NCBI GenBank assembly: GCA_024742875.1
Contig: JANSXP010000066.1
Coordinates: forward strand, 1 to 39,936
Direction: 5' to 3'
DNA: 39,936 nt
Source: Planctomycetaceae bacterium
GTDB lineage: Bacteria; Planctomycetota; Planctomycetia; Planctomycetales; Planctomycetaceae
Shown here: positions 1 through 39,936 of the stretch, piece after piece
Position numbering within the stretch: position 1 is the first letter of the stretch
Layout: each line of letters begins with the position of its first letter
The notes under the pieces: generated by a model
Told to the model about the DNA's origin: nothing
Database searches by the model: none
What the model saw: the letters and a program-made list of their open reading frames with translations, nothing else
Program-made: the position numbers and the translations under genes

Positions 1-36
1 CCGTCTGGCTTACCGTCTGGCTTACCGTCTGGCTTA
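1..36. repeat. 12-bp tandem repeat, at least 3 copies, in the DeoR coding frame
   Basis: The unit ccgtctggctta occurs three times without a mismatch at 1-12, 13-24 and 25-36, followed by a partial variant (ccggctgg, 37-44). The unit is a multiple of three, so on the minus strand it encodes repeated Gly-Lys-Pro-Asp without shifting the frame. The array touches the window edge, so the true copy number is not visible. Confidence 0.95.
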
Positions 37-797
37 CCGGCTGGAACGACCTGCATCGTGATGTCGGAAGTGTCGAAAATGTGTTCCCACTTCTCCGGCA
101 CCCGGGAGTCCGTCACCACTTCATGGACGGCCTCCAGAGGACACAGGTGGGTGAGTGCCCGCTGGTCAAACTTGCCGCTGTCGGCCACAAGCGTGACGTG
201 CTCCGCCGCCTGAATCATCTGTCGTTCTGTTTCGACCAGCAGAGCGTTGCTGTTGAACAATCCCTGTTCGGTAACTCCTCCAGCGCCCATGACGAGTCGC
301 GCGACATTGATGTTTTTAATGGCTGCAACGGCCTGCTCACCCAACGCCACCCCCGTTCTGGGGTAGACAAACCCTCCAATGAGGATGACTTCAATCTCCG
401 TCTGGTTCATCAGCAGGGTTGCAATGGGCAGACTGTTTGTAACGACCTGCAGAGATCGGCCGGTTAAACAGCGGGCTACCTCGAGGGTCGTCGTGCCTCC
501 ATCCAGCAGGACCGTTTCTCCGTCGGGGATGAGTTCTGCCGCCCGTCGCGCGATGCGACGTTTTTCAATGGACGCCTGATCCAGTCGGGCATCGAAGTCA
601 GCGCCCTCACGGGACACAGCCGCCATGGCCGCACCTCCGCGTGTGCGATGCAGTTGTCCGGTCGAATCGAGGTATTCCAGGTCCCGACGGACGGTGGATT
701 CGCTTGTGTTCAGTTCGGCGACCAGCTGCTGCAATGTCACGAACCCGTGGGATTCGGCCATCTGAATGATTCTGGCTCGTCTTTGGTCAGAAAGCAT
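1..797 (-). CDS. DeoR-family transcriptional regulator (3' end outside window)
   Basis: The reading frame starts at ATG 797 and stays open to the left edge (265 codons visible), so the stop lies outside the window. Residues 1-55 form a DeoR-type winged helix-turn-helix (MLSDQRRARIIQMAES, then STVRRDLEYLDSTGQLHRTRGG). The rest matches the DeoRC sugar-phosphate sensor domain, with the DGGTTTLEVA effector-loop motif, the VVTNSLPIA strand and the ADSGKFDQRAL segment near the end. Proteins of this family usually repress sugar or polyol catabolic operons and are released by a phosphorylated sugar; the target here is unknown because the downstream genes lie off the window. The visible C-terminus is odd: after a normal DeoRC end it runs into GKPDGKPDGKPDG, encoded by a 12-bp tandem repeat. 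Confidence 0.9.
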   Translation of the reverse strand, partial: MLSDQRRARIIQMAESHGFVTLQQLVAELNTSESTVRRDLEYLDSTGQLHRTRGGAAMAAVSREGADFDARLDQASIEKRRIARRAAELIPDGETVLLDGGTTTLEVARCLTGRSLQVVTNSLPIATLLMNQTEIEVILIGGFVYPRTGVALGEQAVAAIKNINVARLVMGAGGVTEQGLFNSNALLVETERQMIQAAEHVTLVADSGKFDQRALTHLCPLEAVHEVVTDSRVPEKWEHIFDTSDITMQVVPAGKPDGKPDGKPD

Positions 798-1144
798 CGT
801 GTGCAGTCAAAAAGTGTCTTTGTGTGATTGAATATAATGACAGACGACAGCAAGGCAACCATGCGGTGACTGATTCTGACGGAAAATGACCGGAACCCCG
901 CCGGCTTTCGTAGCCTGTGCAAGTTGAATCGGCTGGCGCTGTTCGCCGTCGTGTCGCGAACACGGCATGTTCGCACCAAACGTCAGAACGTGAATTTGTG
1001 GGGCGACAGTGGGCATCACCCCCAAGCCGGTCGGAAACTGCCGCTGAACAGGCAAGCTGGGCTCGCAATCAGCGATGACGCGACGGTCGGTGTCCGGACG
1101 TTCGTCCGCCAGCACCAGCGAAAATTCAGTTGCAGGAACAAACC
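798..1144. other. Divergent intergenic region between the DeoR gene and the PilZ gene
   Basis: About 350 bp separate two divergent genes and should hold both promoters. I see short overlapping open frames but none with a good ribosome binding site or recognisable protein. There is no clear operator palindrome or terminator, and no consensus -35/-10 pair I would defend. Confidence 0.5.
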
Positions 1145-1786
1145 ATGAGGTTAGCTCGCACTACTCGGCACTCACTCAGACGACCACGCATGAGCACATT
1201 CCACTCCGCCGCGGATGTCGACACGGCAACCGTCACCACATCTTCCGGGCTTCAGATTCCCGCCTTCGTCGTCGCCTGCAGTCTTGTGGATCTGCGTCTG
1301 GAAATGGACGCCAATCCGCAGCGGGGAGAACTCGTGACGGTGGATCTGCAGATGACCGACGGCGGACAGTGTCGGGTTCAGGGCGTTGTTCACTGGTCAG
1401 AAATGCGACAAACGCGACACGAAGTGGGCCTGTTTTTGCAGGAACCACTGCCCGAATACATGGTCACGGCCATGCAGGACCTGCGGCGACGGACCGAACG
1501 CTACCGTGTCCGTTTTCCTGGCAAACTGACGCCAGGTGGCGGACGTCCGGAGTGCGAAGCCGTGATGGTCAACTACAGCTACGAGGGGCTGGCGGTGCGC
1601 AGCGAGATCAGTGGCGAAATTGACGACGTCTTCTCCTTCCGCTGGATCGCCGGTGATACCAAACACATCGTTCACGGCCGGATTCTGTGGCAGATCGAGC
1701 AGAATGGCGGCTTCCTGATTGGCGGTGAAGTGGGGCCGGGCACCGGCTATCAGATTGCCGGTCTGGAACGACCTGAGCAGGTTTGA
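1145..1786 (+). CDS. PilZ-domain protein
   Basis: A 213-residue cytoplasmic protein without signal peptide or membrane segment. The C-terminal half carries both elements of the c-di-GMP-binding PilZ signature: RxxxR at about 115-119 (within RRRTERYRVRF) and NxSxxG at 143-148 (NYSYEGL). The N-terminal half (about 30-105) reads as a second small beta-barrel of similar layout without the binding motif, like the PilZN-type partner domain in YcgR-like proteins. The expected role is a c-di-GMP receptor, but the output is unknown. ATG 1145 is preferred because AGGA sits 8 nt upstream; a TTG at 1130 and an ATG at 1190 are alternatives. The next gene begins about 100 bp downstream and seems unrelated. 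Confidence 0.8.
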   Translation: MRLARTTRHSLRRPRMSTFHSAADVDTATVTTSSGLQIPAFVVACSLVDLRLEMDANPQRGELVTVDLQMTDGGQCRVQGVVHWSEMRQTRHEVGLFLQEPLPEYMVTAMQDLRRRTERYRVRFPGKLTPGGGRPECEAVMVNYSYEGLAVRSEISGEIDDVFSFRWIAGDTKHIVHGRILWQIEQNGGFLIGGEVGPGTGYQIAGLERPEQV

Positions 1787-1886
1787 GCATCACCACCAGG
1801 CACCATCGACACGGCCACACTGGTCTTTTGCGGCAGACGCACTATGCTCCGCCGCAGACGTCCTGTGAATCCATGCCGAGTTGATT

Positions 1887-2852
1887 ATGTCCAGCCAAAC
1901 TGTCTGTGAAGTCCTGTTCCGCCCCGAGTCCGACGCCCTGCGTTTTCTCCCGGAAGGCCCTTACACCAATCCGGCTGGTGGCGTCAGCTGGGTGGGCATT
2001 CAACACGGGGCTGATGCGGTGACCGGCTCGCTCAATCTCCTGTCAGACAGCGGTAGTAACACAAGCTATGACCTGCCCGGACGTCCGGGGTTTGCCTTTC
2101 CCACGTCACTGCCGGGCGTGTTTGTCTGCGGCGTGGAACGTCAGCTGGGTCTGTTCAGCACCGAGGACGGCAGCTGGACGGTTCTCGCCGATGGCGTCGA
2201 CGCAGCTGTTGACAACACGATCATTAACGACGGTCTGGTGGCCGGCAGCGATCTGATCTTTGGCTGCAAAGACCTGGAGTTCGCGACAAAAAAGGCGGGC
2301 CTGTACCTGTATCGCGGCACAACGGGCGAGCTGATTGCCCTGAAGAACGACCAACTGTGTTCCAACGGCAAAGCCCTGGTCACACTGGATGGCGCTGCCC
2401 AGCTGATCGACATCGATTCTCCCACCAAAACCGTGACGATGACGCCCATTGATCAGGCGGCCGGCACGCTGGGCGATTCTCGAGTGATCGTCGATGTCAC
2501 GTCAGAAGACATCTTTCCCGACGGTCTGATTCTTACGCCCGACGGACAGAGCGTGATTGTCGCATTTTACGATCCGGGTGACCCGGACTTCGGAGTCGCC
2601 AGGCAGTACCGCATTGCAACGGGCGACGTGGAGCACGTCTGGACGTGTCCTCTGTCTCCCCGCGTCACGTGTCCGCAGCTGATCTTCCATGACGGTCGTT
2701 ATCGACTTCTGCTGACCTCGGCCGTTGAGGGAATGGAGCCGGAGCGGTTGCAGCAGCACACCAATGCCGGATGTCTGTTCATCGGTGAGACGTCGTTTGA
2801 CGCCATCGCCGCGCAACCCGTGTTCCCACTTGGCGAAAGCGTTTCGGCGTAA
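1887..2852 (+). CDS. SMP-30/gluconolactonase/LRE-like beta-propeller protein
   Basis: A 321-residue protein without export signal. It shows the layout of the SMP-30/regucalcin family, six-bladed propellers that bind a divalent metal and often hydrolyse sugar lactones. Family-like elements are NDGLVAGSDLIFG near the middle (compare the NDG metal-site segment), FPDGLILTPDGQSVIVAFYD (compare PDG...D.G..W.A), and a late CPQLIFHDGRYRLLLTSA segment. ATG 1887 is used; the in-frame TTG at 1881 is unlikely. The substrate cannot be read from the sequence, and the similarity is clear but not close, so the lactonase activity is an inference. Confidence 0.7.
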   Translation: MSSQTVCEVLFRPESDALRFLPEGPYTNPAGGVSWVGIQHGADAVTGSLNLLSDSGSNTSYDLPGRPGFAFPTSLPGVFVCGVERQLGLFSTEDGSWTVLADGVDAAVDNTIINDGLVAGSDLIFGCKDLEFATKKAGLYLYRGTTGELIALKNDQLCSNGKALVTLDGAAQLIDIDSPTKTVTMTPIDQAAGTLGDSRVIVDVTSEDIFPDGLILTPDGQSVIVAFYDPGDPDFGVARQYRIATGDVEHVWTCPLSPRVTCPQLIFHDGRYRLLLTSAVEGMEPERLQQHTNAGCLFIGETSFDAIAAQPVFPLGESVSA

Positions 2853-3004
2853 GCTGCCGGTTGTTGCGCGTGCCGCGGGGAACTGCCCTGAGCGGAGTCT
2901 GTGAGGATTTGGGGGATTGTGTCGAGTGTGCCGGTTCGGGTGGCCGATCTTTGTGATACGCGGTGATACCGCAACGGTCAGCCAGTATCTTCGGAGTCGG
3001 TGCA

Positions 3005-4132
3005 ATGAACGTCCGTCACGCCCAATTGCTGTGTTTCGTCATTTGTGTGTTTGTGTCCGGCTGCAACAGCTTCAAATCGCTGACGGCCCAGGGATCCAGG
3101 GACACGGTTGAAGAGGATCCGCTGGAGCGGTCTTTTGAATCCAGTCCGGAATTCAAGCTGACCAAAAAGTACCTGAATAAGCCTGCGAAAGCGCAACTTG
3201 CCTACGCCCTCTGGCGTGAAGAGCAGGGGGACTATGAGGGCGCCATTCGTCGCTATCAGGACGTGCTGGCAGACGATGCCAAAAACATCGAAGCTCGTTT
3301 GGGCATCGCACGCGTTGAGCAGAAGACCGGACGCAAAGCTCAGGCGCTGAAGATTCTCGAAGCCACCGTGAGAAAGTTCCCCGACTCGCAGCCCGCCTGG
3401 ATGGAGCTGGGGCGACTGCATCGCAGCGAGGAGAATCTGGAAAAGTCGATTGTGAGTTTCCGCCGCAGTGTGAAACTGACGCCCGAAGATCAGATGGCCA
3501 ACTACGAACTGGGGGTTAGCCTGGCGATGGATGATCAGTTTGAGGAAGCCCACGAGTACCTGACAACCGCCAGCGGAGAGTCGGCCGCCAGCTACAATAT
3601 CGGTTACCTGCTGAAAGAGGACGGTCGTCTGAGTGAAGCAGAGTCCTGGCTGCAGCGGGCGCTGGCTTCCCGGCCGGATGAGCTCACCAAAGATCGTGCC
3701 ACGAAAGAGCTCGCGCTGCTGCAGCAAAGAACAGACGGGACCATGCTGGCAGAGACTCGCCAGCCGGCAATCAATCGCGAGCGGACAAGGTTCACCAGTT
3801 ATACTGAGTCGCCCGATCAGAGCGGTTTTGAAGCAGTGGCCAGCCTGAAAGCGGATCACAGTGCGGGCCGGGCATCGCAGGGACAGCAGTCGCTGCAGGC
3901 CAGTCAGACTGGCGGTGTGGCTGTGCTGTCCGGCGGTCAGTCTCCGCAGCGACAGTCTCAGTCAGCCGGAATGTCAACAACCCGACGATCGGCCGTACAG
4001 ACAGCCAGCGGTTCCACCTGGAGCGGCAACGCCAACACGCCATCACGCGTGCAGCCGGTCTCCGGTGTGCGTGCCGGTCAGAGTGGTTCGTTGCCGCAGT
4101 GGCAGCCAGGCGTCTCCGGCGGTCAGTGGTAG
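3005..4132 (+). CDS. TPR-repeat lipoprotein with Ser/Gln-rich tail
   Basis: A 375-residue predicted lipoprotein. A short hydrophobic signal ends in the lipobox VSGC, with Cys20 as the lipidation site. From about residue 60 to 230 it contains consecutive tetratricopeptide helices (for example YALWREEQGDYEGAIRRYQDVL, AWMELGRLHRSEENLEKSIVSFRRSV, ASYNIGYLLKEDGRLSEAESWLQRAL). Residues from about 250 to the end are low-complexity, rich in Ser, Gln and Gly, and probably disordered. ATG 3005 is chosen because GGAG lies about 9 nt upstream and the signal peptide starts there; the upstream in-frame start at 2963 would bury the signal. The expected role is a periplasm-facing scaffold, and I cannot name the partner. 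It ends 13 bp from the convergent glycosylase gene. Confidence 0.85.
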   Translation: MNVRHAQLLCFVICVFVSGCNSFKSLTAQGSRDTVEEDPLERSFESSPEFKLTKKYLNKPAKAQLAYALWREEQGDYEGAIRRYQDVLADDAKNIEARLGIARVEQKTGRKAQALKILEATVRKFPDSQPAWMELGRLHRSEENLEKSIVSFRRSVKLTPEDQMANYELGVSLAMDDQFEEAHEYLTTASGESAASYNIGYLLKEDGRLSEAESWLQRALASRPDELTKDRATKELALLQQRTDGTMLAETRQPAINRERTRFTSYTESPDQSGFEAVASLKADHSAGRASQGQQSLQASQTGGVAVLSGGQSPQRQSQSAGMSTTRRSAVQTASGSTWSGNANTPSRVQPVSGVRAGQSGSLPQWQPGVSGGQW

Positions 4133-4145
4133 GCGGCACCGCAGG

Positions 4146-4754
4146 CTACGAGTCCAGCCACTGCCAGAGGTACCAGCAGGCGACACTGCGATGGGGGTGC
4201 CAGACAGAGGCCTGTTCCAGAAAATCATCGCGCGTGGTGAGATGATCGCCATACAGCCGTTTGATGGCGTTCTGTAGTCCCAGGTCATCCGGAGCAAATA
4301 CGTCCGGCCTGCCCAGACCGGCCAGCAGGAACATCTGCGCCGTCCACACTCCAATGCCTTTGACCTGTGTGAGCTCTTCAATGACATGTTCGTCTTTGAG
4401 ACGCGCGAGTCTGCGAAAATTGACTTCGCCGCTGAGCACCTTTTGGCACAGGTCGCCCAGATAGCCGCGTTTTTGTCGGGAAACACCAATTGCGGCCAGT
4501 TGCTCTTCCGTGAGCGCCGCATATCCGGCGGGCGTGATCCTGCGTCCGGGCAACAGATCTTCCAGGCGGCGGCGGATGGTGCGAGCGGCGGCCACGGAAA
4601 TCTGCTGAGACAGAATAGATCGGGCGATCAGCTCAAACGTGCCACCACGGCGTTTCAGCTGACACGGGCCAATTTGCGTGATGACTTCGGCCAGCACGGG
4701 ATCTCGCTTTTTCAGGGCTCGCACTGCGGCCGCATGGGTTTTCGCCTGAGACAT
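4146..4754 (-). CDS. HhH-GPD DNA glycosylase, AlkA-like (DNA-3-methyladenine glycosylase II type)
   Basis: A 202-residue protein of the HhH-GPD superfamily that excises alkylated bases from DNA. The helix-hairpin-helix is VKGIGVWTA at 131-139, followed by DVFAPDDLGLQ. By comparison with AlkA, where the second Asp of PDDY is catalytic, Asp157 is the expected catalytic residue. SILSQQIS near residue 50 matches the family's conserved N-terminal stretch. It lacks the extra N-terminal domain of E. coli AlkA, as do many bacterial short forms. ATG 4754 (MSQAKTH) is chosen; the open frame extends upstream but only by overlapping the esterase gene. It lies 40 bp downstream of that gene on the same strand and is probably cotranscribed. 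Confidence 0.9.
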   Translation of the reverse strand: MSQAKTHAAAVRALKKRDPVLAEVITQIGPCQLKRRGGTFELIARSILSQQISVAAARTIRRRLEDLLPGRRITPAGYAALTEEQLAAIGVSRQKRGYLGDLCQKVLSGEVNFRRLARLKDEHVIEELTQVKGIGVWTAQMFLLAGLGRPDVFAPDDLGLQNAIKRLYGDHLTTRDDFLEQASVWHPHRSVACWYLWQWLDS

Positions 4755-4794
4755 GACGTTTCTTTGGTGAGGGCCCAGCGCTCCGGGCCCAGTG

Positions 4795-5544
4795 CTAAGG
4801 GCCCATCGATCTGGAGAGAATCTGCATGCAGCGCTGCAGCACGGGCATGGGGATGGCGTGTTCGCCCTGGAATTCCTGGAACTCCACGTCAAACCCGTTG
4901 TCTGAGAGTAGATCTCGGAGCCAGCCGGCCGGTTGAAAAGGCAGGATGGCGTCCTGTCGGCCGTGACTTTGAAAAACAGGGCAGCCCGGATGAGCGGCCG
5001 CCTGGGCGGCCCATTGTTCGCGGCACAGCAAAGTCCCGGAAAACAGAATCATCTGCGCCGGTTCCAGTCGATGATGCAGTACCACATCGGTCGTGACCAT
5101 GGCGCCTTGTGAGAATCCGCCCACGACCAGCGACGGGGTGCCGGGGCAGTCTGCGACCGCCTGCTCAATCGCCGTGTGAAGTTCGCTGGACGCCTCACGC
5201 ATGCCGTCGGGAGTCACCGCACACAATTGCTCAAAGTCCTGCGTCTCGTTGATTGCCGCCAGTTGGGCCATGTTGATCGGCCACCATGCACGGCCGCCGG
5301 GCAGTCCCATTGGGCCCAGGTCGATCGGCGCTTCGGGAAACATAAACCGACAGCTTTCGGCGATGTCCGTGCTCTCGCTGATCAGATGAGGGCCAAACGT
5401 GACAAGGTCATCGCCCGGTGCTCCAAAACCGTGGCACAGCACGACCAGCTTTTCAGGCGCCTTTTCGGCGGGCAGTGCATCGATGACGCGACACGTCAAA
5501 GAGCCGTATTCGGTCAGATTGGCATTGAGCATTTCAGAAGACAT
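4795..5544 (-). CDS. Alpha/beta hydrolase, carboxylesterase/phospholipase family
   Basis: A 249-residue cytoplasmic alpha/beta-hydrolase of the small carboxylesterase/lysophospholipase (abhydrolase_2) type. The oxyanion region is VVLCHGFGAPGDD (34-46), the nucleophile elbow is GFSQGAM with Ser145, the acid is Asp198 in GRQDAILPF, and the base is His229 in QGEHAIP. The triad is therefore complete and in the usual order. It hydrolyses short-chain or lysophospholipid esters in characterised relatives; the natural substrate here is unknown. The start is either ATG 5544 or ATG 5532; AGGA lies only a few bases before the first but 11 nt before the second, so the second is possible. Likely first gene of a two-gene unit with the glycosylase. 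Confidence 0.88.
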   Translation of the reverse strand: MSSEMLNANLTEYGSLTCRVIDALPAEKAPEKLVVLCHGFGAPGDDLVTFGPHLISESTDIAESCRFMFPEAPIDLGPMGLPGGRAWWPINMAQLAAINETQDFEQLCAVTPDGMREASSELHTAIEQAVADCPGTPSLVVGGFSQGAMVTTDVVLHHRLEPAQMILFSGTLLCREQWAAQAAAHPGCPVFQSHGRQDAILPFQPAGWLRDLLSDNGFDVEFQEFQGEHAIPMPVLQRCMQILSRSMGP

Positions 5545-5694
5545 CCTGTCGATGGGACGATCGGGGACCGGTTGATGGACTGGCTGACGGGGTGAGGTCG
5601 CCGTTAAACAGATCTGCCGGGCGGCTGCAGCAGCGTCCGGCAGCGGAACTGCGCAGCGGCTGAGCCGCCAGCGAAGATGCGGGGCAGCCGACCG

Positions 5695-6633
5695 TTACTG
5701 ATTCTCTTTGGCCATTTTGTCGGCACGCGCGATCCACGTTTCGGGATCATCTTCAAATGCCGCTTTGCAGCCGGAGCAGCAGACCCAGTACGACTTACCC
5801 TTGTAGCTGACGGCGATGGTGCCCAGTCCCTGGGAAATGATGCACGTCTTTTCGCCGTAGTCAGAGTCGCTCAGCGCAAAAGAGGTGCCGTCTCGCTGGG
5901 TGGAGACGGTGTCGTGTCGTTTGAAGCTCGCTTTGCCGCGGCGTCGATCGACTTCCAGCAGGTACCGGTTGTTTTCCTGCTGGGCGAATGCCAGCTGCCA
6001 CTGCTCGCCACCCGCTGCTGTGCGGGATTCGTCCGTTTGCGTCAGCAGCAGCTTGTAGACGCGATGCAGCTTGTCGTCGGGGCCCACAATCTCACGCACC
6101 GGTTCGCTGTAGGTGCCCTCAAACGACCGCTGGGTGCCGTCCTTGTCGGTGGCCGTCAGTTCGAACAGCTCCCGCGAGACATCAAAGGTCAGTCGAGCTG
6201 TTTTCAGATACGGACTCTTGTCCGAGGCCACCACCAGCGCGGGCTTGCTGGCGTCGGTCTGTAGATCCCAGATCCACTCGTGCCTGTCGACCGCCTTGAA
6301 GCCTTCAAAATCGCGACGCGTGGTCCCACGCCACTGGCCCAGCATAATCTGCAGCGGCTTCAGCGCTTCGATCACACTGTCGGCCTGGGCGGCCGCAGAG
6401 TCGGCCGCTGCGGGAGCAGTGGGCTGGCTGCCAGGAATCGGGCCCAGACTCAGCGGCTGGAATTCGTCGTCTTCAGCCGGGGCCGGCTCACTGTTAGCGG
6501 GGGCCGTTGCCGGCTGCTCGGACTGACTGACGATCTGCTCTGCAGGTTCCGGAGCGGTGGTTGCTGAGCTTTCGTCCTCACTGCATCCGGACAGCAGGAC
6601 GGCCAGGCCAGTGATAAGAAAAACTCGAATCAT
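5695..6633 (-). CDS. Lipoprotein with C-terminal YHS/TRASH-like domain
   Basis: A 312-residue predicted lipoprotein: the hydrophobic signal ends in LSGC with Cys17 as lipidation site, followed by an acidic Ala/Pro/Glu-rich linker to about residue 75. The middle (about 90-240) is a beta-rich region of no family I recognise. The C-terminus (about 262-312) resembles the YHS family: ISQGLGTIAVSYKGKSYWVC, then CSGCKAAFEDDPETWIA, with Cys285, Cys286 and Cys289. YHS/TRASH domains bind metal ions in metal-handling proteins, so a metal-binding or metal-sensing surface protein is plausible but unproven. It is separated by about 55 bp from the next minus-strand gene upstream. Confidence 0.75.
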   Translation of the reverse strand: MIRVFLITGLAVLLSGCSEDESSATTAPEPAEQIVSQSEQPATAPANSEPAPAEDDEFQPLSLGPIPGSQPTAPAAADSAAAQADSVIEALKPLQIMLGQWRGTTRRDFEGFKAVDRHEWIWDLQTDASKPALVVASDKSPYLKTARLTFDVSRELFELTATDKDGTQRSFEGTYSEPVREIVGPDDKLHRVYKLLLTQTDESRTAAGGEQWQLAFAQQENNRYLLEVDRRRGKASFKRHDTVSTQRDGTSFALSDSDYGEKTCIISQGLGTIAVSYKGKSYWVCCSGCKAAFEDDPETWIARADKMAKENQ

Positions 6634-6688
6634 GATGTTGTGTTTCAGCGTTGAGGAATGGCGGCAGCAGCTTACACAGCACGCCGAC

Positions 6689-7705
6689 TTATCGTTGGTA
6701 AATTGGCAGGTAACCTTTTTTCAGCTGCAGGATGATGCAGCTGATGGCGGTCGTATAGACAGTGCCGATCTGGCGGTCGGACCAGCCCCCGCTGGCGTTG
6801 GCTTCCTTGACCAGTTTGGCTTCAATCTCTGAGCGGTACTTGTTCCAGCGGGTCCCGCCCTGACGATAAATGACCTGGGCATAATAAAAGTGCATGTAAT
6901 GCCAGTGGCCAGATGTGGACGTCAGTGGTTTGCCCGGCCAGATCCGATCGTCGCAAAACGCACGCATGCGTTTGGTCAGTTCGGTGTCGTACTCGCCCGC
7001 GTTGAACAGAGCGGCCAAAGCGGCCGCCGTAATGGGGGCCCGCTCCCCACCGCCTTTGATGCTGTACTGCACGCCTCCTTTGGATGTCGTGCAGTTGTCA
7101 ATGTAGGTGATCGCTCGATCGATGATCTCTTTGGAGACCGGAATGCCGGCATTGCGACAGGCCCGCAGTCCCTGCACCTGGGTGATGCAGGTGGAGCCCT
7201 CGTCAAAGTCATTGCCCTCTTTGGCGCTCACATAGCCCCAGCCGCCGCGTGATGTCTGAGCATCCGCACAGAACTGCACGGCTTTGGTGAGTGCAGTGCG
7301 AATTTCTTCCCGTCGGGCCACGTCTTCTTCTTCGCCGTAGACCTGACTGAGGAACAGCATGGAAAATCCGTGTCCGTACGTGTAGTGGCCGTCACCGGGA
7401 AAGCCGATCAGGCCGTTGTTGCGACTCATCGCGAGGATGTAGTCCACCGCCTTGCGGATGGGCTCGGCAAATTCTCCGGTCGTGGTGGTGGAGCCTTCGG
7501 CCAGCATGGCGGTACCAACCAGCGCCGTCATGGCCACTCGATACGAACCTCGTTCTGCTTCCCAGTAGCCCTGACGCTTTTGCTGAGCGGCCAGGTAACG
7601 CAGCGCTTTGTAGACGGTCTCGTCCACGTCGTCGGCCTGCGAACCGGGGGCAGCCAGGGTCAGCAGCGACAGGCAGAGGCTGGCAAGAAGGATGTGTCGG
7701 ATCAT
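6689..7705 (-). CDS. Secreted prenyltransferase/squalene-cyclase-fold repeat protein
   Basis: A 338-residue protein with a cleavable signal peptide (MIRHILLASLCLSLLTLAAPGSQA) and repeats of the alpha/alpha-toroid seen in squalene cyclases and prenyltransferase beta subunits. The units are VYKALRYLAAQQKRQGYWE, VQFCADAQTSRGGWGY, ITYIDNCTTSKGGVQYS and VKEANASGGWSDRQIG. The catalytic DxDD motif of squalene-hopene cyclase is not present, so enzymatic cyclisation is not supported. Proteins of this type are common in planctomycetes and have no assigned role that I know. ATG 7705 is preferred over GTG 7720 because GGAAG lies 8 nt upstream and the signal begins there. Confidence 0.8.
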   Translation of the reverse strand: MIRHILLASLCLSLLTLAAPGSQADDVDETVYKALRYLAAQQKRQGYWEAERGSYRVAMTALVGTAMLAEGSTTTTGEFAEPIRKAVDYILAMSRNNGLIGFPGDGHYTYGHGFSMLFLSQVYGEEEDVARREEIRTALTKAVQFCADAQTSRGGWGYVSAKEGNDFDEGSTCITQVQGLRACRNAGIPVSKEIIDRAITYIDNCTTSKGGVQYSIKGGGERAPITAAALAALFNAGEYDTELTKRMRAFCDDRIWPGKPLTSTSGHWHYMHFYYAQVIYRQGGTRWNKYRSEIEAKLVKEANASGGWSDRQIGTVYTTAISCIILQLKKGYLPIYQR

Positions 7706-8045
7706 GACGATTGCTTCCACAAAACCCCCGGTACGCTGACCGGAGAACGGGGACGACGGTGCTGACCGGTCGCCGGCGCCGTCAGGTCTGGATGGCCCGC
7801 CTGACCATCGCTGCGCCCATTGTCGGCGAAAGGCGGAGCCGACGGAAGTCCCTTTGATTCAACAAATCGTATCGCCGCAGTGTTCGCTGGAATCACCCGT
7901 TTTTTTGCGAATTTGTGAGACAATACGCGGCATCTGCGGCGTCTGCAAACGTAGGGTGCCCCAACTCTTGCTCGTTGATGTTCACTGCTGGCCGTTTTAC
8001 GTTGTCCCGTCTTTCTGCGTGAAGCGTGCCACACTGGAGGCACCT
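7706..8045. other. Divergent intergenic region
   Basis: About 340 bp between the prenyltransferase-fold gene (minus) and the next plus-strand gene. An open frame from 7854 runs in phase into the downstream gene but carries no conserved sequence, and the strong ribosome binding site lies just before ATG 8046, so I treat this stretch as non-coding. I see no convincing terminator or operator. Confidence 0.5.
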
Positions 8046-8594
8046 ATGCAGTCAATGTACTATCTGGCCGACAACCCCTGGCCTCTCGTGCTGGCGTTCG
8101 CCGCCACCTCCATCGTGGCGTTTCTGATTGGCGGCTCAAAAGGACGAGCGACGGCCGGCGTGGCCCTGCTGCTTGCCGCTGCCGTGTATCTGCTGGAGCA
8201 GCAACTGATCTCCCCGGGGGAAGAGGTGGAGATGACCGTCTCCGAAATGCTGGACGACTTCAAACAGCGCGATGTGGACGCCATCATCGCGGCCATCGAT
8301 TCCGCGAAGCCGGAAATCGCTGGGGTGGCCAAACAGGGGCTGGATATGGTCGATCTGTCTCCGGACTTTCACGTCAACAGCGTCGAAGTCACGATGGATT
8401 CGGAAACAAAGGCGACCGCCATGGTGCGTGCCAACGGGAGTGTGTCTTTGCGAAAAGGCGGCGGTACGACTTACCATTTGCCCAACTACTGGCGAACAGT
8501 CTGGATCAAACAGGCAGACCAGTGGGTGCTGACTGATTACGCCCGGCTCAACCCGGTCAACGGTCAGGAAATCGGCGTGTTCTCGGGCCAGTAG
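8046..8594 (+). CDS. Membrane-anchored conserved hypothetical protein
   Basis: A 182-residue protein. Two hydrophobic segments at about 12-29 and 37-52 anchor the N-terminus, and the soluble remainder begins at EEVEMTVSEMLDDFKQRDVDAIIAAI. That region, ending in WRTVWIKQADQWVLTDY, has the helix-then-sheet pattern of NTF2/SnoaL-like domains, although the match is by appearance only. The start is well defined: GGAGG is 5 nt before ATG 8046, with no need for the longer in-frame extension to 7854. No catalytic residues are recognisable. A 12-bp repeat array follows directly after the stop. Confidence 0.7.
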   Translation: MQSMYYLADNPWPLVLAFAATSIVAFLIGGSKGRATAGVALLLAAAVYLLEQQLISPGEEVEMTVSEMLDDFKQRDVDAIIAAIDSAKPEIAGVAKQGLDMVDLSPDFHVNSVEVTMDSETKATAMVRANGSVSLRKGGGTTYHLPNYWRTVWIKQADQWVLTDYARLNPVNGQEIGVFSGQ

Positions 8595-8600
8595 TCGTGC

Positions 8601-8660
8601 AGCACGCGGGCCAGCACGCGGGCCAGCACGCGGGCCAGCACGCGGGCCAGCACGCGGGCC
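8601..8660. repeat. 12-bp tandem repeat, 5 perfect copies, intergenic
   Basis: The unit agcacgcgggcc is repeated five times without mismatch at 8601-8612, 8613-8624, 8625-8636, 8637-8648 and 8649-8660. The array begins 6 bp after the stop of the preceding gene and lies about 160 bp before the next start, so it is probably transcribed but untranslated. It is a minisatellite-like array and has neither spacers nor the length of a CRISPR. Confidence 0.95.
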
Positions 8661-8817
8661 GCTGCCACGAAGGGCTGTTTCCGGCAGGGTGGTGCCTCAA
8701 GGACGCTTCACAACGTGGCGTTTGACCGGCGTGGCCGTTGCCGATTTGGCGGAACCAAACATCCCACCCGAGTCAGGCTTGTCAGCAGGCCGTGGACGCC
8801 GTCAACATGCACGCGTT

Positions 8818-10092
8818 ATGTCACACCACCCGCCGAACGACGCGATTCCCGCCAGTCATGACTCCTCGCCGCTGTTTGCAGATTCGGCACACCGGACCTT
8901 TTTTCGTCTGATCTGTGCCGGGCAGGTGGGCCTGATGGCCGTGACGTGGCCGTTGTGGTTTGGTGGCAGTGATGTGCCGACAATCAGCCTGCTGCCCGAC
9001 TTTGGCCTGCCGCTTCTCGTTGACAGCCTGCTGAGTGGCCTGTTGATCGCCGGCTGTCTGACGCTGGTTTGCTGTCAGACAATTTCGCCTGCACGGATGA
9101 AACTGCTGACCGTGGGCCTGCTGATCCTTGCTGCGGTTCTGGCCGGGCTGAGCACAGCCCGGCTGCAGCCCTGGCACTGGTTACTGATGTTACTACTGCT
9201 GCCACTTTCTTTGTGCCACGGGCGATCGCTGCTGGGTGTTCACCGAGTGGCAGTTGCCTCGATCTATCTGTTCGCCGCCCTGTCGCGATTCGACCCGCAG
9301 CTGCCGGCCGATGGCGGAATGTCGAGCAGCATTCTTCGCGCCCTGCTGGGGATGATCGATCTGGAACATGTGCTGCGGGACCCGGGCACGTCCCGCCTGC
9401 TGATCGTCGCGCAAAGTGGCGTGGAACTGCTCGCCGGAGTTTGCCTGCTGGTGCCGCGCTGCCGCCGCGGCGGTGTTCTGCTGGCCGTGATGATTCACAC
9501 TTCGCTGCTTGTCGCGCTCGGGCCGTGGGCCCTGGGACATTCGTGGGGTGTGCTGCTGTGGAACGCCGTTTTATTGTGCAGCGTTCCGCTGTTGTTTCTC
9601 ACGACAAAGCAAACACGGGCGGCGACAGACGGGGGTTTGTGGACCGGACGGGTCGTCTGCCTGACGGGCCTGCTGCTGCTGATTCCCGCCAGCGCTTTGA
9701 CGGGGGGGGCAGACAACTGGCTCGGCTGGCAGGTGTATTCACCTCGACCCGATCGTGTCTGGCTGAGTGTTGCCGAATCTCAGCGGAAACAACTTCCCCT
9801 GTCGCTGCAGCCGTTTGTTGGCGAACCTCAGCCGCTAAGCGACAGGTGCACGGTCCGTCTGGATCGGTGGGTGAACGCGCACACAGGCGCTCCCCTGTAT
9901 CCGGAGGATCGGTACCAGCTGTCACTGGTGGCCGCCTTAACCTCGACGCTGGATGACGGCGCGTTTCAAATTGGCATCAGCACGCCGCAATCACCCAGGT
10001 GGTGGCAGCGCCGCGAACGCCGACTGACATCACGCAGTGAACTGGAGCAGGCCCTGGCGGAATTCTGGCTGACGCCTGCGATTCGTCACTGA
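8818..10092 (+). CDS. Polytopic membrane protein, MauE/DoxX-like
   Basis: A 424-residue protein with roughly nine hydrophobic segments between residues 28 and 305, then a soluble C-terminal tail of about 115 residues. The middle, SIYLFAALSRFDP followed by GVELLAGVCLLVPRCRRGGVLLAVMIHTSLL, matches the pattern of MauE/DoxX-type four-helix proteins associated with redox functions. The tail (YSPRPDRVWLSVAESQRKQLP onward) resembles the extracytoplasmic end of vitamin-K-carboxylase-like/HTTM proteins only loosely. ATG 8818 (MSHHPPND) is preferred; an in-frame upstream frame to 8689 would run towards the repeat array. The function is unassigned. Confidence 0.65.
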   Translation: MSHHPPNDAIPASHDSSPLFADSAHRTFFRLICAGQVGLMAVTWPLWFGGSDVPTISLLPDFGLPLLVDSLLSGLLIAGCLTLVCCQTISPARMKLLTVGLLILAAVLAGLSTARLQPWHWLLMLLLLPLSLCHGRSLLGVHRVAVASIYLFAALSRFDPQLPADGGMSSSILRALLGMIDLEHVLRDPGTSRLLIVAQSGVELLAGVCLLVPRCRRGGVLLAVMIHTSLLVALGPWALGHSWGVLLWNAVLLCSVPLLFLTTKQTRAATDGGLWTGRVVCLTGLLLLIPASALTGGADNWLGWQVYSPRPDRVWLSVAESQRKQLPLSLQPFVGEPQPLSDRCTVRLDRWVNAHTGAPLYPEDRYQLSLVAALTSTLDDGAFQIGISTPQSPRWWQRRERRLTSRSELEQALAEFWLTPAIRH

Positions 10093-10118
10093 CCGGTTTC
10101 AGTCACGGGTCGTATGTT

Positions 10119-11531
10119 TTATTTGCGACCGAAGCAGAACAAAGCCGTGGTGGTGCGGATATAGAGCCGATCGCCGGCAATGGCTGGCGTGGCATAGACG
10201 GGGTCTCCCAGTTCCACTGTCTGCAGCGTCTCCCATTTTTCGGAGCGAGTGACCATGTTGACAACTCCCTGCGTATCGGCAAACACAACCCGGTCAGACG
10301 TGCCAACAGGAGACGCGTAGTATTTGTTGGTCCCCTTTTTGAGGCGTCCTTTATTGAGTTGTTCGCCTGTCTGTGCGTCAATCGCCGTCACGAGACCTCC
10401 ATCATTGACCGCGAGGACCAGTTTGTCGTCTGTGATGATGCTGGGGATGTAGGGCATGGACTTGCGAAAACTCCAGAGGAAGTTGTCTTTGGTCATGTCG
10501 CCTTCGCCGCCCACTTTGATCGCCACCAGGCCGCCTTTGCCCTTCAGGCTGCCAAAGGCTTTGTCCCACTCCTGCTCGTCAACCGCGTTGTCGCCATCTC
10601 CCCAGGCAGAGTCAATGCGTCCGATCAGGCGAAAGATGGGTTCACTGATTTTGCCTTCTTCGGCCTGCAGTTTGCCGTCTTTGTTGGCATCCATCGCGGC
10701 CACCATGCTGAAAGGAATACCTTCGCCGACGGGCTCGCAGAAGAACAGGCGATCGCCGATCAATACGGGCGAACTCACGGGGGCGTTGCACTTACCCATC
10801 ACCCACCATAGCCGCCTGCCAGTGGCCGCATCGTAGCCCACCACTTCCAGCGCGCCGGTGGTGATGATCTGCGTGGCACCGTCTTCGGGGCGATAGACGA
10901 CGGGAGTGGAGTAAGCGCCCGTCAGGCCGGAAACGCGTTCATTCTTCCACACCGTCTTGCCGGTCGCCGCGTCGTACGCCGTGATGAAGGAGTTATTCAG
11001 CTGATCCACCACCTGCACAATCAGACCGTCGACCGCCACCAGCGAACTGGACAGCCCATGCATGGTGGTGGACACACTGGCCGGGCGATTCCAGACCGCA
11101 TGTCCTTCCAGGTCCCAGGCAAACACGCCCGCGTCCGGAAAGAACGCATAAACACGCTTTCCATCGCAGACAGGGGTGGGGGTTGTGGGGTCGGCTGGTG
11201 GAGTGGCGGGCTCGTCGTGCGCTTTGTCGACCGACTGCTGCCAGAGTTCCCTGCCTGTGGTGACGTCCAGGCACTGAATGGTGCGGGCCTGGCCGGCAAA
11301 CCACGTCAGAAACACGCGATCTCCCGCGATGATGGGCGACGACGTGCCGGTGGGCACTTCTGTCTTCCACAAGAGATTGGTGTTCAGGTCAAAAGTGTCC
11401 GGCAGTTTGGCATCAGGCACCACGCCACTGCCGTCATTGCCCCGAAATCGCGTCCAGTCGCCCGCCGTTGTCACAGGCACAGTGGTGGTCAGTGCAGTCA
11501 GCACAGCAGCGGCAGTGAGAAAACGTCGCAT
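10119..11531 (-). CDS. Secreted PQQ-like beta-propeller protein with inserted EF-hand
   Basis: The protein has a signal peptide and the WTRFRGNDGSGV opening typical of planctomycete PQQ-like (BamB-fold) proteins. Propeller blades recur as LWKTEVPTGTSSPIIAGDRVFL, QCLDVTTGRELWQQ, ITAYDAATGKTVWKN and GYDAATGRRLWWVMG. Between blades, at about residue 283 (counted from ATG 11537), lies a canonical EF-hand loop, DANKDGKLQAEE, with Asp1, Asn3, Asp5 and Glu12. A degenerate second loop, DSAWGDGDNAVDEQE, lies about 25 residues later. A calcium-responsive propeller is inferred. Two starts are possible: ATG 11537, which overlaps the upstream stop as ATGA, and ATG 11531. The former implies translational coupling to the acyltransferase. 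No quinoprotein dehydrogenase active site is evident. Confidence 0.85.
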   Translation of the reverse strand: MRRFLTAAAVLTALTTTVPVTTAGDWTRFRGNDGSGVVPDAKLPDTFDLNTNLLWKTEVPTGTSSPIIAGDRVFLTWFAGQARTIQCLDVTTGRELWQQSVDKAHDEPATPPADPTTPTPVCDGKRVYAFFPDAGVFAWDLEGHAVWNRPASVSTTMHGLSSSLVAVDGLIVQVVDQLNNSFITAYDAATGKTVWKNERVSGLTGAYSTPVVYRPEDGATQIITTGALEVVGYDAATGRRLWWVMGKCNAPVSSPVLIGDRLFFCEPVGEGIPFSMVAAMDANKDGKLQAEEGKISEPIFRLIGRIDSAWGDGDNAVDEQEWDKAFGSLKGKGGLVAIKVGGEGDMTKDNFLWSFRKSMPYIPSIITDDKLVLAVNDGGLVTAIDAQTGEQLNKGRLKKGTNKYYASPVGTSDRVVFADTQGVVNMVTRSEKWETLQTVELGDPVYATPAIAGDRLYIRTTTALFCFGRK

Positions 11532-11533
11532 GG

Positions 11534-12787
11534 TCATTCTTTCGTGTGCGATGGTTCCAGATCTTTTACAGGTTCCGGGGGCCAGTGCTCTTCTGTTTGC
11601 AGCAGTTTCAGCATCCGCTGTCTGAGTTCCGTCATCAGCGGGTCAGCCCCGCCTTTGGCTTTGCGTACCGACGGGTCGACATCGATGGGCGCGTCGACAT
11701 GAACTTCCACAGCAAGATCCATGTGGTTGGTGACAGAATCGGTGAGCTCTTCCTCCAGCCGTTCCACCGTTTCGAACATGTGCAGTTTCAGTCGATCGGC
11801 CGGCAGGCTTTCATCAAGGTACCCGGGCGGATGAAGTGAGAAACACTGAGCGTAATAGACGTCCGTCAGATGTCTCCAGCGTCGTTTTCTTTCCTGGTCC
11901 GTCACACTATTTTTGACCATGTCGGTGAGAATGGCGATTCGCAGGTCTTTCACGCGACTGATGACATCACCGGTGCGCGGACCAGACAGCCATTCCTGTT
12001 CGTGAGTGGCCAGAATGCGCTGCACCAGCTGCCCGATGCGTTCTTCGGCCGTTCCCGTGAGATTGTGGCCCAGAAACTGAATCTCCCGTGCGCTTTGCGC
12101 GGCCAGCCGCACCCGGCGGATGCGTTCCAGCAGCGGCAGCGGGGTCTGCTTCTGCCAGAACAGGCGGTCCTCGAGTTGATCCAGCACGGGCCCCAGTTTT
12201 TCGTCGGCATCGCCTTCGTGTGTGTAGCGGAAGGCCACAGGGTGGATGACAGTTTTGGCGTCCGGATTTTCTTTGAGCCGCTTTTTGGCGGCCGAACGCG
12301 CTATAAACGCGGTGCCGTCCATCAGTGGCATCAGGCGATCATTGGCAGCAGAGATGACGCCTTCGGGAAAGATCACCAGTGGCCGCTCGGCTGTCTGCAC
12401 AATTTCAATGGCCAGGTTGAGGGCCTGTCGGTCGAGTCCCTCTCGATAAACGCTGAAGCCGCCGATACGACGACAGACGAACGTCTCCAGCCAGCTTTGT
12501 TTGAACACATGCCAGCTGGCCATCGCGTAGGCATGGCATGGTGTGCCCGTTGTCAGAGCGCCAATCATCACCGGGTCGGATGGGCGACAGTGGTTGGGGC
12601 ACAGGACAATGCCGTGGCTGGCGTTCAGAGATTCGCGAAGGTAATCCAGGCCGTGCGTTGTCCAGCGGACGATTCCAAAGCGACTACGGACCAGCCGCGG
12701 AAGGTACTTGCCGACGATCCACGACCAGAACTTCCCACGATACGGCGGAACAAACTCATAGGGTTCGTCAAAGACAAGCTTCTGCAT
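11534..12787 (-). CDS. 1-acylglycerol-3-phosphate acyltransferase-like protein (PlsC family)
   Basis: A 417-residue protein with the PlsC acyltransferase motifs: NHCRPSD (N65, H66, D71) as the catalytic HX4D box, YREG near residue 115 as the second block, and FPEG at 140-143 for glycerol-phosphate binding. The C-terminal 200 residues form a helical extension rich in charged residues, longer than in PlsC itself (about 240 residues). The enzyme probably acylates lysophosphatidate or a related lipid acceptor at the membrane. ATG 12787 starts the conserved segment MQKLVFDEPYEFVPP; an upstream in-frame ATG at 12946 has GGAG just before it and would add 53 unconserved-looking residues. Its stop overlaps a start codon of the PQQ-propeller gene by 4 bp, so the two are probably cotranslated. 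Confidence 0.85.
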   Translation of the reverse strand: MQKLVFDEPYEFVPPYRGKFWSWIVGKYLPRLVRSRFGIVRWTTHGLDYLRESLNASHGIVLCPNHCRPSDPVMIGALTTGTPCHAYAMASWHVFKQSWLETFVCRRIGGFSVYREGLDRQALNLAIEIVQTAERPLVIFPEGVISAANDRLMPLMDGTAFIARSAAKKRLKENPDAKTVIHPVAFRYTHEGDADEKLGPVLDQLEDRLFWQKQTPLPLLERIRRVRLAAQSAREIQFLGHNLTGTAEERIGQLVQRILATHEQEWLSGPRTGDVISRVKDLRIAILTDMVKNSVTDQERKRRWRHLTDVYYAQCFSLHPPGYLDESLPADRLKLHMFETVERLEEELTDSVTNHMDLAVEVHVDAPIDVDPSVRKAKGGADPLMTELRQRMLKLLQTEEHWPPEPVKDLEPSHTKE

Positions 12788-13125
12788 TCGGTTCCATTTT
12801 CCTGCGACGGCGTCTGACTGCGGACAGATTCCCGCCTCTTTGGCCCGCTGTGCTGACGATTTTGACGACCCCGGCGAGCCGCTACCGGCGAAGTCTAATG
12901 GCTGGCCGTCGATTTGCCAGACCCGTGCAGCCAGTGCGGGCAGCATTCTCTCCGTTCCGAAGTGGGGAACAGCAGGCGGGGGTTGACTTCCCGGCAGATG
13001 ACCGTGATCGTACCTCCAGCGGCGGCACTATGATTGAGGTGGTGTGGTCGCGTGTGAAAACGGCAGCTGCGAAGCGGGCTGCCTCCGATTTGATTTCACG
13101 TTCTTCACTGGACTGAGATGACGAT
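12788..13125. other. Divergent intergenic region (part may be an alternative 5' end of the acyltransferase)
   Basis: The part 12788-12946 stays open in the acyltransferase frame and would encode 53 further residues if ATG 12946 were used. The remaining 180 bp up to ATG 13126 should hold divergent promoters. I find no clear binding-site palindrome, terminator or other gene in it. Confidence 0.45.
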
Positions 13126-14160
13126 ATGAATTGCTCTGTGTGTCAACGACAAGATGGCAGGACACCGCCTGCTGATGCGTCCGGTCGCCGGCCACTGTCT
13201 GCACTTGTCAGTGTTCTCCTGGCGAGTCTTATCAGTATCGGTTGTGGGGCAACGGACAATGGCCCGGGGGAGGACAGCGAAAATCCTCAGATCGTACTGG
13301 CCCTGAACTGGTTTCCGGAGGCGGAACATGGTGGCTACCTGGCCGCCAGCCATCTGGGTCTTTACAAAGCGGCCGGTCTGGACGTGGAGGTTCGCAACGG
13401 CGGCGGTAAAGCGGCTGAGACCGTCATTAAGGAGCTCACCGTGGGCCGCATTCAGTTTGCCATTTCCAGTGCCGATCTGGTGATCGAAGCCCGCGCTGCG
13501 GGTGCTCCGATTGTGGCGCTGGCGGCACCACTGCAGCACTCGCCACGGTGCATCATGGTTCATGAAGCGGCCGGGTTTGAAAGGCTGGAAGACCTGTCGG
13601 GCGTGGAACTGGCCATCAGCGACCAGCGGGGCTTTGCGATGTGGCTCAAACACAAGGTGCCTTTAACGGACGTCACGTTTGTTCCCTTTTCCGGCGGTGT
13701 GGGCGAGTTTGTGCTGAAGGACAAATTTGCCCAGCAGGCATATACATTTAGTGAACCGTTTTCTGCCAGGGAAAAGGAAAGCGATCCGCAGACGCTCATG
13801 TTGTCCGACATTGGCTACGATCCGTACACCTGCATTCTGGTAACCACGGAAGAGATGATTGCCTCGCAGCCGGAGATGGTTCGTGCCATGGTGGCCACTT
13901 CTGTAGAAGGCTGGAGTCGCTACCTGGCAGATCCGGTCGCCACCAATGAATACATCACAACAATCAATCCCGAAATGGGAACAGACATGCTGGCATTTGG
14001 CGTGGAAGCGATGAAGCCACTGCTTGGTGACGAAGGGACGGGCTGCGGCATGAAGGTCTCACGCTGGGAGACGATGATTGGTCAACTGGAAGAAATCGGC
14101 AAGATTGAAGCGGGGGCCGTGCAGGCCGAGGACTGTTTCAACGCATCGTTTCTGCCGTAG
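13126..14160 (+). CDS. NMT1/THI5-like substrate-binding lipoprotein
   Basis: A 344-residue predicted lipoprotein with signal segment ending SIGC (Cys40). The mature part is a type II periplasmic binding protein of the NMT1/THI5 family. It starts IVLALNWFPEAEHGGYLAA, close to the LDWFPNTDHAG pattern of pyrimidine- and aliphatic-sulfonate-binding members, and continues with GLDVEVRNGGG and AISSADLVIEARAAGAPIVALAA. Such proteins capture thiamine-pyrimidine precursors, sulfonates, nitrate or similar small molecules for an ABC transporter. No permease or ATPase gene lies next to it, only a small membrane protein, so the transporter partner must be elsewhere or absent. The ligand cannot be told from sequence. 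Confidence 0.8.
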   Translation: MNCSVCQRQDGRTPPADASGRRPLSALVSVLLASLISIGCGATDNGPGEDSENPQIVLALNWFPEAEHGGYLAASHLGLYKAAGLDVEVRNGGGKAAETVIKELTVGRIQFAISSADLVIEARAAGAPIVALAAPLQHSPRCIMVHEAAGFERLEDLSGVELAISDQRGFAMWLKHKVPLTDVTFVPFSGGVGEFVLKDKFAQQAYTFSEPFSAREKESDPQTLMLSDIGYDPYTCILVTTEEMIASQPEMVRAMVATSVEGWSRYLADPVATNEYITTINPEMGTDMLAFGVEAMKPLLGDEGTGCGMKVSRWETMIGQLEEIGKIEAGAVQAEDCFNASFLP

Positions 14161-14229
14161 TGGTGATCATCGACGGGGAAACGCCGTCTCCGGTCGTTGC
14201 GCACGAGCGAGCCTGGCGGTAGACGATTT

Positions 14230-14712
14230 ATGAAACCTCTGACGCTGCTGGTTTTTCGAATTCTTCTGGCGCTCTGTGTGAGCGGTGTGATTGTCTCGTG
14301 GGTGGCGTGCCAGTGGAATTGCTTTGGTCTGCTGGCTGATGCGGCGCGTGTGCAGCTTTATGTGCATGCCGATGCCGGGGGCTGGTTCTTTGATCTTCGC
14401 CGACCCGACGTCGTGGGCCCCGAACGCGGCATTCGCACATATTTTGAAGCCATGGAGCGGGCGGACCGGCTGCCGGATGGCACGATTAGCCGTCAGCGGC
14501 GGCAGCCGGTACTCGACCAGTTCGATCGGACGGGCCGCTGGTCTGTGGCCGTGCCCGGTCTGCGGCTGCTGTCGGAAGACAGCAGTCAGCTGTTTCGTGG
14601 TGGGCGACGGTGGGGTATCGGCATCCGACACTGGCTGTTGCTGTTTTTCACCGCAGCGATGGCGTTGTGGGTCGCAAAACGCCTCGGCCGTGCGCAGCTG
14701 CAGCCGTCTTAG
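14230..14712 (+). CDS. Small two-TM membrane protein, hypothetical
   Basis: A 160-residue protein with one hydrophobic segment at about 5-27 and another at about 132-150 (HWLLLFFTAAMALWVA). Between them is a soluble loop of roughly 100 residues rich in Arg and Asp. I do not recognise a family. ATG 14230 is chosen over the longer frame starting at 14197 because the first hydrophobic segment begins right after it. It lies 69 bp downstream of the NMT1-like lipoprotein on the same strand, so cotranscription is likely and it may serve the same system. Confidence 0.6.
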   Translation: MKPLTLLVFRILLALCVSGVIVSWVACQWNCFGLLADAARVQLYVHADAGGWFFDLRRPDVVGPERGIRTYFEAMERADRLPDGTISRQRRQPVLDQFDRTGRWSVAVPGLRLLSEDSSQLFRGGRRWGIGIRHWLLLFFTAAMALWVAKRLGRAQLQPS

Positions 14713-14728
14713 ACCTGCTTTACTGTTG

Positions 14729-14754
14729 CCCCTGCTGCCTGCCCCTGCTGCCTG
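14729..14754. repeat. 13-bp direct repeat, two copies
   Basis: The 13-mer cccctgctgcctg occurs twice head to tail in the short convergent gap between two membrane-protein genes. Two perfect copies only; probably a small slippage product. Confidence 0.8.
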
Positions 14755-14778
14755 TCCGGGTTGACTGCTGCTGGAGCA

Positions 14779-15114
14779 TCAGGGCTGAATGGCGAGGGTC
14801 GTGACCGCCCCAAGTGCCCACGCGATCAGGGCCAGCAGTACGGCCGTCAGCCATTGCCCTCGCCACACCATTCGACCGGACCCGACAGCCAGCGATCCCA
14901 CTCCAATCCACAGCGTTCCAGTGAGTTGAAGAATCGTGCGGTGCTGCGTGGGCGGCAGCTTCATAAGGATGGAGGACACAACGATGAGTCCGCCGCCTGC
15001 GATGACCACCAGCCCAAGAGCAGTCAGCAGCGCGGCGGGGATAATTCGCCAGCGGATTGGCCGGAGGTCGGGATTTGGCTGCCCGGGAGCATCAAAGGGC
15101 GAAGGACGATTCAT
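14779..15114 (-). CDS. Small membrane protein, hypothetical
   Basis: A 111-residue protein with a short Pro-rich N-terminus (MNRPSPFDAPGQ) and three to four hydrophobic segments (about 26-48, 61-80 and 87-108). No family is recognised. Its ATG overlaps the stop of the upstream gene by four bases (ATGA), which argues that both are real and translated together. The pair may form one membrane complex. Confidence 0.65.
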   Translation of the reverse strand: MNRPSPFDAPGQPNPDLRPIRWRIIPAALLTALGLVVIAGGGLIVVSSILMKLPPTQHRTILQLTGTLWIGVGSLAVGSGRMVWRGQWLTAVLLALIAWALGAVTTLAIQP

Positions 15115-15503
15115 GGATCCTCGTGTTCCGGGACGACCCTGCTGTCAGATGTCATCCAGAATGTGCAGCCAGCGGCCAGCGATGCGGCGGTGAGCAGGCC
15201 CATCTGAGCGGAGATCGGGTCGATGGCGTCATGTCCCGGAATAACGTAAGCCGCCATGAGGGCCGTGATCAAAGTGATGCTTGTCAGCCTGTTCACGCTG
15301 GAGATGTGATTGACAAGCCAGTCGCGAAAGAACGCTGGCATGAGAAACGCGGCGGTATAGAGGAGTAACGCCAGCGGTCGCCTGTCGTCGGGCACATCGA
15401 ACAACAGCCACCAGACGGTCAGCCCCAGCATCGCCAGCAGGCGGGCCATGCCCCAGCCTCCGTTGTTGCGTGCCAGTTGAGCAAAGCGATTGCGCGCCGT
15501 CAT
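15111..15503 (-). CDS. Small membrane protein, hypothetical
   Basis: About 130 residues with three to four hydrophobic segments (WGMARLLAMLGLTVWWLLF, PLALLLYTAAFLMPAFF, LTSITLITALMAAYVI and a last one at the C-terminus). No catalytic motif is seen. ATG 15503 (MTARNRF) is chosen because GGA precedes it at an acceptable distance; ATG 15551 would add 16 residues. The stop overlaps the next gene's start by 4 bp, indicating coupled translation with the 111-residue membrane protein. Confidence 0.6.
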   Translation of the reverse strand: MTARNRFAQLARNNGGWGMARLLAMLGLTVWWLLFDVPDDRRPLALLLYTAAFLMPAFFRDWLVNHISSVNRLTSITLITALMAAYVIPGHDAIDPISAQMGLLTAASLAAGCTFWMTSDSRVVPEHEDP

Positions 15504-15594
15504 CACAATTCCATTCGGGTCGGAACGGGCCGAAAACTGCGAAGCCGCCATCCGGGCGGGTTGCCTTCCACCGACTGCAAACACTGGAGTGGAT

Positions 15595-17253
15595 CTATTT
15601 CTCCCCGCGGACGTCTTCCAGCATCTTCGTCATACGCTCTACGATTTCGGGATGATCGCTCGCGACATTCGTCGTCTCTGCCAGATCGGATTCGAGGTCA
15701 AACAGCTGAAAAGGCTTTTCAAACGGTTTGCCGCGTGGCTGCTGCCGTCCTCCGGATCCATTGCCAAACACCAGTTTCCAGCGGCCGTCCCGCAGTGCAA
15801 ACATCCCGGCCGCTGAGTGATTGATAACCGGGGCACCGCGCTGGAAGGTTTCTCCCAGCAAAGCGGCCAGAAACGAGTGGCTGTCTTCTGCCTGACCAGC
15901 GGGCGTTTGGCCGCTGCAGATCTCCACACATGTGGCGAAAATGTCGGTGTGACAGATGGTCGTCGACTGTCTGCCACCTGCCGCAACAACGGCCGGCCAG
16001 CGGACAAAAAACGGCACACGATGTCCGGCTTCCCAGATGTCCGCTTTTGTCCCCCGTAACACGCCATTGGCCGTATGATGTTCCGGTCGGAATCCCTGAA
16101 TGGTGACATCGTCGATATGGTCTTTCGTTCCTGCATCGTCATAGCGATACATGTAGCTGCCGTTGTCAGACGTGAAGATCACCAGCGTGTTGTCACCTTC
16201 ACCGGTGGCGTCGATGGACTTAATGATCTCGCCCACGGTCCAGTCAACCTGATGCACAAAGTCCCCGTACGCTTTCAGGCTGGTGCTGCCCTCAAAGCGG
16301 GGATGGGGCCAGGCGGGCTTGTGCGGGCCGGTCAGCGGTACATAGAGGAAATACGGCTGGTCAGATCTGGCCGCCGCCGTAATGAAGTTTGACGCTTCCT
16401 CGGTCAGTCGATCCAGCACCCCGTCGATTTCAAAATCGTCCGAACGTGGTCCTTTGCGCACGAATCGCGGGAATTTGATGGCCTTCTGCTGCAGCGTCGG
16501 CTGCTTCACAAAGTGATCGTCGCGGATATAAACATAGGGCGCCATGTCCAGCGATGCGCTGACGCCAAAATAGGAATCGAATCCATGATGGATGGGGCTG
16601 TCCGTGATCACGCCGGCAAAGTCAATGCCCGGATCACCATCCCAGGCTTTGGTGTTGACCGTGTCTTTGACTTTGGGCAGCTGCATGCCGAGATGCCACT
16701 TCCCAACGGCGCCCGTCCGGTAGCCGGCCGCGCTGAGCACGCTGGCCACAGTGGAGCGGCCAGGCTCCAGCAGGGGCTCACTGTAGCCGCCCAGCACACC
16801 CTTTTTGAGCCGGGAACGCCAGCAGTAGCGTCCCGTCAGCAGTGCGTAGCGGGTGGGTGTGCACACGGCTGAGGGGGAATGAGCATCCATAAACGTCAGC
16901 CCATCGGCCGCCATTTTGTCGAGAGCAGGCGTGGGGATGGAGGAGGCCGCGTTGAGCGTGCGCACGTCTCCGTAGCCCATGTCATCCGCCAGAATGACAA
17001 CGATATTGGGGCGGTCGGCCGGTAGTGTGGCGTTCGCCATTGTCCGGGGCGTGACAGAAAGCAACGCTGCGGCGGTACACAGCACGCGGGTGAAGTGGTG
17101 AATGTGGGGTGGTCGCACGGCGTTAACTTCCGTCAAAACAGAATTCTCACAGGATGGCATGATGCGGGCCGCAATGGCTGGCGCGGCAAAGAGCGACTGG
17201 TCACAGCAGCGATGAAATTCATCATAATTGCTCGTGTCCGCCCGGGAAAGCAT
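15595..17253 (-). CDS. Secreted FGly-dependent sulfatase (arylsulfatase family)
   Basis: A sulfatase with the formylglycine signature CTPTR at residues 131-135, where Cys131 is the residue oxidised by the formylglycine-generating enzyme. The metal-binding start NIVVILADDMGYGD has Asp90 and Asp91, and the second signature GKWHLG has Lys185 and His187. SDNGSYMYR carries the later Asp-Asn metal ligands. It hydrolyses sulfate esters; planctomycetes use many such enzymes on sulfated algal polysaccharides, but the substrate here is unknown. The hydrophobic export segment lies at about 55-75, after an unusually long N-region. ATG 17253 is chosen because AGGAG lies 8 nt upstream; ATG 17160 lacks a clear binding site but gives a more usual signal peptide. 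Confidence 0.93.
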   Translation of the reverse strand: MLSRADTSNYDEFHRCCDQSLFAAPAIAARIMPSCENSVLTEVNAVRPPHIHHFTRVLCTAAALLSVTPRTMANATLPADRPNIVVILADDMGYGDVRTLNAASSIPTPALDKMAADGLTFMDAHSPSAVCTPTRYALLTGRYCWRSRLKKGVLGGYSEPLLEPGRSTVASVLSAAGYRTGAVGKWHLGMQLPKVKDTVNTKAWDGDPGIDFAGVITDSPIHHGFDSYFGVSASLDMAPYVYIRDDHFVKQPTLQQKAIKFPRFVRKGPRSDDFEIDGVLDRLTEEASNFITAAARSDQPYFLYVPLTGPHKPAWPHPRFEGSTSLKAYGDFVHQVDWTVGEIIKSIDATGEGDNTLVIFTSDNGSYMYRYDDAGTKDHIDDVTIQGFRPEHHTANGVLRGTKADIWEAGHRVPFFVRWPAVVAAGGRQSTTICHTDIFATCVEICSGQTPAGQAEDSHSFLAALLGETFQRGAPVINHSAAGMFALRDGRWKLVFGNGSGGRQQPRGKPFEKPFQLFDLESDLAETTNVASDHPEIVERMTKMLEDVRGEK

Positions 17254-17518
17254 GCCGAAGTCTCCTGCCGCCTCGCCCGCAGACTAAGGCAGTGCCATCG
17301 GCATTCTGGGGCAAAAAAGATGTTCCGTCGTGGCTGTACACTTGAGCCTCATCCTTAAAGGTAGTACGTAGGGTGTGCGTGGCGTAAGTGTTGTTTGGAT
17401 GTGCTCCGGGGGTCCCCGGTGGCTGCTTCAATGGATCCACTCTGTCTGACCGCCGCGTGTGAGCGTCACGCACAGGTCCCTGCTTTGAATTTGTATCCTT
17501 TGTGAATCGGAGACAGCG

Positions 17519-20422
17519 ATGAACCACATTCCCGGAATCGTGATACTGACTGCCGCGATCGTCTGTGTGCCCCGTGCGCCTGCCGACGACATGATCTTTC
17601 TCGATCAGGGATGGAATGCGGACCAGCGCGAGCAGTTCTATTTCACGCCACAGGGGTCCCATCTGATTCCCTACAGTTGGTTTCTTGCTCTGGAACAGGC
17701 CGGCAGCGATGCTCTGTTTCGTTCGGCCGACAACATGCGCCGCTACGAGATTCTGCCAGCGCCCGTATCTGACTTGAATCCGGACGGCCTGCCGGTGGGT
17801 TTTGTGAAGGGGACCGTCGATCCGGACAGCCCCGACCTCAGAAGTTTTCAGGGGGAATTCACCGGCGCGAACAAAGCGGACGAGGCAAAGAAGGCGATCC
17901 AGTCGCTGGCCCGTGACGCCCGCCGATACCGAATCAAGTCGGCGTTCCTGGGGGCGGAATTCGACCGCAAGCGTTATCCCCGGCGAGAAAGCAGTGCGTG
18001 GTTTGGTCTGACGTGCGCCGCCTGTCATACCCAGGAGATGGAATTCGACGGACACACGATTCGCATCGATGGCGGATCCACACAGGCCGACCTGGAGTCC
18101 TTTCTCAAAGATCTTGGCCTGGCGCTGGCAGCAACTCACAAAAGCCCGAAAAAGCTGGAACGTTTTGCGCAGCGTGTCGGTCGCAGTGGAGCCATTGACG
18201 ATCTGAAGCAGGAAGTCATGCTGATCGCCGACGCCGTCAATCGCCTGGTGGAACGAAACCGGGCCGACAGTCCGTACGGGTTCGCTCGGCTCGATGCCTT
18301 TGGTGCGATTCTCAATGCGGTGTGTGAGACGGCGCTGGATGAGCCGCGCAATCACCTGACATCAAACGCCCCGGTTAGCTACCCCGCCCTGTGGAACGTC
18401 CCCGCGCTGGGTTTTGTTCAGTGGATTGCCAACTCGCAGTGGGCCGAGAGCCGTAACACGGGAGAAGTGCTGGGCGTGTTCGGTCATTACAGCCTGCAGC
18501 CGGGAAAGGAACAGTTCTCCTCAACCATTCGGCTGCGCAACCTCATCACCATCGAGCATGATCTGCTGACGAAGCTGCAGGCCCCCCAATGGCCCGAAGA
18601 TCTGTTCGGGAAACTGGATGAGCAGAAAGTGGAGGCGGGACGCAAACTGTTTAAGCAGAACTGCGTGGCCTGTCATCCGGTTCGTGGAGAGAACGGGAAA
18701 TTTGCGCTGAACGAATATGGCCGCATCCCGGTAAGCACCACACCGCCGCAGGTCATCGGAACAGACAGCCAGCAACTGGCCAACCTCAGCCCGCAGCACA
18801 TGGCCCACACCGGTCCACTTTCGGAACTGCTGGACGGAAAGGAGCAGGTGCCGCGGACAGATTTGCTGAGCCTTGTGGTGGCGCAGATCCTCAGGAATCG
18901 GGCGGCGAAAGAACACGTGGACCTCGCGAAGTATCTGCCCAATCCGGAAGATCCCAATCCGCCGGGCCCCGGCTATATTCAGCGTCCGCTGGAAGGGATC
19001 TGGGCCACGGCACCCTTTTTCCACAACGGTTCCGTGCCCAGTCTTTACGAAACCCTGCTGCCTTCAGCAAAACGATCGAAGACGTTTTTCGTAGGGACGC
19101 GAGAGTTTGATCCGGTCAAAGTCGGATTCGTCACCGAGGCCAATGGTCGGGGGTCTGTCTTCCAAGTGTTTGATGAAGCCGGAAAGGCCGTGACGGGCAA
19201 CAGTAACGCGGGCCACGAAGGACATACGGCGGAACACGGATTCACGCAGACGCTGGACAACGGTGAATGGCGGGACTTCACGGAAGACGAGATCTTTGCG
19301 CTCATTGAGTACATGAAGTGGCTGCCCGGTCCCGGAACGTCCGCCCCGCCGGCGACCGTGGAAGAGATTCCCGACGGCGAGCAGGCGGCCATCGACAGCG
19401 TGGTCGATCTGACAGCCAGGAGAATGCGGGCGATGTACGCTGAGGGTGGCCTGCGACGGGGAGTGCACCCCAAAGATCATGGTTGCGTGAAGGCCACTTT
19501 TCAGGTGCTGCCGGAAATCGGCGAAGACCATGCCGTTGGCGTGTTTCAGCCGGGTGCGGCGTACGAAGCCTATGTGCGATTCTCCAACGCCAGTGTCGTT
19601 CCCGGAGCAGACTCGTCCGCGGATGCCGATGGGAAGGTGGCACACGGCAGTCGGGGCATGGCAATTAAGCTGATGGGAGTGGCGGGCGATTCGCTCCTGC
19701 CGGAACAGGGCCCGTTGACTCAGGACTTTGTGATGGTCAATCAGCCAGCCTTCGCCTTTGCCAACGTCCACGACTATCAGATCATCAGTCAGTTGCTGCT
19801 GGACCCCGATGTGAAAGACAAAGCGGCCGAATTTGTGAGACGACTGGCCGCAATGGATGACCCGGCGGCGAAACAACGGGCAATGCGGACTGCCACGATC
19901 GCGGGGCGAATCGCGTCGCCAGCGGTCGACGGAGATCGTGGAGCATTCGAACAGCCGCCAGCCAGTCCTGTAGATAACTCCTACTTCAGCGCGGCCCCTT
20001 TTCTGCTTGGCCCGGATCAGGTGATGAAGTTTCGTGTTCGCCCTTTGTCGCGTTCGCTGGAACGGCCGGATGTCGCCGACCCCGACTATCTGCGCAAGGC
20101 CATGCAGGAGCGGTTACGGGGAGAAAAGATCGTCTTTGCGTTCGAACTGCAGGTGCGGTCCGTGCAGGATGTGATCTCTGCCGTTGACATTGAAGATGCG
20201 TCCACCGAATGGGACGATGAGTTTACGCAGGTCGCCACCCTCGTAATCGAACCCCAGGAACCGGTGGCCGATGATCTGTGCGAGAAGCTGTTTTTCACTC
20301 CCTGGCATGGGCTTCAGGCACATCGACCGCTGGGCGGGATCAATCGGCTTCGCCGGGCCGTCTATCTGGCTTCCGGGAAGTTGCGAGGGGCCATGGCAGA
20401 ACCCGCCGGCTTTGTCGACTGA
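17519..20422 (+). CDS. Fusion of RoxA-like dihaem cytochrome c and catalase-like haem domain, secreted
   Basis: A 967-residue protein with a signal peptide. Residues about 25-600 resemble dihaem cytochrome c peroxidase/RoxA-type proteins, starting with QFYFTPQGSHLIPYSWFLALEQ and carrying two haem c sites: CAACH (166-170) and CVACH (382-386). RoxA cleaves polyisoprene with O2; other relatives are peroxidases. Residues about 625-967 match the catalase-like haem family similar to rhizobial y4iL: His650 in RRGVHPKDHGC aligns with the catalase distal His, Arg712 in RGMAIK and Asn741 in MVNQPAF fit the distal pocket. R945xxxY949 in NRLRRAVY is a candidate proximal pair, and PWHGLQAHRPLGGINR is family-typical. 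GGAG lies 6 nt before ATG 17519. Three haems on one exported chain would be expected; substrate and reaction are unknown. Confidence 0.85.
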   Translation: MNHIPGIVILTAAIVCVPRAPADDMIFLDQGWNADQREQFYFTPQGSHLIPYSWFLALEQAGSDALFRSADNMRRYEILPAPVSDLNPDGLPVGFVKGTVDPDSPDLRSFQGEFTGANKADEAKKAIQSLARDARRYRIKSAFLGAEFDRKRYPRRESSAWFGLTCAACHTQEMEFDGHTIRIDGGSTQADLESFLKDLGLALAATHKSPKKLERFAQRVGRSGAIDDLKQEVMLIADAVNRLVERNRADSPYGFARLDAFGAILNAVCETALDEPRNHLTSNAPVSYPALWNVPALGFVQWIANSQWAESRNTGEVLGVFGHYSLQPGKEQFSSTIRLRNLITIEHDLLTKLQAPQWPEDLFGKLDEQKVEAGRKLFKQNCVACHPVRGENGKFALNEYGRIPVSTTPPQVIGTDSQQLANLSPQHMAHTGPLSELLDGKEQVPRTDLLSLVVAQILRNRAAKEHVDLAKYLPNPEDPNPPGPGYIQRPLEGIWATAPFFHNGSVPSLYETLLPSAKRSKTFFVGTREFDPVKVGFVTEANGRGSVFQVFDEAGKAVTGNSNAGHEGHTAEHGFTQTLDNGEWRDFTEDEIFALIEYMKWLPGPGTSAPPATVEEIPDGEQAAIDSVVDLTARRMRAMYAEGGLRRGVHPKDHGCVKATFQVLPEIGEDHAVGVFQPGAAYEAYVRFSNASVVPGADSSADADGKVAHGSRGMAIKLMGVAGDSLLPEQGPLTQDFVMVNQPAFAFANVHDYQIISQLLLDPDVKDKAAEFVRRLAAMDDPAAKQRAMRTATIAGRIASPAVDGDRGAFEQPPASPVDNSYFSAAPFLLGPDQVMKFRVRPLSRSLERPDVADPDYLRKAMQERLRGEKIVFAFELQVRSVQDVISAVDIEDASTEWDDEFTQVATLVIEPQEPVADDLCEKLFFTPWHGLQAHRPLGGINRLRRAVYLASGKLRGAMAEPAGFVD

Positions 20423-20515
20423 CCGTATTTGCCTGTGATGTCTGGCGATTGCTTCTGCAGCACGGCCGACAAACCAGGCGCCCGATGTGTCTGGTGGTGA
20501 GTGCCGGGCCGTTGC

Positions 20516-21286
20516 CTACTCATCCAGTCGTTCCAGCTGGGCGATGGGCACGTAGAAACGCAGATACCGTCTTCCGTCGGAAAACGGTTCGCCGGATGCA
20601 TCGGGAACCAGGACTGTGGCGCGACGAGTGATGCGATTGACGATGCCTTCGTAACGACGGCCGTCCAGGACAAAAGCCACCTGGCTGCCTGTGCGGATAT
20701 TGTATTCGCGATGGGCCAGTTCTCGGGGAGTCAGCAGACTGTGGGTATGCTGCAGGTGCCCGAACTGACGCTGAGCGATGCCCTGAAAACGGTGCAGTGT
20801 GCAGTTGGAATCTGACCACACCAGCATTTCCGCCAGGTGCACCAGCTCGTGTTCCATCACCCGCAACAGGCCCTCCAGCCGGTTCACGCATTCGATGCCG
20901 GTGACGGTGACGGCGTGTTCCGGATCCTGAAACGACTGAAACAGCAGGGTCGAGGAAATGGCAATTTCGTACCTGAGCCGTTCAGGACGCCGCGGATCTC
21001 CCCAGCGGGTCGTCTTGCCGCCGGCGCGCGTCATGCGGCTGGACACGCGAAACGACATTCGCTGCTGATCGAACGATCGCTGAATCAAGCCTCCGAAGAA
21101 CTGGTCGTCGTACAGTTCGTAAATCAGCTGCAGGTCGTCTGGTTTCACCCGGGTGAAGTCGGCCGACTGCAGTTGCGGTGACGATGTGAGGATTTGCTCT
21201 GTGATGGCAAACAGGCGATGCTGCCGATCCTGATCAGACACGGAAACACGCCGAAGAATTTCGCCAAGTTGCTGCGGGGCGGACAT
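20516..21286 (-). CDS. SprT-like zinc metalloprotein
   Basis: A 256-residue cytoplasmic protein. LIYELYDDQFFGGLIQ, then MSFRVSSRMTRAGGKTT, is the SprT-like opening, and the zinc motif HELVH is at 146-150 (within RVMEHELVHLAEM). His165 further on may be the third ligand. SprT/Spartan relatives are metalloproteases, some acting on DNA-protein crosslinks, but bacterial SprT is uncharacterised. The last 60 residues (TGSQVAFVLDGRRYEGIVNRI) form a KOW/SH3-like beta segment that may bind nucleic acid. The start ATG 21286 gives MSAPQQLGEI. It is convergent with the fusion gene. Confidence 0.78.
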   Translation of the reverse strand: MSAPQQLGEILRRVSVSDQDRQHRLFAITEQILTSSPQLQSADFTRVKPDDLQLIYELYDDQFFGGLIQRSFDQQRMSFRVSSRMTRAGGKTTRWGDPRRPERLRYEIAISSTLLFQSFQDPEHAVTVTGIECVNRLEGLLRVMEHELVHLAEMLVWSDSNCTLHRFQGIAQRQFGHLQHTHSLLTPRELAHREYNIRTGSQVAFVLDGRRYEGIVNRITRRATVLVPDASGEPFSDGRRYLRFYVPIAQLERLDE

Positions 21287-21377
21287 GATGTAAACGTTCT
21301 GAAGGCGACCCGCCGCGAACTACAATGAAACAGGAAAAAGGCTGCGATCAAGGCAACGTCGGTAAGAAGAGACTGAT

Positions 21378-22985
21378 TTAAAACGGACTGCTGTCAACAA
21401 TCTGGTCGGGCCGCAGATATTCAGGACGTTTGCCATCGGGCCACAGCGCTGGCCATTCCGGGCAGCCGTAGGTCGGCAGGCGAAACAGATCCGCATCCGA
21501 TCGGGACGGCGTGATACGAAAGCTGTCTTCGATCAGATGCTGCGGCTGTCCCTGCCGTTCCAGCACTTTGCGCCGCGCGACAATCAGACCGTTCTCATCC
21601 AGGACATTGGATGTCCGGTGGACGATCCCCCGGTCGCCGTCTCCAAAAACTTTGGCGTGTTCCCATTTGACCAGCGCGAATTTTCGGTCAGGGTCGAAAT
21701 GCAGCGTCATAGGCCAGCGTTTGCCAGTCGCTGTCGCGTGCAGCACGACTTCGATCAGCCCCTCGGCATTCCTGCGGCAGCGGTACCACAAGTAGGACTG
21801 CGGATCGTTAAGCACGTCGGGCAGGGGCTTGCCGAAGGTCAGATAGGGCTCGATGGCCGGCGTCATCGACGAGCCAAACAGGGAACGCTCCGCGTCCGAT
21901 TTTCTGGGACGGGCATCTGTGACTCTCTGATTGTTCTGAGAACCGTCCGGGCGGGTCACACTGAACCAGTACTTGTTATTGCTGATGATCAGAAACTCGG
22001 GGGCGTCACCAGTCTCCACGAGACTGCTGTTATTGCCCAGGTCATGCACGACGCGGTAATCGCTCACGGACGTCGTCTTCTGAAGCTGCCACTGAGTTGT
22101 TTCCCGGCGAATGATGATCGTGCAGGACTTCAACTGGTCAATCTGTCGTTGCCACGTGTCAGAGGCTTCGCGCATTACCTGAACCCGCAAGGCGTCATCC
22201 ACATCGGCATTGCGGGCATGGCCCACCGGAATCACACTCAGATCGTCGTTAAGATAGCCGCCGCACATTCGCTGGAAATGTTCCAGCGGAGACTCCTGCA
22301 TCCCGGGGAGTCTGGGAAGCGATTTCGCTCGCGCGATGACCGCGGCCAGCTGGGTTCTTGTGCGGGGCAGCGGTTCAAACGGGGCTGCGTGCTCTTTCAG
22401 GCTGAACTGCTTCTCCCGACTCAGCAGTTTGGGCGGTTGATCGCCGTCGGAAATTTGCCATTTTTCTGACGTGATGAAATCGTGACAGACAATGTTGCTG
22501 GACTGATAGCCCAGTTCCGAGCCTTCGCCCAGTAGCGCGGTCACCACATAGACCGGGCCATCGGCCGTTTGTTCAACGCTCCAGATTTTTACGATCCAGC
22601 GAGTGCTCTCAAAAAACGACTCTCGACCGTCCTGCTGCAGGGCAAACGTCAATCGCTTCTTCTGGTCACCTTCTGCGATGATGCCGATGTCTCGCAGCAC
22701 ACGCGGGTGACTGCTGAGCACATCGATATGGATCCCCGCCTTGTCACGGTCGCTGTACCAGGCGTCCTCAAATCGGTCGGCTGCGTTCCCTGCGAATCCG
22801 AACAGGAACCTGCGGGGGTCCCCGCGGAACACTTTGTCAGTGCGTGTAATCAGATCCGCCGAGACTTTGGCAGCCGTCTCAGCAGTCTCAGCAGTGATCG
22901 GCCTGTCTGGCTGCGCTGACGCGTTTTGTTCGTCGCAGACCGTGGGCGTCAGGCAAATAAACAGCAGGCGGACAAGCGTGGTCAT
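21378..22985 (-). CDS. Large secreted protein of unknown function
   Basis: A 535-residue protein with a short signal peptide (MTTLVRLLFICLTPTVC region) and no transmembrane segment after it. It is a soluble alpha/beta protein without motifs I recognise; beta-rich stretches such as QTADGPVYVVTALLGEG and TLHFDPDRKFALVKWEHAK suggest an outer-membrane lipoprotein-sorting-like sheet, but this is weak. Planctomycetes encode large families of such exported proteins. ATG 22985 has GGGA 8 nt upstream and begins the signal; the in-frame start at 23027 adds 14 residues and has no binding site. About 50 bp separate it from the protease gene upstream, so cotranscription is likely. Confidence 0.7.
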   Translation of the reverse strand: MTTLVRLLFICLTPTVCDEQNASAQPDRPITAETAETAAKVSADLITRTDKVFRGDPRRFLFGFAGNAADRFEDAWYSDRDKAGIHIDVLSSHPRVLRDIGIIAEGDQKKRLTFALQQDGRESFFESTRWIVKIWSVEQTADGPVYVVTALLGEGSELGYQSSNIVCHDFITSEKWQISDGDQPPKLLSREKQFSLKEHAAPFEPLPRTRTQLAAVIARAKSLPRLPGMQESPLEHFQRMCGGYLNDDLSVIPVGHARNADVDDALRVQVMREASDTWQRQIDQLKSCTIIIRRETTQWQLQKTTSVSDYRVVHDLGNNSSLVETGDAPEFLIISNNKYWFSVTRPDGSQNNQRVTDARPRKSDAERSLFGSSMTPAIEPYLTFGKPLPDVLNDPQSYLWYRCRRNAEGLIEVVLHATATGKRWPMTLHFDPDRKFALVKWEHAKVFGDGDRGIVHRTSNVLDENGLIVARRKVLERQGQPQHLIEDSFRITPSRSDADLFRLPTYGCPEWPALWPDGKRPEYLRPDQIVDSSPF

Positions 22986-23036
22986 GACCGTCGTCCCTGG
23001 ATCAATTGCAGCCGCGCCGCCCGCCATGGCAGAGCC

Positions 23037-24011
23037 TTACTTCTCGGTTTCGTAAGGCTGCTTCGGATTGGTGCGACCAGGTGGTTCCAGATAGTGGTAG
23101 CCGGTGTTGGGATTGGTGCGGTCAAAGGCGAACGCATCCCGATTGCTGATGAAGTGACGCAGGTAGGCGACCGGAATGGCGAAACCCAATCCTTCGCCCA
23201 GCGTCAGCTTCATGTTGATCACTCCCACCACTTCGCCCTTGTTGTTGAACAGCGGTCCGCCGCTGTTGCCCGGGTTGATCTGAGCGGTCGTTTGAATGTA
23301 AACGATGCCGTCCATGTTGCGGTTTCGGGTGCTCACGATCCCTTCGGAAACCGAACGTTCCAGTCCCAGCGGGCTTCCGATGGCAAAGACCTTGTCACCT
23401 TCGCGGTGTGAATCGTCTTCGGCCACGAACACGGGGCGGAAGTCGATGCCGTCCTGTTTGGGAATCTGCAGCAGGGCCAGGTCAAAGTGGGGATTGAGTG
23501 ACAGGATCTTCACGTCCCGCACGGCCACGCGTTCAAATTCTCCGTTTTCCTTACGGTGGAAAATGGTGACCGCCAGACGCGTCTGGCCTTCCACGACGTG
23601 GTAGTTGGTCACACAGTGGCCTTCTTCGCTGACAATAAAGCCTGATCCCAGTCCGCCTGGATTTTGAATCAGCACAACGCCTTCGGCGTATCGCTTCACA
23701 AGGTCCTTGACGGTCTTGACCGGCAGTTTGGCCATCTTCAGCAGACCGGCGCTGGTTTTGGTGGCCGTATCTGTGGCTTCCTCTTTGGCGTCGTCCTCCA
23801 TTCGCTTGTCGATGCTGTCGACCGGCACTTTGATGACGTCGATACCAATGTCCACGAAGATCACATCTTCCTGGACCTTCAGCACCTGGCCTTCGATCTT
23901 CTGGCCCGACTTCAGCACGATCGTGTCGGCTGTGGCCGAAGCACTCAGGACGAGAATCAACAGGGGGCCCGCGGAGAGGACAGGAAGGAAACGGCGGATG
24001 TTGAGATTCAT
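23037..24011 (-). CDS. HtrA/DegP-like trypsin-fold serine protease without PDZ
   Basis: A 324-residue exported protein (signal to about residue 28). Residues 29-70 (DTIVLKSGQKIEGQVLKVQED...) form a small SH3-like beta domain found in front of such proteases in planctomycetes. The protease domain has the full triad: His138 in TNYHVVEG, Asp177 in HFDLALLQI and Ser250 in GNSGGPL, plus the GSGFIVSEEG opening. The chain ends about 55 residues after the last strand with no PDZ domain, unlike DegP (two PDZ) and DegS (one). A role in periplasmic protein quality control is inferred from the family. ATG 24011 precedes the signal directly; no strong ribosome binding site is visible. Confidence 0.88.
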   Translation of the reverse strand: MNLNIRRFLPVLSAGPLLILVLSASATADTIVLKSGQKIEGQVLKVQEDVIFVDIGIDVIKVPVDSIDKRMEDDAKEEATDTATKTSAGLLKMAKLPVKTVKDLVKRYAEGVVLIQNPGGLGSGFIVSEEGHCVTNYHVVEGQTRLAVTIFHRKENGEFERVAVRDVKILSLNPHFDLALLQIPKQDGIDFRPVFVAEDDSHREGDKVFAIGSPLGLERSVSEGIVSTRNRNMDGIVYIQTTAQINPGNSGGPLFNNKGEVVGVINMKLTLGEGLGFAIPVAYLRHFISNRDAFAFDRTNPNTGYHYLEPPGRTNPKQPYETEK

Positions 24012-24113
24012 GTTGGCAGTATCAGTGTTAGGGCAGTTCAGGGGATGATCGTGAGCACGCGTCTCGCCGAGTGCAGCAGGGGACGGGGCCGCTGGCCCGT
24101 TTGATGTGAGTTA

Positions 24114-25226
24114 CTAGTTGTTGCGGTAGGCCGAATGACAGTCAGTGCAGGAAGTGGACACCTTACTCAGTGCCAGTTCGTACGAATCAAAGTCGCTGGC
24201 GTCGAGCGCGTTTTTGATGTTCTGCGCGGCCGTCACAATCTGATTGGCGTAGCCAGTGAATTCCTCGTCGTCGTTGTAGCCATAGCTCTCCATGGTGATG
24301 GCGTGGGACATGGCGCCCAGCACGGACGCTTCTCGACGGATCATTTCCTTTTTGGAATCGAAAGCCGATTGAGAACCAGCCTCGGTCTTCAGCCGTTTTT
24401 CCGCTTCGTCAAGGCGAACCATCACCAGGTCCATGCTGGCCACATCCGCGAGCGTGTCGTCGGCCGGTGGTTCTTCCAGGTCGGCCGGACGTGAGCGGTC
24501 CAGTGTGCTGGCGATGTTCTCAAACAGCAGCAGCACTTTTTCATGGGTCTTCTTGTCCGGCCGAATTGTGTCTTCGTTGATCTTCTTCGCCAGATCTCGA
24601 ATGTAGGCGGCGTCTTCTTTCCAGCTGACTTCGCCCGGATGCTGCATGGCCACGCTGGCAAATACGGCAATGGACGCCGCTTTGCCAGGAATCATCAGGT
24701 TGGCTTTCTTGAAGTCTCCATACCGCTGCAGTGAGCGGTTGAGGAAGTTGCGGGCATCTTTCACTTCTCCCGTCAGATCCTCAACAGAGATCAGTTCGTC
24801 CCACGCCACAGCTCCGGCCGCCGGCTCCGCCGTTTCTTCCGGAGCTTCTGTGGGGGCCGCCGGCGTACTGGCGGCCATCATGGCGGGAGCTGCTGCCGGG
24901 GCGCCCTGCAGGACCGTGGCATTGGCCGCCACTTCGAGCGGTCGGTCAAAGAACACATCCAGCGGCACGTCGCCCAGATACTCAACGCCGTTGGCATCCG
25001 TCCAGCGTTCGTTTTGACGCCGCTGAGGGCCGGCTGATGCAGCTGCGGCGGCAGCGGGCTTCTGGCCCGGCTGCGTCGCGGGTGCGCCGTCTGTCTGGGC
25101 GACACCAGGGCTGGCCGCCGGACCTTCCGAGGAAGTACTCCCACCGCAGCCAGCCAGAAAAAGCACGGCGATCGTCATCCCGAAGGCTGAGACGAGACGA
25201 ATGTGTGACGCGTCGATGGATTTCAT
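24114..25226 (-). CDS. Lipoprotein with C-terminal haem c motif (cytochrome c'-like)
   Basis: A 370-residue lipoprotein: the signal ends in LAGC, followed by a linker very rich in Ala, Pro and Gly up to about residue 145. The C-terminal 220 residues are mostly helical. A single haem-attachment motif CTDCH lies at 360-364, six residues from the end. In class II cytochromes c (cytochrome c'), the haem motif sits at the C-terminus of a four-helix bundle, so this is the best structural match, although the domain is longer than usual (about 130 residues). ATG 25226 (MKSIDASHI) is preferred over TTG 25238. A periplasmic electron-transfer or gas-binding role is inferred. Confidence 0.75.
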   Translation of the reverse strand: MKSIDASHIRLVSAFGMTIAVLFLAGCGGSTSSEGPAASPGVAQTDGAPATQPGQKPAAAAAASAGPQRRQNERWTDANGVEYLGDVPLDVFFDRPLEVAANATVLQGAPAAAPAMMAASTPAAPTEAPEETAEPAAGAVAWDELISVEDLTGEVKDARNFLNRSLQRYGDFKKANLMIPGKAASIAVFASVAMQHPGEVSWKEDAAYIRDLAKKINEDTIRPDKKTHEKVLLLFENIASTLDRSRPADLEEPPADDTLADVASMDLVMVRLDEAEKRLKTEAGSQSAFDSKKEMIRREASVLGAMSHAITMESYGYNDDEEFTGYANQIVTAAQNIKNALDASDFDSYELALSKVSTSCTDCHSAYRNN

Positions 25227-25585
25227 AGCTTCGCCCAACTGCAGGGTGTCGGAAAAATTCAGGCGGTGCGGTCGGCTGAAGTTTATCCGATGCCGGGGAA
25301 CCTCGCCACAAACGAGTGCCGGGATTTGTGTGGCCTGCGGGCCGGTTTCTGTCAGATACGCGGATTCTGGCAGCGGGCGGAATCCCGGGCGTCTGGTGCG
25401 CTCCGGACACGACCTGACGGGGACGGCCGCGAAAATTGAACGTTTTGTCAGCCGGGCCGGGAAGCGTTCGCCCGAATTTCATCGCACGACGTTAGGATGG
25501 AAGGGTCACGGGGGCCGGACTCGTCACGGCGAGTCACCCTCTGCTTCAACCAGCGGTCCGACCGCAAAACGTCAGGAGATGACTG
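25227..25585. other. Divergent intergenic region upstream of the UGA-containing peroxiredoxin
   Basis: About 360 bp between the haem lipoprotein (minus) and the peroxiredoxin (plus). Long open frames cross it, but they lie out of phase with the flanking genes and show no conserved protein. Promoters for both genes should lie here; I do not see a defensible consensus site or operator. The last bases carry AGGAG 7 nt before the peroxiredoxin ATG. Confidence 0.5.
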
Positions 25586-26116
25586 ATGAAACACTTCTGG
25601 AATGTCGCAATCGCCGGTCTGGCGATTGCCGTCGGCATGTCGGCCAGTGCCGAAGCCGAACTGAAAGTGGGCGATGACGCGCCTAACTTTGAACTGAAAG
25701 GCAGCGATGGAAAAATCTATCGCATGTCAGAACTGAAGGGCAAAAAGGCAGTGGTGATTGCCTGGTATCCCAAAGCGTTCACCGGTGGCTGAACCAAAGA
25801 GTGTCTGTCATTCCGTGCGAATGGCGAAGCGATTCGGGAGTTCAATGTTGCCTATTTCACGGCCAGTTGTGACACGGTTGAAGACAACACGGCCTTTGCA
25901 AAAAAGCTCGAACTGGATTACCCGATTCTCAGTGACCCGGCAAAGAATACGGCCCGCGAATTTGGCGTCCTGTCGCCGCGAGGCCGGCCCAACCGCTGGA
26001 CGTACATCATCGGGATGGACGGCACGATCAAGGCCATCGACAAGAAGGTGAAGTCCGCCAGTCACGGAGAAGATATCGTCAAGGCGCTGCAGCAGGCTGG
26101 CGTACCCAAAAAGTAG
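25586..26116 (+). CDS. Exported peroxiredoxin with in-frame UGA (likely selenocysteine) at the peroxidatic position
   Basis: Reading TGA 25790-25792 as an amino acid gives one uninterrupted frame of 176 residues. A signal peptide (to about residue 25) is followed by [19 protein letters not shown], typical of the BCP/AhpC-TSA group. The active-site stretch is [10 protein letters not shown]69-TKEC73; relatives have Cys at this position (pattern KAFTPGCT), so U69 replaces the peroxidatic Cys and Cys73 may be the resolving residue. The frame beyond the TGA stays conserved ([41 protein letters not shown]), ending at TAG 26114. AGGAG lies 7 nt before ATG 25586. The product should reduce peroxides in the periplasm. 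A plain stop would leave a useless 68-residue stub. No selA/B/C/D gene lies in the window, so decoding must be confirmed elsewhere in the genome. Confidence 0.88.
25807..25825 (+). promoter_or_regulatory. Candidate bacterial SECIS hairpin
   Basis: Starting 15 nt after the TGA, 25807-25813 pairs with 25819-25825 in a 7-bp stem with one G-U pair. The apical loop is cgtgc (25814-25818), its second base being G. The loop begins 21 nt beyond the TGA. Known bacterial SECIS elements are short hairpins just after the UGA, with a G in the first two loop bases and a spacing of roughly 16-37 nt; this one fits both rules. It lies within the coding frame, as bacterial SECIS elements do. Confidence 0.65.
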
Positions 26117-26144
26117 TGAGTCCACGATCCTGGAAAAACAGACC

Positions 26145-26175
26145 CCACAGGAAATGACCTGTGGTTTTTTTTTTT
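26145..26175 (+). terminator. Intrinsic terminator after the peroxiredoxin
   Basis: A perfect 7-bp stem (ccacagg / cctgtgg) with a 6-nt loop is followed directly by eleven T residues. It lies 28 bp after the stop at 26116, so transcription of the peroxiredoxin should end here; this also argues that the gene extends to 26116 rather than to the TGA. It lies between convergent genes and could partly serve the opposite strand as well. Confidence 0.93.
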
Positions 26176-26209
26176 GCGCTGATTTCTTCTCGCAGCTTCT
26201 GCGCTAAGT

Positions 26210-27190
26210 TTACTGCAGCGCGTCTGCCGCGCGCCGCAGCTGTGGCATGTTGACATCGACGCTGGTGCCGGGAAACGGATAGTCACCCAGATACCAGTGT
26301 TCGGTGAATGACGCAGATTCGCCCGGTGCGAGGCGTTCCCGCGGTCCGATCGGCTCCAGTTCCACCATCTCCCGATCCGGGTACCAGACGGAAATCGTCA
26401 GGCCGGCCGCCTCGTTGTAAACACGATCCGGATGGGTGCGAAACCTCTTCACAAACAGCAGGTCACTGGGCGCCAGATAGAGAATCTCTCCCGCATAACT
26501 GTCGAATCCCAGTTTGGGATGGGCCGGTGTGGGAAAAATCTGCAGGCTGTTGCCAACTCGTCGAATGGCCGGATCCGAGGGTTCCACATTGATCAGGCCC
26601 CGGCCTGTGTACATGACATAGTCATTGGGAAAGCGGCTTAGGGGCCCATCCGCATCTGTCAGCGGAATGACGCAGATCCCTTTTCCCGCAGCAAATGTGC
26701 GGCTCCAGTGACACCACTCGCGAGTGGTCCTGGACACATTTCGAATCGTTTGTCTGCAGACAAGATGGCTCGAATCCTCGGCCAGTTCGAAATGACGGAT
26801 CAACTGCACACCAGTGGCCGCGTCCTTCTGGCTGGTCAGCGTTGCCGCACGCGGGCCCGTGAGTTCGGCCGTCCACGGACCGGACCATAGTGCGGAGCGT
26901 TTGGGAATGATGTATTCCGGGCCGATGTCAAATCGACCGGCCGACGATTGAGGTCGGTCACCGGGCTGCCAGTTCTTTTCGGCTTCGGAAAGATAGAGCG
27001 CGTTGACACCATGTCGCGAATACTCAAGCACGCGGCCGCCCACCTGCGGACAGAGCACGACTCGTGTGGTGGAGTTCTCCAGCCGCACCGCCTCCGTGTA
27101 TCCGTGATAGCGAATGATCTCTCCGGCTGAGGCCGCCGCCGACCCAATGATCGCGCCGCACAGCAATGAGATTTGAGACACGCGCGCCAT
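26210..27190 (-). CDS. Exported protein with galactose-mutarotase-like fold (DUF4380-like)
   Basis: A 326-residue protein with signal peptide (MARVSQISLLCGAIIGSAAASA). The opening VRLENSTTRVVLCPQVGGRVLEYSRHG and the later PEYIIPKRSALWSGPW and WCHWSRTFAAGKG look like the beta-supersandwich of aldose-1-epimerase-type carbohydrate proteins, most like the DUF4380 group. The catalytic His/Glu of true mutarotases cannot be assigned. A sugar-related role is therefore only suggested by fold. The start is firm: GGGAGG lies 4 nt before ATG 27190, and the longer frame to 27292 is not needed. Confidence 0.7.
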   Translation of the reverse strand: MARVSQISLLCGAIIGSAAASAGEIIRYHGYTEAVRLENSTTRVVLCPQVGGRVLEYSRHGVNALYLSEAEKNWQPGDRPQSSAGRFDIGPEYIIPKRSALWSGPWTAELTGPRAATLTSQKDAATGVQLIRHFELAEDSSHLVCRQTIRNVSRTTREWCHWSRTFAAGKGICVIPLTDADGPLSRFPNDYVMYTGRGLINVEPSDPAIRRVGNSLQIFPTPAHPKLGFDSYAGEILYLAPSDLLFVKRFRTHPDRVYNEAAGLTISVWYPDREMVELEPIGPRERLAPGESASFTEHWYLGDYPFPGTSVDVNMPQLRRAADALQ

Positions 27191-27557
27191 AAGACCTCCC
27201 GTGGTTCCCGGTGTGATGTGTTGGTTTGGAAGCCCGCTTGTAGCGACAGCCAGGGGCGTTCGTCCAACGTTCCGCAGACGCACCCGGGCCACACAATCGG
27301 AAGTTAATGTTTACTGTCAAAATGTTCAGTGTCCTGTCCTCGCTGGACAGCATGCGGGTGCCGACCTAGTCGTTGGTTCACCCGCCAGGAAAAGTGGCCG
27401 GGGCGTAAGTTCTTTCAGAGCCTCTGTTTATGTGACTGATCGGGAGGCGTGCAGGAAAACCCTTGGTTCTGCTGAGATAGCGGGTCCGCCTTTGCTTGGT
27501 GGTTGCGATTCACTCATCCGAGTCCCCCACACCCCCCATTTTGCAAGGGCCAGGCAA
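27191..27557. other. Divergent intergenic region
   Basis: About 370 bp between the mutarotase-fold gene (minus) and the LEPR-XLL gene (plus). A 6-bp hairpin with a 5-nt loop (ctgtcc/ggacag, 27334-27350) is present but has no T-tract. An open frame from 27201 runs in phase into the LEPR-XLL gene, yet its residues are not conserved-looking; I treat it as untranslated. No promoter could be identified with confidence. Confidence 0.5.
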
Positions 27558-28289
27558 ATGTCACTTTTCTCCCGTTTTGGATATTCCGCACGTCGCAGCG
27601 CTCGCCGCCGAGTTTGTTCTGCTCCCTCGTCTGCCGAGGTTCTGGAAGTCAGAAGACTGCTGACCAACGCAGCCCCTTCGCTGACAGACATTGTTGCCGT
27701 CAATGGCGAAATCTCAGCGGATGTGACCGACGACGGCAGCGGTGGCGCCATTACGATCACCCTGTCGTTTGACGACTCTGGCGATACCGAAACATGGACT
27801 TCCTACGAAGGAGCCTCGCACGTGTGGTCGGTGGCCGACAAAATTCCGCCAAATACTTCGGCCGTCGTCACGATCGTCATCACGGAGAGTCCCCTGACGG
27901 GAGGCGGCACCGCGCTGAGCAGAACGTACGACGTGACGGCCCAGGGCCTGCAGATGGCCGAACTGGATTTCGCGGCGATTGAATCGGCACCTGGAGAAGT
28001 TTACGGCGTTATCGGAACAGCCGTCGAGGGCGCGGTGGGAACGTTGATGGTCATGTACCGCGAACTGGGTGATATCGACTGGAGGCCTGCGAGTAGTGTC
28101 GATCCGGGCGGCTCGTTCAGTGTTGGCATCGGCGAAGCGGACGGCACGCGTGACTACGAATTTGTCGTGGCCAATCAATACTACGGCCAGGTCGCATTTG
28201 GGGAGCCCGTGACGATGTTCGACGTCCCGGGAATCGGCTCCCTGAGCGAGGGCCTGCTGGACGAAGACGAGTACGAAATGTTCGCGTAA
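27558..28289 (+). CDS. LEPR-XLL-type protein, probably exported, hypothetical
   Basis: A 243-residue protein starting with a basic N-terminus (RYSARRSARRR-like stretch) and then EVLEVRRLLTNAAP. This is the LEPR-XLL-type segment that planctomycetes and relatives place at the start of very large surface proteins and that is thought to act in export. The remainder is Ig-like beta structure (AITITLSFDDSGD, AVVTIVITES, EFVVANQYYGQVAFGEP). The protein is short for a LEPR-XLL carrier and ends in an acidic tail (LLDEDEYEMF). ATG 27558 is chosen because the motif starts about 30 residues later; the frame is open much further upstream. A strong terminator follows within 50 bp. Confidence 0.65.
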   Translation: MSLFSRFGYSARRSARRRVCSAPSSAEVLEVRRLLTNAAPSLTDIVAVNGEISADVTDDGSGGAITITLSFDDSGDTETWTSYEGASHVWSVADKIPPNTSAVVTIVITESPLTGGGTALSRTYDVTAQGLQMAELDFAAIESAPGEVYGVIGTAVEGAVGTLMVMYRELGDIDWRPASSVDPGGSFSVGIGEADGTRDYEFVVANQYYGQVAFGEPVTMFDVPGIGSLSEGLLDEDEYEMFA

Positions 28290-28297
28290 TCGCCACT

Positions 28298-28337
28298 CCA
28301 TTCTTCCCCTGTGAGGAGTGGGAAGGATGGTCTTTTT
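28298..28337 (+). terminator. Intrinsic terminator after the LEPR-XLL gene
   Basis: An 11-bp stem (ccattcttccc paired with gggaaggatgg, one G-U pair) with an 11-nt loop is followed by tcttttt. It begins 9 bp after the stop codon. Confidence 0.8.
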
Positions 28338-28766
28338 GCCTCGCAGATTTTCGATTCACGGTGGCCGCCTTTCGCGGCGCCGTGAACGTCTGAGCCAGCG
28401 TGCTTCCGCCTGCAGGGGCCGTCCATCGGTCGGTTATCCACCGGCGGAGCTTCGCACCGGGAGGAGCTTCGCACCGAGCGGAGCTTCGCACCGAGCGGAG
28501 CTTCGCACCGGGCGGAGTTCCGTGTCGGACGAACATCCTCAAGACGTGAATGAGGCGTCAACCGGCAAGTTAGAATCAGCAAATTGGAAGCGGCAAACTG
28601 GCGTCACCACCTGACGCGGAAAGTTTCAGCCGTTACTCCGGGTCTGTGGCGGATGCACGCAATCGATCGCTGCAGACGAACGTGACACGGCGCCGACTAA
28701 TACCCGACTTCGAATGACGATCGTGCTTCGCCGCGGCTGCTCTCCGAGCCGACAGCAGGGCGGGAG
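28338..28766. other. Long non-coding stretch with hairpin and repeats
   Basis: About 430 bp without a credible gene. It holds a second, larger hairpin at 28355-28386 (ttcacgg with ccgtgaa, then gccgc with gcggc around a 5-nt loop) and the 17-bp tandem array at 28447-28514. The open frames that cross it on both strands are made by the repeats and have no conserved residues. The hairpin has no T-tract, so it is not a simple terminator. Confidence 0.6.
28447..28514. repeat. 17-bp tandem repeat, 4 copies
   Basis: Copies gagcttcgcaccgggag, gagcttcgcaccgagcg, gagcttcgcaccgagcg and gagcttcgcaccgggcg follow head to tail at 28447, 28464, 28481 and 28498. The two inner copies are identical and the outer ones differ at one or two bases. 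The array is not coding by any good evidence, since 17 bp shifts the frame each time. Confidence 0.95.
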
Positions 28767-29156
28767 CTAATTGCGCGAGAAAGCCCGGTCGGTATCGACC
28801 TGGTAGTCGTCCACGAATGCGGTGCGGAAATCGTAAACGTCGACGAAATCTTCCAGCACATCGTCGTCCGTTTTTCGCATCTCACCGGCATCGATCAGTT
28901 CGAAGACGATCTTGCCGAAGTCTTCCGTGCCGTGGACACCCCACCGGGCGAACACAGGCATCGTCATCAGCCCGAAATGCAGCTTGCCGAGGTCTCGCAC
29001 GCCTTCGAGAAGTTCGCGGCCGGACACGTGTCCGGTGTTCTGGTCGCTGCGGTCTCGTCCCAACTGTTCCTGAACGTGCCGCAGTGCGGCAAAGACAAAT
29101 TGATAAGCGTTTTTGTGGTATTTACGCTTTTGAACAGTCTGGCGAAGAGTCGTCAT
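28767..29156 (-). CDS. Minf_1886-family conserved protein (Verrucomicrobia/Planctomycetes-restricted)
   Basis: A 129-residue cytoplasmic protein that matches the small Minf_1886 family by several conserved stretches: AYQFVFAALRHVQEQLG, HVSGRELLEGVRDLGKLHFG, FARWGVHGTEDFGKIVFELIDAG and DVLEDFVDVYDF. The family is known mainly from planctomycetes and verrucomicrobia and has no experimentally known role. It lies 87 bp downstream of the RicT-like gene on the same strand; whether the pairing is conserved elsewhere would show a functional link. Length is normal for the family. Confidence 0.85.
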   Translation of the reverse strand: MTTLRQTVQKRKYHKNAYQFVFAALRHVQEQLGRDRSDQNTGHVSGRELLEGVRDLGKLHFGLMTMPVFARWGVHGTEDFGKIVFELIDAGEMRKTDDDVLEDFVDVYDFRTAFVDDYQVDTDRAFSRN

Positions 29157-29243
29157 GCGGGTCTTTTTCTGCCTGTAAGGAGAGGAGGCGGAAAGTTATC
29201 GAACGCGGAGATATTACAACGAGAGGCGGCAGGACAGAAGCCC

Positions 29244-30158
29244 CTATTCCGTATTTTGGTTTCCTTCGGTCTTCCCGTCGGCATTCCTGCCGCGATTTCT
29301 GCCAGAAACGACCGTTACGATCGCCGACTCGTCGATCATCATCCGTCGACCTCCCTCGAAGCTGACCAGCAGCTTGCGGACAAGCAACTCCTGCGCAATA
29401 ACGCGCCCGCTGCCTTCTTTGGTGATCACCGTTGTTCCCACTGATGGAAGCTCCTTACGGTGGGCTTCGTACGTATCGTATTCGTAACGCAGGCAGCATT
29501 TCAGACGCCCGCAGCGGCCGCTGATTTTGTTGGGGTCGAGTGTGGCTTTCTGCAGTTTGGCCATCTTCATGGAGACCGGTGGCATCTCCTTAAGATGCGT
29601 GTTGCAGCACACAGGCTTGCCGCAGTCGCCATAGTCCGCCAGCAGACGCGCTTCATCACGCACGCCAATCTGCCGCATTTCAATGCGTGTGTTGAATTCG
29701 CGAGCCATCTGTTTGACCAGCTCGCGGAAATCCACCCGTTTTTCGGCGAGGTAGTAAAAGACAATTCGTTCACCGCCAAACACCTGCTCAACATCCACCA
29801 GCTGCATCTGGAGCTTGCGTTCGGCAATCATGCCTTCGCCGCTGGCGAAATACGTACGTTCGCGATCCGAAAGTTCGTCCAGAGAGCGGCGATCCTCGTC
29901 GGACGCCTCTCGCAGGATCCGACCCGTGCGGACCCGATCACCCATGTAGCTGTTGGTTTTCTCGTTGGCATCACACAAAACGCGGCCAAATTCTACTCCG
30001 CGATCTGAACGCACGATCACGTCATCGCCGCGCCGCAATGGCTGATTGCGGCGTCCGCTGAATTCTCCCAGATGCCGCATCGACCCATATCGCACCACGT
30101 ATCGTGGGGGTTCCGCAGGAGGATCGGTCTGGGGGGTAGGCTGCAGTTCTGTGGACAT
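29244..30158 (-). CDS. RicT/PSP1-domain protein (YaaT family)
   Basis: A 304-residue cytoplasmic protein with the PSP1 C-terminal domain. Diagnostic stretches are YVVRYGSMRHLGEFSG near the N-terminus, RVDFRELVKQMAREFNTRIEMRQIGVRDEARLLADYGDCGKPVCC, and the cysteine-containing segment SGRCGRLKCCLRYEYDTY. In Bacillus, RicT (YaaT) works with RicA and RicF as an Fe-S-containing complex that helps RNase Y mature RNAs. RicA and RicF are not nearby here, so only the family is firm. The basic C-terminal tail beyond residue 280 is variable. ATG 30158 is used. Confidence 0.9.
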   Translation of the reverse strand: MSTELQPTPQTDPPAEPPRYVVRYGSMRHLGEFSGRRNQPLRRGDDVIVRSDRGVEFGRVLCDANEKTNSYMGDRVRTGRILREASDEDRRSLDELSDRERTYFASGEGMIAERKLQMQLVDVEQVFGGERIVFYYLAEKRVDFRELVKQMAREFNTRIEMRQIGVRDEARLLADYGDCGKPVCCNTHLKEMPPVSMKMAKLQKATLDPNKISGRCGRLKCCLRYEYDTYEAHRKELPSVGTTVITKEGSGRVIAQELLVRKLLVSFEGGRRMMIDESAIVTVVSGRNRGRNADGKTEGNQNTE

Positions 30159-30260
30159 CCGGCCAGTATGCCAGATCCGCGGGCAATTGAGAAGGGCTGC
30201 TCACGAGGGGCGTCGGCCGATGCGGGCGTTCGAGACGTCACGCTGGCCGTCGTTGTCGAA

Positions 30261-31973
30261 TCATTTGTTCAGCAGTTTGCGAAACTGGGCCCACGTCTTT
30301 GTGTTGGCGACATCCGCTTTGGTCAGGCCCGCACGTCGCGCCTGATCCACGCCGTAGGTCAGCACGTCGTAGCCGTTTACGCTGTGGGCATCGGTGCTGA
30401 TGACAATCGGAATGCCCAGATCTTTGGCGGCCGCCGCATGGATATCGTCCAGATCCAGTCGCTTGTAGTGCGCGTTGATTTCCATCATCACGCCGTAGTC
30501 GGCCGCCGCTTTCAGCATTTCGGTCATGTCGATATCGGCCCCCTCGCGTTTGCCCACCATGCGGCCCGTGGGATGTCCGATGATGTTGACGTGGGGATTC
30601 TTAATGGCTGTCAGCAGCCGTTTCATGATTTGCTCGCGGGGCTGCTGCAGGCCGTAGTGCAGCACGGCCACGACCCAGTCGGCTTCTTCCAGCACGTCGT
30701 CGGGCAAATCCATGGTGGCGTCTTCCAGAATGTCGCACTCGATGCCGCACAGGACTTCGATCCCCTTGATCTGTTCGCGAACTTCACGGATTTCTTCCCA
30801 GTGGACACGCAGCCGCTCTGCGTCGAGTCCATTGGCCATCGACACGCGTTTGCTGTGATCAGTGATCGCGATGTACTTCAGACCCCGCGCTTTGGCGGCT
30901 TCTGCCATCTCCAGAATGGTGGCGGCACCGTCCGAGGCGGTGGTGTGCATGTGCAGATCACCCTTGATGTCCTTCAACTCTACCAGGGCTGGCAAATCGC
31001 CCGCTTCTGCCAGTGAAAACTCCAGTCGATTCTCGCGCAGTTCCGGGGGAATCCACGGCAGCTCCAGCACTTCATAGACGTCTTCTTCTGTGGCGCCAGC
31101 GATTTGCTCTTCGCCCCGAAAAACGCCGTACTCATTGACCTTCAGTCCCAGATCTTTGGCCCGCTGGCGGACGACCACGTTGTGTTCTTTGGAGCCGGTG
31201 AAGTACTGCATGGCGGCACCATAACTTTCGTCAGGCACCACTCGCAGGTCCATTTCCACACCGGACTTGAGCCTGACCCGCTGCTTGGTGGAGCCCCGCT
31301 GCAGCACTTCCTGTACGAGAGAGTGCTGCGCGAGGCAATCCATGGCCGCATCGGCATCGCTGGAGGTCGCCAGCACGTCCAGGTCACCGCAGGTTTCCCT
31401 GCGCCGCCGACAACTGCCGGCCACAGCTGCCTGAGTGACTGAGTCCAGTTGCAGCAGATCTTCCACAACAGCTTCCGCTGCCTGCCGAGCGTCGGCAATG
31501 GAGATGCGCTCCGCTGCGGCGGCGGCCTGGTCGATGTTGTCCAGAATGCCCTGCTCGGTCTTCTTTCCAAATCCTTTAAGAGCAGCCAGCTCTCCCGCTT
31601 CTGCGGCGGCCTTCAATTCATCCAGCGTGGTGAGTCCCAGCGTGTTAAAAAAAGTGGCCACTTTTTTGGGCCCCACTCCGGGGATGCGAAGCATGCTGAC
31701 CACGCCGGGGGGAATTTCCTCCTTCAGCTCTGCCAGCTGTTCGTGATCTCCGGTGGTGACAATCTGCTCAATCTGCTTCGCCAGGTCTTTGCCAATGCCT
31801 TTGAAGGCGGTCAGATCTCCGCCTTCGGCCACCAGTGTGGCGAAAGACTCGGCCGTGGAACTGATGGTCCGGCTGGCATTGCGATAGGCGCGAACTCGAA
31901 ACGGATTGGCCTCCTGAATTTCCAGCAGGTCCGCCAGCTGCCCGAATACCGCACCAATTTGATCGTTCTTCAT
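30261..31973 (-). CDS. polX: PolX-type DNA polymerase/3'-5' exonuclease
   Basis: A 570-residue bacterial family X polymerase. Residues 1-160 hold helix-hairpin-helix segments ([31 protein letters not shown]). The nucleotidyltransferase core has [15 protein letters not shown] with catalytic Asp197 and Asp199, and a third Asp242 in VEMDLRVV. The C-terminal PHP domain begins at [11 protein letters not shown] (His341, His343) and continues [14 protein letters not shown] and [13 protein letters not shown]. It fills short gaps and proof-reads or trims DNA ends in base-excision repair. ATG 31973 ([10 protein letters not shown]) starts the conserved sequence; the frame remains open to 32375 but that part is arbitrary low-complexity sequence. 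Confidence 0.95.
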
Positions 31974-32182
31974 CTGTTTTGCCGAGAAGTGTTCCCAGTG
32001 AGAACCCGCCGAACCGTGTGTCGCGGGCGCGTGCAGGGATTCTAGAAGTCCGTTCGAGAAAGAGTAGTCAGCGGCGCGGGGTGCGGGAGCGGTGGGGCTG
32101 CCTTGCGGGGGTATGTGGCAACCGTTCTTCAACGATTCTTTCCCCAGCAATTCACTTCCAGGTGATGCGGCACCGACGGCAA

Positions 32183-32629
32183 TCAGCCGGGCGTCTGTTC
32201 GTCTGCAGAGACGGTCTCGGGCGGCGAATCGACGGTGGGGGGCGGCAGGGTGGGATTGAGCATCGCCCCCAGAATCACGACGCCGAACAGGCCGAACAGC
32301 AGACCACTGGCGATCACGCCACTGACTGCGGCGAGGAATCGGGTGCGGCGGGGCATGATGAGTCCGACGACACACAACACCCAGGCCACCAAAGTGAGTA
32401 CGGCCGTGGAGCCTCCCAGAATGAGGATCCGCAGTTGATCGGGAGAATCGGATTCCAGCTGGGCCACATCCTCAATGCCGGCCGGCAGGAGTGCGACCCA
32501 ATAGAACAACAGTCCGCACAGCGCAACAGAGATCCCTGTCAGCACAGCGGCAATGACGGCGACAGTATTGGGCAATGGTTCCGGGGAAGTCAGTCCGGAG
32601 CCGGTGGGAGATTCAATTGACGTGGGCAT
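32183..32629 (-). CDS. Small membrane protein, hypothetical
   Basis: A 148-residue protein with three hydrophobic segments (about 22-46, 65-88 and 96-120) and a Pro-rich acidic C-terminal tail. Similar planctomycete proteins open with a polar leader and a Pro-rich start, but no function is known to me. ATG 32629 (MPTSIESP) is preferred; upstream in-frame starts to 32707 add only basic residues. It is separated by about 210 bp from polX on the same strand. Confidence 0.6.
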
Positions 32630-32735
32630 GAGGAAATTCTCAAACGATGGCCTATCATACCCCACCTTCTGACGACGTGCACGGGCCAGCATTCTGAACC
32701 CTGGCACCTGACGCGAAATTTACAGGCCTGATTTC

Positions 32736-33116
32736 ATGACTGACGCTTCTGCCAACCCACTTGTCTTTCTGGCCGCCACTGATCTGATGATGTGCAGCAG
32801 TGTGGGAGGCGCCGCGCGAGTGGCCGGCGCGGAATTTCGCAGTGGTGACGCGGTTGCCGCGGCCGCGACCGTGTCGGAGCATCCCCAGACGCTGCTGCTG
32901 ATTGACGTGGGATACGCGCGGGAAGAGATTTCAAACTGGGCGAAAAACTTTCCAAAGGCTGCTTTGGCGCGTGCTGTCGCCTTTGGGCCGCACGTGCATA
33001 CGCAGTTGCTGCAACTCGCCCGCGAGGCGGGTGTGGGACAGGTGATCAGTCGCGGACAATTCTCTGCCGGCATGGGCCGTATCATTCAGGACTATCTGGA
33101 TTCGCTCGAAGCCTGA
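32736..33116 (+). CDS. Receiver-like small protein, hypothetical
   Basis: A 126-residue cytoplasmic alpha/beta protein. The order of strands and helices (PLVFLAATDLM, then TLLLIDVGY with Asp57, ARAVAFGPHV, GVGQVISRGQF) resembles a CheY-type receiver. The acidic cluster at the first strand is reduced to one Asp, and the lysine usually found on strand five is Arg. It therefore could be a degenerate receiver, perhaps unphosphorylated, but this rests on fold pattern only. ATG 32736 has AGG about 9 nt upstream. It is followed by the KDPG aldolase after 145 bp. Confidence 0.6.
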   Translation: MTDASANPLVFLAATDLMMCSSVGGAARVAGAEFRSGDAVAAAATVSEHPQTLLLIDVGYAREEISNWAKNFPKAALARAVAFGPHVHTQLLQLAREAGVGQVISRGQFSAGMGRIIQDYLDSLEA

Positions 33117-33260
33117 GTGTCGTGAGTGTCACGGCTGCGGGCTTCTCCCACGGAACCCCGGAGAACCGCCGGAGAATGCCTGAGCAAACACCACAGGTTC
33201 TCAAACGCACGCTGGCAGCATAGACTCCGCCAGTCCACTTGTCTTGAGGCCAGGTCCACC

Positions 33261-33932
33261 GTGCAATCTCTGTTTCCCCCATCCCTGCTGCAGCAGATTG
33301 AAGTCACAGGCGTTGTGTCTGTGCTGATCATTGATGATGTTGATCACGCGGTGCCACTGGCGAAGGCGTTGCTGGCTGGCGGTGTCAATGTCATGGAACT
33401 GACGCTTCGCACAGATGCTGCTGTGGAATCGCTGAAACGCATTCGTGAAGAGGTGCCTGAGATGACGGCGGGCATCGGGACCGTACTCACGCCCGAGCAG
33501 GTGGACGAGGTGGCAGCAGCCGGTGCCCACTTTGCTGTGGCTCCCGGCCTGAATCCCCGCGTTGTCCAGCGGGCAGCGGAAGCGGGGCTGCCATTTGCGC
33601 CGGGTGTGATGACGCCCTCGGATGTGGAGCGGGCCGTCGAATTGGGGTGCCGTGAACTGAAGTTCTTCCCCGCGATGCCCTCCGGCGGGCTGCCCATGGT
33701 GAACAGCATTCGAGCACCGTTTGCTCATTTGGGAGTCCGGTTTATACCACTGGGAGGCGTCAACGCAGAGAACATGAGCGACTGGCTGGCCAGTCCGGCC
33801 GTGTTTGCGGTCGGCGGTTCCTGGCTGACACCCCGATCGGCCGTTGCTGCGGGCGACTGGGCAGAAATCACCCGTCGCGCGTCGGAGGCCGTAACAATCG
33901 CCAACACGGTGCGGTCACAGCAGCGTAGTTGA
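33261..33932 (+). CDS. eda: KDPG/KHG aldolase (2-dehydro-3-deoxy-phosphogluconate aldolase)
   Basis: A 223-residue class I aldolase of the Entner-Doudoroff type, splitting KDPG into pyruvate and glyceraldehyde 3-phosphate. The Schiff-base lysine is Lys134 in ELKFFPA, the acid/base Glu46 and Arg50 lie in VMELTLRT, and GTVLTPEQ and GGSWLTP are family-typical; numbering and spacing match E. coli Eda (Glu45, Arg49, Lys133). One variation is seen in the phosphate loop: IPLGGV here against PTGG in E. coli. GTG 33261 is taken as start because conserved sequence begins right after it (VQSLFPPSLLQQIEVTGVVSVL); the longer frame from 33126 has no conserved part. A paralogous use with other 2-keto-3-deoxy acids is possible. 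Confidence 0.88.
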   Translation: MQSLFPPSLLQQIEVTGVVSVLIIDDVDHAVPLAKALLAGGVNVMELTLRTDAAVESLKRIREEVPEMTAGIGTVLTPEQVDEVAAAGAHFAVAPGLNPRVVQRAAEAGLPFAPGVMTPSDVERAVELGCRELKFFPAMPSGGLPMVNSIRAPFAHLGVRFIPLGGVNAENMSDWLASPAVFAVGGSWLTPRSAVAAGDWAEITRRASEAVTIANTVRSQQRS

Positions 33933-34003
33933 ATGAGAGACGCGCGTCGCTGATTCGTGATCTCCACTGCCTTCACAGTCGCTGACCCAATGAAACACGG
34001 ACC

Positions 34004-35683
34004 ATGAAGTCTGCCGGAATCTCTGTCGTGCTGGCTGCGGCCGCCTTTTTTCTGGCGGCAGCGCGGATCAACCCTGGGCTGGTGGATTCAGATCTGCCCT
34101 CGGGACCTGGCCTGACGCTCGATGAGTCTTTCAACATCGGTCAGGGCGTGTATCTGTTTGAGTCCTTTCTGGACCACGGGCCGCTGCTGTTCACTCCTTC
34201 GGGAGCAGAGGATGTTTTTGGCGCCGAGGGCTATCTGCCCGATCATCCGCCGCTGGCTCGTTTCATGCTTGGCGCCGCGCATCAGCTGACCGCCTGGGTG
34301 ATTCCCGGGGCCGAGCTGGGACTGTTCAATGTTCCGGCCGCTCGTCTGGGCAGCTGTGTCTTTTTGGCGATGACCGTGTTGGTGCTGGTCGAGTTTGTCC
34401 GTCGACGTTACGGGCTGGCCACGGCCGTGCTCTCCGCGGTTTGTTTTCTGCTGATGCCGCGAGTCATTGGTCATGCGAGAATTGCGGCGCAGGAAACCAC
34501 GACGACTTTCTTCTGGCTGGCCGCCATCGTGCCGTTGCTGACGTGGTGGACCAAAGACAGGCCCCCCACGCTGCGGCAGACTTTGGTGTCCGGTGTGTTG
34601 TTTGGGCTGCTCATGGCGGCCAAAATTCAGGCCGTGTTTGTGCCGCCGGTGCTGCTGGTCTTTAGTCTTGTGCGGCATCGCCATCGTGCCATCGTCCCCC
34701 TGGCTGTCTGGGGAGTCACGGGCTTTGTGGTGTTCTTTGTGCTGTGGCCCTGGCTGTGGCTGGATCCCGTGGAGCATCTGCTGCAATACATCGTCAAAAC
34801 CAAAGAACGCCCCACGCTGTACGTGTGGTATCTGGGCCGCCGGTATGCCGATCAACAGGTGCCGTTTCACTATCCGTTTGTCATGTTGCTGGCCACTACG
34901 CCACTGGCGGTGGTGCTGGGATTCGGCTGGCGTTTGGTTCAGCGAAAACTGGATCGTGTGGAAGTGCTCTCTCTGGCGACCGTCGTGTTTCCATTGTGCG
35001 TGTTCGCTCTGCCCGGAACTCCGGTTTACGACTCTGCGCGATTATTTCTGGTGGTGACACCGCTGCTGGCCTTTCTTTCCGCCCGAGGGCTGGTTTCCGT
35101 GTGGCAGACGCTGCCCGAGGAAGTCTCCGGCGTCGCACCGTCAGCTGACAACACGGCGGTAGCCCCCTTGTCTCGCAGGCGGCGTTCGCTGGCGATCGTT
35201 GTTTACGTAATCGCGATCATCGTCAGTGTGCAGAGATTTTCGGGCGGGCAGCCGTTCTGCCTGGAAGAATATTCACTCACCGTGGGCGGCACGCGTGTGG
35301 CGGTGGAGAAACTCGGTCTGGAGGCCAGCTACTGGGCCGAAGGGCTGAACGCGGATTTCTGGGAGCAGGTTCCAGAGGATTCCACCGTCTACGTGACGCC
35401 GGTCAGCCATCAGTTTCAGCTGACTGACGTGCAGCAGCTGGTGCCCATCGTGCAGCAGCGGAACATCAACCTGCAGCCGTTTCTGTATGACGCCACCAGG
35501 CAGCGGGGGTTGCTGCTGCAACTGCACCGCCTTGCCGATCTGCCGCCGGGACTGCGGGGCGTTCCCAAAGGAGCCGCCGTGATTGCCGAAGCGAAGTATC
35601 GGGGCGTGGTCCTGGCACGACTGGTCGATACGACAGATGCCAACTGGACACAATTTCAAAGCTGGCCCGCCGATCAGCAGTAA
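34004..35683 (+). CDS. Polytopic membrane glycosyltransferase, GT39/GT83-like
   Basis: A 559-residue integral membrane protein with about eleven hydrophobic segments. The first extracytoplasmic loop has GLTLDESFN (Asp40, Glu41), the acidic pair found near the start of Pmt/ArnT-like lipid-linked sugar transferases (GT-C fold). HPPLARFMLGAAHQL and later MPRVIGHARIAAQETTTTFFWLAA follow the same family pattern. Such enzymes transfer sugars from polyprenyl phosphates to lipids or proteins on the outer face of the membrane. The C-terminal 110 residues form a soluble domain (ITVGGTRVAVEKLGLEASYW region). Donor and acceptor cannot be told from sequence. Confidence 0.75.
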   Translation: MKSAGISVVLAAAAFFLAAARINPGLVDSDLPSGPGLTLDESFNIGQGVYLFESFLDHGPLLFTPSGAEDVFGAEGYLPDHPPLARFMLGAAHQLTAWVIPGAELGLFNVPAARLGSCVFLAMTVLVLVEFVRRRYGLATAVLSAVCFLLMPRVIGHARIAAQETTTTFFWLAAIVPLLTWWTKDRPPTLRQTLVSGVLFGLLMAAKIQAVFVPPVLLVFSLVRHRHRAIVPLAVWGVTGFVVFFVLWPWLWLDPVEHLLQYIVKTKERPTLYVWYLGRRYADQQVPFHYPFVMLLATTPLAVVLGFGWRLVQRKLDRVEVLSLATVVFPLCVFALPGTPVYDSARLFLVVTPLLAFLSARGLVSVWQTLPEEVSGVAPSADNTAVAPLSRRRRSLAIVVYVIAIIVSVQRFSGGQPFCLEEYSLTVGGTRVAVEKLGLEASYWAEGLNADFWEQVPEDSTVYVTPVSHQFQLTDVQQLVPIVQQRNINLQPFLYDATRQRGLLLQLHRLADLPPGLRGVPKGAAVIAEAKYRGVVLARLVDTTDANWTQFQSWPADQQ

Positions 35684-35818
35684 GTGTTCGGAAACATGCG
35701 TTCAACGCTGGCCCCTGGCTTTCCCGCGCGGGCAGGTGTACGCGCTGGCATCCCATTTCGTTTGCGCGACGAACTGGTAGGATGAACGTTTTGCGAAACA
35801 CTCACAGCGGTTGGGCTT

Positions 35819-36244
35819 ATGCTGAAAATCTTTGCCTTCATCACCATGGTTTTGTCTGCTCTGGCGTTGCTCATTGCCGCGTTTTCGCTGGACCTGGGCA
35901 CAACGATCTTTGCCCTGTCCGGCATTCTGATTGGCGCTCTCACGCTCAATCAGCAGGAGACACTCGACCAACTGCATAAGCTGGAATCGCAGATCCGCGA
36001 AATTCCCAAACGCCAGCCGCCCCCGACATCGCCCCAGCAATGGGATGTCGAGGACGTTACCGTTGGCGGCAAGTCGAAGGCCTTTGACTTTCTGTCCGAT
36101 TCCGACGCTGATCCGTCGTCAGCTGCGTCACACGAAAACGTTGGCGATGGCGGCGAGCACCACGAGCTTGACAAGCACGATGAGCTCGGCAAACACGACC
36201 AGACCGATGCGCCGGATGCCGAAGACGAGTCAGATCGATTCTGA
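35819..36244 (+). CDS. Small membrane protein with acidic His-rich tail
   Basis: A 141-residue protein: two hydrophobic segments at about 3-24 and 26-44, a short helix (NQQETLDQLHKLESQIREI) and a disordered tail rich in Asp, Glu, His and Lys (EHHELDKHDELGKHDQTD). The tail might bind metal ions, but this is speculation from composition. ATG 35819 begins the first hydrophobic segment. Its 3' end overlaps the 3' end of the convergent PEP-CTERM gene by 15 bp. Confidence 0.6.
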   Translation: MLKIFAFITMVLSALALLIAAFSLDLGTTIFALSGILIGALTLNQQETLDQLHKLESQIREIPKRQPPPTSPQQWDVEDVTVGGKSKAFDFLSDSDADPSSAASHENVGDGGEHHELDKHDELGKHDQTDAPDAEDESDRF

Positions 36245-36943
36245 CATCAATTCTGTCGCCACCGCGCGTCTGCGTTTTCTCCACAACAGGAACCCGCCCA
36301 TCAGGCCCGCCACGGCGAAAGTGCCCGGTTCAGGGACGGCGGCCGTGTTGGCTCCCAGAATCACGTTGTCCAGTCGCCCGGTGTCGCCGCCAATGGCGCC
36401 CGACAGATATTCACCGCGAATCTGCAGCGCTGTGACGTTGGCCAAAGCCGTCTGCAGGTCAGCATTGGTGGCCGCTCCGCCGCCGGACACCTGCCAGCCG
36501 GACGAGTCATTCAGGAACGTAGAGAAGGTCGTCCAGTCGCCAGGGTTGGGCAGCGTGGGGAAATTCTGCAGCAAAGTCAGTCCTCCCCCAATCAGACGGA
36601 TGTCCGTGGCGTCAAACAGGCTGCCACTGCCCGTGTGGCGGATGTCGTACGACAACGAATGATTGAAGTGTCGCGACTGATCGCCAAGAAAGGCGGCGGG
36701 GGCGTCAAAGAACCACGCCACACCGCTTTGCGCGTCGGTGTCCTGGATCATTCCGCCCGGATTGCCGCCGGTGGCCATAAACACGGGAGTCGTCGAAGCG
36801 CCATTGCTGGAGATGGTCCAGCCCTCTGCGCTGGCATCAAACGTGCTGCTGATCACATCGGCAGAGACGGAAGACCAGCACAGCAGGCAGGCAGTCTGCA
36901 GGCCCAGGAAAGCGAAAGACACGAACGAGGAACGGGTAAGCAT
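36230..36943 (-). CDS. PEP-CTERM sorted exported protein with laminin-B-like domain
   Basis: A 237-residue protein with signal peptide (to about residue 28) and a C-terminal PEP-CTERM tripartite signal: VPEP at 203-206, a hydrophobic stretch, then WRKRRR. Such proteins are cleaved and sorted by an exosortase system. The middle (ASAEGWTISSNG, then FNHSLSYDIRHTGSG) resembles the laminin-B (domain IV) family, a beta-sandwich seen in extracellular proteins. No exosortase gene lies in the window. ATG 36943 is used. Overlap with the convergent gene's end is small and does not affect function. Confidence 0.88.
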   Translation of the reverse strand: MLTRSSFVSFAFLGLQTACLLCWSSVSADVISSTFDASAEGWTISSNGASTTPVFMATGGNPGGMIQDTDAQSGVAWFFDAPAAFLGDQSRHFNHSLSYDIRHTGSGSLFDATDIRLIGGGLTLLQNFPTLPNPGDWTTFSTFLNDSSGWQVSGGGAATNADLQTALANVTALQIRGEYLSGAIGGDTGRLDNVILGANTAAVPEPGTFAVAGLMGGFLLWRKRRRAVATELMSESI

Positions 36944-37030
36944 GGCGGTGACCTGTAAGGAGGAGACAGTTTGGCCACACTTTACCCACGCTGCTTCGGG
37001 TTGCTGTCAGGTGATCACCGGACAGAGGGG

Positions 37031-38953
37031 TCAGGAATCGTGGGCCATCGCTGTCCCGTCCCGCCCCGCCGATTCCCTATCCCGTCCATCCGGCGCTTCA
37101 ATCTCCACGGCAAAGCCAGACTCCAGTTGGGGCAGCAGCCGGACGTGTCCGTTGATCATCCGCACGCGGTCGGAAATCGTCCGCAGATCACTGGCCGACC
37201 TGACGGTCCCCCGGTTGTTGCTCTGGCCGTCGGGAGTCTGCACGGGGGCGGTCGATAACGCCTCAGGATTGACTGTCATCTGGTCCGTGTACCGCAGGCG
37301 AATGTCGTTTTCACGGGCCTCCAGCAGTGCGGTCGCGGTCTCCGCTTCTGAGTGTTTTAGCGTATTTTGAATCAGCTCCTGAAAGATGCGATACAGCTGT
37401 TCTTTGACAAACCGGGAGGGGGCTGCCGTGTCATCCAGCTGCAGGTTAAACTGTAATCCGGTCCTTTGCTGAATGCTCTGAGCATGCTGGCGAAGTGCGG
37501 CAGCCAGCGACTGGCCTTCTACGGCCGCCGGTTCCAGCGCCATGACGACTCGTCGCAGTTCAGCGCTGACCGACTCTGTGTCCTGAATCAGACGCGGCAG
37601 TCCGTTATCGTTTGCGCTGCCCGCAGCGATTGCCTCAGAGTCGTCGGCCGCAAGTCGTCCGTGTTCCAGCTGCAGCCCGATTCTTAAAGCGGCGAGGGAT
37701 TGTCCGATGCCGTCGTGAAGATCGCGACTGATGCGGCTGCGTTCCTGCTGCTCGGCGGCCAGCAGTGCCTGGCTGGTTGCGGCCATCTGACGGTGGAGTT
37801 GCTGGTATCGCGACATCAACACGGCGAAGCAGCCAACGGCGAATAGAGCGGCGGCATAAACATCCAGCGGAATGTTCTCCAGCAGCAACAGTGTTCCGGG
37901 GATGCTGTACGTCACCGTGGGCAGGAACAGGCACGCCAGGCTGGCGGAAAAGGTCTTCGCTCCGAGGCGTCTGCGTCGAATAGCCCGCACGCACACGCTG
38001 GTGAGTACGCCGCCAACCAGGACAGTGGCCGCCAGACACAGGGTCAGCATGGTGACACGCTGCGCTGCCGGCAGCAGTGCGGCCAGGGCGATGCCGATGG
38101 ATGCTGTGACCGTGAGCGGACGCGACCAGCGGCCTGCGGGCAAATCGAACATCTGGTGAGCCAGACGCACAAACAGAAAGGGAACGGCGGCCAAAGCCAG
38201 ATTGTGACAGGTCTCCAGCCACGGCGTGTGCCAGACCGCGGTGACGCAAAACGGCAGCTCGAAACAGTAACTGACCACATAGCCTGCCATGAGCACTGCC
38301 AGCGTGGAAAACGCGGGCCGCAGAACGGACGTTCGAAACAGCAGCATTCCGAGCAGAATGGCGAATATCCAGATAGTGAACACGACGGTCTCTGCGAGAG
38401 TCGCGTGTCGTTCGGCCCTCATGACCCGCAGACGCAGTGCCTGTCGGGAATCAATCATCGGGGCCAGATGCTGCGATCGCAGAAGTCCGCCCGCGTAGTA
38501 AACCCGCTGAATGCGAATGGCCAGTAGGTTGTCTGTTTTCCGCAGCACACCGTCGGGGATGTCGTAAAGTCGCACCATCCGCCCTGTGGTTTCGTAGTGC
38601 TCCCCGATGGTCCCCGTTTTTCCGATCAGTCGTCCATTCAGCCAGACTTCATCCGCGTCAGACACACTGCCCAGCAGCACCGCCAGTGGGGCGGCAGGCC
38701 TGTTTTCCTGTGCCCAGTTAAAATGGATCCGGTACCAGCCACGCGTCACTGAGTCGGGCAGTCCCAGAGAATCCCAGCTGGCGGGTACTTCGACCTGCTG
38801 CCACTGAGAGTCATCAAAGGTCACCTGGAAATACTCGGGGCGATCGGCCGCCACAAAAGGGTGCCGCCCCGACAGACGCAGCTCGGCCGCAGTCGTGGAG
38901 GCGATCATCGGAAACGCCGCAGCGAAAAGAGCAATGAGACGAAAGGCGGACAT
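37031..38953 (-). CDS. Membrane sensor histidine kinase, HisKA_3 type, 7TM sensor
   Basis: A 640-residue kinase. After a signal peptide, an extracytoplasmic domain (about 30-175) has a glycosidase-type sugar-binding jelly-roll appearance (FDDSQWQQVEVPASW, then GWYRIHF and DEVWLNGRLIGKTG). About seven hydrophobic segments follow (roughly 185-380). The dimerisation box is RSRISRDLHDGIGQSLAAL with phospho-acceptor His413, and the N box is FQELIQNTLKHSEA with Asn530. The G1 region is degenerate (see findings). The start is ATG 38953, which shares one base with the stop of the response regulator (TGATG), with AGGGATGG upstream, so the pair is coupled. The ligand might be a carbohydrate, by analogy to the sensor fold only. 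Confidence 0.85.
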   Translation of the reverse strand: MSAFRLIALFAAAFPMIASTTAAELRLSGRHPFVAADRPEYFQVTFDDSQWQQVEVPASWDSLGLPDSVTRGWYRIHFNWAQENRPAAPLAVLLGSVSDADEVWLNGRLIGKTGTIGEHYETTGRMVRLYDIPDGVLRKTDNLLAIRIQRVYYAGGLLRSQHLAPMIDSRQALRLRVMRAERHATLAETVVFTIWIFAILLGMLLFRTSVLRPAFSTLAVLMAGYVVSYCFELPFCVTAVWHTPWLETCHNLALAAVPFLFVRLAHQMFDLPAGRWSRPLTVTASIGIALAALLPAAQRVTMLTLCLAATVLVGGVLTSVCVRAIRRRRLGAKTFSASLACLFLPTVTYSIPGTLLLLENIPLDVYAAALFAVGCFAVLMSRYQQLHRQMAATSQALLAAEQQERSRISRDLHDGIGQSLAALRIGLQLEHGRLAADDSEAIAAGSANDNGLPRLIQDTESVSAELRRVVMALEPAAVEGQSLAAALRQHAQSIQQRTGLQFNLQLDDTAAPSRFVKEQLYRIFQELIQNTLKHSEAETATALLEARENDIRLRYTDQMTVNPEALSTAPVQTPDGQSNNRGTVRSASDLRTISDRVRMINGHVRLLPQLESGFAVEIEAPDGRDRESAGRDGTAMAHDS

Positions 38954-39561
38954 CACAGCCATCCCTGGCGCGTGGCCACCCGAATGAGTTCCGGCGCGGA
39001 ATGCACGTTCAGCTTCTTCATCAGTCGTCCGCGGTAGGTCTCCACAGTCTTGATGCTGACTTGCAGCTGCGCGGCAATCCGGCGATTGGTTAGCCCCTCA
39101 GCCACGAAGTGGAGTACCTGCTGCTCGCGTTCGCTGATGTCCGGCTGTTCCGGCATTGACGCCAGCGGATCGGCCACACGCGGACTGACAAACGTCCGGC
39201 CGATATGTGCCCGGCGCACAGCCTGCAGCAAATCGGTGACGGCATCGTCCTTGTGGACGAAGCCGGCGTAGCCGGCGCGCACCACACGCTGGGCCAGGAT
39301 GGGATCGGCGTGCATGGTCAGGGCCACAAACGGAGCCGTGGTTCCCGCCTGTCGACAGGCGGCCAAAAGTTCGGCAGGTTCCGGACCCGGCATGGTGATG
39401 TCGACAATGGCCACATCCACGTCGGCCTGTCCGAAGAAGCGCATGACTTCAAAACCGCTGCGAACCGTTCCGCTGACGTGAATGTCGTCATGCCCGGCCA
39501 GCAGCGCTTCCACGCCGTGTCGCATGATCTGATGGTCGTCAGCCAGTAAGACCCGAATCAT
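38953..39561 (-). CDS. NarL/FixJ-family response regulator
   Basis: A 202-residue protein. The receiver has the acidic pair at residues 8-9 (LLADDHQ), phospho-acceptor Asp54 (AIVDITMPG), Thr84 region (ALTMHADP) and Lys (VHKDDAV). The C-terminus is a LuxR-type helix-turn-helix (ISEREQQVLHFVAEGLTNRRIAAQLQVSIKTVETYRGRLMKKLNV). GGAGG lies 5 nt before ATG 39561, which decides the start. It is the first gene of the two-component pair, with its stop overlapping the kinase start by one base. The targets are unknown; the promoter must lie to the right of 39561. Confidence 0.93.
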   Translation of the reverse strand: MIRVLLADDHQIMRHGVEALLAGHDDIHVSGTVRSGFEVMRFFGQADVDVAIVDITMPGPEPAELLAACRQAGTTAPFVALTMHADPILAQRVVRAGYAGFVHKDDAVTDLLQAVRRAHIGRTFVSPRVADPLASMPEQPDISEREQQVLHFVAEGLTNRRIAAQLQVSIKTVETYRGRLMKKLNVHSAPELIRVATRQGWL

Positions 39562-39936
39562 AGTGTCCTCCGCATCGCCGCAGCATAAGGACGCCGTGTG
39601 GCGGATGAAAAGCCAAAATCGAAGTGTTGCCCGGTCCGCCAGCGGCGTTTGCCCGGCAGGCCGTCGGTCGGGCGCCTTGATTTTCCGCACAGGGACGCGA
39701 GACTCCGGAACGCAGCCCGCACGCGAGGCTGGCTGCGGCAATCGGCGTTCAGGACATCCGACCGCAGGCGTTTGAACCGCGTCCCTACCGGACGGTCGTC
39801 TGCCAGACTCCTGGTGTCCAGTGACAAAAAACAACCGCAGGCGAGGCTCGGGATGACGGCAGGAACACAGACGCACATTGGCACGCCCAGGCAAACACAG
39901 GCGCACCCCGACACACAGACAAACACATACACACAC
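39562..39936. other. Upstream region of the two-component pair, window edge
   Basis: The 375 bp contain no credible gene. A 9-bp perfect inverted repeat (agggacgcg at 39691, cgcgtccct at 39778) could be a regulator site but the arms are 78 bp apart. The last 100 bp are CA-rich on this strand (caaacacatacacacac at the end), which makes a spurious Cys/Val-rich open frame on the minus strand. The CA tract runs into the window edge. Confidence 0.5.

Follow-up and report, generated by a model that had tools for sequence, protein, structure and literature searches.

Layout of the fusion gene

The window, by which we mean the whole 39,936-nucleotide stretch of planctomycete DNA that was analysed, contains a single open frame encoding a protein in which a dihaem cytochrome c peroxidase-type domain is followed by a catalase-like domain. 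Its features are as follows.

17519..20422, plus strand: fusion gene, 967 aa, a single open frame of 967 codons with an ATG start
17509..17512, plus strand: GGAG, likely ribosome-binding site, 6 nt upstream of the ATG
17519..17584, plus strand: probable Sec signal peptide, residues 1-22
17612..19318, plus strand: dihaem cytochrome c peroxidase-type domain, residues 32-600 (NF040606, E 4.4e-145)
18014..18028, plus strand: first haem c site CAACH, residues 166-170 (C166, C169 and H170 in 21/21 rows)
18419..18424, plus strand: Q301-W302, matching by motif the inter-haem Trp of RoxA and PA2077 (PMC4496055, excerpt); Q 20/21, W 20/21
18479..18481, plus strand: F321, candidate equivalent of RoxA F317 and PA2077 F269, mapped by spacing
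18662..18676, plus strand: second haem c site CVACH, residues 382-386 (kept in 21/21 rows)
18971..19087, plus strand: RoxA-like/MauG signature region with HNGSVP, residues 485-523 (Pfam RoxA-like_Cyt-c PF21419, E 1.6e-16)
19214..19216, plus strand: H566, which aligns with the GNxNxGH stretch of RoxA and is probably an axial ligand to the second haem (21/21 rows)
19331..19372, plus strand: variable inter-domain linker, about residues 605-618, from alignment with a related fusion
19355..20419, plus strand: catalase-related (y4iL-like) domain, residues 613-967, from profile matches, alignments, AlphaFold and Foldseek
19457..19468, plus strand: R647-G-V-H650, distal haem motif (R and H 22/22; cAOS R64, T66 and H67, PMC5617202, excerpt)
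19577..19579, plus strand: R687, equivalent of cAOS R102 (22/22)
19739..19741, plus strand: N741, distal Asn (21/22)
20345..20386, plus strand: R943 to R956 with Y949, probable proximal haem ligand (R943, Y949 and R956 each 22/22)

Re-reading the frame agreed with the first-pass annotation, which had described one 967-codon frame with a signal peptide. Judged by inspection, the signal has a hydrophobic core (best 11-residue hydropathy 3.21) and APA before DD, with the cleavage site placed by eye, and export of the 967-residue protein is plausible. That the chain joins a dihaem module to a catalase-like one, as had also been claimed, is borne out by profile matches, AlphaFold and Foldseek. In the full-length model the C-terminal half was poor, with few alignment rows over it (mean pLDDT 68.6). 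We expect the protein to hold two covalently bound haem c groups and a single haem b. We reject a frameshift or assembly artefact, because a one-contig genome of the same genus (G004) has the same fusion at 58% identity, and this relative reads through the junction at about 19300-19420 in one frame; other homologous fusions likewise span this region.

Haem sites and relatives of the two halves

The dihaem half is a member of the NCBIfam family NF040606 (di-heme-cytochrome C peroxidase), with a score of 484.8 bits against a curated cut-off of 150, and it has the whole domain, HNGSVP and H566 in common with that family. The two CxxCH motifs that had been announced for the first 390 residues were found at 166-170 and 382-386. 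The best solved relative, by profile and by fold, is the latex oxygenase RoxA (4b2n; E 2.4e-27 in the profile search and the top Foldseek match of the full-length model), which shares the dihaem layout, WATAPxxHNGSVP, GNxNxGH and the fold, whereas the fusion protein has an additional C-terminal haem domain. Membership of the RoxA, RoxB or RoxC models was rejected (39, 43 and 35.5 bits against curated cut-offs of 1000, 900 and 900), so that the earlier label "RoxA-like" holds as distant kinship, the family itself being NF040606. The kinship with RoxA would favour an enzyme that, like RoxA, splits C=C bonds in polyisoprene or another isoprenoid and is assisted by the catalase half, but the scores lie far under all three cut-offs, the neighbouring genes that we read include no rubber or isoprenoid gene, and the dihaem-catalase pair is found in methanotrophs, Nitrospirota and planctomycetes. 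We consider this reading very improbable; nothing that we found points to the polyisoprene substrate named in the first pass.

A second comparison is with the Pseudomonas aeruginosa enzymes 10S-DOX and 7,10-DS (PA2077 and PA2078; FadCcp). As described in the available text of PMC4496055, these share with the dihaem half two CxxCH motifs, P[YF]FHNGSVP, the inter-haem Trp and the Gln preceding it; Q301-W302 and H502NGSVP were matched to that text rather than aligned with PA2077. Two features of PA2077 are not shared: where it has Lys, at the position of A316 in RoxA, the fusion protein has V320, and by eye the fusion protein has no YRQH. Position 321 is F in 12 of 21 rows, Y in five, N in three and S in one. 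These published motifs suggest a kinship of the dihaem half with 10S-DOX.

In the catalase half, the profile search matched MAP-2744c (3e4w, E 7.5e-15), coral allene oxide synthase (1u5u, E 3.8e-9) and also true catalases, while Pfam gave no Catalase (PF00199) match even at E <= 10. AlphaFold predicts a catalase fold (pLDDT 86) whose best Foldseek match is 3e4y, so that the full y4iL-like domain claimed for the C-terminal end is supported by profile, model and fold search alike. The catalase fold, distal His and Asn, and proximal Tyr are those of the y4iL-like family including MAP-2744c (3e4w/3e4y), which in most loci seen is a separate protein and here is fused. His650, Asn741 and Tyr949 lie where they had first been placed; Arg712, also proposed as a haem residue, is absent in four of 22 aligned relatives (L061, L062, L063 and L092), and in the proposed R945xxxY949 the Tyr is invariant (22/22) but residue 945 is R in 18/22 and K in 4/22. 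Instead, R647, R687 and R956, invariant in 22/22 aligned relatives, are the counterparts of the coral cAOS haem arginines R64, R102 and R360 (PMC5617202, excerpt). The half has a predicted haem-binding pocket of catalase type with conserved ligand residues.

All the cAOS haem residues are matched except T66, which is Val649, so that the Thr that precedes the distal His in AOS and HPL is lacking. Over 73 rows, in which seven genes, all Q, were entered twice, position 649 is V in 36, Q in 19, A in 13, and T, L and S in one each, with two gapped. Because the pair is Val649-His650 and not Thr-His, we infer that the second step is more probably a reduction or a peroxidase-type reaction than one of the allene oxide or lyase kind.

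A pocket of catalase type and the NCBIfam family name would also fit a pure peroxide defence, in which the dihaem half, as a peroxidase taking electrons from cytochrome c or quinol, and the catalase half, as a second sink, would both remove external H2O2 or lipid peroxides. However, profile and fold both point to an oxygenase, RoxA, as the nearest solved structure to the dihaem half, the stretch matching the RoxA pocket has V320-F321 together with Q301-W302, and the characterised enzymes that the excerpt of PMC4496055 names for this size class, RoxA and PA2077, are oxygenases. We regard pure defence as quite improbable.

Pairing, neighbouring genes and origins of the fusion

We assembled 57 loci from named genomes using the fusion alignment, a pattern from either domain sufficing. 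Three are fused, 20 have both genes adjacent, 25 have the dihaem gene only and nine the catalase-like gene only; among the NF040606 loci, fusion to a catalase-like domain thus occurs in only 3/48. Pairs or fusions occur in Planctomycetota, Nitrospirota and Alphaproteobacteria, although 11 of the 20 adjacent pairs, all of Methylocystis type, represent roughly a single lineage. The profile matches of adjacent pairs lie -4 to 374 bp apart. Since all 20 pairs are co-directional and three phyla are represented, chance neighbourhood is an unlikely cause of the pairing. An N-terminal hydrophobic stretch is present in 15 of the 20 adjacent catalase partners and absent from three (L067, L076 and L114), which may therefore stay in the cytosol when their dihaem partner leaves it; in L102 the answer turns on which start is taken, and L080 stands outside this count.

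A hand count over 392 Planctomycetota genomes gave nine with a strong dihaem match, 13 with the catalase domain and five with both, three of these fused; the counts are lower bounds because two candidates per genome were scored. Fisher's test for co-occurrence gives p 2e-6, and 5.5e-4 once the two seed genomes are removed; it is a soft test that takes no account of phylogeny. None of the 10 unfused catalase-domain genomes of this survey has a dihaem match in the stretch around the gene; in G014 a dihaem match lies about 11 kb from the catalase-domain gene.

Besides the same-genus fusion, three planctomycete MAG loci carry a fusion of independent origin. A single clade of all fusions, and with it one origin for every fusion, was rejected by AU tests on both domains (C domain p 1.3e-54, from a tree leaving out eight Methylocystis-type rows and L080; N domain p 4.3e-5, from a tree of matches of at least 140 bits, a threshold that removes the dihaem genes of Methylocystis, the second dihaem match in L067 and three fragments, L076, L115 and L116). 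By these trees the dihaem-catalase fusion arose at least twice.

Lipid enzymes adjoin part of these loci. On pNGR234a the genes stand in the order RoxA-like piece, catalase, hypothetical, dihaem CCP and patatin-like phospholipase, the catalase-like gene being two genes from the dihaem CCP; we take it to be y4iL since it is the sole match in that plasmid. The CCP-patatin adjacency is retained in S. fredii CCBAU 25509, and a Tle1-like phospholipase gene follows the G004 fusion; in the window, no lipid-enzyme neighbour of the fusion gene was seen. COX-type peroxidase genes adjoin catalase-like genes in L069 and two plasmids and lie one gene away in L068, L068 and L069 being among the nine catalase-only loci, and all four COX-type proteins keep YRWH, the motif named for fungal linoleate dioxygenation (PMC4496055, excerpt). 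A swap of modules is seen in sister Methylobacteriaceae dihaem enzymes (SH-aLRT 96), which stand with a catalase in Microvirga (L114) and with a P450 in M. crusticola (L104). Of the 17 plasmid loci that gave a catalase-like match, nine stand without any dihaem, COX-like, DyP or P450 neighbour, and of the nine that gave a dihaem match, six are without P450, patatin or catalase. As a separate observation that says nothing for lipids, in one planctomycete family (f30) a YgiQ radical SAM gene lies near the catalase-like gene in four scanned loci (L147, L148, L151 and L152), the name coming from NCBIfam for L148, the sole locus scanned there.

Members of the wider catalase-like family adjoin DyP peroxidase genes in 5/17 plasmid loci, and catalases have Val before the distal His, as does the fusion. 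Both points would suit a protective fusion, in which the dihaem oxidase or oxygenase leaks or is harmed by H2O2 and the catalase domain merely removes it. Yet we know of no H2O2 release by dihaem dioxygenases of the RoxA/10S-DOX kind, the closest solved relative, 3e4w, is presumably an organic-peroxide peroxidase without catalase activity, and the lipid-enzyme neighbours would be left unexplained. In its favour again, the same kind of CD08152 (y4iL-like) domain is fused to LodA-like quinoproteins, a family that includes amino acid oxidases forming H2O2, although there the partner is a quinoprotein and the catalase part comes first (PMC4417212, excerpt). We judge a purely protective role rather unlikely.

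Proposed function and significance

We consider the chances evenly balanced that the dihaem module makes a lipid hydroperoxide which the catalase-like module reduces or rearranges. On this proposal the dihaem module would act in the way of P. aeruginosa 10S-DOX (PA2077), from the branch of RoxA-type dihaem enzymes that works on fatty acids: the N-terminal haem would bind O2 and the module would form a hydroperoxide on an unsaturated lipid, which the tyrosinate-ligated haem of the catalase-like module would take and reduce or rearrange before it escapes. Fusion would fix the two activities at a 1:1 ratio and keep a toxic product local. We infer the lipid substrate, the O2 chemistry, the hydroperoxide transfer and the kind of second step. 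The first-pass annotation had sketched two steps, one module forming or reducing a (hydro)peroxide and the other processing it; the recurrent adjacency of the two genes, the two separate origins of the fusion and, at some loci, lipid-enzyme neighbours lend this idea indirect support.

PA2077 and PA2078 likewise join a hydroperoxide former to a consuming partner, which there is a second dihaem protein and here would be the catalase-like domain. Overexpression of PA2077 is lethal without PA2078 and still toxic with it, whereas the whole operon allows normal growth, and the authors ascribe the toxicity to the hydroperoxide (PMC4496055, excerpt). Coral AOS-LOX and HPL-LOX, like the fusion, hold a catalase-related domain and a fatty-acid oxygenase in one chain, but their oxygenase is a C-terminal lipoxygenase and that of the window fusion would be a dihaem c protein. 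A lipoxygenase search of the source genome gave no match, nor did the control genomes. By this analogy, a lipoxygenase-free counterpart of coral AOS-LOX is our best reading. Among the matches listed in the open-access literature, taken as titles and abstract openings, there is no description of a dihaem-catalase fusion.

Somewhat more doubtfully, we hypothesize a lipoxygenase-free bacterial oxylipin machine. Its two parts, a dioxygenase of the dihaem c kind and a hydroperoxide converter related to catalases, would be paired across phyla, have fused at least two times and be exchangeable (a COX-like enzyme replacing the dihaem protein, a P450 replacing the catalase). Within the fused protein, electrons may also pass from the haem c chain to haem b, which would make a self-contained three-haem hydroperoxide reductase.

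The namesake of the catalase-like family, y4iL, is called uncharacterized in the excerpt of PMC4417212. Together with the matching gene pairs, the fusion leads to a directly testable hypothesis, that y4iL-like members handle lipid hydroperoxides from dihaem or COX-like dioxygenases. If this is true, bacterial oxylipin chemistry, known from P. aeruginosa, would reach planctomycetes, Nitrospirota, methanotrophs and rhizobia, and the fusion would be a new architecture beside the lipoxygenase-catalase proteins of corals and Acaryochloris (PMC8124189, excerpt) and the dioxygenase-P450 proteins of fungi (PMC13049297, excerpt).

Architecture and conserved residues of the fusion protein

The first-pass annotation described one 967-codon open frame carrying two CxxCH motifs and a catalase-like C-terminal domain. 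We find a single frame (17519-20422, + strand) with CxxCH at residues 166-170 and 382-386. Its domains and the downstream gene are:

Residues 32-600: dihaem cytochrome c peroxidase domain (NCBIfam NF040606, E 4.4e-145)
Residues 613-967: catalase-like domain (profile, AlphaFold2 and Foldseek evidence)
Window 20516-21286, opposite strand: unnamed HExxH protein (HELVH), SprT-like by eye

Pfam Catalase has no match to residues 613-967; the proposed relationship is borne out by profile matches and by the modelled fold. A six-row profile of these residues retrieved MAP-2744c (3e4w, E 7.5e-15), coral allene oxide synthase (cAOS; 1u5u, 3.8e-9) and catalases, a 22-row profile again placed 3e4w at the top, and Foldseek, given an AlphaFold2 model of the domain (pLDDT 86.3, pTM 0.88), ranked 3e4y, 3e4w and 1u5u first, second and third.

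We observed that R647, H650, R687, R943, Y949 and R956 are invariant in the 22 aligned catalase-like domains and that N741 is kept in 21. Among the catalase residues named at first pass, His650, Tyr949 and Asn741 stand; Arg712 is absent from four of the 22. The residue list for cAOS in PMC5617202 comprises R64, T66, H67, R102, N137, Y353 and R360; by position, R64, H67, R102, N137, Y353 and R360 are R647, H650, R687, N741, Y949 and R956 of the fusion, and the sole difference is T66, which is V649. A second histidine four residues past the distal one, H654, is retained in most family rows.

In the N-terminal domain, both CxxCH motifs, H502 and H566 are invariant (21/21 dihaem rows), Q301 and W302 each occur in 20 rows, and residue 321 varies (12 F, 5 Y, 3 N, 1 S). 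In the P. aeruginosa 10S-dioxygenase PA2077, according to PMC4496055, Gln precedes the inter-haem Trp and a Phe lies further on; mapped by motif and spacing, W302 and F321 are the candidate counterparts of these Trp and Phe residues.

Since both flanking genes, a sulfatase gene upstream and the HELVH gene, for which Pfam gave no match, lie on the opposite strand, the fusion gene is probably transcribed alone. Haem c attachment is feasible, since the genome encodes cytochrome c assembly proteins (two PF01578 matches). Two PF03098 peroxidases are encoded elsewhere in the genome.

Recurrent pairing and two independent fusions

A 955-aa protein with 58% identity and an identical domain layout is encoded by G004, a same-genus genome that consists of one contig, which rules out an artefactual fusion. 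A third genome, G328, has a fusion on a contig also found by name (VGXR01000063.1, locus L063). In G001, also of this genus, the sole match is part of the catalase half, perhaps a decayed copy:

L014 8630-9349: 239-aa open frame, C-terminal part of the catalase domain

Contigs of named genomes were scanned once, with an alignment of three fusions as query and either of two peptide patterns (one per domain) sufficient for a locus. By profile search, the resulting 57 loci comprise 3 fused genes, 20 adjacent same-strand pairs, 9 catalase-like genes only and 25 dihaem genes only. Adjacent pairs occur in Nitrospirota (L064, L090, L102), Planctomycetota (L066, L067, L080) and Alphaproteobacteria (L076, L092, L114 and 11 Methylocystis-type loci), and the two genes come in either order: the dihaem gene leads in loci such as L064 and L066, the catalase-like gene in L080, L114 and the Methylocystis-type loci. 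In L064, L067 and L090 three genes form the row, a dihaem CCP, then the catalase-like gene, then another dihaem CCP. This second dihaem CCP has wider CxxCH spacing, as does the dihaem gene paired with the catalase in the Methylocystis-type loci. Among the 18 adjacent catalase partners judged (20 less L080 and L102), no signal peptide was seen in those of L067, L076 and L114. The L076 dihaem gene (7168-8612) matched in its 3' part only and adjoins a transposase-like gene; in Gemmata sp. IIL30 (L080 7950-8872), the dihaem gene has catalase-like matches in two separate frames next to it.

A tree of 29 catalase domains pairs the window protein with that of G004 among RGVH-type genes and places L061-L063 with L092 (support 100/96), a Reyranellaceae locus in which the two genes are adjacent. 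The tree of 43 dihaem rows, built by a quick method without bootstrap, agrees on two fusions, grouping window and G004 with L066 and L067 (SH-aLRT 96) and L061-L063 with L092 (SH-aLRT 93). When the five fused rows were constrained to one clade, the C-domain tree lost 116.8 log units (p-AU 1.3e-54) and the N-domain tree 130.5 (p-AU 4.3e-5); these AU tests reject a single origin on both domains.

Other partners and unpaired copies

In Gemmataceae, catalase-like genes also share a strand with animal-haem-peroxidase genes: the two are adjacent in L069, and a single gene separates them in L068, whose peroxidase has cyclooxygenases (COX) as its best solved relatives (E 3.5e-59). Paracoccus yeei has a row of RoxA-like dihaem, catalase-like and COX-like genes, and Methylobacterium currus a COX-like gene followed by a catalase-like gene. 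The catalase-like plus COX-like stretches are:

L068 6449-11837
L069 666-3470
L119 3073-7546
L120 3083-5936

All four COX-like proteins keep YRWH, given in PMC4496055 as the tyrosyl-radical motif used in linoleate dioxygenation by fungi.

Dihaem genes adjoin P450 genes in G014, Siccirubricoccus (L088), Methylobacterium crusticola (L104) and Bradyrhizobium barranii, which also has an oleate hydratase at a distance of about 3 kb; in M. oryzae one regulator lies between the two. Within the named-contig set this holds for 2/48 dihaem loci, and a third, L093, has a different P450 3 kb away. P450 genes following an NF040606 dihaem gene are:

L055 5721-8812
L088 7875-10969
L104 7845-10815
L135
L139

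These five P450s, from four alphaproteobacteria and one planctomycete, match one profile. The dihaem tree groups L104 (P450 partner) and L114 (catalase partner) as sisters (SH-aLRT 96).

On plasmids, 17 of 116 records with a catalase-like match were examined: a dihaem neighbour is present in 2 and a COX-like neighbour in 2 (P. yeei in both sets), a DyP peroxidase in 5 (3 with oleate hydratase, 1 with P450), and no dihaem, COX-like, DyP or P450 neighbour in 9. The y4iL-like genes beside a hypothetical gene and a DyP peroxidase are:

L126
L128
L132
L133
L134

Three of these also lie by oleate hydratase and acyl-CoA genes. Among plasmids matching the dihaem domain, nine of 65 records were examined in addition to NGR234: P450 was present in 2, patatin in 1, neither in 6 (one unannotated), and a catalase-like neighbour in 0/9. 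Across 392 Planctomycetota genomes, with two candidates scored per genome, at least 13 have a catalase-domain match, 3 of them fused; the fetched stretch round the gene held no dihaem match in the ten unfused genomes. In G014 a dihaem match lies about 11 kb from the catalase-domain gene.

Phospholipase neighbours and a hydroperoxide model

A Tle1-like phospholipase gene follows the G004 fusion (E 3.2e-44). On plasmid pNGR234a the catalase-like domain matches a single gene, from which we infer that this gene must be y4iL, although the record shown does not label it so. It lies in a row running in one direction:

L118 3936-10892: RoxA-like piece, catalase, hypothetical, dihaem CCP, patatin-like phospholipase (Pfam score 26.2, slightly below the cut-off of 27.7)

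Both halves of the fusion belong to known families; among the open-access literature matches listed (titles and abstract starts), we found no description of the two joined in one chain, of such a fusion arising more than once or of the y4iL link. In PMC4496055, the overexpressed P. aeruginosa dioxygenase was lethal without the second enzyme and still toxic with it, growth was normal when the whole operon was expressed, and the authors attributed toxicity to the hydroperoxide. A hydroperoxide consumer, fused or co-transcribed, would remove this problem. For this reason we favour a model in which the dihaem module would make a hydroperoxide from a presumed lipid substrate and the catalase-like module would consume it. 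The fusion is readily testable, and the pNGR234a neighbourhood suggests a function for the y4iL family.
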